A stretch of 64,000 nt of DNA from Anodontia alba (Eukaryota > Mollusca > Bivalvia > Lucinida > Lucinidae), in the NCBI GenBank assembly GCA_964016985.1, contig OZ024823.1, positions 35,321,687-35,385,686 on the forward strand, read 5' to 3'. Both the position numbers and the translations under genes were made by a program. The notes below the pieces were generated by a model, which was not told the origin of the DNA, did not search any database, and saw only the letters and a program-made list of their open reading frames with translations. Shown here piece by piece: positions 1-64,000 of the stretch (positions are counted from its first letter, which is position 1; each line of letters opens with the position of its first letter).

Positions 1-107
1 CACACTAGACCATATGTAAGGTCATCAGCGAGTATTAAGTAGTCACACTTCGGACAAACAACATGACTAAATCTGAACTGGCTATTCTTTACCCTAGGAG
101 TAGTCAT

Positions 108-139
<32 letters not shown>

Positions 140-904
140 CTTCGGGAAATTAAGTTCTCAGAAAAAAGGTACTGATTATACAGTCAGGGATCAAAAGTAA
201 TTTCTTGTTTACAAAAAAATGAATAATAATAAATATAATTGCTTATATCTTAATAATGTTCAGATCATTTGAAGGCTGGACGATTCATGTAATATACAGT
301 GTGAATCTCACTGGATTTTTTCTATGCAAACTTGAAAGACAAAGAATTAAATTTTGTATAAGACATTTTGGGCAGTGTTTGAGCGACGTCAACACTGACG
401 TCAATGGAAATCTGCCATTTTTAACATTTCCTCTTTATTTAAATTGTTGTATCTGAGTAGACAGAAATCCGATATTTATCAAAGTCATATATTTTGGACA
501 TGTATCATTTACCTTTCCAATCATTACAGAACATCGTATTTTCTTTACTATGTTACACAATATTAAGTGTCTTGTAAACATTAAAATGCATTAAAGTCTT
601 TGAGAAAATATTTTTGTGGAATTACTTATGGCCTCTGACTGTAGTTTATCAACAGAAAAATACCAGTCTTCAAGGCATACGCCTCCCCCACCCACTTGAC
701 AAGAAATAGTCTCTTTCAAGATAAACCCTAAAATATCTGAAACATTTTAGAGCTAAAATTTGGACCCCAAACACAGTAAAAACAAACACTTTTACGAGCC
801 TGCGTAGCAGCAACAAATATTAGAGTATCCCAGCCCCTGTGAACTGATCTGCTCCGGTCTGATTTTTGTTGGGCACACATGTCCCAAATTACATTATCAC
901 ACGT
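1..904. other. AT-rich flank, no gene seen
   Basis: No convincing coding exon, RNA gene or classified repeat was found. A run of 30 T lies at 110-139. The last part grades into the satellite that follows. Confidence 0.6.
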
Positions 905-2612
905 TGTAACCCATCTCTTCCCACATATTAAGAAATAAATACCAATTATAACTATAGTTACATGATCTGATGTTCTTATCACGTCAAGTGGCTGTTCCGA
1001 GATCACAGGATTTGCGTCTCGTGTGATGCTGAGATCAGGAAACGTCCAAATATTATAAAATAAACACTCATTATTGTTACAGTACCATAACACGATCTGA
1101 TGGTCTTATCATGTCAAGTGGCTATTCCGGTGTCACAGGAGTTTTGTTTTGTGTGATCCTTAGATCTGGGAACATCCAAACATTTAAAAATAAATACTCA
1201 TTATTGCTACAAAACAGTAACATGATCTGATGTTCTTATCATGTTGTGGCTATTCCGATATCACAGGGTTTGCGTCTAGTGTGATCCTGAGATCTGGAAA
1301 CGTCCAAATATTATAAAATAAACACTTATTATTGTTGCAGTACCGTAACATGATACGATGGTCTTATCATGTCAAGTGGCTGTTCCGAATGAACAGGATT
1401 TGCCTCTCGTGTAATCCTGAGATCTGGGAACATCGAAATATTTAAAAATAAATACATTATTGTTACAATACAGTAACATGATCTAATGTTCTTATCACAA
1501 GTGGCTGTTCCCATATCACAGGGTTTGCGTCTAGTGTGATTCTGAGATCTGGGAACATCCAAACATTTAAAATAAATACTCATTATTGTTGCAATACCGT
1601 AACATGATCTGATATTCTTATCATGCGTCTTGTGTGATTCGGAGATCTGGATATATCCAAATATTTAAGTCTATTAAGAAATAAACACCCATTATAACTA
1701 TAGTAACATCGTCTGATGTTCTTATCACGACAAGTGGCTGTTCCGATGTCACAGGATTTGCGTCTTGTGAGGTCCTGAGATCTGGAAACGTCCAAATATT
1801 ATATGTAAATACTCATTATAGTTACAGTACAGTAACATGATTTGATGCTCTTATCACAAGTGGCTGAACCGATATCACTGGGTTTGCGTCTAGTGTGATT
1901 CTGAGATCTGGGAACATCCAAACATTTTAGAATAAATACTCATTATTGTAACAATACAGTAACATGATCTGATGTTTTTATCATGCGTCTTGTGTGATTT
2001 GGAGATCTGGATACATCCAAATATTTAAATCTATTAAGAAATAAATACCCATTATAACTACAGTAACATGATCTGGTGTTCTCATCATGTCAAATGGCTG
2101 TTCCGATATCACAGGATTTGCGTCTAGTGTGATTCTGAGATCTGGGGACATCCAAACATTTAAAAATAAATACTCATTACTGTTACAATACAGTAACATG
2201 ATCTGATGTTCTTATCATGTAAGTGGCTGTTCCGATATCACAGGATTTGCGTCACGTGTTATCTTGAGATCAGGGAACATTCAAACATTTAAACATAAAT
2301 ACTCAATATTGTTACAATACAGTAACATGATCTGATGTTCTTATCATGTCAAGTGGCTGTTCCGATGTCACAGAATTTGCATTTCGTGTGATCTTGAGGA
2401 TCTGGAAACGTCCAAATATTATACATAATACTCATTATTGTTACAGTACCGTAACATTATCTGATGTTCTTATCATGTCAAGTACCTGTTCCGATATCAC
2501 AGGATTCGCGTCACGTGTGATCCTGAGATCTGGGAACATCCAAACATTTAAAAATAAATACTCATTATTGTTACAATACAGTAAGATGATCTGATGGTTT
2601 TATCACGTCAAA
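905..2612. repeat. Satellite, about 13 units of ~128 bp
   Basis: Units begin near 961, 1093, 1223, 1351, 1480, 1607, 1710, 1840, 1966, 2069, 2202, 2330 and 2458, each starting close to ATGATCTGATGTTCTTATCA. There are at least three unit types. One has AAACGTCCAAATATTATA, one has GGGAACATCCAAACATTT, and a shorter one (near 1607 and 1966) lacks the middle and has ATTAAGAAATAAA. The alternation of types suggests a higher-order repeat. The block ends 87 bp before the splice acceptor of the receptor exon, so it is intronic to that gene. Short ORFs read through it are by-products of the periodicity. Confidence 0.93.
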
Positions 2613-2698
2613 TTAAGGGATAACAAAGTTTTTCTTTAATAAATGTTGTCTCAGTCGATATAAACTTGCAAACTTAGTAGTATATTTGTCTTTTATAG

Positions 2699-4327
2699 GA
2701 CGCGTGTCTCGACCTATTTTGTTCTCCTCTAAGACGCCTAATAAACGGCACTTGTGAAGCGACGTTTGCACAAATACGTGGTGTTGAATACCTCTTCACA
2801 GCTCGGCTGTATCCAGTAGATGGATGGAGAAACATATTCAATGATGTGTTTACAGTTTTAGGGAGATTATCAGAATGGTTTCAGAATCTATTTTGGAATT
2901 TTCCAGAATACGAAAGCTATACGTTGGATTACGATATAGGACTTTGCAGTGTAGATCTTTACTCGACTGCGATAGATAATTGTTCTGTTGACTCTGTTTC
3001 CACTTGTAACGAGACCAATATTCATCACTTCTACGAGACTAAAGTAACATTTCAGATAGCGCAATGGCACAGTATTGATGATATTGTTAGACTGGTTTCA
3101 GAAATACAGACGTGGCAATTTAATATGTCATTTGATGAAGATATTTATTTATTCAGAATTCAAGAATGGGATTTTGGATACCGAGATCGTCCGTTCTCTT
3201 ATTCCTTGAAAGACTTTGACAGTTGTGAAATGAGCGCAAAACAAGTCAGGTTAACTAGGCAGAAGACATGTCCATTAGTTTCACTGTCCTTGTCTGATCA
3301 TGACTGCTTTGAGGACAACGTTGGACTGACCTGTCCATCTCAAAATATTACAGTGCGCGCTGGCAACTTCTTTTTCAGCAGCAACTATTCAAATATTTCA
3401 GTTTGCTCTGATGTTTATTTAGAAAAATTCACAGCAAAATCATCAGGTCATGCAACAACCTCTTCAAATGTTGCGATTATACTTTCTATAGCATGTTGTA
3501 CGATATCGTTACTGTGTCTTTTATTATCTTTTCTCACTTTCTGCCTGTTTCCAAGACTTAGAACAGTACCAGGTAGAAATAATATGGCACTTATATTAAG
3601 TTTGATAATTGCTCAAATGTTATTTCTTGTCAGCAGCTTTGGTCATTTAAAGCGTGGATCAAACGCGTGCAAAATTGTTGGGTTGTTGACACATTTCTCT
3701 TGGCTTGTGACAGTATTTTGGATGAACGTCTGTACTTTTCATGCCTTTAGGGTATTTACTGGAATGAACCGAACTATTGGAAGCGGCCGGAAAACATTTC
3801 TGGCGTACTCTGCTTACACGGTTGGTTTGTCTGTCTTACCTGTCTTAACAAATATAATAATATCTACATTATAATCAGATGACTTTGGTTATGGAAATCC
3901 TTCTTGCTATATCAGCTCAGAGAAAATGGTTGGCTTTACATTTGGGATACCAGTTGGATTTGTAATCATAACAAATTTGATCATGTTTCTGATTTTTATT
4001 GTAAAAGTAAAACGAGCTCCTACTGTAAACAAAGACGTTAAAAATGAGAGAAATGACATCATTATATTTGCGAAATTATCTTCTCTAACAGGGTTTACTT
4101 GGATCTTTGGCTTCATATACTCATGGACTGACCTTGAAGTGTTTTCCTGCTTGTTTATCGTGTTGAATGCGTCGCAAGGTGTCTTTCTATTCCTGTCCTT
4201 TGTTTGCAATAGGCGGGTGTTTGACATGTACCGGAATAGGTCGTTTGGTGTGACGTCAACCAGTAACACGTATAAAACACGTGTCACGGATGTAATGAAA
4301 TCAAAATCTGCTGAAGAAAAAGTTTAA
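2699..4327 (+). pseudogene. Last exon of a Methuselah/adhesion-like 7TM receptor with an in-frame stop
   Basis: The frame opens directly after a TTTTATAG acceptor at 2691-2698; the TAG itself is in frame, so coding starts at 2699. The ectodomain begins DACLDLFCSPLRRLINGTC and is rich in Cys and N-glycosylation sites, as in class B2/Methuselah-like receptors. Counting from 2699, TM1 is about residues 258-284, TM2 296-315, TM3 322-350 and TM4 366-390. A TAA at 3872-3874 (codon 392) then breaks the loop before TM5. The same frame stays open to 4325-4327 and encodes TM5 (GFTFGIPVGFVIITNLIMF), TM6 (KLSSLTGFTWIFGF), TM7 (FIVLNASQGVFLFLSF) and a short tail. No GPS cleavage motif was recognised. Everything except the one stop looks intact, so this is a very recent pseudogene, a null allele, a readthrough case or a base error. 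Earlier exons are not visible in the window. Confidence 0.85.
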
Positions 4328-4333
4328 CCTTTA

Positions 4334-4533
4334 CCACTCTCTGGGCATATTCAGCAGACGACAAATGAGCGACATTTTTATTATTTTTTCCCAGAAAACA
4401 GAATTTGACATTTCATGCAAATTGTCTCTATTGGAGACAATTTGTATGAAATGTCAGATTTTGTTTTCTGGAAAAATAAGAAAAAAATATTTTAATATGT
4501 CGTCTGTTGAAAATTTTTCCCAGAGTGCTAAGC
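4334..4533. mobile_element. FamB foldback element, first copy
   Basis: The two halves are near-complementary around GAGACAATTTG. The outer ends read CAGCAGACGAC and its complement, flanked by the CTCTGGG / CCCAGAG pair. It starts 7 bp after the receptor stop codon, so it would lie in that gene's 3' UTR. The length and structure are those of a non-autonomous MITE; no transposase is seen. Confidence 0.85.
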
Positions 4534-4535
4534 GG

Positions 4536-5027
4536 ATGAATTTTCAGGAAGTCGTTTTTTACCTGACGCTTTACATAGTAGTAAAACTGCAAACTTTTTG
4601 TCATGATTTAATGCGAAACCTTTTGACGTAACCATCTATAAACAAAACGCTTTATTTCTTTTATTGCTTTTAAAAAGATCGAATATTTTCATTTTCCCCA
4701 TGTAATTATGCAGAAAACGATAGGGTATGTAAATGTAATGCAGATTTTTAAAAAGTTTCACGTGTTCAAATTTTCTGAGATTTTCACAATATTGTCATGA
4801 AACGTCATTCATTAAAAATTAGCAAAGGAATGTACAAATATATTTTCTTAGATAAAATGTTTTAAACAAAATCACTTTATTACAAAAATTGCATAGGCCA
4901 GACCAATTTTTGGCCATAAGTTTAGAGTAAATAGATCTAGTTAAGAACAAAACCCGGAAACACAAAAGACAAAATGATACTGGTGGTTAATCAGAACAAA
5001 TAGTTTCAAATAAAACAAGAAAACTTT
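4536..5027 (+). mobile_element. FamD repeat, right end cut
   Basis: It is similar along its length to the fuller copies at 43,934 and 51,857, with shared blocks such as TTTTCACAATATTGT and ATTGCATAGGCCAGACCAAT. It is cut at the right by the FamA copy that starts at 5028. Confidence 0.7.
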
Positions 5028-5306
5028 CATCACGAAAACTTGCCTATATAATTTTGACCCCCTTAAACCCCACTTTTATATAGTAAAGCTGGGGTTTACA
5101 GGGGTATACATTATTTTTCTTATTTCTGCTCAAAAACATAGATTGTGGGTACTCGTTAGAACCGCCTCGGCGAGGCGGTTCTAACGAGTACCCACAATCT
5201 ATGTTTTGAGCAGAAATATGGAAAAATATTAGAGTTTTTCATCTGAAAATGTTCAGGATTTGGAGGTGAAATTTTCTATATATTTGCATAGGCGTGTTTT
5301 CGTAAT
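5028..5306 (+). mobile_element. FamA foldback element (type copy)
   Basis: The order of parts is as follows. A terminal CATCACGAAAACTTGCCTAT is followed by a TTTTGACCCCCTTAAACCCC block with its own small inverted pair (CCCCACTTTTA / TAAAGCTGGGG). A ~75 bp central palindrome contains GGGTACTCGTTAGAACCGCC and its complement. The element ends in GGCGTGTTTTCGTAATG. No coding capacity is present. There are 17 near-complete copies in the window, 11 plus and 6 minus. This is a MITE-like architecture; the superfamily is not established because no clear target duplication was found. Confidence 0.9.
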
Positions 5307-6169
5307 GGATGCAAAGCATCAATACGCCAGGAAACTAATCTGTCATGCATTAATAGCTCCCTATAGATCGTAGTATAGTGGAAAATGTTATAATTTATGA
5401 AAGGTTGTAATTATATAAATTATCGCAATACTCAACGATAAAAAAATTATAGACATTATCAGAGCTATGTAAAAAATCAACTATGATTGTGTTTTCTAGC
5501 CCGCATACATAATTACATGTCGCCATCCATAGCCTAGGCCGAACATATCAGAAATCATATATGTAGCATTGACTGGTTCCCTCACCCTATAGCTCAATAG
5601 TTCGCTTATAGAACACAGGAAACCAGTTTATATATATGTTTCGTTCTTTTCTCCACTCATAACGTTTTCCTTCGGCCCAAATCTTTCCATGCTTGAATAT
5701 CAAATTAAACTGTGTTATTAAACCAGCTTATAATCCGTTCGATTTGAGAATGCATATTTCCAATCGTAAACAAAGAAAAATATCTTTTGATTCTTCTTCG
5801 TAGTACGACGAAAAAAAAAAAACGAAATGAAAAAATTCAAACATGCAACAGCAACAAGCTCATTTCAGGTCGAATGGTCAAATTGGGGCTCCTACGGGAA
5901 AACTGCTCATTTCACTTTTAAATGAGCAAAACCCGCATTGCTACATTCATTCTACACAGTATTTCCCATTTTTTTCACTATGTTACCAATAGCACAGTTC
6001 TCTGCTACAAAAGTGTGACTTTGAATAATAATAAAAAAGTGGGGGTGAATAGTTATATTTAACCCCACTAAAAACCCCATAAAACTGGAAGAAAGCCGAT
6101 GTTCTCCGAATGCATACACATTTTACAAAAACAACCTCAAATAGATACGCCGGGCTCCAGACCAGCGTA
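5307..6169. other. No gene or classified repeat seen
   Basis: AT-rich sequence with scattered short ORFs only. Confidence 0.5.
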
Positions 6170-6222
6170 AATAAAACGCCAAGCAAAAAAAAAAAATCTT
6201 TCCCAAGTGCTGTCGAAAGTAG
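6170..6222 (-). repeat. FamD terminal fragment
   Basis: It matches the right inverted end of FamD (AAAACGCCAAGCAAAA ... TGTCGAAAG) without the body. Confidence 0.6.
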
Positions 6223-6225
6223 TAG

Positions 6226-6455
6226 ATTTTCCGCCATTTAGTACAAGGGAAGCAGTTTTTGACTTCCTGTTTGTTTGTCTTCCTACACACCAAGTCCCTT
6301 CTGGAAAGGAGTCTGCTCTTAAAGGAAATTATTTGCTCCCAAGGCGAGCAAATTCTTTCCTATTAGGGTATACCATTTTAAGATGGGAGACAAAATAATT
6401 TCGAAAGAGTTACCTCCCCTAAAGTGTATCAATTTCCCTAAAGGGGTCCATATTA
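6226..6455. repeat. FamE repeat, copy 1
   Basis: TTTCCGCCATTT is followed by a centre in which AAATTATTTGCTCCC pairs with GAGCAAATT. Similar blocks occur at 9,700, 10,590 and 41,648. No ORF is conserved between copies. Confidence 0.6.
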
Positions 6456-6510
6456 CACATGCTTCAATTTGCCATCAAAGCCACAAATAACGCACCCGCA
6501 AATTTTAAAT

Positions 6511-6676
6511 GCTTAGCACTCTGGGTAAAAAAAAAAAATCAGCAGCAGACGACATATTGAAATATTTTTCTTATTTTTCCGAGAAAGCAGGTTTTGTCTT
6601 CATGCAAATTGTCTCCAGTGGAGACAATTTGCATGAAATTTCAAATCCTGCTTTCTCGGAAAAATAAGAAAAAATG
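6511..6676. mobile_element. FamB element, right end missing
   Basis: Left terminus, A-run and palindromic centre are present. Similarity stops soon after GGAAAAATAAGAAAAAATGG. Confidence 0.8.
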
Positions 6677-6777
6677 GTATTGATTCTCTTTACTGAATTA
6701 GCCAAGAGAGTGTTAAAGGTCAATTCATGTAGTTTTCTTCTTTGTTCGTGTGTCGGTGGTTTCATAATAGTTTTGTT

Positions 6778-6918
6778 TTTGGTTGTTGTTGTTTTTGTTT
6801 TGTTTTTTTTGTTGTTTTTTTTTTTTTTTTTTTTTTTTTTTTGGGGGGGGGGGGGGGGGGTGGGGGGGGTTGTGTGTGCCGTGTGTGGTTTTTTTTTTTT
6901 TTTGTTTTTGTTTTTTTG
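6778..6918. repeat. T/G homopolymer tract
   Basis: A T-rich run with about 30 consecutive T is followed by 18 G, one T and 8 G, then a second T-run. ORFs of poly-Phe/Gly here are artefacts, and base calls in the G-run may be unreliable. Confidence 0.95.
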
Positions 6919-6960
6919 TCATTGACTGCTCCTCATCTCTTCCTTTGGTGCTTCGGGAAG

Positions 6961-7262
6961 CATTACGAGAACACGCCTATTCAAATATATAGAAAATTTC
7001 CCCACCAAAAACTGAAAGTTTTCAGCTAAAAATTCTGATATTTTTCATATTTCTGCTCAAAACATAGATTGTGGGTACTCATTAGAACCGCCTCGCCGAG
7101 CATAGATTGTTGGTACACATTAGAACCTAATGACTACTCACTATGCTTTTTGATTGTGGTTACTCGTTAGAACCGCCTCGCCGATGCGGTTCTAATGAGT
7201 ACTCACAATCTATGTTTTTGAGCAGAAATAATAAAAATAATGTATACCCTATTAAACCACAG
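6961..7262 (-). mobile_element. FamA element with duplicated, scrambled centre
   Basis: The left end CATTACGAGAACACGCCTAT is intact. The central palindrome is partly duplicated (GAACCGCCTCGCCGA occurs twice) and the far terminus is lost after TGTATACCC. Confidence 0.8.
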
Positions 7263-7486
7263 TGTTTAATTGTGTAAAAATTATATTATATATAGACATG
7301 TTTTCGTGCTTTCGTGATTTCCCTGGTATATATTTCTTAGAAATTCTACTGGAAACTTTCAAATGTATTCAAACTTTCCAGTGTACATTGCCACTGTATA
7401 TATCAAGAGACATAGTCAGTGTCATACACAAACTATTCTTTCAGATCTATGAAAACACGCAGCAGACACCCAGTTAGAACGGTAGC

Positions 7487-7765
7487 CATCATGAAAACAT
7501 GCCTCTACAATTTTGACCCCCTTAAACCCCACTTTTATATAGTAAAACTGGGGTTTACATGGGTGTTCATTATTTTTCTTATTTCTGCTCAAAAACAAAG
7601 ATTGTGGGTACTCGTTAGAACCGCCTCGTCGAGGCGGTTCTAACAAGTACCCACAATATATGTTTTGAGCAGAAATATGAAAAAATATTAGAATTTTTAT
7701 CTGAAAATTTTCATTTTTTGGTGGTAAAATGTTCAGTACATTTGAATAGGCATGTTTTAGTAATG
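7487..7765 (+). mobile_element. FamA element
   Basis: Full length, with termini CATCATGAAAACATGCC and GGCATGTTTTAGTAATG. It lies 83 bp from the next copy in the same orientation. Confidence 0.88.
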
Positions 7766-7848
7766 ATGGGTTCGAGGCTGCAAAAGTGTGGAACAGCCTC
7801 CCGAATGAGTTGGCAAACGTGTCTAAATATAAAGATTTCGGGAGGCTC
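7766..7848 (+). pseudogene. LINE ORF2 C-terminal remnant between two FamA copies
   Basis: The 83 bp translate as GFEAAKVWNSLPNELANVSK followed by YKDFGRL. The pattern A.VWNSLP.E(L/I) is the usual C-terminal signature of Jockey/CR1/L2-type LINE reverse transcriptases, seen here as a short fragment. It shows that both FamA copies landed in, or next to, an older LINE. Confidence 0.6.
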
Positions 7849-8130
7849 CATCACAAAAAAATGCCTATATAATTTTGACCCCCTTAAACCCCACTTTTAT
7901 ATAGTAAAACTGGGGTTTACGGGGGTATACATTGTTTTTCTTATTTCTGGTCAAAAACATAGATTGTGGGTACTCGATAGAACCGCCTTGCCGAGGCGGT
8001 TCTAACGAGTACCGACAATCTATGGTTTGAGCAGAAATATGAAAAAAATATCAGAGTTTTTTACCTGAAAAATTTCGGCTTTTTGGAGGTGAAATTTTCT
8101 ATATATTTGAATAGGCATGTTTTCGTAATG
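7849..8130 (+). mobile_element. FamA element
   Basis: Full length. The left terminus is slightly eroded (CATCACAAAAAAATGCC) and the right end is intact (GGCATGTTTTCGTAATG). Confidence 0.88.
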
Positions 8131-8327
8131 CGTTCGCATCTGGACTGGTCCTGAATGCAGCTTTGCCGAATGCCGCAGTTAAGGAATGACTAGTTTAAAG
8201 CTAGTTTGTTAAAATTTTCAGTGGTTACAACTGTTTTAGTTTTAATCTAAACACATTTGCATGTTTTTAATTTTTCCTTTTTTTTTTATTACAAGTTCAG
8301 ATGTTGTCAAAGTCATCGCTTCCATAA

Positions 8328-9322
8328 ACAAGAGGCCAATGGGCTACGATTCGCTCACCTGAGTAAAAAAGCCATTGCATATCTGCAGATGCAATGCAAC
8401 ATCACAGCAACTAGGACACAGATTTGACCGTGTCGTAAAAAAATTGAAGGTCATCCTAGGATCATCAGTTCAACAAACTTGGTAGACCTAGAGTCCCCGA
8501 TGCTATATAGCAAGATTCAGTTTCAAAACTTTCTTGGCTCTTGATATGGATTTTTAAGTGTTTTTATCATGTATGTTGTTCAATCTGCAGAATCATTTGA
8601 ACAAATTGTTAATACCCCTTCGACATGAGGCCCCATGTGAAATCTAGTAAAAATAGGTCAATCGCTTTCAGAGAAGAAGACATTTGATGATTATACGATT
8701 TTATACATGTGTATAATCAAGGGGCAAGGGGCAGATAGACCCCCTCTCCCCACAACAGGGGACCGGGGGGGTGACAAAATTTTGATTATAACTGAAAACT
8801 TTTTCTACTATAATTACATTGTATGTTTCTGCCATTAGTTAACACATTTTGAGAAACTGTTGTTGTTGTTTGTTTTTTTTGTTTTTGTTGTTTTTTTGTT
8901 TTTTTTTTTTGTTGTTTTTGGTTTTTTGTTGTTGTTTTTTTTCAACAGTTTCCCCATACAAATGTATGGAGACGCAAATTTGACCTTGTCTTAAAACGGC
9001 TAAAGGTCAACCTACGATCATCATTTGAACAAACTTGGTAAACATTGAGTCCCCGATGCTATTTACAAAGTTTCAGCCTCAGAGCTCATTTGTTTCTGGA
9101 GAAGAAGATTTTTAAGTGTATGCCATATAGGCATGGCGGCTATCTTAACGAACCGCGACTATTTATATAAATTTTCAATCCCCCTTCGACAGAAGGCTCC
9201 ACATGAAGTTTGAAGAAAATTGGCCAAGGAGTTTCATAAGTCGTTCAAAGGTCTGGACGGACAGACGGACGGATGGCAAGTGATTACAGTAGCTAAATCC
9301 TGAGCCTTTGGCTCAGGTGAGC
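8328..9322 (+). repeat. FamF repeat, ~1 kb
   Basis: It begins AACAAGAGGCCAATGGGC ... GCTCACCTGAG and ends CTGAGCCTTTGGCTCAGGTG. A T/G homopolymer patch lies at 8868-8942 and CGGACAGACGGACGG near the right end. A related segment in the opposite orientation lies at 57,201. It carries no coding ORF. Confidence 0.7.
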
Positions 9323-9699
9323 AAAATGCCTTTCTTTATTAGGGATAGTCTGCCTTTTTCGTAGGGTTTTTTGTTGCGAATTTCATTGATGGTGCTAAAA
9401 AACCAAATTGTTGTTTGATTTTTTTAGGTGTAAGTGACGAATGCGTATAAATGAGGAAACTGTAAACAAATGGAATATCAATACGCCATCGTTGTTGCTT
9501 CTAGTGAAATTTCTGCCAATGAAGGCATGCTTCTCGTAAGTATTGGCTTCTGTCAATTATCTTGCAAGGTGTCGAAATCTGTTATTTCAGTGCCTTTGGC
9601 GCTTTGATTGTAGTAGGAACAAGCAGTAATTGTGGACACACAGAAAGTCCATAGAGCGCAGCAAAAACTTTGATCTGACTACGCGAACGCACTGCTGAC
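9323..9699. other. No gene or classified repeat seen
   Basis: Only short unsupported ORFs. Confidence 0.5.
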
Positions 9700-9930
9700 T
9701 TGAGTCTGCAAATTTTCCGCCATTTCTGACAAGGGAGACAACTTTTAGGACTTTCTGTTTGCTTCCTTGCTTTCCTATACATATATTCCTTTCTGAAAAT
9801 GGGTCCACTCTAATGGGATAAATTTGCTCCAAGGGAAGGGGGCGGAGGGGGAGGGGAGAAGGGATAAAAAAAACAATTTTGACAAAGTTGTCTCCTTTGA
9901 AAGGGTTTCAGTTTCCCTTAAAAACACTTT
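9700..9930. repeat. FamE repeat, copy 2
   Basis: It has TTTTCCGCCATTTCTGACAA and the later AAAGTTGTCTCC block in the order seen at 6,226. The G/A-rich middle (9836-9860) is private to this copy. Confidence 0.55.
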
Positions 9931-10088
9931 CAGTGTATGTACGTGTATGTTTGTGTTCGTTTCTGTAGTTGTTTGGAACTGGGGTCACTATAATTATATA
10001 TGTATTATATGCATTATATAATAATATATTATTTAATAGGCATAAACATCATTAGAGCCGGGATAAAACATTTACTTCCAGATTGCAT

Positions 10089-10243
10089 GTGCGCCCAGCA
10101 AAGACGCAGACAGCCTGATCAGAGTCTTCGCTGTCCGCATGAGCACGCTTTGGATCCTTGCTTACCCACAGAGTACCCCACGAAGACGCTGATCAGACTG
10201 CGCGGACGCGCAGTTTGATCTGAGTCTTCGCTGGGCGCACTTG
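10089..10243. mobile_element. GC-rich foldback element
   Basis: Terminal inverted repeats GTGCGCCCAGCAAAGAC and GTCTTCGCTGGGCGCAC enclose further inverted TGATCAGACTGCGCGG blocks. It is non-coding. Related CTGATCAGACTGCG foldbacks occur at 12,515, 14,787 and 16,846. Confidence 0.75.
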
Positions 10244-10589
10244 CAATCTTTGTAGGAAAAGCTGTGCCCCGGCTCATAACAAAACAGAGTAATCGAAATA
10301 CCTGCACATATTGTACTTCCGTTTTCTTTACGAAGAACACGATCTGCAGTACAGCGCATGAGCGAGTAGCGAAGACCCAGATCAGCGTGTACATCATGGC
10401 AGTCTGGGTCTGTACCTTTGTTGTTCCTCTGGAGGCAGACCGGATCTTGTACTCTACAATGGAACAGCGAAGACTTTGATCAGGTTGCGCAGCAGGATAT
10501 ACAGTCTGACCTAGGCCTTAGCTGTTCGCACATGCGCACTGACTCGTTGTTTGCATGACGCGGCACAATTAAGATGCATCGATATGCTT
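10244..10589. other. Patches of the same GC-rich foldback family
   Basis: Fragments such as GCGAAGACCCAGATCAGCGT and CTGACCTAGGCCTTAGCTG are visible. I see no complete element and no gene. Confidence 0.45.
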
Positions 10590-10850
10590 TCAGGGGAGAC
10601 TATCAAAACGGTTTTGCCTACCTTCTGAAACGTGGTGTACTCTAAAAGGAAAGAGTTTGCTCCCCTTCCTCCCTATGTAAAGGAGTCGACTCTAAAAGGA
10701 AAAAAATGCTCCCAGGAGAGCAAATTCCTTCTTTTTGGAGTAGACCCTTTTCAGAAGGGGCTTGGTGTGCAGTAAAGCAACCAGGAAGTCACAAAAGTTG
10801 TCTCCCTTGGCAAAAAGGGTGGAAATCTACTAAGTTTGTCCAGTTTCCTT
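10590..10850. repeat. FamE repeat, copy 3
   Basis: The centre AAAAAAATGCTCCCAGGAGA is palindromic. The right side carries CAGGAAGTCACAAAAGTTGT, the complement of the left-side block at 6,226. A FamB-end fragment (AATGTCGTCTGCTG) follows at 10,860. Confidence 0.6.
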
Positions 10851-10964
10851 GAATTTCGGAATGTCGTCTGCTGGAGTACAAGTACTATCGTACCAACGTT
10901 GCTGGAGGAAATAACATCGCTTTTTCATTTGGGTATTTCACATTTTTATGTCCTTGAGGAATAA

Positions 10965-12434
10965 ATGGGTCAATCTGAAATTAAAAGGAAGCAAGTGGAT
11001 AGAGATCATCAGCAATTTCAGTACTTTACGATAGACAGAGGTACAATAGACATGATCTTTACAGCACGACAGCTTCAAGAAAAATGCCAGGAACAGAATG
11101 TGGACCTCTACATGACCTTTGTCGACCTTACCAAAGCATTTGACACAGTCAGTCGTGAGGGACTTTGGAAAATGATGGCAAAGTATGGCTGTCCTGCCAA
11201 ATTTATAGCAATGGTGCGGCAGTTCCATGATGGTATGCTTGCAAGGGTCCAAAATGATGGCGAGTTTTCTGATCCATTTCCTGTGACAAATGGAGTTAAG
11301 CAAGGCTGTGTACTAGCTTCAACACTGTTCAGCATGATGTTTTCTGCAATGCTTACAGATGCTTTCCAGGATGGTGACAATGGTATATCTATTAGGTATC
11401 GCTTTGATGGGAAACTTTTCAACCTAAGAAGGTTGCAAGCTAAATCTAAGGTGCAGCCAGAGGTGCTAGACGAGTTCCTCTTTGCTGATGACATGACAAA
11501 TGGTGCTCCAACAGAAGAGAAAATGCAAAAAGGTGTGGATCAAGTATCTGATTCATGTGACAGCTATGCTCTCATAATCAGCATCAAAAAGACTGAGGTA
11601 GTATATCAGCCAGCTCCTGGAAAGCCTTACAAGGAGCCTATCATCACAGTGAAAGGTCAACGACTGCAAGTGGTAGACAAGTTCACCTACCTTGGAAGCA
11701 CATTGTCTGGAGTTGTGCACATTGATGATGAAGTCAATGCTAGAATTGCCAAAGCTAGTGCAGCATTTGGCCGGCTACGTGGAAGTATTTGGGACCGAAG
11801 TGGAATCAGACTTGACACAAAGCTGAAAGTATATAGATCGGTGGTGCTGCCAACACTATTATACGCATGCGAAACTTGGACAGTTTACCAACGGCATGCC
11901 AAAAGACTGAACCACTTCCACACATGCTGTCTTAGAAAACTTCTAAAGATCAAGTGGCAAGACAGGATTCCAGACACAGAAGTCCTGAAAAGGGCAGGGA
12001 TGCAGAATGTACATACTCTTCTGAAACTGGCACAGTTAAGATGGACAGGCCATGTTACCAGAATGCCTGATGAACGTTTGCCAAAAAAAAAAATCCTCTA
12101 TGGAGAACTACAAGTTGGAAAACGCTCCCATGGTGGTCAGAAGAAGCGATACAAGGACACCCTCAAAGACTCCCTTAAAGACTTCAACATACCAACAGAG
12201 TCATGGGAACAGATTGCACAGGATCGTACAAAATGGCAAGACCTCATTAGAAAGGGAGCTGGTGAATACGAAGCAAAAAGAATCAGCGAAGCTGAGCAGA
12301 AACGTGCACAGCGGAAAGCCAGAGCTAAGGCATCACCAACAGAGCTTTCTTCCTCAGACCTCTCTTGTTCTATCTGCAATAGGCAGTTTTGAGCTAAGAT
12401 TGGTCTCATCAGCCATCTTAGAACACACATATAA
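10965..12434 (+). pseudogene. LINE (non-LTR) reverse transcriptase, C-terminal part
   Basis: From the ATG at 10965 the frame runs 475 codons to a TGA at 12390-12392. RT motifs are FVDLTKAFD (block A), NGVKQGCVLASTLFSMMF (block B) and FLFADD at ~11,478-11,492 (block C, catalytic FADD). The thumb follows (KFTYLGSTLSG), then the conserved tail YACETWTVYQRHAKRLNHFH ... RWTGHVTRMPDERLPKK. After the stop the same frame continues to a TAA at 12432-12434 and completes a C-x2-C-x12-H-x3-H finger, CSICNRQF then AKIGLISHLRTH, the stop sitting where one residue is expected. The change is consistent with CGA to TGA. Residues upstream of ~11,030 do not match the family, so the element is 5' truncated and the listed ATG is probably not a native start. 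Endonuclease and ORF1 are absent. The clade is not assigned. Confidence 0.88.
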
Positions 12435-12514
12435 TAACACATCACACAGTTAATTAGGATTGGTCATTGTCAGTAATGACAGACGAACATCACTTTACGA
12501 TGCTCAACGCACGA

Positions 12515-12605
12515 AAAGGGCCCTTTTGCAATTTGCGGACAGTGCAGGCCCTGATCAGCCTACGCATTTGCGCAGGCTGATCAGAGCCTTCGTTACCCGC
12601 TTATA
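12515..12605. mobile_element. GC-rich CTGATCAG foldback
   Basis: Inverted halves around GCCTACGCATTTGCGCAGGC, with TGCGGACAGTG at left and a CTTCGTTACCCGC end at right. Confidence 0.65.
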
Positions 12606-12770
12606 GAATCAATTGATATTGTAGTATATGTCGATGAACAGATCAGACTGCAAAGGTGCGCATGCTCATCTGAACCTTCGCAGTTCGCATATGGCATAAG
12701 GGCCTCTTTCCCACATCGAGTAAGCCAGCAGCGGAGATAGTGATGTTCCCATTTAACAGCGATGCAGTTA

Positions 12771-12968
12771 ACGCTTGGCATGCTGGGTAAAAAATCAGCA
12801 AACGACAATTTGAAATATATTTCATATTTCTCCCAGAAAGTAACTTTGACATTCCATGCCAATTGTCTCTTCAGGAGGCAATGTGCATGAAATTTCAAAA
12901 CATGGTATCAGGGAAAATTAAGAAAACTGTTTCAAAATGTCGTCTAGTGAAATTTTTACTCAGCATGC
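12771..12968. mobile_element. FamB element
   Basis: Left GCATGCTGGGTAAAAAATCAGC and right ACTCAGCATGCT form the outer inverted ends. The arms have diverged more than in other copies. Confidence 0.8.
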
Positions 12969-12970
12969 TT

Positions 12971-13077
12971 CCCAGTAAGCATTCGTTATAAATCTATAGT
13001 GGGCCGTTATCGGCCCGTCAGGGTAGCTGACGGGCCGATAACGGCCCGCTGTAGATTTATAACGAATGCTAGCTGGG
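12971..13077. mobile_element. Pal107 copy 1
   Basis: A 107 bp near-perfect palindrome with ends CCCAG / CTGGG and the short centre GGTAG. Each arm of 51 bases carries GGGCCGTTATCGGCCCGTCAG. Only about 5 arm positions are mismatched. This copy has CGTTATAAATCT in both arms, unlike the other two copies. It directly abuts the FamB copy at left. Confidence 0.9.
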
Positions 13078-13176
13078 TAAGACTTATACACTACAGCTAC
13101 TCAGTGCTTGGTTTTATGCCCTGGTTATATTTCTTCCTTCATTTTCCCATTATGAACCTGGGCCCACTATGAACCT

Positions 13177-13405
13177 GGGCCCAGGTTCACAATCATTCCT
13201 TAAGTTAAGTTCAACCTAATTTTGAGGGCTGAGATTTGCACAACATATTTTGACTTTTCACATAAAAGAAATTGATAAGTTCTATTGAACAAACAGACAA
13301 CCATTCATTTTCGTTGACTTTTAATACCTCATATCGTGTATTAAAATTTCGGACCTTAAGTTAGGATACACCTTAACCCTAAAGAATGATTGTAAATCTG
13401 GACCC
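13177..13405. mobile_element. 229 bp TIR element
   Basis: The left end GGGCCCAGGTTCACAATCAT and the complement of the right end, GGGTCCAGATTTACAATCAT, continue similar for ~45 bp (CCTTAAGTTAAG blocks). It is non-coding and MITE-like. Part of the left end is duplicated at 13,156. Confidence 0.7.
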
Positions 13406-13460
13406 TGAACAACAAGACATGCACCGTAATCATCCTAACTATTGGTACAGAGATGCCTGA

Positions 13461-13528
13461 GCAAACAGTGAAGATCTTGATCAGACGCCGCGTTCTGCGA
13501 CGCCTGATTAGGGTCTACACCTTTTGCC
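13461..13528. mobile_element. FamC short foldback
   Basis: GCAAACAGTGAAGATC and GGTCTACACCTTTTGC flank an inner stem AGACGCCGCG / CGACGCCT. About 68 bp. Confidence 0.75.
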
Positions 13529-14010
13529 ACTCGTGTAGCAGTTTAAAACACACCAACAGGTGGTAAAATGGAATTGTTAAAATATTAAAACAAATATGGT
13601 AAGAAGTTACGTTGCCCTAATATTTATGCTAAATATAGGATGTGTTTATTTATTGTAATTATGCATGGGAATTGGGTATACCCCTTTTTTATCTTACGGT
13701 CTAAATAAATATACTTGCTTTAGAGTTGTCTCAATTATGATTACTCTAGAATTTTTAAAATTGATAACAAATGTCGAATATATCTTTTTGTTAAGCTGTT
13801 AATTTGGTTGGTTCATGTCTTGTCTCGACTTGGCCCTGAGCCTTTCCCTTGCCGAGTTCGAAGGACGCAGCGTGCTGTTTGGACATTGTTTCCGCAAAAT
13901 GCCTCCCGTCCCCATGCTCTCGGTGAGGTATAGCTTTTTATTTTTGCTCATTGATGCGATGTATGCACTGGCCATCAGTGCAACTGAATTGTGATATCTA
14001 TCGCAATACG
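13529..14010. other. No gene or classified repeat seen
   Basis: AT-rich; contains one short minus ORF (13799-14023) without recognisable features. Confidence 0.5.
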
Positions 14011-14152
14011 ACGATGATAGCAATTTTCTCGAGTTTTTTGCTATTACCAGACGTCTGGCAATAGCATTTTCTTCGACTTTGTGCTATTGCCAGACGGCTC
14101 GCAATAGCATTTTTCCCGAGTTTTTGCTATCGACAGATGTCTCGCAATAGAC
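14011..14152 (+). repeat. Minisatellite, about 2.5 units of ~57 bp
   Basis: Units read GCAATAGCATTTT ... GAGTTTTTTGCTATT ... CCAGACGTCTG. Each contains a small GCTATTGCCAGACG / CTCGCAATAGC inverted pair. Confidence 0.75.
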
Positions 14153-14575
14153 ACTCCGTAATTTTAATGACACTCACTGTCAGTGTTACAACTTAAGTTT
14201 TAGAGTAGAATAATAACATGGTATATATAGCACGTTATCTGTGATTTACATTATTTTTAAACATCTTACATCATAACAGTACTTATCTGTAATTTTGTAT
14301 TTTGGTTTCCAATATGTATGATAATAATAGTGTCTCATAAGCCTTTCGAGACTGGGTATCAAATATGTTTTAGTGTATTGTAGTACGTTGTATATATCAG
14401 TATATTTGATATGTGAAACTTTAATGAACCATTACTTACTTATGACTTTTATAATTGATAAAAGCAAAAACAGTGTACGTGTGCAGCCAAATCAATTCTT
14501 TGTTTTATATCCATATGTATTTACACGTTTCGGATAACGACTTTTCCTCTAAAATAATCGGGCAGACAGGCTTGA
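14153..14575. other. No gene or classified repeat seen
   Basis: AT-rich sequence without supported features. Confidence 0.5.
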
Positions 14576-14645
14576 GAGAACAGTGAATACCCAGATCAGC
14601 CGGCGCAAAACGCTGCGTCTTATTAAGGTTTACGCTGTTTGCAAC
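14576..14645. mobile_element. FamC short foldback
   Basis: AACAGTGAATACCCAGATCA on the left and TTTACGCTGTTTGC on the right, with inner GGCGCAAAACGCTGCG. Confidence 0.65.
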
Positions 14646-14786
14646 TCATCCTGCAATTTACGTCGCATTGACAAGCAGTAAAATGGACCTGTTCAAAGTT
14701 TAGGATAAGTATGGTAAGGAGTTAAAATATGGCCGCATCATGCAAAGACGTGTCTTTGGGCATTTTCATTCTATAGTATCCAATTA

Positions 14787-14862
14787 TTCTGTTTGCGGAA
14801 AGTGAAGGCCCTGATCAGACTGCGAATACGCAGTCTCATCTGGGCCTCGCTGTCCGCATATG
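14787..14862. mobile_element. GC-rich CTGATCAG foldback
   Basis: TTTGCGGAAAGTGAAGGCCC and CTCGCTGTCCGCAT bracket the inverted pair GACTGCGAATACGCAGTC. Confidence 0.65.
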
Positions 14863-15003
14863 TCCGAAGACGCGTTTTCGCATGGCACGGCCCTTATAAT
14901 GAAGCCCGCACGGCATTTAGCAGTCAGATCCCAACTGGCCCGCTGAATGAAGTGTTTGGCTTGTTATATATATTTTTTCAGGTAAGTCCATTATTTTATA
15001 ATT

Positions 15004-15561
15004 GTTAATATTTGCCTATTTTAACTTTCCACGTGACTAAATGACTAAATGCACAGAGTCTGTAATTACTTTTAGCTTCGCATAAAGTAGGATTTTTAAA
15101 AATATCTCGATTTATACCTGATGGAATTTCAAATAAAACGCAGAGTACGCGGAAAATCAAGCTCTTTCTGGTGGTGTAAGCGCTATTTTGCAATCTGGTT
15201 TGATTCTCGAGAACTTTCGGAGAATGTGTTTTTTTTTGTTTTTTTTTTGTTTGTTTGTTGTTGTTGGTTTTTTTTGTTGTTGTTTTTTTCGTCAAAATTC
15301 ACGTACATTGTCCCGGAAGCCCAGATTGACAGCAAAAACATTCTTCGAATGTTCTCGAGAATTAGACCAGATCGCAGAATAGCGCTTAAACTACCAGAAA
15401 GAACTTGATTTTCCGAGTACTCAGCGCTTTATTTGAACAAAATTCCATTTGCTATAATTAGAAATATTCTAAAAAAATCCTACCTTATGCGGAGCTAAAA
15501 AAAATAACAAACTCCGTGCACCTAGTCATTTGGTCACGTGGATTCTAAATAACTGTTAATA
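15004..15561. mobile_element. ~560 bp foldback with ~230 bp arms
   Basis: Left arm landmarks CCACGTGACTAAATGACT, AAGTAGGATTTTTAAAAATA, GAAAATCAAGCTCTTTCTGG and GATTCTCGAGAAC all recur as diverged complements in the right arm. The loop is a T/G homopolymer patch at 15,229-15,290. There is no transposase. Arm divergence shows it is old. Confidence 0.85.
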
Positions 15562-15577
15562 CTTTGTTGCGACTTGT

Positions 15578-15677
15578 GTGGCGGCCGTAAAACGTCTCCC
15601 TGTACTTCATCATAGGGCAGATTATATTTTTATTTCCTTTGGGATCATTGAGCCCTTTCTGGTTACTTTGAAAATTG
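15578..15677 (+). repeat. ~100 bp sequence shared with 22,182-22,273, next to FamA
   Basis: A reading frame KRLPVLHHRADYIFISFGII plus EPFLVTLK runs straight into the FamA end. The same peptide is encoded on the minus strand at 22,182-22,273, again abutting the same end of a FamA copy. Confidence 0.75.
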
Positions 15678-15943
15678 CATTACGAAAACACGCCTATTCA
15701 AATATATTGAAAATTTTACCAGCAAAAACTGAAAGTTTTCAGATAAAAATTCTGATGTTTTTCATATTTCTGCCCAAAACATAGATTGCGGGTACTCCTC
15801 GCCGAGGCGGTTCTAACGAGTACCCACAATCTATGTTTTGAGCAGAAATATGAAAAATAATGTATACCTCTGTAAACCCCAGTTTTACTATATAAAAATG
15901 GGGTTTAAGGGGGTCAAAATTATATAGGTATGTTTTCGTTATG
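15678..15943 (-). mobile_element. FamA element
   Basis: Full length; the central palindrome has lost about 15 bp on one side (GGGTACTCCTCGCCGAGGCG), which gives unequal arms. Confidence 0.88.
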
Positions 15944-16254
15944 AATACCGCTTAAGCCGGTGTTAGGGGACGTATACAGCCCCAAACTACACTGCTTGAC
16001 ATGAAGAGACCTTATAAACCTAATCACCGAGTTTCATTGTTTTGTGTGTTCTTTGTTTCCAAAGACAACATTTTAGATTTTTATTTTTAAGTGTCAGGCA
16101 TACTTACAAGAAATATTCTTAATTTTTTTAAATTTATTTCTGTTATTTTTTTCTGTTTAAAAATAACTATTATTTGTCAAACAAATAGTGTGTACTGTTA
16201 TTCATTGTTATGATCCAATAGCAGAGGCAATTAACAGTACATTGAACGATATAT
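15944..16254. other. No gene or classified repeat seen
   Basis: AT-rich spacer between two FamA copies. Confidence 0.5.
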
Positions 16255-16600
16255 CATTACGAAAACACGCCTATTCAAATATGTAGAAAATTTCACCTCC
16301 AAAAACTGAAAATTTTCAGATAAAAAATCTCTGATATTTTTCATATTTCTGCTCAAAACATAGATTGTGGGTATTCATTAGAACCGCATCGGCGAGGCGA
16401 TTCTAACGAGTACCGCACTCTATGTTTTAGATTGTGAATACTCATTAGAACCGCCTCGATGAGGCGGTTCTAACGAGTACCCACAATCTATGTTTTGAGC
16501 AGAAATAAGAAAAATAATGTATACCCCTGTAAACCCCAATTTTACTATATAAAAGAGGGGTTTAAGGGGGTTAAAATTATATAGGTATGTTTTCGTGGTG
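16255..16600 (-). mobile_element. FamA element with doubled central hairpin
   Basis: At 346 bp it is longer than its relatives because the CATTAGAACCGC ... CTATGTTTTAGATTGTG core occurs twice in succession. Confidence 0.87.
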
Positions 16601-16845
16601 TAAAATAAATAAAACCGACGATATTGTCTTTTAGTAACTTATTGTTCTAAAACGAAAAGTTGCTAAATCACCGGAACGGTGTTAGACACGTCTTATTTCA
16701 TATTTGCTATAAATATGCAATGTATCTATTGAAGAAAATAGATTCAGTTTAATCATTAATCTTATGTATCATGTATTGGACCGCGACAGGCGAAAAATGT
16801 CTTCGAACATGCGCAAAATGCACATTTATCCATAGTGTCCAATGA

Positions 16846-16905
16846 TTCTGTTAGCGGACAACGAGGGCCCTGATCAGACTGCGCGTATGCGCAGGCCACA
16901 AATAC
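16846..16905. repeat. Truncated GC-rich CTGATCAG foldback
   Basis: TTAGCGGACAACGAGGGCCC then CTGATCAGACTGCGCGTATG; the second half is missing. Confidence 0.55.
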
Positions 16906-16981
16906 TTTGGGTCAGGAGAGCTTTCTTGCAGTTAGTAGAGCGGATGGTCCAAAACTGATCTTTTGGATTTTTTCTCTTTAT

Positions 16982-18615
16982 TATGCCCCCAACTTCGAAG
17001 AAGTTGGAGGGGCATATTGCTTCTGGGACGTTTGTGCGTGCGTGCGTCCGTCCGTCCGTGCGTCCGTGTGTCCGTCCGTCCGTTACACTTTTTGATGCAT
17101 AGTATAACTTTTGAACCGTGCATGGTAGGGTTTTGAAATTTCATATATGGATTCTTCATGAAAAAATAGTTGACATGTATTTTTTCCCATCAGGATTATG
17201 CCCCTTTCCTGAGTTATGGCCCTTTGAAAAAATATAGATGAAATCTTGTCAGCAAAATATCCCAAAAGCTATTGAAGCTAGAGCCTTGAAATCTGGTGAA
17301 TAGAGTGGTATTGATGAGTAGATGACCTGATCAACTTTTGAATAAATTCTAAAAAATACTTCATGAGTTATGGCCCTTTATAACTTCGGGCATTTTTACA
17401 TTGCACACTTTAAGACGCATAGCATAAGTTTTGAACTGTGCATGCTAGGGTTTTGAAATTTCATATATGGATTCCTCATGAAAAAATAGCTGATACATAT
17501 ATATTTTCTTATCAGGATTATGCCGCTTTCCTCAGTTATGGCCCTTTGAAAAAATATGGATGAAATCTTGTCAGCAAAATATCTCAAAGGCTATTAAAGC
17601 TATAGCCCTGAAACCTGGTGAATAGATTGATATTGATGAGTAGATGACCTGGTTAACTTTTGAATAAATTCTTATAATTACTTCATGAGTTACATGTATG
17701 CCCTTTATAACTTTGGGCATTAATACATCGCACACTTTTTGATGTATAGCATAAGTTTTGAACTGTGCATGCTAGGGTTTTGAAATTTCATATTTAGATT
17801 TCTCATAAGAAAATAGCTGACACATATTTTTTTTCTTATTAGGATTATGCCCCTTACCTGAGTTATGGCCCTTTGAAAAAATATGGATGAAGTCTTGTCA
17901 GCAAAATATCTCAAAAACTATTAAAGCTAGAGCCTTGAAATTTAAGGTAAAAATTGGTAGCGATGAGTAGATGACCTGATTAATTTTTTAATTAATTCTG
18001 GAAAGTACTTCTTGAGTTATCGTCCTTTGTCAGTTTGGGCATTTTTACATTGCACACTTTTTGATGCTTAGCATGGATTTTGAACTGTGCATGCTAGAGT
18101 TTTGAAATTTCACGTATGGATTCCTCATGAAAAAATAGCTGACACATATTTTTCCCCATCAGGATTATGCCCCTTTCCTGAGTAACGGCCCTTTGAAGAA
18201 ATATGGATGGAATCTTGTCAGCAAAATATCTCAAAACTATTGAAGCTAGAGCCTTGAAATTTAAGGAATGGATAGGTAGCGATGATAGATGACTTGATTA
18301 ACATTTTAATAAAAATTCTGAAAAGTACTTCTTGAGTTATGTCCCTTTGTCATTTTGGGCATTTTTACATTGCACACTTTTTGATGCATAGCAAAAGTTT
18401 TGAACAGTGCATGCTAGTTTGAAATTTCATATATGGATTCCACATGAAAAAATAGGTGACCCATATTTTTTTTTCTATCCGAATTGTCTCACATTTTAGC
18501 GTTATTTCCCTTTAAATAATATAACATTGAAATCTCGTATATTTGTACTGTTGTTAATGCATGGGCAAGCAGTGTTGGAGTCAAACAGTGTTAGAATCAG
18601 GCAGTTGGGGGCATA
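16982..18615. mobile_element. 1.6 kb TIR element with five ~325 bp tandem units
   Basis: Ends are TATGCCCCCAACT and AGTTGGGGGCATA. Near the left end is a GTCCGTCC-rich stretch (17,040-17,090). Five repeats follow, each opening with TGCACACTTTTTGATGCATA-like sequence near 17,085, 17,400, 17,730, 18,050 and 18,370 and including AGGATTATGCCCCTTTCCTG. Minus-strand short ORFs recur once per unit but are disrupted, so I regard it as non-coding. Confidence 0.82.
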
Positions 18616-18706
18616 GTGTTTTACAAACACCAGCTCTAGGTTTTCTCTTTATTTTTGCATTTTATCATACTTGAACAACACCTTAAGTCATACAAATGGT
18701 TGTGTC

Positions 18707-19138
18707 ACGTCTAGAAAGCGTTTGAAAATGATGATGTTTTATGGATAGAATATAACTACCACAAGATAAACAACTTCGACGAGATCAATTTTGAACCCGC
18801 TCCAGGTTAACAGCGCTGTGCCTTCCAAATCCAAAACAACCATGCAAATTACTTACATCCCTCGATTCTGCAATCATTCACCTTTACGCTGATATGGATG
18901 TCCTTACAAAAGTTTCTTGAGTTCTTCCAATTTCCGACGGAAACTTCCTCAAATGCAAGCAATCTGTCGTCTTCCACATCAAAGTGCGACCTGTTTCCCG
19001 GCTTATTTTACAAATCGCCGTGAAACCTGGAAAACCCGCATTTTCTTGTTTCCCAGGGTTCTCGTCGAAGTTGTTTTATCTTGTCGTAATTATATCCTAT
19101 CCATAAAATATCATTATTTTCAAACGATTTCTAGACGG
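18707..19138. mobile_element. ~430 bp inverted-repeat element
   Basis: Arms of about 80 bp: CGTCTAGAAAGCGTTTGAAA ... ACAACTTCGACGAGA at left and its diverged complement at 19,057-19,137. The interior is unique in the window. A plus ORF at 18,917-19,141 runs through one arm and is not credited as a gene. Confidence 0.75.
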
Positions 19139-19154
19139 TAAATATATATATAGT

Positions 19155-19205
19155 TTAGATCCTGATGAGACGGCTCGTCTCATCTGGAGCTATACTGTTT
19201 GCAAA
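19155..19205. repeat. FamC-related foldback
   Basis: TAGATCCTGATGAGACGG / CCGTCTCATC-type pairing ending in CTATACTGTTTGC. Confidence 0.55.
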
Positions 19206-19337
19206 TTTCTAAGGAGGAAAGGGGTAATATTGGTATAGTAATGCGTATTTGATATGAAATGTTGTTAACAAAATATTGATCAAATAAAATAAGGCAACAT
19301 ATACATACATACTGATTAATCATTTTAGCCCTGCAGA

Positions 19338-19449
<112 letters not shown>

Positions 19450-19455
19450 CAAAAG

Positions 19456-19538
19456 GTATAGATCCTGATGAGACGGCAGTAGGGCGGCTCTATACTACTG
19501 ACGCTCATAATCTCATCCGGATCTATACTGTTTGCCAT
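19456..19538. repeat. FamC-related foldback
   Basis: ATAGATCCTGATGAGACGGC and CATCCGGATCTATACTGTTT with an inner GTAGGGCGGC / CTATACTAC segment. Confidence 0.55.
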
Positions 19539-20337
19539 TTTGTTTTGATATTTTACCGAGACCCATATTTGGAACAATGGTTCTGACCAGATTTAAAATG
19601 GAAGAATCCATTTTAGAAATTCAGGGATGAAAGGGTTTATACAGTAGCAACTGTGTTCGTTTTACACTAATGATCGTTTAGCATATTTTAGGATATTTAT
19701 AATTAAAATTTGATAGAATAAAGAGCCATGAATCCAAAATCATAACAAAATGCTATAATATATTTATGACCATCGATTACATATAGCTTTTAATTTTACA
19801 AATTTTACATATAATATTTGGTTCATAAGTATATTTATTTGCTTCGTCGCATTCAAAAGAGAATATCAAACAACGCAGAGTAAATGGTTAATCTGTTAAG
19901 TCATCAAACGTATGAACTTAGTGCACAACGACCATCAATGCTATTTAAGTAAGTGGTTACTTCTAAGTATACCCTAACTAAAGTAATAGGCAAACTTCTG
20001 CCAAAGAAAGTGGTGGAGACTGCCTCAGGGAGCGACGCTTATGACTACACTTCAAAACTTTCTACATGAGTTCAATTTGAGAAGCAAGACTAAAGTCAAC
20101 ACAAATAACACTGCTTAGGTTCGACAGCCTAGCGCTAACGAAGAAAAACCCACAACACTAATTCCAGGTCCGCATCAATGTGAGTCTGTGGTCAACATAC
20201 CAAAATCGTATTCCGGAAAATCATCAAGTCGATATAAACAAAGACAAAATTAGGAATGTTCAGACGGACAGACATGGTCCCAAAATAAATGGGGTGTAAT
20301 TAGGCGTCCATGAAAAGTAAGCATTCAAAGACGAGAT
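19539..20337. other. Probable 5' part of the gypsy-like element; no ORF
   Basis: No LTR could be recognised by eye. The region is AT-rich and carries no supported gene. Confidence 0.4.
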
Positions 20338-21286
20338 TTGACGGACAAAGATGTGCAACTATCGCCAACAAACCCGCCGCCACCAAATCTACTCAAACAA
20401 CTAAATCAAACAACCGTAGCAGATAACGTCTTCTCAATGCAGTCACCGGTCTTCATGACGTCACACAATCCGACACCAATATCAGCTGCTGACTCGACAC
20501 ATTCTACTGTGCAAACAACCGACGTGATCAATAGGACACCCGACCAGGAGCAAAACGGTGCAAACAACCGACGTGATCAATAGGACACCCGACCAGGAGG
20601 AAACGGTGCAAACAACCGACGTCATCAATAGGACACCCGACCAGGAGGAAACGGTGCAAACAACCGACGTGATTAATAGGACACCAGACAAGGAGGAAAC
20701 GGTGCAAACAACTGACGTGATCAATAGGACACCCGACCATGGGGAAACGGTGCAAACAACCGACGTGATCAATAGGACACCCGAACAGGAGGAAACGGTG
20801 CAAACAACCGACGTGATCAATAAGACACCCGACCAGGGGGAAACAACCGACGTGATCAATAGGACACCCGACCAGGGGGAAACGGTGCAAACAACCGACG
20901 TGATCAATAGGACACCCGACCAGGGGGACACCGTGCAAATAACCGACGTGATCAATAGGACACCCGACCAGGGGGAAACGATGCAAACAACCGACGTGAT
21001 CAATAGGATACCAGACCAGGAGGAAACTGTGCAAACAACCAACGTGATCAATAGGACACCCGACCAGGGGGTAACGGTGCAAACAACCGACGTGATCAAT
21101 AGGACACCCGACCAGGGGGAAACGGTGCAAACAACCGACGTGATCAATAGGACACCCGACCAGCGGAATCGATACGACGACACACAAGCCCACTTATACT
21201 ACCGACAGCCACCGCTGGGATCAACGATCGGCAACAGCCATAAACGACGACGGCTACAGGAAGTGTTTTCGACGGACAGTCTTTAA
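20338..21286 (+). pseudogene. ORF with ~13 tandem 16-residue repeats, one frameshift
   Basis: The first frame (open from just after a TGA near 20,310) reads QLSPTNPPPPNLLKQLNQTT and enters a repeat whose unit is ETVQTTDVINRTPDQ(E/G), 48 bp per unit. In the first unit GAGCAAAACGG replaces GAGGAAACGG, one extra base, and the frame shifts, stopping at 20,583. The other frame carries the rest of the array and ends QRNRYDDTQAHLYYRQPPLG ... STDSL at 21,286. One unit is shortened by 9 bp (in frame). Nearly all unit differences keep the frame open. It sits just upstream of the gag-like region and may be the N-terminal part of that polyprotein or a separate ORF; I do not recognise a family. Low-complexity antisense ORFs over the array are shadows. 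Confidence 0.65.
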
Positions 21287-21423
21287 GTGAGTTTGCTCGT
21301 GCAACACTACCAGAGACTGTTTAAACGATTTCGGTGTCACAATCTGTAAGTAGAAATATTCAGTCAAGAAGTGCATTCCTGACGTCTACAAGTGAGCAAG
21401 AAAAAAGACAGCGAAGTAAGAAA

Positions 21424-21905
21424 ATGAAGTTTTCTCTTAAGCTTGATAAATTTCCTGGGGCATGCGATGCTGAACAAAGTCATGGCTTTTGAAATTTGCT
21501 CAATACTGCATGTGTTATTTTATAGACGATAGAACCAAAACAAACATATTCTCATTCCATTTACAAAACTACGCCAAAATGTGGGCAAATTCTCTTTCTA
21601 ATGATATTCAAAATGATTGGAGCATGTTAAAATCTATTAGCTTTATCAAACGTTTTACTGACGACAAAAACGCCATCGATTTGTCTATTCTTCAAATGAC
21701 ACAAAATTTAAATGAAACAATTCTAGAATATTTGAGCAAACTACAGAAGACTGCAAGTTTAAAAAATGAAGAAATGATGTAGATTTTCTTGTTAGCTATT
21801 GTTCTATTGTTGTTAATGGTCTTATACAGGTATCAGAAAAATGTCAAAAACAAAGAACCTAAAACGTTTGCTGAGCTACGACATGCAGCTACCATAGCTG
21901 AAATC
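21424..21905 (+). pseudogene. Gag-like remnant of a Ty3/gypsy-type retrotransposon
   Basis: An ATG at 21424 starts MKFSLKLDKFPGACDAEQSH, which stops at a TGA. The neighbouring frame then continues from 21,489 with FAQYCMCYFIDDRTKTNIFS and KMWANSLSNDIQNDW ... RFTDDKNAID ... NETILEYLSKLQKTA to a TAG at 21,780. Past that stop the same frame still reads KNKEPKTFAELRHAATIAEI before FamA cuts it at 21,906. The pattern of a W near a conserved ND.W, an EYL.KLQ.A helix and a final ELR.AA.IAE segment is typical of gypsy-type Gag capsids. It is clearly broken (one frameshift, one stop, one insertion). Confidence 0.65.
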
Positions 21906-22181
21906 CATCACGAAAACATACCTATATAATTTTGACCCCCTTAAACCCCACTTTTATATAGTAAAACTGGGGTTTACAGGGTATACATTATTTTTGTTAT
22001 TTCTGCTCAAAAGCATAGATTGTGGGTACTCGTTAGAACCGCCTCGACGAGGCGGTTCTAACGAGTGCCCACAATCTATGTTTTGAGCAGAAATATGAAA
22101 AATATCAGAATTGTTTCTGAAAACTTTCAGTTTTTGGTTGTAAAATTTTCAATATATTTGAATAGGCGTGTTTTCGTAATG
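21906..22181 (+). mobile_element. FamA element inside gag
   Basis: Full length and well preserved; it interrupts the capsid reading frame described to its left. Confidence 0.9.
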
Positions 22182-22273
22182 TAATTTTCAAAGTAACCAG
22201 AAAGGGCTCAATGATCCCAAAGGAAATAAAAATATAATCTGCCCTATGATGAAGTACGGGGAGACGTTTTATC
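22182..22273 (-). repeat. Sequence shared with 15,578-15,677
   Basis: Reverse-complement copy of the ~100 bp flank, again touching the GTTTTCGTAATG end of FamA. Confidence 0.75.
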
Positions 22274-22338
22274 TGAAAAATTGCCATTTTTTGGTGGTAA
22301 AATTTTCAGTGTATTTGAATAGGCGTGTTTTCGTAATG
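22274..22338 (+). mobile_element. FamA right-end fragment
   Basis: Only the last 65 bp, from TTATCTGAAAAATTGCC to GTTTTCGTAATG. Confidence 0.8.
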
Positions 22339-22432
22339 AGTTTCGGTGCCAGAAAATTCAATACAATCATTACAAGAAACAATAGTAAATGAGCAACAAA
22401 CAGTATCTATGCATGACAGCAAACATCCATCG
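22339..22432 (+). pseudogene. Gag fragment between FamA insertions
   Basis: A frame VPENSIQSLQETIVNEQQTV is readable between the two insertions. It is assigned to gag only from position. Confidence 0.35.
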
Positions 22433-22711
22433 CATCACGAAAACATGCCTATAAAATTTTGACCCCCTTAAACCCCACTTTTAAATAGTAAAACTGGGGT
22501 TTACAGGGGTATACATTATTTTTCTTATTTCTGCTCAAAACATAGATTGTGGTTACTTGTTAGAACCGCCTCGACGAGGCGGTTCTAACGGGTACCAACA
22601 ATCTATGTTTTGAGCAGAAGTATGAAAAATAATCAGGATTTTTTATCTGAAAATTTACATTTTTTGGTGGTAAAATTTTCATAATATTTGAATAGGCATG
22701 TTTTCGTAATG
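22433..22711 (+). mobile_element. FamA element inside gag
   Basis: Full length, with both termini clear. Confidence 0.9.
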
Positions 22712-23155
22712 GAAAGAATAAAACAACACAAATGAAATGACATTCGATGAGGCCGATAGGGAACAAGCTAAATATATTCAATCTCATTCATATGAATACA
22801 CAAACAGGCAACGATAGGCTATCAGTTATAGACAAAATACACAGGGACACCATACACATGTTCCCTTACAACCATTAGGGATAAATCCACAAATAATAGG
22901 CCGCAACTATCAAAGCAATCCACAAAGATACACTGCAACCAACTCTAGACCATCTTTTGAAAATTGTACATGACCGAACGTGTCAAATTATAAGTAGTTA
23001 GGGTGTGGTGATATAAGTTGCAAATATAGGATAAAAAGCAAAGCTAGACAAACAAGATGTGACTATTGTCAGATTTTAGGTCATTTCTTTAGATTGTGTC
23101 TTTGCATCCGAGTTAAGAGTGAGGTTTGGTGGGAGTAAACTAGTTTAAACCCACA
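22712..23155 (+). pseudogene. Gag nucleocapsid remnant with CCHC knuckle
   Basis: At 23,058-23,099 the frame encodes CDYCQILGHFFRLC, an exact C-x2-C-x4-H-x4-C zinc knuckle as in retroelement nucleocapsids, preceded by basic SKARQTR. The upstream frame is broken by several stops. Confidence 0.65.
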
Positions 23156-23430
23156 TATCACAAAACGTAATAATATGGACCCCCTTAAACCCCACTTTTA
23201 TATAGTAAAACCGGGATTTACAGGGTATACATTATGTTTCTTAATTCTGCTCAAAAACTTAGATTGTGGGTACTCGTTAGAACCGCCTCGGCAAGGCGGT
23301 TCTAACGAGTACCCACAATATATGTTTTGAGCAGAAATATAAAAAATATCAGTTTTTTTATCTGAAAATTTTCAGTTTTAAAACGTAAGTGAATTTTTCT
23401 ATATATTTGAATAGGCGTGTTTTCGTAAAG
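23156..23430 (+). mobile_element. FamA element, eroded left end
   Basis: The left terminus is degraded (TCACAAAACGTAATAATATG). The right end reads GGCGTGTTTTCGTAAAG. Confidence 0.82.
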
Positions 23431-23685
23431 AATAGTTTTCCTGCTGACCTTTCCAGGGCTTACGCCAGCTGTATAAATTACACCAGGCACCGTAAGGACT
23501 GTACAAAAGCAATTGCCACAAACCAGATTAGCAGAAACCCACCAGTATTGTTAAGTCCTATATTAAAATTACAAGAAGAAAATATAAGTAACGATTACCA
23601 GGAAATGATACAGACAGGAAGCACAACCCTCCCGAGACACCAAAAGATTAAGAGATGAGGAACAAATAACTATAGAACAAATGCC
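23431..23685 (+). pseudogene. Retroelement interior, unassigned
   Basis: A plus-strand frame NSFPADLSRAYASCINYTRH begins inside the preceding FamA and continues for ~70 codons. Position suggests gag-pol spacer or protease region, but no active-site motif was seen. Confidence 0.3.
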
Positions 23686-23939
23686 CATCACGAAAACATG
23701 CCTATACAATTTTGACCCCCTTAAACCCCACTTTGATATAGTAAAACTGGGGTTTACAGGGTATACATTATTTTTCTTATTTCTGCTCAAAAGCATAGCT
23801 TGTGGGTACTCGTTAGAACCGTACCCACGATCTATGTTTTGAGCAGAAATATGAAAACTATCAGGGCTTTTTATCTGAAAAGTTTCACTTTTTGGACGTT
23901 AAATTTTCTATACATTTAAATAGGCGTGTTTTCGTAATG
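23686..23939 (+). mobile_element. FamA element with deleted palindrome arm
   Basis: The central hairpin has lost ~25 bp (GAACCGTACCCACGATC joins the two sides). Termini are intact. Confidence 0.88.
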
Positions 23940-24359
23940 ACATATTAAACCACAAACGCACAAAAAAGAACAGAGGAACTACCTTGGAACGGTCAGTAGG
24001 AAATCTATTTGGGGACTTAAACCGGTTTTAAAAACACTAATTTCGTTGCCAGAATGCTTGGTTTCGCTTAGAAATAATACAGCATGAGTTCAGTTTGCTA
24101 CCGTCACAAAAAATGGTATTAGGTTGCAACTAGGCGAACTGCTATTGCAGAAACACTACATATTAATAACACAGATATATGCTAAATATCATCTGTTAAT
24201 CAAATCTGTTAGAAGGACTATATAAGCATATTTGCTTACGTTCCAATCCTGTTCACATTTATATTATCACATGTTTGTTATATGCTGACAAAGAGATTTG
24301 AAATAAATATGTTTAAACCAAATCTGTTAGAACAGCCTAGTGCATAATTATCAAAACCT
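23940..24359. other. Retroelement interior, no readable domain
   Basis: Probably protease or linker sequence by position; no ORF or motif is legible. Confidence 0.3.
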
Positions 24360-24616
24360 GACAGAGTAAATGTTACAAAACGAAGAGCAGTAGAGATGTT
24401 CGAAAATATTTCAAACAGCCTATTACATTTGATCTGACTGAGTCGGACTTGACAGACAGTGGAAAAGAGAAACCTTTGACACTTTTAAATGTGTATCGTG
24501 ACTCTTCGTCAATGACATCAGAAATATGAAGACATCGATCGACAGGACAGACGAAATACCAGTAAGAGCTAGGCCGTATAAAACAAGGCAAGAAATAAAA
24601 CAAGCGGACTACGATG
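24360..24616 (+). pseudogene. Gypsy RT N-terminal fragment
   Basis: The frame IKTSIDRTDEIPVRARPYKT plus RQEIKQADYD matches the fixed entry into Ty3/gypsy RT (H.I.T....PI..RPYR...E), about 60 codons before the fingers. It is interrupted directly afterwards by an inserted repeat block. Confidence 0.6.
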
Positions 24617-25670
24617 GTCTCCTATCGCTCAGCTGAGCTAACAAATTTGTATACTTAATATTGAAGTTTCACACAAGCAGGATTGATTTAAGATTTTTTT
24701 TATATAAATTTTATGTTCAAGAGTGACATGATGGTCCTATAAAATGGAGTATCTATGTCCTATATAGCAAGCATCGTCTCATTTCTACACGATCTTTGAA
24801 CAACTTTCAAAAAGACCATCCAAGGATCATTCCGTCCAAGTCTGGTTTAAGTCCATAGAATAAAGAAATTGTGATCGGACGAACGGAATACGATGAAAAA
24901 GGATGATGACCGATCACTATTGCTGACCATGAGCACATTGTGCTTAGGTGAGATTACAAGTGGTCCCTGGGGCGGGGCCATATTTTGCCCCAGGGCTGTA
25001 ATTTGAATAATGTAGATGAAAGTTTACTAAATGACGCTACATACCAAACATCAAATCGTATTCCTTGACCAAGGAATCATCCAATCATTTTGATACAGTT
25101 TCTTCAAAACTGAGGCAAATTTGTGGCCAATAATTCGCTTTAAAGGCTTTAAAGTAATTTGACCTCTTGGTCAAAATGGTGGCCTCTAAAGTACAGAAAT
25201 TCTACAGTGACCTAGTTTTTAACCCCACATAACCCATATTCGAAATTAACTTAGTGTTTGTCAAGGCAAACATTCTGATTAAGTTTCATGACGATTGAAT
25301 TAAAACTTTAGCCTCTATAGTGCACACAAGGATTTAAAGAAATTTGATCTAGTGACATAGTTTCTATATCCACATGACATGTGTTAGAATTTGAAAAAGA
25401 TATTATTAAGACAAATATTCTTGTAAAGCTTCATTAAGATTGAAGTAAAACTGTGGCATCTACAGTGCACACAATGTTTTAAAGAAATTTTACCTAGTGA
25501 CCTAGGTTTTGACCCAATATCACCCATGTTCGAACTGGACTGAGATATCATCAAGACATACAGTCTGATAAAATTTCATGAATAGTAAGAATAACTTTGT
25601 CCATTAGAAAATGCACAAGGTAAATGTTGGTGAGCCAAAAAGTACTAGAAACTTAAGTCCAAAAACTTAC
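24617..25670. repeat. Repeat block inserted in the RT
   Basis: The left part (to ~24,950) resembles FamF: GCTCAGCTGAGC near the start and GAGCACATTGTGCTTAGGTG near its end. The rest has ~150 bp repeated units with AAAGAAATTTGATCTAGTGA-like and GACCTAGTTTTTAACCCC motifs. No ORF. Both flanks encode consecutive parts of one RT. Confidence 0.6.
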
Positions 25671-26335
25671 TTTACAATGGCATAGTCGAACATTCATTAA
25701 GTGATTGAACTAGCCCTACAATTTTGATTAAGCAACCGAATAATACGTTCAGATCGGTTACAGAGTTTAGGAATCTAAACAAGAAAATAAAGGATGTAGC
25801 ATTTCCCTTCCCTTTCTCAATGACTTCATTAATCAAATTGTAACAAGCAAGAGTACAAACTTCTGCTGCATGGACAGAAAAGCGGCTAATTTTAAGACCC
25901 ACTGGAGGCAGATTCCCACCATAAAACGGCATTTATTTGTCATCATGGATTTTTTTTTCTGAACAAACGTATGACACAAGGTCTGTCGACAAGTAGTTCA
26001 ACATTTAAAAAAATCATAAGTAATGTATTTAGAGGTCTAAACTGGCTCATACTATTTTACTTCCTAGATGACGTTCTAGTACATAGTCAAGCGTTTGTCG
26101 AACATCTATCTCCTATCTCGATTTTAAAAGACTACGACAAGCAATTTTAACTCTTACAACTGACAAATGCAAATTTGCAAACAAAAAGGTTACAAATTTT
26201 GATCATTTTCTATCAAAAGAAGGAGTTTCACCATGTAAATGAAAAACTGATACATTCTCAATACCAAAGAAAGAAGTGAGAAGATTTTTGGGAATGGTTG
26301 GCTTTATCGCAAATTCAGTTGCCGACTAAACCATG
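25671..26335 (+). pseudogene. Gypsy-like reverse transcriptase, core to connection
   Basis: Successive frames read LIKQPNNTFRSVTEFRNLNK (fingers), KTAFICHHGFFF, GLSTSSSTFKKIISNVFRGL (block B region) and FYFLDDVLVHSQAFVEHL (catalytic Y..DD type block at ~26,055-26,110), then TDKCKFANKKVTNFDHFLSK and KKEVRRFLGMVGFI. These are the ordered landmarks of Ty3/gypsy RT. Several stops and frame changes separate them. RNase H and integrase are not seen downstream. Confidence 0.75.
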
Positions 26336-26558
26336 AATTAATCAAGAAACGCTTTATATAGACATAAATTACAGTCTTATCGATGGTCGTGTCATTAAAA
26401 ATAAAATCGAAATAAGCTCATAATTACAGCATGTATATCTATTGTTTACCTCTTCCGCTAATTTTTGCCGGTTACGGGACGTTGAAAAGCCGACTCTTGA
26501 ACATTGTAGCAACCGGAGGTTGTTTTAAATTAACCAGGGTGAACACCAGTTGACGATA
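26336..26558. other. No gene seen after the RT remnant
   Basis: AT-rich; homology to retroelement sequence is no longer legible. Confidence 0.4.
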
Positions 26559-27120
26559 TTCTAAAGATATTTTTTATTTTTCCGAGAAAATACTATGCGA
26601 ATCGTCTGCCTATTTTTTCGATAAAACAGGGTTTGACATCTCATGTAAAGCAAACAGGGCCCAGTTGTTCAAAGCTCGTTAGCTTAACGACGTCGTTAAG
26701 GGTCATTTCGTTAACTGTTTTAGCTGATCCAATACACAATATTCTGATATTTTTTTGCTGAAAAAATGTGTGTAGCTTTTGCACTGCAAAAGCTACAAAA
26801 GCTACTTACATTTTTTCAGCAAAAAATTTCAGAATATTTGTGTATCACTCGATATAAATTTTAACGAATCGTTCATTAACGACGTCGTTAGCTTTGAACA
26901 ACTGGGCCCAGATTTCAAATTCTTTATTATATACAGTTTAACAAAGCTAACAACATGTAGAGCATTTATCAAACATAAAAGAAGCATCATAGAGGCAGAT
27001 ATACTAACAATTTCGCTTACATACATGTACGGGCAGAAAGAGAAGGCAACAAAAGAAGAAAAATTAAACAAAATAAAACAGACGTGTCACGTGAAATATC
27101 AAGCCTGATTTTCTCGGAAA
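26559..27120. mobile_element. FamB element split by insertions
   Basis: The left half (TTTTCGATAAAACAGGGTTT ... CTCATG) ends near 26,650 and right-half sequence (GAAATATCAAGCCTGATTTT) resumes near 27,088. The 253 bp element and a further ~175 bp lie between. Confidence 0.55.
26657..26909. mobile_element. 253 bp TIR element with inner palindrome
   Basis: Ends GGGCCCAGTTGTTCAAAGCT and the complementary AGCTTTGAACAACTGGGCCC, followed inward by CGACGTCGTTA blocks. A second palindrome lies inside: CTGAAAAAATGT ... ACATTTTTTCAG around CTTTTGCACTGCAAAAG. Confidence 0.8.
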
Positions 27121-27159
27121 AAAAACGCGAGAGAAAAAAAAATGAATGTTTCAATTTGG

Positions 27160-27330
27160 ATGTTTTTAAAGGGACGACAAATTGGTGACGTTTTTTCCAG
27201 AAAAATAGACTGTGACATTTCGTGCAAAATGTTACAAATCGTGCAAATTGTCTCTAAAGGAAATAGTTTGCATGAAATATCAAAGTTCATTTTCTAGAAA
27301 AAAATAAAAGAAAAATGTTTTAAAATGTCT
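27160..27330. mobile_element. FamB-related element
   Basis: ACGACAAATTGGTGACGTTT at left and AAAATGTCTTCTGCTG at right, with the TCGTGCAAATTGTCTCTAAA centre. Confidence 0.65.
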
Positions 27331-27470
27331 TCTGCTGCTTTTTTTATTCGACAATAGGCTTTAACATTTCATGCAAATTGTCTCCTTAGAAGAATATTTT
27401 CTTAATATTTATGGACAAAAATAAAAACTATTTCAAAATGTCTCTGCTGATTTTGGCAAGCGTGCAAAGC
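27331..27470. repeat. FamB-related half element
   Basis: CATTTCATGCAAATTGTCTC is followed by a degraded second arm ending CAAAATGTCTCTGCTG. Confidence 0.55.
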
Positions 27471-27676
27471 GTTAAAAAACAATAATGACGTAGCCTACCT
27501 TTTTCCACAAACACAGACAATACATTTTTATACAAATTCCTCCATATTTGTATCCTGTCTCAACGCAGTGGCTATAACACATCAGCCAGTTTCGAGGACA
27601 CCCCTTATACGATGCTATACCTGGAAGTAAACCTGTCAATTAAGAAATTTGCGTAGACCAAGCTTTTGTGAAAGAT

Positions 27677-28498
27677 AATAAGTGCGTCCAACGGGAACTG
27701 CGAAGGCGTGCAGACGCATTACTACAGACTACCGATGTGACCAGTGATGTGTGTGACCAAAAATGTGATTGTCCAACAAACGCTTGGGTGGTTCGGTACT
27801 TATCATGAAAAACGATAAGCGTTCCGTGATTTGGCAGAGACTAGTGACACGGCGACCGTGCCGATAATAGCAACAAAACAGCCAATTACGCCAAGTATTC
27901 CAATTGCAAGGGGTTCAATCACGAGACTGATGACGTCAGCCAACAAAATTTGCGATCGCGGCCATTATGAATTTGTCTCCACTTTGAATTTTATTTCTAT
28001 CCGTTCTCCGTCTATTTACAAGTTAAGCATGATTCGTTTTATGCATAAGGTACACTTTGATATAGATTTTTAGATAACAAGTAGACTTTACGCTCTTTTC
28101 ACGTGATAATCCGAAAAACTTCGACACAGGTAAGCGAAAGATAGTATATTGTCGTTGTATCTGTCGTCGGCATGTATACGCTAGATTTCGGTATTCGGAA
28201 AGCATAGCCCCTGCCCATCGGGGCCCGCGAATTAGATGCGTTGCCTAAAGCCTCCATGGCAGACCTGCTAGTAACTAAGCAGGACCCGAATTCATGTGAT
28301 CGGGTGGGGTAAAAGTCCCACAAATTTGGAGGCAATATCTCTGAACTACTGAAATATTGTTGACTTGGACTTTATATCGCAATTCGTGCAAATTCAAGTC
28401 AAGCGTGGTCTGAAATCAAATTCAATTAGATCTGGCCGACCCACCTATGAAGCATGTGATGATAATTTGGACGCACGGATATATGTAGCACCTATTGA
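27677..28498. mobile_element. 0.8 kb unit, copy A
   Basis: It starts AATAAGTGCGTCCAACGGGA and ends ... TTTGGACGCACGG ... TAGCACCTATT, giving inner inverted ends GTGCGTCCAA / TTGGACGCAC. It matches 30,076-31,539 along its whole length. A minus-strand frame common to both copies includes WDFYPTRSHEFGSCLVTS, but nothing shows it is translated. Copy A lacks the 711 bp insertion and therefore preserves the empty site. Confidence 0.75.
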
Positions 28499-28597
28499 AT
28501 TTATATTACTTGGTTATAAATAAAGCTGAGCAGTCCATGGAAAATAGCATTGGACCAGTCCAGGACCTTTCATAAACCGGAGCAATAATGAACTCTG

Positions 28598-28668
28598 AGG
28601 TTGCTGCCCTTGCGTCTGTGTTTGTCTATGCCATGGGCGTAGACAAACATATGCAAGAGCAGCAACCT
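28598..28668 (+). other. 71-nt hairpin of pre-miRNA size
   Basis: AGGTTGCTGCCCTTGCG ... TTTGTCTATGCC pairs with GGCGTAGACAAAC ... AGCAGCAACCT across a 3-base turn, about 27 pairs with small bulges. Only one copy is seen in the window. It could be a miRNA precursor or a small MITE; no expression evidence exists here. Confidence 0.4.
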
Positions 28669-28953
28669 ACGTCGTAAACATTGTCATATGCCCATAGCTA
28701 CAACTGTATCATTTGTTTGGATTTAATTGCCAAAATCATGAAGAGTGTACAATGCATCGAAAAATCTTTTTTGTGCCCAAAATATGTCCATACAATCTTC
28801 ACCAAAATGCAGTCTCTATGCAAAGTCTGTTTATTGTAAATACTTCGACCAACTATCCTTAAGCTGTAAGTTACTATTGTCTCAACGTTGCGTGCCCGCT
28901 GGGACTGATTCTGTAAACGAACAACGAAAGCCCCCATTAGATTGCAGATATTA

Positions 28954-29060
28954 CCCAAGTAGCATTCTACATAAATCTACAGCGGGCCGTTATCGGCCCG
29001 TTAGGGTAGCTGACGGGCCGATAACGGCCCGCTGTAGATTTATGTAGAATGCTTACTGGG
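28954..29060. mobile_element. Pal107 copy 2
   Basis: Same length and layout as copy 1. Both arms carry CTACATAAATCTACAGCGGG, where copy 1 has a different tetranucleotide after ATTC. One arm-to-arm difference lies near the centre (GTTAG against CTGAC). Confidence 0.9.
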
Positions 29061-29460
29061 TCTGTGCCTTTGCTGCTAGCGTATGCTTAAAAGGTATTTT
29101 CACATTAATTAAAACATCCAAATGTCCAAATGATTAGGGTTGCTACGGTAAATTAATGTTGCATTCTCATTTGGAAGCCTTGACTTGATTTAATTTAGAT
29201 CTGTATTTGATTCTCTATCGGTAAAAATTCCTTTTCTCTCCTGACATATGTGGCAGGGGCGGATTAAGAGAGCGGGGTCGGGATTTCGACTTAACCTCGC
29301 ATTGACTCAAAATTTCATTTTCACTGGAAATTATGGATATATTAGATTTGGGATACCATATTTACCCTAAATATTCACACCCGTTACTCATATCTTATAC
29401 TTCTCTTCAAACAAGTCAATTTTACCACCTTCGAATGTGTGTTAAACTGCTGGATGAGTT
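29061..29460. other. No gene or classified repeat seen
   Basis: AT-rich sequence with a short G-rich patch near 29,260. Confidence 0.5.
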
Positions 29461-29958
29461 GTAAACAGTGTAGACCCTGAGCACATTGAAAAAAAAACTA
29501 GTAAATATTAGTAGTTTATTAGTGTTTGAACGGACAAAACCTCAAATAATGACAATACTTCTGATAATGATAATGATAATAATCATTATACTTTTAAACA
29601 TTGCTACATATGTAATACAATTCTAACTATAATCATTGTTGTTGTTATAGTCAGTAGTAATAGGAGGAGGAGGATTATAATTCTTAGGATTATTTTTACC
29701 ATTATTATCATCATTAGTAGTAGTTGTAGTAAAAATATTATTATTGTTATTTTTTATTATTTTATTATCAAAATTATCATAATTACTCATTTAATCATTA
29801 CCTTTTTTTATTTTTACTGTTATTGTTATCATGCTTTATCATATTATTGGTTTGTTGGTTTTGTCCATTCAAACACTGATCAACTAGTAAAATTTACTGC
29901 TTATATTTTCAGTGCAGACGCCGCGTTCTGTGGCGTCTGATCTGGGTCTACACTGTTT
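29461..29958. mobile_element. FamC element interrupted by a 435 bp TIR element
   Basis: The left FamC piece GTAAACAGTGTAGACCCTGA stops at 29,480 and the right piece AGACGCCGCGTTCTG ... CTACACTGTTTGC resumes at 29,916. The inserted element (29,481-29,915) has ends GCACATTGAAAA and TTTTCAGTGC. Inner inverted blocks are AGTGTTTGAACGGACAAAAC and its complement, and the interior is rich in TAA/ATC trinucleotide runs. Confidence 0.72.
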
Positions 29959-30075
29959 GCTCAGAGCTGACTATCCGAGTACGAAGAGTGAATAAGGTAA
30001 TTTAATTAAATCGAACCCACTTCAGAAATCACCCCAGATCTATGTGTGGTGTATACAAGTCACCGCACTTTCTAT

Positions 30076-31539
30076 TTAATAAGTGCGTCCAACAAGAACT
30101 GCGAACCCGTTCGGCGTGCAGACGCACTTCTTTTGACTACCGATGTGATCAGTGATGTGTGTTATGGTGGCATATAACTGACATCTAAATATTGAGATAA
30201 TAAGTCGATTTTTCTGCTTTTATGTTGACTTAAAATGTATGGCCTGATACTATATCGACTTTCGTCGACAATGGTAATCGCGGCTGCAAGTCGTAATACT
30301 GTCCAGAAGTGTCGTCCACAACGTCAGCGTCACGGAACACTTTTACAACTATATGTCGGCATATAGTTATTATCTCGACTTCGGTCATATTATGTAGTAG
30401 GATTTGTTGAGAAGATAATGATAGTCAGATAGTGACAATGCTGGTCGGAATACCTAAATTCGGGACGTTGTGACGTATTAAGTTTAATATAGTGTTTGGT
30501 GGCATACAGATATTATATAATTACCGTTTCTTGTAAACAACTCTGCGATTGCAATAAGACTGGCGCTGCCTGTGTTATTTTGGTCTAAAAATAAACTTTC
30601 ACGACTACGAAAACGTATCTCAACGTTAACTGGCAAATCATGACATGTAAAAGAACCGGAAGTCGAGATAATAAAAATAATAGAAAATAAGTTGTCATAC
30701 AATGTTAACACGCTTTGTTTTCTTGAAGGCAGCTTAGAGCAATATTACGACCTGCGATAACCATTATCAACGGAAGTCGATATAGCATCAAGTCATAAAT
30801 TGTAAGTCGACATAAAAGCAGAAGAAGTCGACTTAGTATCTCAATATTTAGATGTCAGTTATATGCCACCATAGTGTGTGACCAAAAAATGTGATGGTCC
30901 AACAAACGCTTGGGGGGTTCGGTGCACATCCTGAAAAACAATAAGCGTTTCGCGATTTGGCAGAGACTGTTGACACAGCGGCCGTGTCGATAATAGCAAC
31001 AAAACAACCATTAACGCCAAGTATTCCAAATGCAAGGGGTTGAAACACGAGACTTATGACGTTGTTGTTTGTTTTGATTTTTTTTTCTGCTTTTCATAAT
31101 GTGTAGACTCGCAAAAAAAAAAAAAAAAAAAAAGAAAAAAAGACAAAAACGCACAAACGGTCAAAAATCTTCAGGAAAAATCCTGAAGCAGTAAAATGGA
31201 TTTCAGGTAAGCGAACAATAGTGTAGTGTATTCGGAAAGCATGGCCATCGGCCATCGGGGCCTGCGAAGTAGATGGGCTGCCTAAAGCCTCCATGGCAGA
31301 GCTGCTAGTAACTAAGCAGGACCCGAATTCATGTGATCGGGTCGGGTAAAAGTCCCACAAATTTGGAGGAAGTGTCTCTGAACTACTGAAATATTGCTGA
31401 CTTGGACGTCATATCGCAATTCATGCAGTGGATTCAGAAGTCATGCGTGGTCTGAAATCAAATTCAGTTAGATCTGGCGAACCCACCTATGAAGCATGTG
31501 ATGATAATTTGGACGCACGGATATAGGTAGCACCTATTT
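30076..31539. mobile_element. 0.8 kb unit, copy B, with a transposon inside
   Basis: It is homologous to 27,677-28,498 but split at 30,163-30,873 by a TIR element and locally expanded by A-rich sequence at 31,110-31,141. Confidence 0.78.
30163..30873. mobile_element. 711 bp TIR transposon, non-autonomous
   Basis: Termini TATGGTGGCATATAACTGAC and its exact complement begin a perfect stretch of 37 bp, and similarity between arms extends to about 150 bp with mismatches. GTGTGT lies on both sides (30,157-30,162 and 30,874-30,879); the empty site in copy A has it once. No transposase is encoded. The superfamily is not assigned. Confidence 0.85.
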
Positions 31540-31726
31540 ATTCACATTGACTGTTGCAGATATACGTATTAGTGTCAGGCGAAGTTACTATCCGCTGTGT
31601 TGATGTTTTCTCGGGAATTTGTTTTCATTTTTCCAGCGAGAAGTTATGCATTGTGCTGTGCTCTTTTGAAGTGTTCTGACCAGTGCAGAAATTTTAAGCT
31701 ATTTTTGGGTTTCGTTGTCTTCCCAG

Positions 31727-31770
31727 GGGGAAACCTGTCTGCGATAAAGAAGGTGTTTGAGCTTGCAGCG
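31727..31770 (+). other. Candidate 44-nt exon
   Basis: It is bounded by TTGTCTTCCCAG and GTAAGT, both close to splice consensus. The open frame reads GNLSAIKKVFELAA. No homologue is recognised and no partner exon is proven. Confidence 0.25.
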
Positions 31771-31830
31771 GTAAGTTCTTTTTTGACGCTATGTCTCCAG
31801 AAAGACGGGGTTTTTCAACCAAGAACTGTT

Positions 31831-31935
31831 GATATTTTTCATATTTATCCCTGAAAACATATATTGTGGTACTCATTAGAAGCGCCTCGGTGAGGCACTT
31901 CTAATGAGTACCACAACATATGTTTTCATGAAAAA
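31831..31935. repeat. FamA-like palindrome, variant core
   Basis: AAAACATATATTGTGG ... GAAGCGCCTCGG and TGAGGCACTTC ... ACATATGTTTTCATG. The core differs from FamA at a position that changes in both arms (GAAGCGCC for GAACCGCC). FamA termini are absent. Confidence 0.7.
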
Positions 31936-31998
31936 TTTAGAAAAATATTTCCTGATACTCTTTCTTGTCTGGACGCATGGGAGTGGCCGCGGAGGGTA

Positions 31999-32150
31999 CC
32001 ATCTACCCTTGTTCCCTAAAAGTAATCGGCCATGTCCCTTGTTCCCTAAAAGTGATTTTAAAAATTTACATGTTCCAAAAAATTAGTTTTGTTCCCTTAA
32101 AATATATGCCAATGTTTCCAGAAAATAAATGGGCATGTTCCCTGGTTCCC
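31999..32150. repeat. Degenerate tandem of GTTCCCTAAAAG motifs
   Basis: TTGTTCCCTAAAAGT occurs twice and looser GTTCCC...AAA units follow to ~32,150. Confidence 0.45.
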
Positions 32151-32160
32151 CGAAATCGGG

Positions 32161-32304
32161 CCCTGTGAAGGCCTCATCATAAGCCAGGACAACATCGGGA
32201 CACAAATTTCTAAATACGATCGAATGAATAATCTGGCAGCTTTTCATACAGCCCTGCAAGTTCAACAGAACTACCCAGTGCTTCAACACTACACTGCCTT
32301 GAAC
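32161..32304 (+). pseudogene. Unrecognised coding-like fragment
   Basis: An open frame CEGLIISQDNIGTQISKYDR plus MNNLAAFHTALQVQQNYP has a composition unlike the AT-rich surroundings. It is cut at ~32,302 where FamD-like ACATCTTTCAGAAAG begins. The family is unknown; it could be a gene or transposon fragment. Confidence 0.3.
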
Positions 32305-32490
32305 ATCTTTCAGAAAGTATTTTTTTTTTTTTTTTTTTTTTTTAGCGATTCCTCAGAAGAAGTAAATTTGCAAACGTTTCTCGTTGTTCAATGCAAAATC
32401 TTTTCACATAACTACCTGTTCACCAGAACATTTATTCTATTAACTGATCATTTAACTAAAATAGGGCATTTTCATTTTTCCTACAGCATG
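32302..32490 (+). repeat. FamD fragment
   Basis: ACATCTTTCAGAAAGT, then a T-run, then GAAGTAAATTTGCAAACGTT as in full FamD copies; the rest is missing. Confidence 0.6.
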
Positions 32491-32705
32491 TACTAAACTG
32501 AATCCCTATGAAACTTCTTAATCACTGGACGTTTTTTTACTTCATGTCATTATATACACCCAATTCAGACTTGAAGTAAATGGGCTTATCAATTTTGATT
32601 GGTCAATCAAATGCTACCAAAAGTGAAATGAATTTGGATGCATTCACAGTTTGAATTCAGTCTCGTCATCGTTCTTGTATTGTTGGTGGCAAAGAATGTT
32701 TTTAA

Positions 32706-32761
32706 CCATTACCACTCTTTGGGCTAATTATTCAGACAACAAATTGATGATATTTTTCTTA
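32706..32761. mobile_element. FamB left part, interrupted by the DIRS element
   Basis: CACTCTTTGGGCTAATTATT ... GATATTTTTCTTA ends exactly where the DIRS starts; the other part resumes at 38,938. Confidence 0.8.
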
Positions 32762-32944
32762 TTTTAACTTCGTAATACATTAACCTATAGATAATGTGCT
32801 ATTCTATTCTGTTATTCACCCCCTCCACAGAAAAAACGACCTTTCAGTCGTTAGAAAGTCTTAATTCAGAAGGTCCCCTTAACAGTTACCTGTATGACGT
32901 AGTTCCTCCCGCTCAAATGATCACGTGTCAGTTTCTTTTCTGTG
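32762..32944 (+). repeat. DIRS left end: extension plus ITR
   Basis: The extension TTTTAACTTCGTAATACATT is followed by the ITR beginning AACCTATAGATAATGTGC and including CACCCCCTCCACAG and CTCAAATGATCACGTGTCAG. Confidence 0.92.
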
Positions 32945-33147
32945 GACTTTGAATGTTCAAGGATTATTATTCTGTGTTAGAAAAAATGGATTAAAATTAT
33001 TCTACACGGTTAAAATTTTTATATCCTTGACTTTCTCTGGTTCTATATTCACTCCTTCTACTATCTATGTACTTATTTTCGAAATATCGATCTTAGATTT
33101 CTTGTTTTCTCAATGTTAAATTTCTTCCTTTGTTTCCGCGTCAGTCG

Positions 33148-35343
33148 ATGCATTTCGCCCGCGGCAACTGTGGCCATTTAAAAGCTAAATGGGATACACA
33201 TTTATCTTGTCTAACTTGTAATTCTTGCACACGTATCTCTCCGTGTTATATTTGTAGTTCCTGGACAGAAAAAGTTTGGAACCTAGCAGAAAGAAGACGC
33301 CTTCATGCTACTAGAAAATCAGTTATGACGCAGAAGAGAAAACAGAAGAAATCAAAGAAATCCAAGAAGTCCCAGTCAGACATGTCTGACAACGGGACAG
33401 TTGATGGGAGCACCGCCCCTCATAGCTTTACTGCTCAGGGCAGGACCCATCAAGGTGGCAGCCTGGCGGACTTAGAGTCTGACCGGGCACTAAGCCCACC
33501 AGTCACCAGTCACCAGTCAACCAGTCACCAGTCAACCAGTCACCAGTCAACCAGTCACCAGTCATCCAGTCACTGGGCAACTTATCTCCGTTCATCCAGT
33601 CGCCAGTCAACCAGTCACCAGTCAACCAGTCACCAGTCAACCAGGCACCAGTCAACTAGGCTCCAGTCAACCAGGCATGGGTTTACAGTCATTCCCGTAT
33701 GACCTACAAACACAAATTCCGCCTGGTTATATTCCTATAAATGTGCCTGTACAAAGCTACGCTCCGTCCATAAGTAGCCATATTTCACAGGGTAGTGTCC
33801 ACAGACTATCCAATGTCTTTATTCCTGGTTACGAACGTTCTAATAGACTAGAACTTCCTAATCCAGCTTCTTCCTCTAGACAGATTATTCCACTCGAACC
33901 TGATTTTTCGCAGGTCTCAGATCCGAGTGTAATGATTGAGCCTCCAAATTCAAATGATTTATCTATCTCCAGACCTTCAAGGAAGGATCAGTCTAAAAGA
34001 GAGCATAAATCTAAAAAGAGAAGAAGACATCGATCGTCCTCTTCTTCTATCTCTACTTCCAGATCAGACTCTTTGAGTTCTTCTCGGCGAAAGAAAAATT
34101 CAAAGAGATCTAAGCACTCTCATAAAAAGAGAAGAAGACGATCGATGACGCCTTCTTCTTCATCAAATTCCTCCCAATCTCAACTTGACATTGGTAGATA
34201 TACAAGGGCTCATAAATCTCCCCAGGTTGTTCAAACGCCAACTCCAATACAACCTGAGGAGACTAATTTTAGTCAAATCACAAATCAACCTATTAATTAC
34301 GATCAGATTCAGCCGAATCTCACTCAACAGAATAAGGAGTCAGATTCGGAAACTGAATCCGAAGTCTGGTCATTTGATCGTGCGATTAACGAGGTCTTCC
34401 GGCTTCTTCCTCCTGAGTTATGCCCCAAAACTCAGCAGGATCAAGCTCCATTAAAACCTCTCTCTGGGATCGAACAATTAATGGAGTCTCGTTCCACTCC
34501 ATTACTTGTCCTCCCACAATCCAAATTAGTACAAAATACAACAAAATATATTCAAAATAGACTAGAATCGGACAAATGTTCAAGAGATTGGATTTGTCCG
34601 CAAAGCTTGGTTTCGGCTCTTGCTCCGACTAAATTCTACAAGAGCCAAAACCAATATTTGCCAACTGATAATATCCCTCAATTAGAAGCAGATGCGTCGC
34701 TCCTAGACATTTCTATAAAGGAAGAGCTTCTATTCCGCTCAAGAATCTAGAAGCATGGGAAAGGAAGGCTAGAAAACTAGTCGCTATTAATTCTCATGCT
34801 GATCTATTTTCTTCAGCTGCCTTCCTTTCATTACAACAGGAATCGATGTCGGTTGCGGCCCTTTCCAGACTTCTGGAGGCCGTAGCCAAATCGATTAAAC
34901 ATGCTACTGCCATGTCTACACTTTTAACTACTGAATTATTCCAAGCTAGGAGGGACGCAGCCCTAGCTTCGTCTAAACTACTACTCGACAATTCCACATA
35001 CGAGTTAAGGAACGCTCCTATTAACTCAAAATCCTTATTTGACGGCAGGATAAAAGAAATAGCTAAATCAAACTTTGAAGCTCAACAGCAAAGGTTTCTA
35101 GCTTCTACATCCATTCAGTCACAATCTCATTCTTATAAGCCTCCTTCGCAGAGCAGAGCTTTCAAGATACCTAAATATCCTGCTAAACAAACAACATCCA
35201 GACCTAAACCTACGCAGTCGTATAGGTCCAAAAATATTCCTCAAAGCTCATCTTCTCACATTAAGAAAGATAATATCAAGAGGACTGGTAACATCCGTCA
35301 GTTCCCCTCCTCTAAACCTGCCTCTTCCTCCGCAAGATTATGA
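33148..35343 (+). pseudogene. DIRS ORF1 (gag-like), two frameshifts
   Basis: The start MHFARGNCGHLKAKWDTHLS is followed by a Cys/His cluster (C-x2-C-x2-C ... C-x2-C) at residues ~8-38, characteristic of DIRS ORF1 N-termini. A basic KKSKKSKK stretch and a tandem region with CACCAGTCAACCAGT units (33,503-33,680) come next. The frame changes at ~33,490, where the repeat starts; the second frame reads TSQPVTSQPV and then GMGLQSFPYDLQTQIPPGYI, with an Arg/Ser-rich KKRRRHRSSSSS segment. It shifts back near 34,725, after which LEAWERKARKLVAINSHADL continues to the stop at 35,343. Function in the family: nucleic-acid-binding structural protein. Confidence 0.75.
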
Positions 35344-35344
35344 A

Positions 35345-37422
35345 GGCCCGCCCTTTCCACTGCCTGCTCTTCCGCTCGCGGACACTCCAGTGGGAGGACG
35401 ATTGGCCCATTTTGCGGAAAAATGGGAGGAAATAACAGACAACAAATGGGTCCTCTCTATCGTACGAAACGGATTCAGGATACCATTCATCAAATTCCTC
35501 CTTTGTCATCTGTTCCGATCAGAATGAGTCAATCCTCCTCCCCGTTTCTCAGAGAAGAGATCGAAAATCTTCTCAACAAACGGGCAGTGGAAAGGGTACA
35601 GAATCCGGAAACTCCCGGCTTTTATTCCCGGATATTCCTTGTGCCAAAAAAGAACGGAAAGTTTCGTTTAATATTAGACCTGTCTTTATTAAACCGTTAC
35701 ATAGAGAAACAAGCATTCAAAATGGAGACAGTCAAATCGATAAGACAAGCGATGAGACTCAACGATTGGGCTGTCTCCATAGATTTAACAGATGCATATC
35801 TACATGTGCCGATACATCGTCAATCCAGGAAGTATCTTCGTTTCGTACACGAAGATCAAGTATATCACTTTTCGGCCCTACCGTTCGGAATGTCCCTAAG
35901 TCCGTTAATTTTCTCGAAACTGATGGACGTTATTGCAGCTTTTCTACGCCAACGTGCCATATCAGTTTTTCCATACCTAGACGATTGGCTGATAAAAAAT
36001 CTGATTCACAACCGTCTGATTACTCAGACAAAGATTTGCATTCAAACTATTCAAAGCCTAGGTTTTCTGCCAAATCTCAAGAAGTCAGACCTCTTTCCTG
36101 CTCAGAAATTCACCTTCATAGGTATGGAATTTCTGACGCAACAAAATTTAGTCAGGGTTCCAGCGGATCGTGTACAGAACCTAATTCTAACAATCAAGAA
36201 AATAATGTCAGCAAAACATGTATCGGCACGAACTTTCCTTTCTCTTTTGGGCAAACTCAGTGCTGCAGCAGACCTTGTTCTCCTGGGCAGACTGCACTTA
36301 CGTCCTCTTCAGATGTGCCTGCTGTCAGTCTGGAAACCTCATATTCTTCCTCTCGATCACCCGATCTCGATAAACGGCATGATTCGATCTCACTTACAAT
36401 GGTGGATAAACCCCATTCGATTCGAGACAGGGACTTCAATCCATCCTCCAGACCCCAAATTCTTCCTTTATACGGATGCCAGTCATTACGGATGGGGAGC
36501 TCATTTAGAGCCGACAACACTGTCCTTTCATGGTCGCTGGACAGAAAACCAATCCCAGCTCCATATCAATATGTTAGAAATGATGGCCATACGATTAGCA
36601 CTGAAACAAGCCAAAACATTTATTCACCATTCTTGCATCATGATATCCACAGACAACACAACGGTGGTCTCATATATCAACAAACAGGGTGGCACTCATT
36701 CCCCCAATCTTTGCGTAGAAGTTTGGAAAATACTCAATTGGTGCCTGGAACAAGACATAGTTATCAGAGTACGTCACATCCCAGGCAAATTCAACATTCT
36801 TGCAGACCGCCTCTCAAGACTAGACAAACCTATCAAGACAGAATGGGCTCTGGATCAAACAGTTGCGAATTCAGTATTCCATATGCTCAACTTCCCAAAT
36901 GTGGATCTGTTTGCGACAAGATTCAACCACAGACTCCCATTATATGTCTCTCCAGTACAAGACTACAAAGCACTAGTGATAGATGCCCTGTCCATGGACT
37001 GGAATCATCTTCATGCATATGCTTTTCCTCCTTTTATTCTGATACCTGCTGTTCTAGAGAAAATCCGACAACATCAGTGCAGAATAGTTCTCATAGCTCC
37101 GTTCTGGCCACAGCAACAGTGGTTCTCAGAACTTCTTCTTCTATTAGTGTCAGCTCCGATTCGTCTGCCACTAATTCCAAGACTACTGACTCAATCCAAA
37201 GGAAGATTTGTACATCAAAACCTCCCAATTCTCGACCTTCACGCTTGGGAGTTATCAAACAATCAATCAGAGATAAGAAATTTTCACAAAACGTTGCAGA
37301 TTTTGTCTCCAGATCAAGAAGAGCATCTACACAAAAAGTCTACGATGCAAAATGGACCATCTTCTCTAATTGGTGTCATACAAAAAAGGTTAATCCGATC
37401 TCGGCCCCTATTACAGTTATAG
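35345..37422 (+). pseudogene. DIRS reverse transcriptase / RNase H
   Basis: The conserved entry VGGRLAHFAEKWEEITDNKW and VLSIVRNGFRIPFIKF lies in one frame (35,390-~35,488). The polymerase proper continues in the next frame from PPLSSVPIRM, consistent with one lost T near 35,487. RT landmarks: FLVPKKNGKFRLILDLSLLN, SIDLTDAYLHVPIH (block A), LPFGMSLSPLIFSKLMD (block B), and the catalytic YLDD at 35,974-35,985. RNase H: LYTDASHYGWGAH (first Asp at 36,475), LEMMAIRLAL, ISTDNTTVV, HIPGKFNILADRLSR. A C-terminal DLFATRFNHRLPLYVSP / AYAFPPF domain typical of DIRS Pol follows. The ORF without the entry begins at ATG 35,422. Apart from the shift the enzyme looks intact. Confidence 0.88.
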
Positions 37423-38333
37423 CCGATTTCTTAATCTTTCTTTTTTCGGAAAAGAAATGTCAGATTAGTACTATTAAAGGTTATAGATCTATGATCTCTA
37501 ACACTTTAAAATTCAAAACTGGTAATAGAATCGGATCTAATCCAGTTTTATCTGAACTTATCAGATCCTTTGAACTTCAACGACCAGTACAAAGATCTCT
37601 TACACCTAAATGGGACTTATCATGGGTTTTAGTATGTCTACAAAAACCACCTTTTGAACCTCTTGATAAGGCTTCTAAATTTCACGTTACTATTAAGACA
37701 GCCTTTCTCTTAGCTCTTGCCACTGCTAAAAGGTGTAGTGAAATACATGCTCTAGCTATGGATTCACAACATTTAAGATTTAATCAATCTGATGGTTCAG
37801 TTTCCTTGATTCTTAAATCTGGTTTTTTAGCAAAAAACCAGCTTCCTTCTGTTAAACCAGATCCTATTGTTGTTCCTAGTCTTGCTCGAATATGTAAATG
37901 GGAACATACTGACAGACTTCTTTGCCCCGTTAGGGCTCTGAAATTCTATCTCAAAATGACTAGCTCTTATCGCCAAAATAGAACTAGACTTTTTCTTCCT
38001 ATTAAAGGCAATAAGGATGTCTCTAAAGATACTATCTCCAGATGGATATCTTACACTGTTAAACTTGCCTATAGGAAACTCACTAAACGAGATATCTCTT
38101 TCCTTAAAATCAAAGCTCATGAAGTTAGAGCTCTTTCCTCTTCTTGGGCTTTCTTCGACAAAGTTCCTCTCAATGATATACTTCAAGCAGCGGTTTGGAA
38201 TAGTTCATCAACTTTTGCCAAATTCTATCTCAGAGACATGTCTCAACAAGCACAGAATCTCCAAAGTTTGGGCCCCATTGTAGTGGCACAAAAAGTGGTG
38301 GGGGGCCAACAGCAATCAGCTATGGATGTGTAG
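37180..38333 (+). CDS. DIRS tyrosine recombinase
   Basis: Homology is readable from about RLGVIKQSIRDKKFSQNVAD (37,240) to the stop at 38,333. Catalytic residues are visible: Arg in AKRCSEIHAL (37,731-37,733), His and Arg in KAHEVRAL (38,118-38,129) and the nucleophile Tyr in KFYLRDM (38,226-38,228). The N-terminal SAM-like core-binding part is RRASTQKVYDAKWTIFSNWC. The frame is a third one relative to RT and is open without a stop from ~35,766, so it overlaps the polymerase ORF by at least 240 bp and potentially by 1.65 kb. The role is integration of a circular DNA intermediate; the product is expected in the nucleus. Its start codon is unclear, since DIRS recombinases are often expressed from an overlapping frame. 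This is the one ORF of the element with no visible lesion. Confidence 0.9.
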
Positions 38334-38574
38334 ACAACGTCAACAGCCCCCCTAGACCTGATGCTATACTAGAGAGGTACTAATTATATCTTTATTATAT
38401 ATATATGTTAACCCTGGATTACTTTATCCTTGGTTAAAGGATCTTATTATTGCCTTAAGCACTAATTATGTCCTCATTATATATATATAAAAAATAAATC
38501 CTTTTATTAAGCCTTAATTCAGAAGTTGGGACTAACTTATTAGGAGAAATCCTCCCTCCTATTCTACAAATTCT

Positions 38575-38668
38575 AGCACATTATCTATAGGTTAATGTAT
38601 TACGAAGTTAAAATGAAGTTTTTTAAAAGTAAAACATATTTTAACGAGTAATACTTAACCTATAGATA
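38575..38668 (+). repeat. DIRS internal complementary region
   Basis: AGCACATTATCTATAGGTTA ... ACGAAGTT is the complement of the left end, directly joined through AAAA (38,610-38,613) to AATGAAGTTTTTTAAAAGTA ... CTATAG, the complement of the right end. Confidence 0.93.
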
Positions 38669-38729
38669 AGTATTTATCGTCCCACCTCCCTTCCCTCGCT
38701 CCTTTCTCCTAATTGTGTATTGTTTTACA

Positions 38730-38937
38730 CATAAAAGAAACTGACACGTGATCATTTGAGCGGGAGGAACTACGTCATACAGGTAACTGTTAAGGGGACC
38801 TTCTGAATTAAGACTTTCTAACGACTGAAAGGTCGTTTTTTCTGTGGAGGGGGTGAATAACAGAATAGAATAGCACATTATCTATAGGTTAAGTATTACT
38901 CGTTAAAATATGTTTTACTTTTAAAAAACTTCATTTT
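38730..38937 (+). repeat. DIRS right end: ITR plus extension
   Basis: The inverted copy of the left ITR (CTGACACGTGATCATTTGAG ... TATCTATAGGTTAA) is followed by the private extension CGTTAAAATATGTTTTACTT ... ACTTCATTTT. Confidence 0.92.
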
Positions 38938-39084
38938 TCCCAGAAAAGAAGATGTGATATTTCATGCAAATTGTCTCCATTAGAGAATTTGCATGAAATG
39001 TCAAAGCCTATTTTCAGGAAAAAAATGGAAAAAAAAAAATAAAATGTCGTCTGCTGAAAACTGCACCCAGAATGCTAAGTGCTA
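38938..39084. mobile_element. FamB right part after the DIRS
   Basis: It resumes at TCCCAGAAAAGAAG and contains the palindromic centre and the CGTCTGCTGAAAACTGCACC end. Confidence 0.82.
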
Positions 39085-39186
39085 ACACTTGTCCTGCAGA
39101 ATAAATTAAGATGCCACGCCCTTTTCTAATTTTCAACCAGTCAGATTACTTGATCCAGATTGTTGATATAAATTCACATACTGAAT

Positions 39187-39254
39187 GGCAAACAGTGCAG
39201 ATCCAGATCAGTTGGCTTCTTAAAAGCTAACTGATCTGGATCTACACTGTTTGC
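39187..39254. mobile_element. FamC element, near-perfect palindrome
   Basis: GCAAACAGTGCAGATCCAGA and TCTGGATCTACACTGTTTGC enclose AGTTGGCTTCTTAAAAGCTAACT; the best preserved FamC copy. Confidence 0.85.
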
Positions 39255-39791
39255 AAAGGCAGGGTATATCTGGGTTCAGCAGGACAAGGGTTAAGAAGAA
39301 TTTTGGAAGCGCCATTGTCGTTCCTGCATGGGATTGTTTTTTAGATGACCTTTACATATAATATGGCTCTCCTCTGTGGCCATATTTAGTCATCCTGTTG
39401 ATTACAATTTTTATAAAGTTAAACTTCACGTAAGAAGCCACTGATTCCTAGAAATTGTTGTTATTTTCAACTTCTGAAAACAAAGCTAGACTCACACAGA
39501 GCAAAGCTTGCATTCTTCTGTTTATTTCCTTGATATATACATTTGCATAGCAAAAAAGTATCCTTGAAATAACCCCATCCATTGTATGACAATGTCTGAT
39601 TCTCGGGATTCTAGAGTATGACCTAAAGGACTGTCTGTTCGGTCCGGGAGAATTGATTATAAAAATTGCAAGAGGGTAACATGTTTGATGATGAATCTAT
39701 AGAAAAATATTTATTTATACAGATCTTGAACATGATAATAACCTTGAGGTGCTTCATCTGACATACTGGTAGTGCAGAAAACTACCTAGTA
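39255..39791. other. No gene or classified repeat seen
   Basis: AT-rich spacer. Confidence 0.5.
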
Positions 39792-40067
39792 CATCACGAA
39801 AACACGCCTATATAGTTTTGGCCCCCTTAAACCCCATTTTTATATAGTAAAATTGGGGTTTACAGGGTAAACCTTATTTTGTCTTATTTCTGCTCAGAAA
39901 CATAGATTGTGGTACTCGTTAGAACCGCCTCGTCGAGGCGGTTCTAACGTGTACCCACAATCTATGTTTTGAGCAGAAATATGAAAAATATCAAATTTTT
40001 ATCTGAAAATTTTCATATTTTGGTGGGATAATTTTCAGTATATTTGAATAGGCATGTTTTCGTAATG
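39792..40067 (+). mobile_element. FamA element
   Basis: Full length; termini CATCACGAAAACACGCC and GGCATGTTTTCGTAATG. Confidence 0.9.
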
Positions 40068-40089
40068 AGACAATGAAAATGAAAGTAGG

Positions 40090-40330
40090 TGTTTACATAA
40101 TCCGACTTGTACATTATTTAAAAAAACATGGCAGCATAATTATGCAAACGTCGATAGGGTAGATAGAATCGTGGCAGGTTTTCACGTTCCACTTGTGCAA
40201 ATAACATGAAACTTTTACAATGTTATTGTGATATATCAGAAATTTAAATTCAGTGGAGAAAAGCAAAAGTATTTTCTATTATAGAAAAAAATCAGTATAG
40301 AAATTGCATAGAACAGGTCATTTCTAAGCC
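40090..40330 (+). repeat. Degraded FamD interior
   Basis: GAAACTTTTACAATGTTATT ... ATAGAAATTGCATAGAACAG follows the FamD order with many changes and no termini. Confidence 0.5.
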
Positions 40331-40400
40331 GAGGATTTACTTATATAAGGATATATATTTGAAAGCACAGAAACAGAAATAGATACCCCGGATGGGGAAA

Positions 40401-40468
40401 CGTCCTAGTGCCCGAGTGGTAAAGCGTTTCCGACGGTGGATCACATGGTCCCGGGTTTGAATTCCGCT
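40401..40468 (+). pseudogene. tRNA-like sequence
   Basis: TAGTGCCCGAGTGGTAAAGC resembles an A box/D arm and CCCGGGTTTGAATTCCGC a B box/T arm. Acceptor-stem pairing is poor. It is followed at once by a T-rich run to 40,520. Probably a tRNA-derived SINE head or tRNA pseudogene. Confidence 0.5.
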
Positions 40469-40528
40469 GTTTTTTTTTTTTTTTTTTTTTTTTTTGTTTT
40501 TTTTTGTTTTTTGTTTTTATTGTGTTAG

Positions 40529-40806
40529 CATTACGAAAGCACGCGTATTCAAATATATTGAAAATGTCACCACCAAAAACTGAAAGTTTTCAGATAAAAA
40601 TTCTGATATTTTTTCATATTTCTGCTCGAAACATAGATTGTGGGAACTCGTTAGAACTGCCCCGCTGAGGCGGCTCTAACGAGTACCCACAATCTATGTT
40701 TTTGAGCAGAAATAAGAAAAATAATGTATACCCCTGTAAACCCCAGTTGTACTATATAAGAGCGGGGTTTAAGGGGTTCTAATTATATAGGTATGTTTTC
40801 GTGATG
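40529..40806 (-). mobile_element. FamA element
   Basis: Full length, directly after the T-rich run; centre GAACTGCCCCGCTGAGGCGG has several arm mismatches. Confidence 0.88.
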
Positions 40807-41377
40807 TGGTTTAACGACACGCCAGCCCTTGTGAGTCATTTTGCGTCGTCTCCTAGAGAAAGGGAGAAAAGAGATGGTAGAGATAGTAAAAGAGATGAAA
40901 AAAGAGACAGGGAAGAAAGAGGAACAGGAGTGAAAGTGAAAAAACCCTTACCTGCTACTAGGATAGTAGGTCTTGCCCAACTGTAAGCCAATATCAGTTG
41001 GACGCCCCGGTGATGTAAGATACACGACACCTTCACACCACCCGACCACCCCCAAATTCCGCTGGAGACAGACTTCAGCTCATGACTGTACCACAATTCA
41101 TTGTACAGATCATTGTACATTATCACCCTTCAATGTTGAAAAAGGAGCAGTTTAAATAAAACCAAACTTTACTTACAAGCAAAACCAGTAAACAACATCA
41201 GACATTGTAACAACATTAAACTCATCTTTATGTAAATAAATGTCTTGTCTATGTATATGAAGATACTTACATTACAAATAAGCATTGAGTTTCATCACAT
41301 CTGCTGACGAATGCTATTTACTGCGATCAGGTGACATTCGACATAGATTTCTGCTCACTGGATGAACTTTTTTGATA
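40807..41377. other. No gene credited
   Basis: An Arg/Glu/Lys-rich 61-codon ORF (40,801-40,986) starts inside FamA and reflects A/G-rich sequence. Nothing else is supported. Confidence 0.45.
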
Positions 41378-41600
41378 TATCGGTCGCTCATGTAATATGC
41401 TCAAAACCGAAACTGAGACAGTTTCTAATTAAACTATTTTTGTGGATTTTATCGATGAATAAACTTCGGCAAACTTCACAGACTAAATGGAGCCAGAGGA
41501 GGGCTTTATTCAGTCTGTGATTCCCGAAGAGGGCTGTATTCGGTTTGTGTGTGAATCGCGGGGTTTTACACATTGTTAAAATCCACAAAATAATAATCCA
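41378..41600. mobile_element. Foldback with TTTTGTGGATTTTA ends
   Basis: TTTTGTGGATTTTATCGAT at left pairs with AAAATCCACAAAAT at right; the inner CAGACTAAATGGAG / CAGTCTGTGATT segment is loosely inverted. A related sequence lies at 43,770-43,915. Confidence 0.55.
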
Positions 41601-41621
41601 TTCCTTATAGTGATCAGTATA

Positions 41622-41735
41622 ATTGAATACGCGTGTTTTCGTAGTGACTCCTTTTCAGAAGTGGGGTGGTGTGCAAGAAAGCAAACAGTAAATTACAAAA
41701 CCTCTGCCTAGTGAAAATGGGAGAAAATCAACCAA
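41622..41735. repeat. FamA end fragment followed by FamE fragment
   Basis: TTGAATACGCGTGTTTTCGT ending GTAGTG, then CTCCTTTTCAGAAGTGGGGT as in the right half of the FamE copy at 10,590. Confidence 0.55.
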
Positions 41736-41924
41736 GTGTGTCCTGTCCCATTTTATCAACAACGAAATCCTTGCCTGCATTTCTGTACACGTTCCGAGTC
41801 ATTTTTTGGGACCCGTTGGAAGAGATAGGGGTATATCGAAGTCTTATCAGACAGCGCAGTATTTTCAAGATCTCCGGTATAACATACGGGAACTTGGCTT
41901 TTCCTCAAGCGCATCTCTGGCATT

Positions 41925-42203
41925 CATCACGAAAACTTGCCTATATAATTTTGACCCCCTTAAACCCCACTTTTATATAGTAAAACTGGGGTTTACAGGT
42001 GTATACATTATTTTTCTTATTTCTGCTCAAAAACATAGATTGTGGGTACTCGTTAGAACCGCCTCGCCAAGGCGGTTCTAACGAGTACCCGCAATCTATG
42101 TTTTGAGCAGAATATGAAAAATATTAGATTTTTTATCTGAAAACTTCCAGTTTTTTATGGTGAAATTTTCAGTATATATTTGAATAGGCGTGTTTTCGTA
42201 ATG
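41925..42203 (+). mobile_element. FamA element
   Basis: Full length; CATCACGAAAACTTGCC to GGCGTGTTTTCGTAATG. Confidence 0.9.
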
Positions 42204-42225
42204 ACTTGTTCGGTGCATTTTCGCG

Positions 42226-42651
42226 CTTTGCATAGCGGAAAAAATTCAGCAGAAGACATTTTGAAATGTTTTTTTTTCTTATTTGTCCCAGAAAAAAGGA
42301 TTTAATATTGCATATTAATAATAATCGACTTTATTTATAGAGGGTAACACATTTAGTAATCTAGTACTAATCTTCCATGTGGCCCTCTTTTTTCCTGGGT
42401 AGAAACCAGTACTAAGCAATGTGGATAAAGTCCCTTGCTCAAGGAAACAACACTTGCAGTTAGTGGGGATCGAACCCGGTACCTCTCGATCTCGAGTCCG
42501 ACGCTTTACCACTGCACCACAGCGCTCCACGTATTGCATGCAAATTGCGTCTTTAAGAGACAATTTACATGCAATGTCATAACCTATTTTCTGGGAAAAT
42601 AGGGAAAAAAATATCGTCTGCTGAATCTGCCCCGAGAGCGATAAATGTTAA
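42226..42651. mobile_element. FamB element carrying a SINE
   Basis: Left half to 42,313 and right half from 42,532 are continuous once the SINE is removed; the centre CAAATTGCGTCTTTAAGAGA is intact. Confidence 0.82.
42314..42531 (-). mobile_element. tRNA-derived SINE, 218 bp, with target duplication
   Basis: Read on the minus strand it begins GTGGAGCGCTGTGGTGCAGT, with an A box TGGTGCAGTGG and a B box GGGTTCGATCCCC (plus 42,465-42,477), and ends in AAATAAAGTCGATTATTATT. TATTGCAT flanks both sides (42,306-42,313 and 42,532-42,539). The promoter boxes look functional for Pol III. It must be mobilised by a LINE in trans. Confidence 0.88.
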
Positions 42652-43211
42652 GCTTCGGCCGCTGACTCATTAGTCTTAACGATCATGTTTTTGAGATTTT
42701 TAACACACCCATAAAAGTATCCGCTTCCTTTATTCAGATTTCAGGTACCCCCTCCCATCCCACCCAACCCATCCTAATTTATTGGCATAGTTATTTTCCT
42801 TTGCCGGTGTATCCGATCTTAAAAGCACATGCGACCTGCGTAGATCTAGATCCGCACAGTTTAGTCAGTGACTGCACTGTTCGCTCACAAAGCGTGAATG
42901 TAAGCACAACGTTGACTGATCAGACTGCAGATACACAAGCTGATCAAGGTTTGCATTCGCATCTGTTATAAAGTCCGCTCTTCACTTAGATGGAGTTCAT
43001 TATTTTAGGTCAACCAGCAGTATGCCTCAGTCAAGAATAGACCAGGATGCTTCCAAGCTTGAAGACTTCTTACAAAACTGTGGTAAGATTCCCGTTTACA
43101 TATAAGCCAGGGCACATCATAGCCTACAGTATTGCATGTTCGCCCAACGAAGACAGATCGGCCTGTACAAATACGCAGACTAATTAGTCATTGCTTCGCG
43201 CTCTGTGGTTA
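42652..43211. other. No gene; patches of GC-rich foldback
   Basis: CTGATCAGACTGCAGATACA near 42,918 and GAAGACAGATCGGCCTGTAC near 43,149 resemble the GC-rich foldback family but are incomplete. Confidence 0.4.
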
Positions 43212-43513
43212 CATCACGAAAACATACCTATATAATTTTGACTCCTTTAAACTCCACTTTTATATAGTAAAACTAGGGTTTACAGGGGTATACATTATTA
43301 TTCTTATTTCTGCTCCAAAACATAGATTGTGAGTTCTCGTTAGAACCGCCTCGCCGAGGCAGTTCTAACGAGTACCCGCAATCTATGTTTTGAGCAGAAA
43401 AAATGAATAATATCAGAATTTTTATCTGAAGATTTTCTCTGTTTTTTTTTTTTTTGTTTTTTTTTTTTGTGGTAAAATTTTCAGTATATTTGAATAGGCG
43501 TGTTTTCGTAATG
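43212..43513 (+). mobile_element. FamA element with T-rich insertion
   Basis: Termini are intact; a T/G homopolymer at 43,440-43,470 expands the right half. Confidence 0.88.
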
Positions 43514-43933
43514 GAAGATTGATTGGCCACAGCACGAATACCTTTTTCATCCGACTTCTAAGTTCTAAATTCTTATTTCCGAGTTTTTACTTCAAGTTTA
43601 AACTATATACCTATATCATCCAGCTATATTTTAAACACATCAACCGTCCCCTACCCTGGCCAGGCCAACCCATATAAATTTCAGAGGCGTTTTACGGCCG
43701 CCACACATTTACCCCATATAATTTTTAGTGGCGTTGTACGGTCACCACACAGTTACCTCAGTATAGGAATGAATTTCATTTTTAAGGATTTTACCGGTGT
43801 CTAAATGACGATGAATTATTCACTAACTCCATAGAGAAGGGTTTTATGTAAAGTTTTTGAGTGAGGCGCAGACGTTTACACATCGATAAAATCCACAAAA
43901 ATAAAATTCATCTCTTATAATTCCAACTGCTGT
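43514..43933. other. Old foldback remnants, no gene
   Basis: It contains TTTTACGGCCGCCACAC, shared with the flank at 15,578, and a loose inverted pair ATGAATTTCATTTTTAAGG / AAAATAAAATTCAT. Confidence 0.4.
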
Positions 43934-44450
43934 GCTTTCGACATCTTTCAGAGAGTCGTTTTTGCTTGGCGCTTTACACGGAAGAAGTAAATTTGCAAAC
44001 TTTTGTCAGGATTAAATGAAAAATCATTTGTCATAATTACCTATGCACGAAAAAATTTATTCTAGTCATTGGTTTTAAAAAAAAAAAAGTGTTTTCACTT
44101 TTTCCCATAGTAAAAATGAATGCAAATTATACAGAAATCTGTAGGGAAGGCGGATTTTCAACAAGTCCGCTTGTTCAATTTTTCTAAAATTTTCACACTT
44201 TTTTGTGAAACATCAGTAATTGAAATTGATCAAAGACGAGTAAAAAAAAATATTTTTTTAGACAAAAAAATAAAAAAAAAATCACTTTACTGTAGAAATT
44301 GCATCGGTCAGACCAATTTTGGCCGTAAATTTAATTCAAGGGTAAATATTTGAGAACAAAACACAGAAACAGAAAATACAAATGGTTTCTGGTAAGAAAC
44401 GGTCAGTCAGAACAAAATAATTTCATTTCTTTCCAAGTGATGTCGAGAGG
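43934..44450 (+). mobile_element. FamD element
   Basis: GCTTTCGACATCTTTCAGAG to GATGTCGAGAGG, inverted ends of ~15-45 bp. Internal A-runs; no ORF beyond 77 codons. Confidence 0.8.
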
Positions 44451-44764
44451 ACAGTAGGTCATATTTACAGTGAAAATATGGGTTAAAAGAACTCTTTAGT
44501 TTGCGCGAAGAAAGTATTTCCGGGATTCCTGCTAACTGGATTTATAAAAGTATAAATCGCGCTTTCAAATTGCTCTCGACCAGTCATATTCAGCGGCGCA
44601 TGTTGAATTTTAGAGACGTTTTATCTTTACGGCTGCCACTTGGCACTAACACCAGTTGTAGTGAAGATATATAGATTCTGAAAGGAATGACTCTTGAGAG
44701 CACGAATGGAATTGTCTACGTTGTGTCAGTTTCAAATGCAACATCCTCCATCATACAAAAATAT

Positions 44765-44860
44765 GAAATGTACGTGTGAAAACATATGTCGTGATGCTAA
44801 TTAGACGCGCCTCATCGAGGCGCTTCTAATGAATACCCAAAACATGCTTTCATGGAGAAA
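44765..44860. repeat. FamA-like palindrome, variant core
   Basis: AAAACATATGTCGTG ... GACGCGCCTCATCGAGGCGC ... ACATGCTTTCATGG; the same variant core type as 31,831. Confidence 0.68.
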
Positions 44861-44879
44861 TAAGGAAAATGCTATCTGG

Positions 44880-45510
44880 ATACCCACTCTTATCTTGAAA
44901 ACTATTTGAACTTCTTCTCCTGAACCGAAATACCATTCGAAACTTGGTAGAAAGTACCAGTAGTTCAAAAACACCTAAACAAATTCTGATCGGAAATCCA
45001 AGAGGATGCCGTCTTGAAAATATATTTAGATTAGAAATCAAAGATGGTTGCCATCTTGAAAATCTATTTCGAAGTTTTTCTTCGTAACCGAAAGGCCATG
45101 TGACTCGAAACTTTATTTGACGTATCAAGGTTACTTGTAGATCAAATTTAGCTAAACATTTCCGATCGGAAATTCGATGGCCGCCATGATCGTCATCTTG
45201 AAAATCTATTTTGAACTTTTCCTCCTGAACCGAAAGGTTAGTTGACTCGAAACTTGATAGGAAGTATCTGGGCGACTATTAGGTGAAAAGTAGCTAAAAC
45301 TGTACCGATCCAAAATTCAAGATAGCTGCAATGGCCCCCATCTTTAAATTCTCCTTCTGAACACAAAGGCGGATTCCCTCGAAACTTAGTAAAAATATCG
45401 CGGCAACTACTACAAGATCATAAATGGCCAAAAAACGTTCGCTTAAATTCAAGACGACTACCATGTCCCCTATCGTAAAATCTCCTTGGAGTTTCTCCTG
45501 AAAAGAAAGG
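44880..45510. repeat. Minisatellite, ~140 bp period, about 4.5 units
   Basis: Each unit has CTTCTCCTGAACCGAAA, CTCGAAACTTGGTAG and GATCGGAAATCCAAGA. It belongs to the same family as the longer array at 54,960-56,560. Confidence 0.8.
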
Positions 45511-45792
45511 TCAATACGAAAACATGCTTATTGAAATATACTGAAAATTTTACCACCAAAAAGTGAAAATTTTCAGATAAAAAATTCTGATATTTTTCAT
45601 ATTTCTGCTCTAAACATAGATTGTGGGTACTCGTTAGAACTGCCTCGACGAGGTGGTTCTAACGTGTGCCCACAATCTATGCTTTTGAGCAGAAATAAGA
45701 AAAAAATAATGTATACCCCCGTAAACCCCAGTTTTACTATATAAAAGTGGAGTTTTAGGGGGTCAAAATTATATAGGCATGTTTTCGTGATG
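45511..45792 (-). mobile_element. FamA element
   Basis: Left terminus shortened (CAATACGAAAACATGC); right end GGCATGTTTTCGTGATG. Confidence 0.88.
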
Positions 45793-46259
45793 GGATTGAC
45801 CTGAAACATTGTAGAAATTTTCATAAATTGTATCCTGCATGGATTATATCCTTTAGAGTTTTTCATGTTTTTTTTTTTTTTTTTTTCATATATAGAAATT
45901 TTCGAGGAAGAAAATCGTTCTTGGTGAATATGTTAATTTATACAAATTCTACTAGTATGACATCCAATGTGACCAGCATGCGAAAAAAAAAGAAATGGTG
46001 CTCATTTGTGGAAGTAAACTTTTCTTTTACTAGGCTAGTTGTTACGGTGAGCGATCTTTGGCCCAAATGGCCTCTTGTCGTTATAATTAAATGCCCTGAC
46101 ATTTCAAGTTTTGCATTGTTCCTTCGTTCTTCAGATAAATTCACCTGTAAAGTCACAGAAATACCCGAGTATATGAGGACGCCTTTTGTTTTGTTGTGTG
46201 ATATTCTCCGGCCGTATACGTCACAGAAATCTAACACAATAAGAAACGGTAGGTACCCT
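45793..46259. other. No gene credited
   Basis: A 150-codon plus ORF (45,828-46,280) spans a poly-T tract and runs into Pal107, with no recognisable domain. Confidence 0.4.
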
Positions 46260-46366
46260 CCCAGTCAGCATTCTACGTAACTCTATATCGGGCCGTCATC
46301 GGCCCGTCAGGGTAGCTGACGGGCCGATGACGGCCCGATGTAGATTTACGTAGAATACTAGCTGGG
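46260..46366. mobile_element. Pal107 copy 3
   Basis: 107 bp like the others. Both arms have CTACGTAA, ATCGGGCC and CGTCATCGGCC, positions at which copies 1 and 2 differ. Two arm mismatches lie at the CTCTATA / TACATC region. Confidence 0.9.
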
Positions 46367-47647
46367 CTGTATCTTAAATAAGAATTCGTAAAAACTGTCG
46401 ATTTTTATGTGTTATGTGCTTCCAAAGACTGCGTCTAGGCCCATTTCTTAATGACTATTACATATCATATTACCTAGAATACACTCTAACTAGGACTCAA
46501 ACACTCTGATAATATTTCATAATTATAACCAATTTTTCATTGTCTGACGACTTTGTCATTGATGTCCGTGTGTCTTTCCGCCCACCCGTTCGTCCGTCAT
46601 AGGTCCGTCAGTCCGTATTTTCGTTTCCGGACGATAACGACTAAATGTCAGTGGATTTTCACCAAACTTAGTGTGTGCATTGATATAATGGAGATCTGGT
46701 TTGGAATTGTGTATGGGCGAATTTCGTCAGTTTTTGATAGACTTATCTTCAGAAGCCAACTGATCTGGATCTACACTGTTTGCTAAGACAGGGCATGGTA
46801 TTCAGCAACAGAAGGGTTAAGTCTTATGGAATCGTTGAGGCAAGATTCATATAGGTACCAAATGGGGTAGACTGCAATCAGGAACGACAGTGGCAATCTA
46901 AAACATAATTCATATGGAAGAGGCGGTCGGTTTAGGTAAGTAAAACATTTCATTTATTTGCAGGAGATATAAGGGTGTATCAGTGAAAGTAAGTATAACA
47001 TGCTTCTCATAAGTGGTCAACGATGTAACCAAACAATCTAATCTTGAAAGCCTAAGCGTGTTGACCGTGACATAACCTGGAACTGGAGATTGTGTTTTTT
47101 TTTTCTTGAGAATCGAACAAACCTGGCAGATTTTTCATTTTTGTGGTCTTACTTGATCATTTCGATGTCAGACAGATAAAATTCAATCATTTTTGGCTAG
47201 TCTGTGAAGACTCAATCGACCTTTTGTTATTCATGTTAAATGTAACATCCATTTGAATAGTGCAGATAGAGAGAAACGGCAATCGAAAACGACTTACATG
47301 GCAATCGAAGAACGAATTTGTTTTTGTTCATTTACAGAGAAAAAAGAACTAAATTGTCCATGTTTCTCCGCATTTTCGTGGTTTTAAGGGTACAGCAAGC
47401 TGTAATACGACCATGACAACAGCAGGAACAAAGTGGGGCTAAAGTGAATTGCGTTTCAGATTCACGAGGCCGTTCAAGATTGCCGCGGTCTTCCTTATTG
47501 CCACCTACCCGGTGTGAATTAGATTTGTCCCCAAATTTGATTCAAACCCTGCCCTAAATCGACATTACAGTCCCTTTGCTGCTCGCAACCCGAGAACAGA
47601 CCCAGACTGAGCCATACAATGCAACAGGAGAGGCAAAAGGGAAATTT
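46367..47647. other. Spacer with repeat fragments
   Basis: It contains a CCGTTCGTCCGTCATAGGTC stretch (46,560-46,620) as in mollusc-type FamF repeats and a half FamC (46,752-46,787, CTGATCTGGATCTACACTGT). No gene seen. Confidence 0.45.
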
Positions 47648-47715
47648 GCTCGACTGGGATTCCAACCCAGGATCTTTCGCACATCGGAATGCCGTCTGAT
47701 CTACTGAGTCACATG
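47648..47715 (-). pseudogene. tRNA-like sequence, minus strand
   Basis: On the minus strand, CTCAGTAGATCAGACGGCAT (A-box region) and CCTGGGTTGGAATCCCAG (T arm with a perfect stem). Acceptor stem not convincing; likely a SINE head. Confidence 0.5.
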
Positions 47716-47758
47716 GTTAGCCTGTAACATTCATATAAGCTATATAGCAGTGTAAAAT

Positions 47759-47816
47759 AGTTGCATGACCAGTCTGTTGATCTGTGTGTTGCCTTGGGTT
47801 CGAGTTCCAGTCGGAG
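47759..47816 (+). pseudogene. tRNA-like sequence, plus strand
   Basis: GCATGACCAGTCTGTTGATC and TTGGGTTCGAGTTCCAG form D-arm and T-arm like parts. It diverges from the minus-strand tRNA-like sequence 43 bp to its left. Confidence 0.45.
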
Positions 47817-48321
47817 CACGAGTTTTTACTCCCTGTGATATTTGATCGCTAAGTGTTGGCGGTGAGGGAGTTCTGAGCAGCAAAAGGACTGCGTCGCCAG
47901 TGCCGGCACGGTTAAAAGCAACTAGAAGCGTCTCATGAATTAGGGAGGAAATAGTAACAGACCTACCATGTGCCTTGATAGCATTGTATGCGAGATGAGC
48001 TTGTTTCGAGTTTTCAGTTATAAAAGGATTCATTTATCATATATTCTTGTTTGATATGTCGTTTATGTAAATTGAAAGGAAGTGGCTAAAGGTCCGGTAG
48101 TAAGTACCAAGTCTAGAGGTCTGGTACGCGGATCTCCAGCCTCCTAGTCCAGAGGTCCGGTACCGGACCTCTAGCCATTGTCACTGGGGCAGGCTAGAGT
48201 TCCGGTAATCGGGTACTTGTTAGCAATTCCTACCATAATAGACTATAGACCTGGTAATAGATTATTTGTTAGCTAATTCCCACGATATGATATCCTAAAT
48301 GAAAGAAAGTATAACGAAATA
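47817..48321. other. Spacer with a 22 bp perfect palindrome
   Basis: AGAGGTCCGGTACCGGACCT followed by CT (48,151-48,172) is a perfect inverted repeat within a cluster of GGTCCGGTA / GGTCTGGTA motifs. No gene seen. Confidence 0.6.
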
Positions 48322-48607
48322 CAGTTGACTCTCGTTATCTCGAACTCGCTTATCTCGAATAACCGCTTATTTCGAAGTGAAAATCTGGTCCCTACCTAAA
48401 CATGAAAATCTAACAACATGTAAAAAATATTGTGGAAAAGAGGAGAAATTGATCTTTAACTCAAAGAGACCAGTTACACATATATTTGTCAAATGTGGTT
48501 GTTCGAAGTATTTTTTCCTCAATTCCGCAAATCTGATATGTCGAAGTACGGATATCTCGAAGTATTTCAGAGAGTCCCTTGGAATTCGAGATAACGAGAG
48601 TCGACTG
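48322..48607. mobile_element. Pogo/Tigger-like MITE, 286 bp
   Basis: Ends CAGTTGACTCTCGTTATCTC and GAGATAACGAGAGTCGACTG, flanked by TA on both sides (48,320-48,321; 48,608-48,609). The TIR and TA target match the pogo/Tigger branch of Tc1/mariner (family knowledge). No transposase. Confidence 0.85.
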
Positions 48608-48609
48608 TA

Positions 48610-49526
48610 ATTATAATTGATTTCTTCTTCCGTTAGCCACCATCTTAAAAGGGGAACTTCAGCATACGGTAATATAGTGAAATGTACAACTGCAAACCCA
48701 TGACCTAAAATTGCATTTAGTAATTGATTTTATTACTATTATTGTTATTATTCAAGTCAAGACAAAGTACTTTGTGTGATTATTATTATTACTATCAACT
48801 TCATTCATTTGTTAATGCAGAATGTTGAAATATAAGGAGTTTTAAGAACAATTCATTTCGTTCGTCGATTGCTATGCGTTTCGTTAGTTGATTGCATTTG
48901 AATTTTGGAAATATCGTTTTCGATAGCCGGTTGTTCCTACCCCTAAGCTCTTCGTCCATTCCTAGCTCCCTTAATAGCCAACACTGAACCGGGAATAAGG
49001 ACAACATTTATTTTTTAGGACATCGTTTTAGAACCCCGGAATTTGCATGAGAAAGCTGATTTTTTACTGAATGAAAACTGAAGACAAAATGTAATATGGT
49101 CAGTATGATAGAAATGAAAATAAATCAATAAAATTGCCCTAATATGTCAAAAATTCATACATTCTGCTGCAAGAAGAAGGATTAGTTTCGATTCTAACCA
49201 CAATATTAATTATAAGAACATTATTACTGACTTACCCAAACCGACCGCCTATTTCATATGAGTTGCCGCGGCCGTTCCTGATTAGATTGCCGACTATCTG
49301 TTGTGGGTACGGGGTATTCTTCCTAGTATGAAAATTGCATCATTGGTATGGGAGATGTTATTACATGAGTCAGTGAATGGTTTATAAGATAATGCAATGT
49401 ACATTCAACCTTAGCAAAAGTGGAATGTGCCCGTCACGCATCACAATTGTGTTTAACCCTTAAACTGCCAATCACAACAATTGTCGTCTGCTTTGTCATC
49501 TGCTTGTGATTTTAAAAGTCATTTTT
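48610..49526. other. No gene or classified repeat seen
   Basis: AT-rich spacer with short ORFs only. Confidence 0.5.
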
Positions 49527-49677
49527 GCAAACAGTGTGGACCTAGATCAGATTCTAGTAGTCTGATCAGGATTCACACTGTTTGCCTGTATGCAAAAATA
49601 GGTTTGGAAAGTTTGCAAGAGTATTCAGCAGACGACATTTTCAAATGCAGGTTTTCTTGGCATTTTAAGGGTTAAAC
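49527..49677. mobile_element. FamC element followed by a FamB end
   Basis: TGCAAACAGTGTGGACC / GGATTCACACTGTTTGC (to 49,585), then TTCAGCAGACGACATTTTCA (49,617-49,677). Confidence 0.7.
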
Positions 49678-49839
49678 TTCGGGAAAGACCTATACAATAG
49701 CATTTAGCATTTTATGACTGTCGTATATTTAACGTCTGTTGACTGTTATTTATTGTGACAAGCCTAGCGCTTATCCCCCTTTCCAGTTAACTATTTGACC
49801 CACAATCATCGAACAAAATCTTTTGTTTAGAGAAGATTC

Positions 49840-50117
49840 CATTTCGAAAACAAGCCTATTTAAATATACTGGAAATTTTACCGCCAAAAAATGAAAATTT
49901 TCAGAAAAAAAAAATCTGAAATTGTTCATATTTCTGCTTAAAACATAGATTGTGGGTACTCATTAGAACCGCCTTGCCAAGGCGGTTCTAACGGATACCC
50001 ACAATCTATGTTTTGAGCAGAAATAAGAAAAATAATATATACCCCTGTAAACCCCAGTTTTATTATATAAAAGTTGTGTTTAAGGGGTCAACGTTATATT
50101 GGCATGTTTTTGTGATG
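49840..50117 (-). mobile_element. FamA element
   Basis: CATTTCGAAAACAAGCC to GGCATGTTTTTGTGATG; centre GAACCGCCTTGCCAAGGCGG has a compensated change in both arms. Confidence 0.88.
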
Positions 50118-50249
50118 ATACCAGAATTGAGGCAAAACCATTTTGCCAGAGTAAAGCTTCCCTGAAAGCGTATGCATTCAGGCATGATCAAATTGGCTCA
50201 AAGATTATTCTTTCATGTTCAGTTCATTAGAGCATATTCTGTGGTAAAA

Positions 50250-50412
50250 CAATCAGCAGACGGCATTTTGAAATATTTTTATTTTCCCAGAAAACAGGTT
50301 TTGACATTTCATGCAAATTGTCTCCAATTTTCATGAAATATCAAATCCTGTTTTCTTGGGAAATTATAAAAAAATGTGTCATCAATTTGTCATCTGCTGA
50401 ATCAGCCCAAGG
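50250..50412. mobile_element. FamB element
   Basis: CAGCAGACGGCATTTTG to CATCTGCTGAATC; the centre has lost ~8 bp. Confidence 0.8.
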
Positions 50413-50437
50413 AGTAGTAAATGTTATCCATTTAAAG

Positions 50438-50793
50438 GCTCCATGTTCCTCAAAACTAGACATTTTTATCCAAGAAATGTTTAATAAATTGATATATAGC
50501 AGTAATACGATCATAAAATGTGGCATCTGACAGCCTGTAAAAATTCAGTTAAGATTCACGTTTTTGAAGTGGATCAATAATGAACCGAGTTTTTTTTTTA
50601 TCCTATCTCTGAATTAATGTTGGCAATATTAATTCAGATATACGATACAAATCATTTCATTTCAAGAATGAGAGACTAACTGAAATTTTGCAGGCTGTCA
50701 GGTTCCACATTTTATGATTGTATCAATATTATATATCAATTTATTAAACCTTTCTTGGATAATAAAATGTCTGTTTTTGAGGAATATAGAGCC
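50438..50793. mobile_element. ~355 bp foldback with ~150 bp arms
   Basis: GGCTCCATGTTCCTCAAAAC ... ATAAAATGTGGCATCTGACA at left and the diverged complement ending TGAGGAATATAGAGCC at right. Confidence 0.8.
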
Positions 50794-51137
50794 TTTAAGC
50801 GATAAATAAAAGCTGTGTATAAATCAGAGAATAAAGCTTTTTTCACCATGTTACTTTTCATCCCAGCTTCATAAATGTTTTTCTGAAAAGATTTAAAATT
50901 TAACAAATATTTGAACTTATTTGAGATGATCATGAAAACAAAGTTTACGAACTAGGGGCCAGATCGTGTCAAATTTGATCGCCATGGGTTTTAACGTAGT
51001 TTTTATGTTCTTTGTTATCTTTGAAAATAGAAAAGAAGATGTCCAGAAAGAGCCACAATCAAAGAACACAGCCCACTAATGACACCAAGAAGAAGAGCAC
51101 TGAAATAAACCATAACAGACAGCAAACGTGTCGCAGC
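50794..51137. other. No gene or classified repeat seen
   Basis: AT-rich spacer. Confidence 0.5.
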
Positions 51138-51795
51138 CATCACGAAAACATACCTATATAATTTTGACCCCCTTAAACCCCACTTTTATATAGTAAAACT
51201 AGGGTCTACAAGGGTATACATTATTTTCTTATTTCTGCTCAAAAACATAGATTGTGGGTACTCGTTAGAACCGCCTCGGTGAGGCGATTCTAACGAGTAC
51301 CCACAGTCTATGTTTTGAGCAGAAATATGAAAAATGTCAGAATTTATTATCTGAAAAATTTCATTATTTGGTGGTAAAATTTCAATATATTTCAATGAGA
51401 GATAGCAGTAGTTTTTTCTATTATCTCCCTTGATGGGTAAAGTGCAAGGTAGACCAAACACAAACTAGGTCTTTCTAATTGGAATACTCTAATTTTATCA
51501 CAGATCCTCAGTGGAATTAAACTTATATTTAACTTTAAAATTTTCCACTTACATATGAAAGATTTATTAACATTATGTATTTTATTGCCTTGACAATGTT
51601 TCTTTTTGATATTTTGGTAGCTTTACTTACATATGACCACTTATGAGTCAGATTTCTCAAGGTAAAAGTAGCTACCCTTAATAGAGGTATTAATGATAAT
51701 ATCAGAGGAATCCAATTAATTGGACCTGGTTATTTACAGAAAGTACTCAGGGGAGTTAACTGACTGCTATCTCTCATAGGCGTGTTTTCGTAATG
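51138..51795 (+). mobile_element. FamA element split by another TIR element
   Basis: The left 257 bp runs to ATATATTTCAAT and the right terminus AGGCGTGTTTTCGTAATG resumes at 51,778. Confidence 0.88.
51397..51774. mobile_element. ~380 bp TIR element nested in FamA
   Basis: GAGAGATAGCAGTAGTT at left against GAGAGATAGCAGTCAGTT on the complement of the right end. AT lies on both sides, and removing the element with one AT restores FamA. Non-coding. Confidence 0.8.
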
Positions 51796-51856
51796 CCAAG
51801 AAAAGCAAAGAAACCAGCTCCCACTTCCCCAAACGATGTAATTACAGTGCTACTGG

Positions 51857-52408
51857 GCTTTCGACATCTTTCAGAAAGTCGTTTTTTGCTTGGCGCTTTA
51901 CACAAAAGAAGTAAATTTGCAAACTTTTGTCTTGATTTAATGCAAAACCATCTGTCGTAACTACCTATGCACAAAAAGTTTTATTCTATTCATTGGATTT
52001 TAAAAGAATCAAATATTTTCAATTTTTCCTATAGTAAAAATGAATGCAAATTTTGAAGAAATCTGCAGGGTAGGTAACTTGGAGGCAGATTTTCAACAAG
52101 TACGGCTTGTTCAATTTTTCTGAAATTTTCACAATATTGTTGTGAAACATCAATAATTTAAATTCAGCAAAGAAAAGTAAAAAATATTTTCTAAGACAAA
52201 AACTCCAAAAAATCACTTTACTATAGAAATTGCATAGGTCAGACCAATTTTTGACCGTAAATTTAATTTTACTGTAAATATTTGAGAACAAAACACTGAA
52301 ACAGAAAAGACAAATGGTTTCTGATTGGATATGGTCAATCAGAACAAAATATTTTCATTCAAAATAAAACGCCAAACAAAAAACGTCTTTCCGAGATATA
52401 TCGAAAGG
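51857..52408 (+). mobile_element. FamD element, best copy
   Basis: CTTTCGACATCTTTCAGAAA and GGAAAGACGTTTTTTGTTTG (complement of right end) form ~45 bp inverted ends; the right end closes with TATCGAAAGG. Confidence 0.82.
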
Positions 52409-52606
52409 ACAGTAGGTGGGATCAATCAAAAACAACAGTAAGACAAGGAACATGATAAAACATGAAAAAGTCCTGCAGCAAGCTGCCACAAAGAACAAAC
52501 AACAGAAGAACCACTGCCTTGGAGGTTCAACTGCTGTAAAAATACAGATTAATTTTACGGCTAGCATAGAGGATTCCTAACTCAGTCGTTGAATATCAAG
52601 AAAAAA

Positions 52607-52715
52607 AGCGTAAATCAGATTGAATCCGTGCGATGAAACTAAAGTGAGTGTGCATAAGTGTAAATCAGATTGCATCCATGTGATGAAACAAAAGTGAGTG
52701 TGCGTGGCAAACACG
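52607..52715 (+). repeat. Two-copy tandem of ~58 bp
   Basis: GCGTAAATCAGATTGAATCC ... AAAGTGAGTGTGC is repeated once with few changes. Confidence 0.8.
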
Positions 52716-53248
52716 TAAGATACTGACTGCCAGAGCTTAAGAACATACTAGTTGAACCACGGAGGGGCTTAACCCATTATAGAATAGACCCCTAAACGGG
52801 TAATTGACAAACAGTATAGACCCAGATCAGAAGCCGCATTATGTTTGCAAATAGTTCATCCATTTTTCTCTCTAAATATCTAAATCACATAGCCTAACAT
52901 ACCTAAAATCGAAATAAGAATATTCTAATCTGTAGTGTTAGACAGCTCATTCAGTCTATAATGGGTTAACGAAGACATCACATCAGGCATCAACCTTTTA
53001 ATGAAAGGTTTAGTTTTGAGCCCAGTGCGGGATATTTGAAAAATTATATGAGAGACCTTGATGAGGACTAATTGGTCGAAACTAGCTAGTCTTGTGTAGA
53101 AAACTTGATACAGCAGCTGTGTCCGTTTTGTGAGTGTGTTCATTGCTTTTGGGGGTCATTCCATTTAGAATCTGTTTATTGTCTTTCTGTTTATAGTGGC
53201 TTAGTTTTTTTATTTCTTCCCAATACTCTGCTTTTTTACGAAATATAG
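52716..53248. other. Presumed intron upstream of the PRDM-like exon
   Basis: A half FamC (52,808-52,858) is present. No upstream exon was recognised. Confidence 0.4.
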
Positions 53249-53734
53249 ACAGAACCAGCTCTGGGCAAAACTACTTTGACGAGTTTAGTATACACCAGGA
53301 TAAAACGACACAGAAACAGAACAAAAGAGAAAGTGAATGTAAAACAGATATTGATAAAGACATTCCTGATTATAACAAAGAAGATGGTGCAGATAGTGAC
53401 GATTGCGATGATGATTTTGAACAAGATGAATATGATGGCGACGACGATTGTGCAAATGATGATGATGATTGTGAAAGCGGTGATGGCAGTTTTGTATGTG
53501 GTGATGACGATGAAAATGAACATAAGCAGGTAGATAACGGTCAAGAACATGACAAAGAGGCTAAACAAGATAGATATTGTGTGATTAAGGAATACGAACA
53601 TGATAGTGATTATGATGATGAATGGGATGATGGAGGAGACGACGAACCAAGGCTTCATAGCTATAACTTACGGAAAAGAAATACAGATACAATATTTATG
53701 CATTTGGAAGTGCCAGATGATGACACTTTTCTTT
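53249..53734 (+). CDS. Acidic exon of a PRDM9-like gene
   Basis: Acceptor ...TTACGAAATATAG at 53,248 and donor CTTT|GTAAGT at 53,734 bound 486 nt with one open frame. It encodes a Lys/Glu region (DKTTQKQNKRESECK), long Asp-rich runs (GADSDDCDDDFEQDEYDGDD), then RLHSYNLRKRNTDTIFMHLE and VPDDDTFL. The last part, YNLRKR followed by a PDDD.(Y/F)L element, is what precedes the zinc knuckle in PRDM9-type proteins. The exon ends in phase 1 and continues in frame into 56,735. It is probably nuclear; the Asp-rich region may be a charged linker. A hydrophobic minus-strand ORF over the same bases is a shadow of the GAT codons. Upstream exons are not identified. Confidence 0.75.
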
Positions 53735-54850
53735 GTAAGTACGGCTGTTATTCCCGGATGATAATTGAGTCCAGGCCCAGCATTTCCTATAAGATTGTTA
53801 AGATCAGCCCGTGCTGCTAGTTCATAAAATCAGCATGTGCATCCACACATTCTAAGCAGAATATTTTTCGTCCGTCTAAACTAAGTTTGGCCCTGGCAAG
53901 TTTTTCTTTTAGAAATAAACTAGCCAAAACATCATGCTCAACTGATAACTTAACCATGTTTTATGGCTTCTGCCCTCAACTGTTGTCCACCTATGAGTCT
54001 GTTCACAACAGGTGGTATTACCAGCTTTACCTGCGGGACTACTTTTTTCTGATAACACTTGTTCCCTGCACTATAATATATAATCTTAAAATCTTATTTT
54101 CTTTGTTGTTTAATTAACTTTTTATGCAAATGTAGATTTTGGAGTCGGTTTTGATCTACTTCATTGCGCTTTATATTAAAGAATTTTTCGTGTGGTTCTA
54201 GTTAACTGTCTTTTCAGTATTACTTAATTAATGGCGTAACAGAGCATCGTTTTATTGGTATCCGGGCAGTGTTTTATGGTCTCAGTCACAAGAAACATAT
54301 GGAAATGCAATATCCCACTAACCCGACTTTGCTATAGTATTAGTCGGAAAGGTGGGGGTCTAAGAGAAAAGCATGACATGGCTACCCATAGAATGCGAAC
54401 TAATGACCCTGAAGCAAACGCTGATCTGAATCATTGCTTTGCAGACATGCGATCCTGTAGAAAATGTTTTGCCCCGGCGCAGTCTCCATCATTAATATTG
54501 TTATTTTATTATCATTTTGTTTGTCGATACGAGCTTGGGTTATAGGGAAAAGTTTTCTGATTTCTCCGTGAAACCCAGTTTTGTGTTACTCATTAGAATA
54601 TTCAGTAGACTCTTTCTCAGCATGACAAAACAAGCATGCACTTCATACAATATTCCTGTTTGTTGTTGTTGTTTTTTGCGACTTGTTGTAAACAAGGATT
54701 TGGTTTTCCGTCTGTTCATTCGTCTGCCTGTCTGTCAACATTGGGATCAACTCTAGAATTTAGGTTTATTTTCGATAAACTTTTAGCACCTACAATTACC
54801 TAACGTGACATAGACATCTTCCTGACATACTCAAACATATCGGTATCATA
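53735..54850 (+). other. Intron of the PRDM9-like gene, left part
   Basis: No repeat of the named families is evident; short ORFs (53,887 and 54,255) have no support. Confidence 0.5.
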
Positions 54851-56608
54851 AGCTCACCTGAGCACGAAGTGCTCAATGTGAGCTGTTGTTGTCAGTCATT
54901 GTCCGTCGTCCGTCCTGCGTCGTTCGTCGTTAGTAGTTCGGCGTGCGGCGTCAACAATTTGCTTTAAAACCTACTGCTCCTATACCACTGGGCCAATTAA
55001 CTTAATACTTGGTAGGAAGCATTGGGGTGACTTGTAGATAAAAAAATCGGTAAAGTTTTTCAGATCGAAAATCCAGGATGGCAGCTATGGCGGCCATCTA
55101 ATGATTTAGCGCTTTTTCTCCTGAATCAAAAAGGCCAATTGACTCGAAATTTGGTAGGAAGTATTGGGGCAACTTGTATATCAACAATAAAATTCTTCCC
55201 ATCGGAAATGCAAGGTGGCCGGCCATTTTTAAAATCTATTTCGCTCTTCGTCTCCTGAACTGAAACGCCAATTGACTCAAAACTTGGTAGGAAATATCGG
55301 GGCAACTTGTAGATCAAAAAAGCTAAAATCGTTTCGGTCGGTAATCTAAGATGGACACCAAAGCGACCAGTTTGAAAATCTATTTTGCCCTTAGGCTCCT
55401 GAAGCGAAATGCCAACTGACTTGAAACTTGGTATGAAGTATGAAGGTGACTTGCAGATCAAAAGAGCTAAAATCGTTCTGATTGGAAATCGAAGATGGAC
55501 ATCACTGCGGGTATCTTGCAAATTTGTTTTGGACTTCTTCTCCTGAACTGAAAGGCCAATTTACTCGAAAGTTGATAGGACATATCAGGGTGACTTACAA
55601 ATAAATAAATAGCTAAAATCATTCCGATCGGAAATCCAAGATGGCCGCCATGGCTGCCGGCTTGAAAATCTATTTTGCACTTATTTTCCTAAACTAAGAG
55701 GCCAATTCCCTCGAAACTTGGTATGAAGTATCAGGGCCACATGTAGATTGAAAAATAGCTAAAATCGTTCGTCGGAAATCCAAGATGGCCGCCAATGCAA
55801 CCATCAAGAAAGTCTATTTTGCGCTTTATCTCCTAAACTGAAAGGCCAATTGACTCAAAACTTGGTAGGAAGTATCGGGGCAGTTTGTAGATTAAAAATA
55901 GCTAAAATCGTTCCGATCAGAAATCCATGGCGGCCGAGCTCTTGAAAATCTAAATTGAACTTCTTCTCTTAACCGAGAGGCCAATTGACTTGAAACTTGG
56001 TAAGAAGATTAAGGGTGACTTTCAGATACAAAATAGCTAAATTTGCTCCGATCGGAAATCCAAGATGATCACCATGGCCGCCTTGACAGTCTATTTTGAA
56101 CTTTTCTCCTGAACCAAAATGCCAACTAACTTGAAACTTGGTAGTATCTGGCTGACATGTAGATCAAAAATAGCAAATTGTTCTGATCGAAAATCCAATA
56201 TGGCTGCCACAGTCGCCATCTTGAAAATCTATTTCCAACTTCATCTCCTGAACGGAAATGCCAACTGACTCGAAACTCGATAGGAAGTATTGGGATGACT
56301 TGTAGCTCAAAATAACTGCAGTCGTTTTGATCGAAATCCAAGATAGTCGCCCTAGCAGACATGTTGAAAGTGTATTTGAACTTTTTTCTCCTAAACCAAA
56401 AGGCAAATTGACGAAACTTCATTGGCATTGTCGAGGAGACTTGTATATCAAAAGTAGGTAAACGTTCTGATTGGAAATCCAAGAATCCCACCATGGCCAC
56501 CATATTGAGAATTTATTTTGTACCTTCTCTTGAACAGAAAGGCCAATTGACCCGAAACTTGTCTGGTATTCAGGTGAACGATACAGGGCCATCTTGGCCC
56601 TCTTGTTG
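54851..56608 (+). repeat. FamF-type repeat with ~12 tandem units of ~140 bp
   Basis: It starts AGCTCACCTGAGCACGAAGT, has a CGTCCGTCCTGCGTCG stretch, then units with GGCCAATTGACTCGAAACTT, TCGGAAATCCAAGATGGCCG and TTGAAAATCTATTTTG, and ends CCATCTTGGCCCTCTTGTT. Many units keep an ATGG/CCAT-type motif. It lies inside the intron. Confidence 0.85.
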
Positions 56609-56734
56609 TTTTTTATGAAACATTTATATATTTATATTTCATGATCTGCTGACTCGTACCTCAGCGTGATTGGCTTCATTTCTGTTATAGCTATAAAATC
56701 AAAGCTTGTATACACTTCCACCCTAACATTTCAG

Positions 56735-56811
56735 TTTGTGAAGATTGTAACGAGGATTACCATGGTGATTGTCCAGTACACGGCCCGCTGTTGTGGGTAA
56801 AAGACACAAAG
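56735..56811 (+). CDS. Zinc-knuckle exon of a PRDM9-like gene
   Basis: After the acceptor ACATTTCAG, 77 nt plus the one base left from the previous exon make 26 codons, FCEDCNEDYHGDCPVHGPLL then WVKDTK, ending at AAG|GTACAT. The C-x2-C ... C-x2-HG(P) pattern with a following W/FV.D is the pre-SET zinc knuckle of PRDM9/7/11-type histone methyltransferases, where it folds with the PR/SET domain. Splice phase agrees with the upstream exon. The SET exon and finger array are not seen in the remaining 7.2 kb, so the gene is either very extended or truncated. Confidence 0.8.
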
Positions 56812-56857
56812 GTACATGAAATACATACTTTTTAAAGGAAGGTAACTGTTGTCAAAA

Positions 56858-56890
<33 letters not shown>

Positions 56891-57200
56891 CTCTTTTCTT
56901 AAAGGGGGCTACTCTTTTGTTTCAGTCAAATAGTGTATGTGATGAGGTCATGATCAGATATACATGTATTCATATATTATATTTTCTTGACTTAAAATAT
57001 ACCAAGGGTTGCCTCGTAGAGCCGGAAGGGACTAGGGGTGTGTAGGTTTCTAAGGTCTGGTAAGTAAAATTGCCGAAGTTATTATATTGAAGTTTTCATT
57101 TTTGGAATAACATTTATTATAAAAAGTTAAGCTTTCATATAACATAAATTTTCAAGATAAAATAAGAAAAATTACATAAATTATATCCCTAAATATTTTC
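56812..57200. other. Intron or flank, poly-T tract
   Basis: A run of 30 T at 56,859-56,888. No gene seen. Confidence 0.5.
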
Positions 57201-57865
57201 AGCTCACCTGAGCCACAGGCTCAGGATGAGCTATTGTGATCACATACCATCCGGCGTCCGGCCGGCAGTCCGTCTGTCTGTCGACACCTTAAAACGACAT
57301 CTAATATGAAACCCCTGTGCCAATTTTCTTCAAATGTCATGTCGAGCGTTCTATTAAAGGGGGGGGGGTAAAAATTTAATCAGATGGTCTTGGACCGTTA
57401 ATTAAGATGGCCGCTGTGCCCATATATAGTAAAAATACTTATGAGATCTTCTCCTCAGCTATGAAATCTTTGAGACTGAATCTTGGTATATAGCATCGGG
57501 GACTCGAGGTGTGCCAAGTTTGTTCAAATGATGATCCCATGTTGACCTTTGACCTTTTTATGGCAAGGTCAAATTTGCGTCCCCCCTACATGTGTTGGGA
57601 AAATGTTAAAAAATCGTTTTCTCAAGTATTAAAGACTAATAGCTGAAACTTATAATATATGATTAAAGTAGTATAACTTTTTAGTTACAATCAAAATATT
57701 GTCCCCTGGGGTTTATCTGCCCTTACCCCTGGGCTTATACATGTGTAAAATCGTGTATTCTTTAAACGTCTTTCAAACCGCTTGACCAATTTCACAAGAT
57801 TTCACATGGGACCTTCGGTTGAAGGGGTATTGAAAATTTGTTCAAATATTCTGCACCATTGAAAA
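57201..57865 (-). repeat. FamF repeat, opposite orientation
   Basis: AGCTCACCTGAGCCACAGGC at left; the interior shares GCATCGGGGACTCGAGG and related blocks, as complements, with 8,328-9,322. Confidence 0.7.
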
Positions 57866-58608
57866 AAAAGAATCAAAATATATATAATACGTATATAATG
57901 CGCTGTCAAGACATCTTTTTGCTTCTTACACTGTGTTGTTGCGATGCGCTATGCAAAACACTTTCAAGACGCAACTTGAAAAAGTTCATTGTTTACGTCT
58001 TGTTTCTCTGAGTATTTACAGTAGTAAAGTATTAGTACATTGTTTTGCTAAGGCAAAATCTGAAATGTCTTGATAGTGTTTTGTTTCACCAAATTTTTAA
58101 AAAATGTGTTTTATTTGCGTTTTGGTTATACTATATTCAGTTTTTTGGTTGTATATTTTATGTGTATTGACAGTGTTTTGGTTCAGATGTATTTCCAGCC
58201 AATAGAAATGATTTTGGCAGTCATGTGACAACTCATTTCCTGCTTTTCAAATACTGGAGGGAACAACCATTAAGAACCCGGTAGTGATCAATGCCTTATG
58301 TTTTGAGGTCAGAAATTCTTTATCTTAAATGTAAATGAAATTACAGGAATTGATTATCTTGACAGATTTCAAACTAAAGTGAGTATTTTTATACTTTAAC
58401 ATATGATAAACTTTAACCTATGATTAATTGACACAGACTTTTAAATTAGTAAACAGTGTAATCATCTAAAGTTATTTTATATACATACCAACACATGCCA
58501 TCTATAATGACCTAAAACTTAATTTAATCATAAATCCGAATCCTGCACCAATGGCTGGGGCCACTAGAATTTACCATTAATGATACAGATAATATCAATT
58601 GTGCCTTT
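57866..58608. other. T/G-rich stretch with GCGTCTTGTTT-like motifs
   Basis: Recurring TTGTTTACGTCTTGTTT and AGTGTTTTGTTTC motifs also occur at 58,940-59,090. No ORF. Confidence 0.45.
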
Positions 58609-58719
<111 letters not shown>

Positions 58720-59661
58720 CCTAGGTTCTTTAGAAAAATCTTGATGAACTGTGATGCATGCTAATGTTTAGAAAACGTACAGTTTACAATGGAAACATGA
58801 GATTTAAGATTTTATGTTCTGAACCAGAAAGAAGAAATAAAAGAAGAGTTAACACAGGACAAGGAAAGGTTGTGTTATGCAAGCTCTTTTGACATATTAA
58901 CCCTTATTTCACCTTTTAGTAACTTGTAAGTGTATTGGTACAATGCGCATTGTTTGTGTTTTGTTAAGCGTCTTACTAGTGTGTTGTTTCTACAGTGCAT
59001 TGTTTGCGTCTTGTTTAAAAGTGTTTTGTTTCCATTTTGTTAATGTATCTTGATTGCGTTTTGCTTAGTTTTGCTTAGTGTTGTTGCGTGAAATGAGGTA
59101 ACTTGACGGATTTACTAAACAAAGTTTGTCAGGATGACACCACCAGATTGTCGTTTGCAAATATTCAGTGAGGCTACCCAATCTGGAAAGTAGACTTCAC
59201 AAAAACAAAACTAAACTCAACAGGAATTCCTTTAAAACAAAGACTGTTTTAAATTGTAACTTTTTATCTAAAACTATGCTTTACAAATGGTTACAATAAG
59301 CATGCAAAGATAATGAAAAGAAAACAAAACAAAAATGACACATAAGAGAAATACAAGTGGCTAACTTAACCAATGCCAGTCTTTGCCAGTAAACTAAACA
59401 GAAAGTCTGGGCAAAATTAAAATTTGGCACTAAGGGGTCTACGCTAAAAGGCACTAAAACTAAAACAACATGCAGGATTCAGAGCCAAACTAATGGTAAA
59501 AGGAAGGGGTGAAAAGTTAGAAAGATAGTCTGGAACTGTTTTGCTTTATTTATCTTGAACGCACTCCAGAGCACTTCGAATATTCAAGAACTCCCTATTT
59601 GTTTGACGATCAATAAAAATTTAAAGAGAGAAAAAAAAAAGGCAAATTTAGGAAACTGTCT
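58720..59661. other. AT-rich, no ORF
   Basis: Possible polyadenylation motifs exist on both strands: AATAAA at 59,609 plus, and its complement TTTATT near 59,543 for a minus transcript. No exon seen. Confidence 0.4.
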
Positions 59662-59759
59662 GATCATTCAGTAGACTCAAGCCAGGGTGCAACCGACATG
59701 CACTTTGGAGTGAAACCAACATTCACGCCTCATAATCCCAGTGAGAGGACTGAATGATC
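59662..59759 (+). ncRNA. Structured element, array copy 1 (98 nt)
   Basis: The outer stem GATCATTCAGT / ACTGAATGATC is perfect (11 bp), with inner CTCA / TGAG pairing. Two hairpins GTGCAACCGACATGCAC and GTGAAACCAACATTCAC each have a 5 bp stem and a 7-base ACCRACA loop. Putative RNA; no known family recognised. Confidence 0.55.
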
Positions 59760-59860
59760 TGTAAATATCAAAGAATTTTCTACACTTTCCGAAAGTCACA
59801 GAAAATTGAACTTCTGGGGGAAATGCTAAAAAATAGGGAAACAAACAAAAAAAAATGTCT

Positions 59861-59958
59861 AATTATTCAGTAAACTCAAGCCAGGGTGCAACCGAAATGC
59901 ACTTTGGAGTGAAACCAACATTCACGCCTCATAATCCCAGTGAGAAAACTGAATAATT
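59861..59958 (+). ncRNA. Structured element, array copy 2 (98 nt)
   Basis: The outer stem is AATTATTCAGT / ACTGAATAATT, again perfect. Two base pairs differ from copy 1 on both sides. The interior is nearly identical to copy 1, with loop ACCGAAA in the first hairpin. Confidence 0.55.
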
Positions 59959-60207
59959 GTGTTTCGTTATTCTCTTTTTTCTTATTAATCAAAAAATGGG
60001 ATGCAGATAAACTGTGACCTGGAATGCAGCTCTGTCAAGAGAAATAAGAAATTTGCTGTCCTTAAATGCTTGATCTCTGACAAAATAAGATTTTACCCAT
60101 ACTGAGGAAAGAGAAAGGAAAAATAAGAATAAAATTCTCAGCTGTTAATAATTTATAGCAAACTGACAAAACTGAAATTTCAAACATTAGTCTCTTACAT
60201 TTTTGGG

Positions 60208-60306
60208 GATTGTTCAGTAAATTCATTCATGTAGTGCAACCAACATGCACTATGGAGTGAAACCAACATTCACGCCTCAGTCTCTGGCTGAACAAACTGA
60301 ACAATT
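60208..60306 (+). ncRNA. Structured element, array copy 3 (99 nt)
   Basis: Outer stem GATTGTTCAGT / ACTGAACAATT, 10 Watson-Crick pairs plus one G-U on the plus strand. The inner stem is TTCA / TGAA where copies 1 and 2 have CTCA / TGAG. Both ACCAACA-loop hairpins are kept. Confidence 0.55.
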
Positions 60307-60528
60307 TTATAACCCCTCTAAAAGATGTGATGCTAATAGTTTCCTCAAGTATAGGCTACAAATTTTGTGCATCATCAATACTATATAAAATCCCAAGCAA
60401 TTGTTTTAGTATACCCCTTTATATACTTAACTAGAAATAAACAACAATAATAATAAAATCCGAGCTGTTCATGAACAGATTCTACAATATCAGAATATTT
60501 CACAACTGAATACAACACTTTAGCCTAC

Positions 60529-60620
60529 TGTTCAGTAAATTCAAATCCAGGTGCAACCAACATGCACTTTGGAGTGAAACCAACATTCATGCCTCATATT
60601 CCGGCTGAACAAACTGAACA
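60529..60620 (+). ncRNA. Structured element, array copy 4 (92 nt)
   Basis: Outer stem TGTTCAGT / ACTGAACA (8 bp), inner TTCA / TGAA. The second hairpin ends ATTCAT, making a G-U closing pair if transcribed from the plus strand. Confidence 0.52.
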
Positions 60621-60666
60621 ATATTTAATGTCTGTTCAAAATATCAGTCAACCTATATATTAACTC

Positions 60667-60755
60667 GACACAGTATGCACACAAGGCTTTCCATGAAACC
60701 AACATTCACAGTGCTTCACAACATTCACATGTCAAGTGAAACAACAAGCAGTGTC
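60667..60755 (+). ncRNA. Diverged fifth copy
   Basis: GACAC / GTGTC ends enclose a TGAAACCAACATTCA hairpin and TTCACATGTCAAGTGAA. It resembles the others in loop sequence and layout only. Confidence 0.3.
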
Positions 60756-63700
60756 CATACATGCATGTACTTTTCAAATACTACAAAATAATTAAGTAAA
60801 TATTTTCCCAAAATAGTTCTAAGATATTTTCTAATGTATTTATACAAGAATTCAGCTCAGTATTAATTTTATAAAATTATTTAAAATTAATTTAGCTTAT
60901 TAAATTCCAGAATAAGTAAATATCTTACTTTGATTCCAATTTCCAAAGCCAAAAATAAAAATTAATTAAAAATTATATCAGAATGAAGAGCTGTAGTTTT
61001 AGTGGTAACAGTTAGGAAGCTGGGAGCAGAATGGCAAAAACTGGCAATGAATCTGTATATAAAGAGCAGAAATTCCTAAGCAATCACATGACATTGGTCA
61101 TTTTACAAATAAGGGAATTGCATAAGACTTTAGACCAGTCCATTTTTCAGAGGTGTGTTATCCTCACTGTCACTGACAAGTCTTGAAGTTAAAAACGTTT
61201 ACTTATATTAAAAATATCGAGAATAGTTTCCAATGGCTGGACTACGCAATTACCCAATCAAGTAAAAAGACATTTATTTCCTTCTGCATTAAATATTTAC
61301 TGCTCTGAAACTCTGTGCAACCCTTTGTTTTTAATTAATATTAATCAGCCCACTAAATTTAAAACATTACCAACAGTCTATTAATAACATAGAAAATGAA
61401 ATATTTATTAACTGTCTAGTAGAAAGACATTGCAAACCAGCACCATATTTGCATTTTACTATTTAAAAATTAAGTTTTCTACCTAGCTAACAATGCAGTA
61501 GCAGCTCATAAAATCAAATTTTCCTATGCACTATTTTTTCCTTAAATCTGAGAAACCTGGAGATTCCTACACTTAGCTCATTAATATTCATAAGCTGTCT
61601 GTTAATTTTGGGATGTTGCCATTTTTTTGGAATTATTTTGCTAAATATTTTGGAATTAAGGTATTAGCCTTCATAATTTCAGTTTGTATATTAATTGTTT
61701 CACTACATCTGAATCTGTTATAAAAGTTTTGCAACAGCCAGTTTCTTGAAAAACTTTATTTGTTCTCAAAGTTCCCAGATAGAAAGGAATCTGGGTCAAT
61801 TTATAGCCTATAAATAGATTCTGCTAATGTAAAAACAAATCTTATAATTTGTCAAAAAACAGTATATACTGCATGAAATCACTTAAAATAGATCTTTAAT
61901 TTCCAATTTACAATCAGTTCAGCACTCAAACACTTATGAAAAAATTCAGAAAATCAATATATTGATTTTGCTATCCTAAAGTCAAGGTCAGGTCAGTGCA
62001 GAGAATCATGAATGAAATTCCTTCTACACAATTGGTTCTAAAAATAGATACACCATTACTATACACTAAACCTTTGGAATGATGCTGGTATTACAGTGCA
62101 CACAACTCTTTATCATTCAGGTCAATTTATGTACATGTACCTATAACTCCAAGATCATGAGAAAAATTGCACTTTAATCTGGGATTCCTGGATAAGAAAA
62201 CCAGCTTGCATTCACATAGATACTTTTGTCACAAACTACTAATTCACTAAAACTAAACAAATAATAAAACAGTACAATAGTCCTGAGCCTGCTAAAGTTT
62301 GATGTCCACTGACAGTGACATTTTAGACACTTTTTTCAAACCTACAACAGGAAAACTAACTGCTAGGTCTTTATTGAATTATCTTTCTTTATAATCATCA
62401 ATGTGGAAAAAAAATAAATAAATAAAATAATAATAATCATAAACAACAAAACAAATTAACCTAACAGGCTCGTGGCATAACGAATAATCGGTGACAGATA
62501 GACCACAAAGTGATCACATTAAAATTCAGGTCCACAACAATGCACCCTTTTCCAAAAGAAAAAATGTATAGGGAATGCATTTTTTCTGATTTCGTCCCCG
62601 AAATCCATATTCTTAATTTCAAATTTAATCATTAAATTCCTGTGATCATTTTGAATTTACATCAACAATGTTCAGTTAAAATATTTACATCAGTATGTTG
62701 GCTGGCACATATGGACTAAAATACTCTTTTGGCATATGCTTATGAATTTTTTCCCCTTGTATATGATTGTCAAAATATCAGTTAACTAACAGCTACCTTG
62801 ATACCACTGAATCAGCTAGGGAATAAATGTGCAAAACAAAATGACTAGGTTTGCTGTTAAAAATCACAACATTAACTGGCAAACAAGCAAGTAAAACAAA
62901 GAGAAAACTCTTGAGTATGTATTTGTCACATTCTGTGCCAACCAGAAATGGTTAAACATCAATAAACTCCTTTTAAGTATGCAATCCTACCCAAACCTAC
63001 ACGGCATGCCATATATAGGTACTTACTATCAGGCCAAACCTTACAAATAAAATATCCACCAAATGCTTCATTTGAAACCTAGTCCATAAATGTATATATA
63101 TATTTTTTTAATTTGTTTTGTTTTGTAGTTTAAATGAATTTGAAGCAACAGACTAAATGCTTCTCAAGAGTAAAAGGACTAGGGCATAGTTGAACATTTA
63201 TAGGTATTCAAAATAGTGAATCTTTCTTTTGAAATAAGATAATTTTCAGAATATTCAAAGCAGATGAAGATTTATGCATGACACGTATTTTGGCTATATG
63301 CACAACTACTATTACATAAACATAAACATTTACTAAAATCTCTGTGATATGCAATATATATGCACGGCTACGCCATCAGCATAATACAAGATAGGCTCAT
63401 GTATGTTTTTGAACACAATGTGGTTGAGTGTTTGTCATTAACAATTTAACAAAATTGTCAACAACAACAAACACTTAGCTTCAATATAACCAGGGAATAA
63501 TCAGGCCTATATTACTCCCTAATCTTTGTTATGGCCAAATGCAATGGACTTAAGTCTGGTAACTTCTTGTAAGTCATTCTATTACTTATTCACCGTGCCC
63601 ATAACTTACAGTAATTATAGGATTGATTTGCAGCTGGCATAACATACACCATTTGCAAACATTGTAATAGTAAAAATAATAATACTAAAACAAAAAATAT

Positions 63701-64000
63701 ATGTAAGAAAAATAATGTGGATTACAAGAAAAGATATACAAATATTTACACACTTCTGCACCTTGTGTAAGGAGAAATGATGCTCTTAAAATGAATACTA
63801 ATAGGTCCTGAATGCTTTAATTGCTCAACATCTAGCTTGCTAAGTGACAACATCACAACCAATGGAAACTTTAAAGTCGGAATGAATCACTGACTTTACA
63901 AAAATACTGCACAGAGGCAATGACTGTGGTAGACCATCTTGAAAACCAAACATGTAGATATCGAAACTCTGGAAATGCAATAAAGCACATTGCTCCATAT
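60756..64000. other. AT-rich tract without ORFs or named repeats
   Basis: None of the repeat families of the rest of the window occurs here and no ORF of 60 codons exists on either strand. It could be a long 3' UTR, a long non-coding RNA, intron or spacer. I see no splice-bounded exon. Confidence 0.45.

Follow-up and report, generated by a model that had tools for sequence, protein, structure and literature searches.

Small RNA viruses carry packaging hairpins dispersed over many sites, with a common loop motif on variable stems. Plant Ty3/gypsy elements have tandem repeats in LTRs and UTRs, including arrays with unit exchange inside a large LTR element. To our knowledge these repeats have not been described as constant-loop hairpins, and how animal Ty3/gypsy elements select their own RNA for particles is poorly known. 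The MPMV CTE, a retroelement RNA fold, uses internal loops of one long stem. Its loops bind NXF1 according to an excerpt of PMC11379458, retroviral Gag reads structural motifs in the leader region as described in part of PMC12789967, and a purine loop is reported for MMTV packaging in an excerpt of PMC8096270. A text search of a library of papers found neither the core letters nor the loop string (ACCAACA) of the locus described here, and nothing pertinent on LTR tandem repeats combined with RNA structure.

The locus lies in a 64,000-nt stretch, C3:35321687-35385686, of the genome of the bivalve Anodontia alba; this whole stretch we call the window. Four elements of about 98 nt each follow one another in the same orientation with repeat spacings of 199, 348 and 317 nt; their loop letters are of the ACCRACA type on the window plus strand.

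59662-59759, minus strand (that of gag-pol, and putatively the folded one): element c1, closing stem GATCATTCAGT/ACTGAATGATC in plus-strand letters, hairpins 59687-59703 and 59710-59726
59861-59958, minus strand (that of gag-pol): element c2, closing stem AATTATTCAGT/ACTGAATAATT, hairpins 59886-59902 (loop ACCGAAA) and 59909-59925
60208-60306, minus strand (that of gag-pol): element c3, closing stem ATTGTTCAGT/ACTGAACAAT, hairpins 60234-60250 and 60257-60273
60527-60624, minus strand (that of gag-pol): element c4, closing stem TGTTCAGT/ACTGAACA, hairpins 60551-60567 and 60574-60590
60694-60708, minus strand: solo hairpin TGAA[ACCAACA]TTCA, 4-bp stem, without closing stem

An earlier note on this DNA had proposed four such elements, each with a closing stem and two ACCRACA-type hairpins, and RNAalifold with the c1-c4 alignment as its sole input recovered that fold: an outer stem of 11 bp, a 3x3 internal loop, an inner stem of 4 bp, a hairpin H1 of 5 bp that is prolonged by an extension containing G-U pairs, and a hairpin H2 of 5 bp. 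The proposal that stem bases change in pairs between copies was borne out as well, with double changes at 5 of the 30 pairs, in a thin sample of four related copies. Pairing reached 98.3% of 116 cells, compared with 93.1% when partners were shuffled (none of 500 shuffles was as high) and 21-41% when partners were slid, showing that the complementarity of c1-c4 is not due to chance. Simulation p-values for c1-c4, which assume that c2 is ancestral and the copies are independent (p 0.2 for the single step from c3 to c4), were not leaned on. Conservation is uneven across the alignment: 4 of 46 columns vary in the core and 15 of 17 in the linkers (Fisher 4e-9), with 9 of 30 in the outer and inner stems, and this is the pattern a folded RNA predicts. 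In c3 and c4, H1 and H2 differ from each other at two positions only, which pair with one another (C-G in one hairpin, A-T in the other). Scanning the window with a covariance model built from c1-c4 returned those four and the hairpin at 60694-60708 (E 3.2; folding z of 60680-60760, -0.96), so that the suspected fifth element comes down to a single 4-bp hairpin without closing stem. Fold stability of c1-c4 was not used as evidence, since 117-350 of 2,792 background windows lie equally far or further below their own shuffles and palindromic repeats abound in the window.

The array belongs to the LTR of a Ty3/gypsy (Metaviridae) retrotransposon of about 18 kb, which runs beyond the window on the same contig (C3).

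59082-62539, minus strand: left-hand LTR copy, 3,458 bp, the 3' LTR in coding sense, delimited by the repeat edges against the second LTR and the copies on C12 and C10
62540-64000, minus strand: first 1.46 kb of the internal region, on the polypurine-tract side; the element continues to C3:35398720
C3:35395265-35398720: second LTR

The length of 3,458 bp was read from the ends, and LTR comparisons were run with 3,459. Identity between the two LTRs is 99.7% across 2,739 nt and 99.4% across the final 720 nt; they end in TGTTG...CAACA (TGTTGCG...CACAACA for the window copy on the plus strand), and target duplications of 4 bp flank the element on C3 (GTGT) and one on C12 (ACCT). The gag-pol frames between the LTRs read on the window minus strand. 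Pol contains, in this order, the Pfam domains PR (residues 104-199), RT (493-653), RNaseH (716-844) and integrase (1042-1212); two weak gag/capsid Pfam matches fall below the curated cut-offs, one just and one well, and gag has one CCHC zinc knuckle, CX2CX4HX4C. By inspection, the PBS adjoins the right-hand LTR and the polypurine tract the left-hand one; we take the primer tRNA to be Leu. In coding sense the array is located about 0.6-1.55 kb ahead of the 3' end of the LTR, an AT-rich sequence in which TATA-like and AATAAA matches are weak.

Other copies of the family appear rearranged. Three successive LTRs at C12:54156957-54189475, spaced by about 14.5 kb, have ACCT outside the first and the last, which looks like recombination between copies. 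Two LTR copies at C2:83526439 and 83536528, about 10 kb apart and in opposite orientation, have an RT of this family between them, which points to an inversion. In the C3 element itself, the stretch of about 3.6 kb from the pol end to the LTR (L011:6226-9844) has frames of about 130 aa only, and a Pfam search of it gave no match.

Several further features were found in the remainder of the window.

2699-4327: 7tm_2 (secretin-family GPCR) sequence split by one stop, same-frame stretches covering profile positions 6-134 and 146-249
32760-38937: DIRS/Ngaro-like retroelement (class by our own reading), RT and RNaseH frame 35344-37422
5028-5307, 7487-7765, 7849-8130, 21906-22181, 22433-22711, 23170-23428: MITE-like family, first part
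39792-40067, 40529-40806, 41925-42203, 43212-43513, 45512-45792, 49840-50117, 51138-51396: MITE-like family, second part

The DIRS/Ngaro-like element has 97% identical inverted repeats (32760-32944 and 38728-38910) and an identical inverted 60-mer (38610-38669 and 38878-38937). Of the 120 relatives listed in a protein search with 35344-37422, the few with names came from clam-symbiont assemblies (Candidatus Thiodiazotropha), perhaps representing host DNA, which would fit a bivalve source. Members of the MITE-like family are about 280 bp long with an internal palindrome of about 115 bp and are scattered in both orientations, none lying beyond about 52 kb among the matches listed. A six-frame Pfam scan of the last 15 kb of the window, with stops as filler residue, gave one match, below the cut-off.

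Scattered genomic copies with TIR-like ends had been named in the earlier note as the mark of a MITE. Copies are indeed numerous, with at least 68 matches to c1 and its flanks in the 1.86-Gb assembly, many of them paired or tripled about 14.5 kb apart, but they do not look like a MITE. The alignment to the LTR extends well past the elements in 29 of the 30 array loci that were fetched; L038 aligns over 227 nt only (c1 and its neighbourhood) and L039 over about 780 nt. A search with a covariance model made from the four copies, as the note had advised, yielded 109 matches in array orientation in these 30 loci. Exactly four elements are present in 22 loci, five in L016 and L017, and fewer in six, including L032, which is cut by the region bounds and has two more elements just outside. 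For comparisons across copies we used an alignment, A4, of 33 of the 61 distinct rows drawn from 72 hand-listed matches among the 109. Its pairing percentages lean high because broken or chimeric copies are omitted (the second element of L033, L035:1508, L039, L040:974, L041:1003, L030:1651 and others).

Hairpins with a similar loop are also found in the leader. Under a strict rule, a perfect stem of at least 4 bp around ACC-N(1-2)-ACA, the element's own leader (PBS to gag) contains five and the window LTR eight, compared with dinucleotide-shuffle means of 0.007 and 0.013. A relaxed rule, allowing an empty loop middle and demanding Watson-Crick pairs at 3 of the first 4 positions, finds eight in each of the four leaders (L012, L014, L015, L017) and none reversed. 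The leader stems are GACT, GAGACT, GATC, GGACT and AGGCT. The predicted hairpins form two twin types that each occur twice, giving four twin units. One type differs between its duplicate units by an A-T to G-C double change (GAGACT/AGTCTC versus GAGGCT/AGCCTT), and the other has its own closing stem. The type without closing stem folds weakly (z -0.97 and -1.45, the second unit being only partly formed), and the GATC hairpins have a rival 6-bp register with a different loop. No strict hairpin was present at window positions 1-59081 (dinucleotide-shuffle mean 0.075) or in 30 RT-centred loci, 7 of them of the same family, where a single relaxed match was seen; the scanned 3' stretch of the element had no hairpin.

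Ten relatives match the element's RT at 80-84% identity, and many others do so at less than 60%; of the ten, five (L072-L076) were examined. The LTR part of the 84% relative L074 (C3:30585400-30589900) has no blastn match to the window LTR, and its leader aligns to that of the window family in pieces of 71-85%; since the leader is partly alignable, its GATC hairpin is shared by descent and not an independent case. The covariance model finds one full element in the L074 LTR, at E 1.6e-7 with filters switched off, and a second, weak one at E 0.16. By eye, the full element has the outer stem TTCAGC/GCTGAA and the hairpins ATACG[ACCTCACA]CGTAT and GGAGTAT[ACCACACA]ATACTCC: many stem pairs are changed relative to c1-c4, the hairpin stems are fully paired and the loop ACC...ACA is kept. 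L074 contains ten strict hairpins, seven in the LTR part and three in the internal part (dinucleotide-shuffle means 0.010 and 0.007), and none on the other strand. Eight of the ten make up four twin pairs, a configuration absent from 200 mononucleotide shuffles. Among the close relatives, hairpins are thus present in the window family, L074 and L075 (on C13; two by the strict rule and five by the relaxed one, with the same orientation with respect to RT) and absent on either strand from L072, L073 and L076, one subfamily at 80-83% RT identity (4.5 kb around PBS and LTR), and from the leader L077 (2.3 kb towards gag) of one of these three. Since they are absent in a subfamily nearly as close by RT, the hairpin modules were gained or lost within the clade.

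In LTR and leader alike the hairpins face one way with respect to gag-pol, which points to an RNA made from one strand; because they also occur in the leader, the sense strand is the obvious candidate. As gag-pol lies on the window minus strand, the loop reads UGU-(N)0-2-GGU in genomic RNA. We infer that this sense RNA is the folding strand, a reading that part of the evidence contradicts; a fold of the window plus strand is no longer preferred. The earlier note had taken G-U pairs to fit the plus strand, a claim that fails with the 33 rows of A4, where outer and inner stems read on plus show 10 G.U and 22 A.C cells, favouring sense by 22 to 10. The H1 extensions favour plus by 43 to 0, the count over distinct hairpins for the strand pair is 6 to 4, and all four elements have lower z scores on plus. 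Alignment energies, calculated with a different covariation scoring from the RNAalifold folds used for double changes, favour plus for four rows (-11.3 on plus, -8.3 on sense) and are neutral for 33 rows (-7.7 and -7.3). In minimum-energy folds, the sense strand forms both hairpins in c1-c3 and neither in c4; the plus strand forms both in c1 and c2 and H1 only in c3 and c4. The element at L074:3629-3737 forms both hairpins on plus and one on sense, while z of the L074 units is slightly lower on sense. Both closing-stem units of the leader fold in sense into the closing stem with both hairpins (-18.3 and -17.1 kcal/mol), whereas the other strand reaches -11.3 and -12.6 kcal/mol without that shape; z is nearly equal between the strands (-2.2/-2.3 versus -2.0/-2.2).

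The location of the array, its repetition, the near-constant loop on changing stems and the one orientation relative to gag-pol are direct observations. That a similar loop recurs on different stems, both in the leader and in a relative, supports the earlier argument for selection on a single-strand fold, and does so better than the four copies could; we regard a selected single-strand fold of the retroelement as very probable. The module would consist of two short adjacent hairpins, usually within a closing stem, that display a similar loop; the LTR contains four such modules and the PBS-to-gag leader four twin units. That loops stay nearly fixed while stems change suggests a partner that reads the loop and needs only its open display, and the presence of many copies arranged as twins points to multivalent binding. 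The site between PBS and gag, together with a zinc-knuckle Gag, makes packaging or dimerisation the first choice and export the second. Several of the exposed GGU loops of sense RNA would then be bound together, with the element's own Gag and its one CCHC knuckle as the most likely binder, and the bound loops would mark full-length RNA for packaging and/or dimerisation. Judged from sequence, a Gag packaging signal has a little less than an even chance, and we would say the same, just short of even, of the array being one block of cis-acting RNA modules that are bound several at once, most likely by Gag. Somewhat more tentatively still, about 16 twin-unit UGU-(N)0-2-GGU hairpins over LTR and leader of this metazoan-type LTR retrotransposon might form a multivalent RNA recognition code that marks the genomic RNA; stems would be free to change and loops nearly fixed, and the hairpins might be gained or lost between related subfamilies, a part of the proposal that we hold with the same reserve.

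The same modules might instead be bound by a host protein and serve as a constitutive-transport-type export, translation or stability element, in which the twin loops hold a dimeric factor. Unspliced retroelement RNA needs an export route, twin similar loops suit a dimer and the modules are present in the LTR as well as the leader; there is an LTR-derived retroviral precedent, and other export elements have multi-stem-loop folds (PMC11379458). The cluster between PBS and gag, however, occupies the classical packaging site, and L012 and L074 have no Rfam match, and we consider the export reading unlikely. At gathering score, Rfam 15 gave no match in the window, L012 or L074, which agrees with the earlier statement that the array belongs to no known family; a permissive search of 59600-60800 gave six sub-threshold matches, all far below their gathering scores. 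A tRNA scan of the window found none. A phage collection and IMG/VR gave no match except one 17-mer, in which only the hairpin scores with the covariance model. In prokaryote genomes a single 19-mer matched, of which again only the hairpin scores with the model; it lies in apparent coding sequence and was taken as chance.

It might also be possible, with a low probability, that the array has no function: palindromes would have spread by duplication, and hairpin-templated mutation, either in replication or in reverse transcription, would have kept them complementary. Many palindromic repeats are present in the window, and exchange within the array is evident, as L016 and L017 each contain at least one chimeric unit, c2-like on the left and c1-like on the right. 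The changes also follow the duplicates. Double changes separate c1-c4 at pairs 7-105, 10-102, 11-101 and 21-91; within one positional class, kept double changes in A4 amount to two cells, both in decayed copies (A-T at 7-105 in one c1 and A-T at 10-102 in one c2). Covariation runs between the positional classes and hardly inside a class, where changes in A4 mostly break pairs, as expected of dead copies. At pair 10-102, only 2 of 9 c1 rows have C-G and 5 of 9 have C.A; the H1-extension pair 31-51 is not preserved in older c3 rows, and RNAalifold retains double changes at only two pairs of A4. In comparisons to the window LTR, divergence is lower in elements than in spacers (p < 0.05) at 5 of 29 loci (L019, L035, L037, L038, L040); elements are never significantly less diverged than the remaining LTR, and in L016, L017 and L033 they are more diverged. 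Three well-covered diverged loci give about 9% for elements, 16% for spacers and 11% for the remaining LTR, the difference between elements and remainder not being significant. Conservation of the elements, taken alone, is only moderate support for selection. An array without function would not account for the one orientation, nor for a loop that stays almost constant while leader and relative place it on different stems. A further chimera at L033:1141-1250, c2-like on the left and c4-like on the right, has an outer stem that is no longer fully matched and looks like a deletion between units. Tandem duplication together with flanks was rejected, the spacers being at most marginally alike.

At the DNA level, the array could present dyad sites for a transcription factor in an LTR promoter or enhancer. 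LTRs often bear repeated enhancer units, GTGMA-N7-TKCAC is a dyad, array size varies, chimeric units occur in L016 and L017, and the strand evidence for the fold is mixed. In the leader and L074, however, the half-sites change and the middle stays, the opposite of what a dyad site would show; the loops found all point the same way and are seen again in the leader, and a closing stem with arms about 80 nt apart covaries. We therefore regard DNA sites as very unlikely.

We find a MITE hardly credible, and likewise a tandem cluster of host genes for small non-coding RNAs: sharp edges at the inverted repeat, hardly similar flanks of c1 and c2 and direct repeats of 4-5 bp at these two would suit a MITE, but the direct repeats fail at c3 and c4 and all fetched loci except L038 lie in clear LTR sequence, and for RNA genes the copies have neither a shared motif at a fixed distance up- or downstream nor a consistent T-run after them. 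Upstream words shared between the copies were considered as a sign of such a gene cluster and rejected; they are A-rich and not at a fixed distance. The case shows that a covarying "orphan" RNA array can be a retroelement signal, so a surrounding element should be looked for before such an array is put forward as a host ncRNA family.

For the proposed modules of the retroelement RNA, sequence comparison by itself already indicates a defined loop. The question becomes directly testable, as many natural stem variants and a related subfamily without the hairpins are available for comparison. If the recognition code is true, it would be a new packaging or export architecture in Metaviridae, and the versions in LTR, leader and sister elements would amount to a mutagenesis series provided by nature.

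The tandem stem-loops of roX and the A-repeat of Xist are repeated folded modules whose functions are redundant within one RNA (PMC4881525, in excerpt). Those are host lncRNAs and not retroelement RNA. We know of no sequence relation between them and the array. CTEs, such as the MPMV CTE and the MER11 CTE of SERV-K, are folds of retroelement RNA, one of them LTR-derived (part of PMC11379458); in contrast to the MPMV CTE, the loops here are terminal and present in many copies. The packaging sites of small RNA viruses are spread through the genome, whereas the hairpins described here lie in LTR and leader, with no strict one in the RT-centred loci or the 3' stretch. Retroviral Psi consists of leader stem-loops, some with G-containing loops, that are read by a zinc-knuckle Gag, and likewise there are leader hairpins here, predicted stem-loops standing between PBS and gag in all four leaders. 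The differences from Psi are the loops of 6-8 nt, the number of about 16 hairpins in twin units and the presence of modules in the LTR as well, with Gag as their putative binder.
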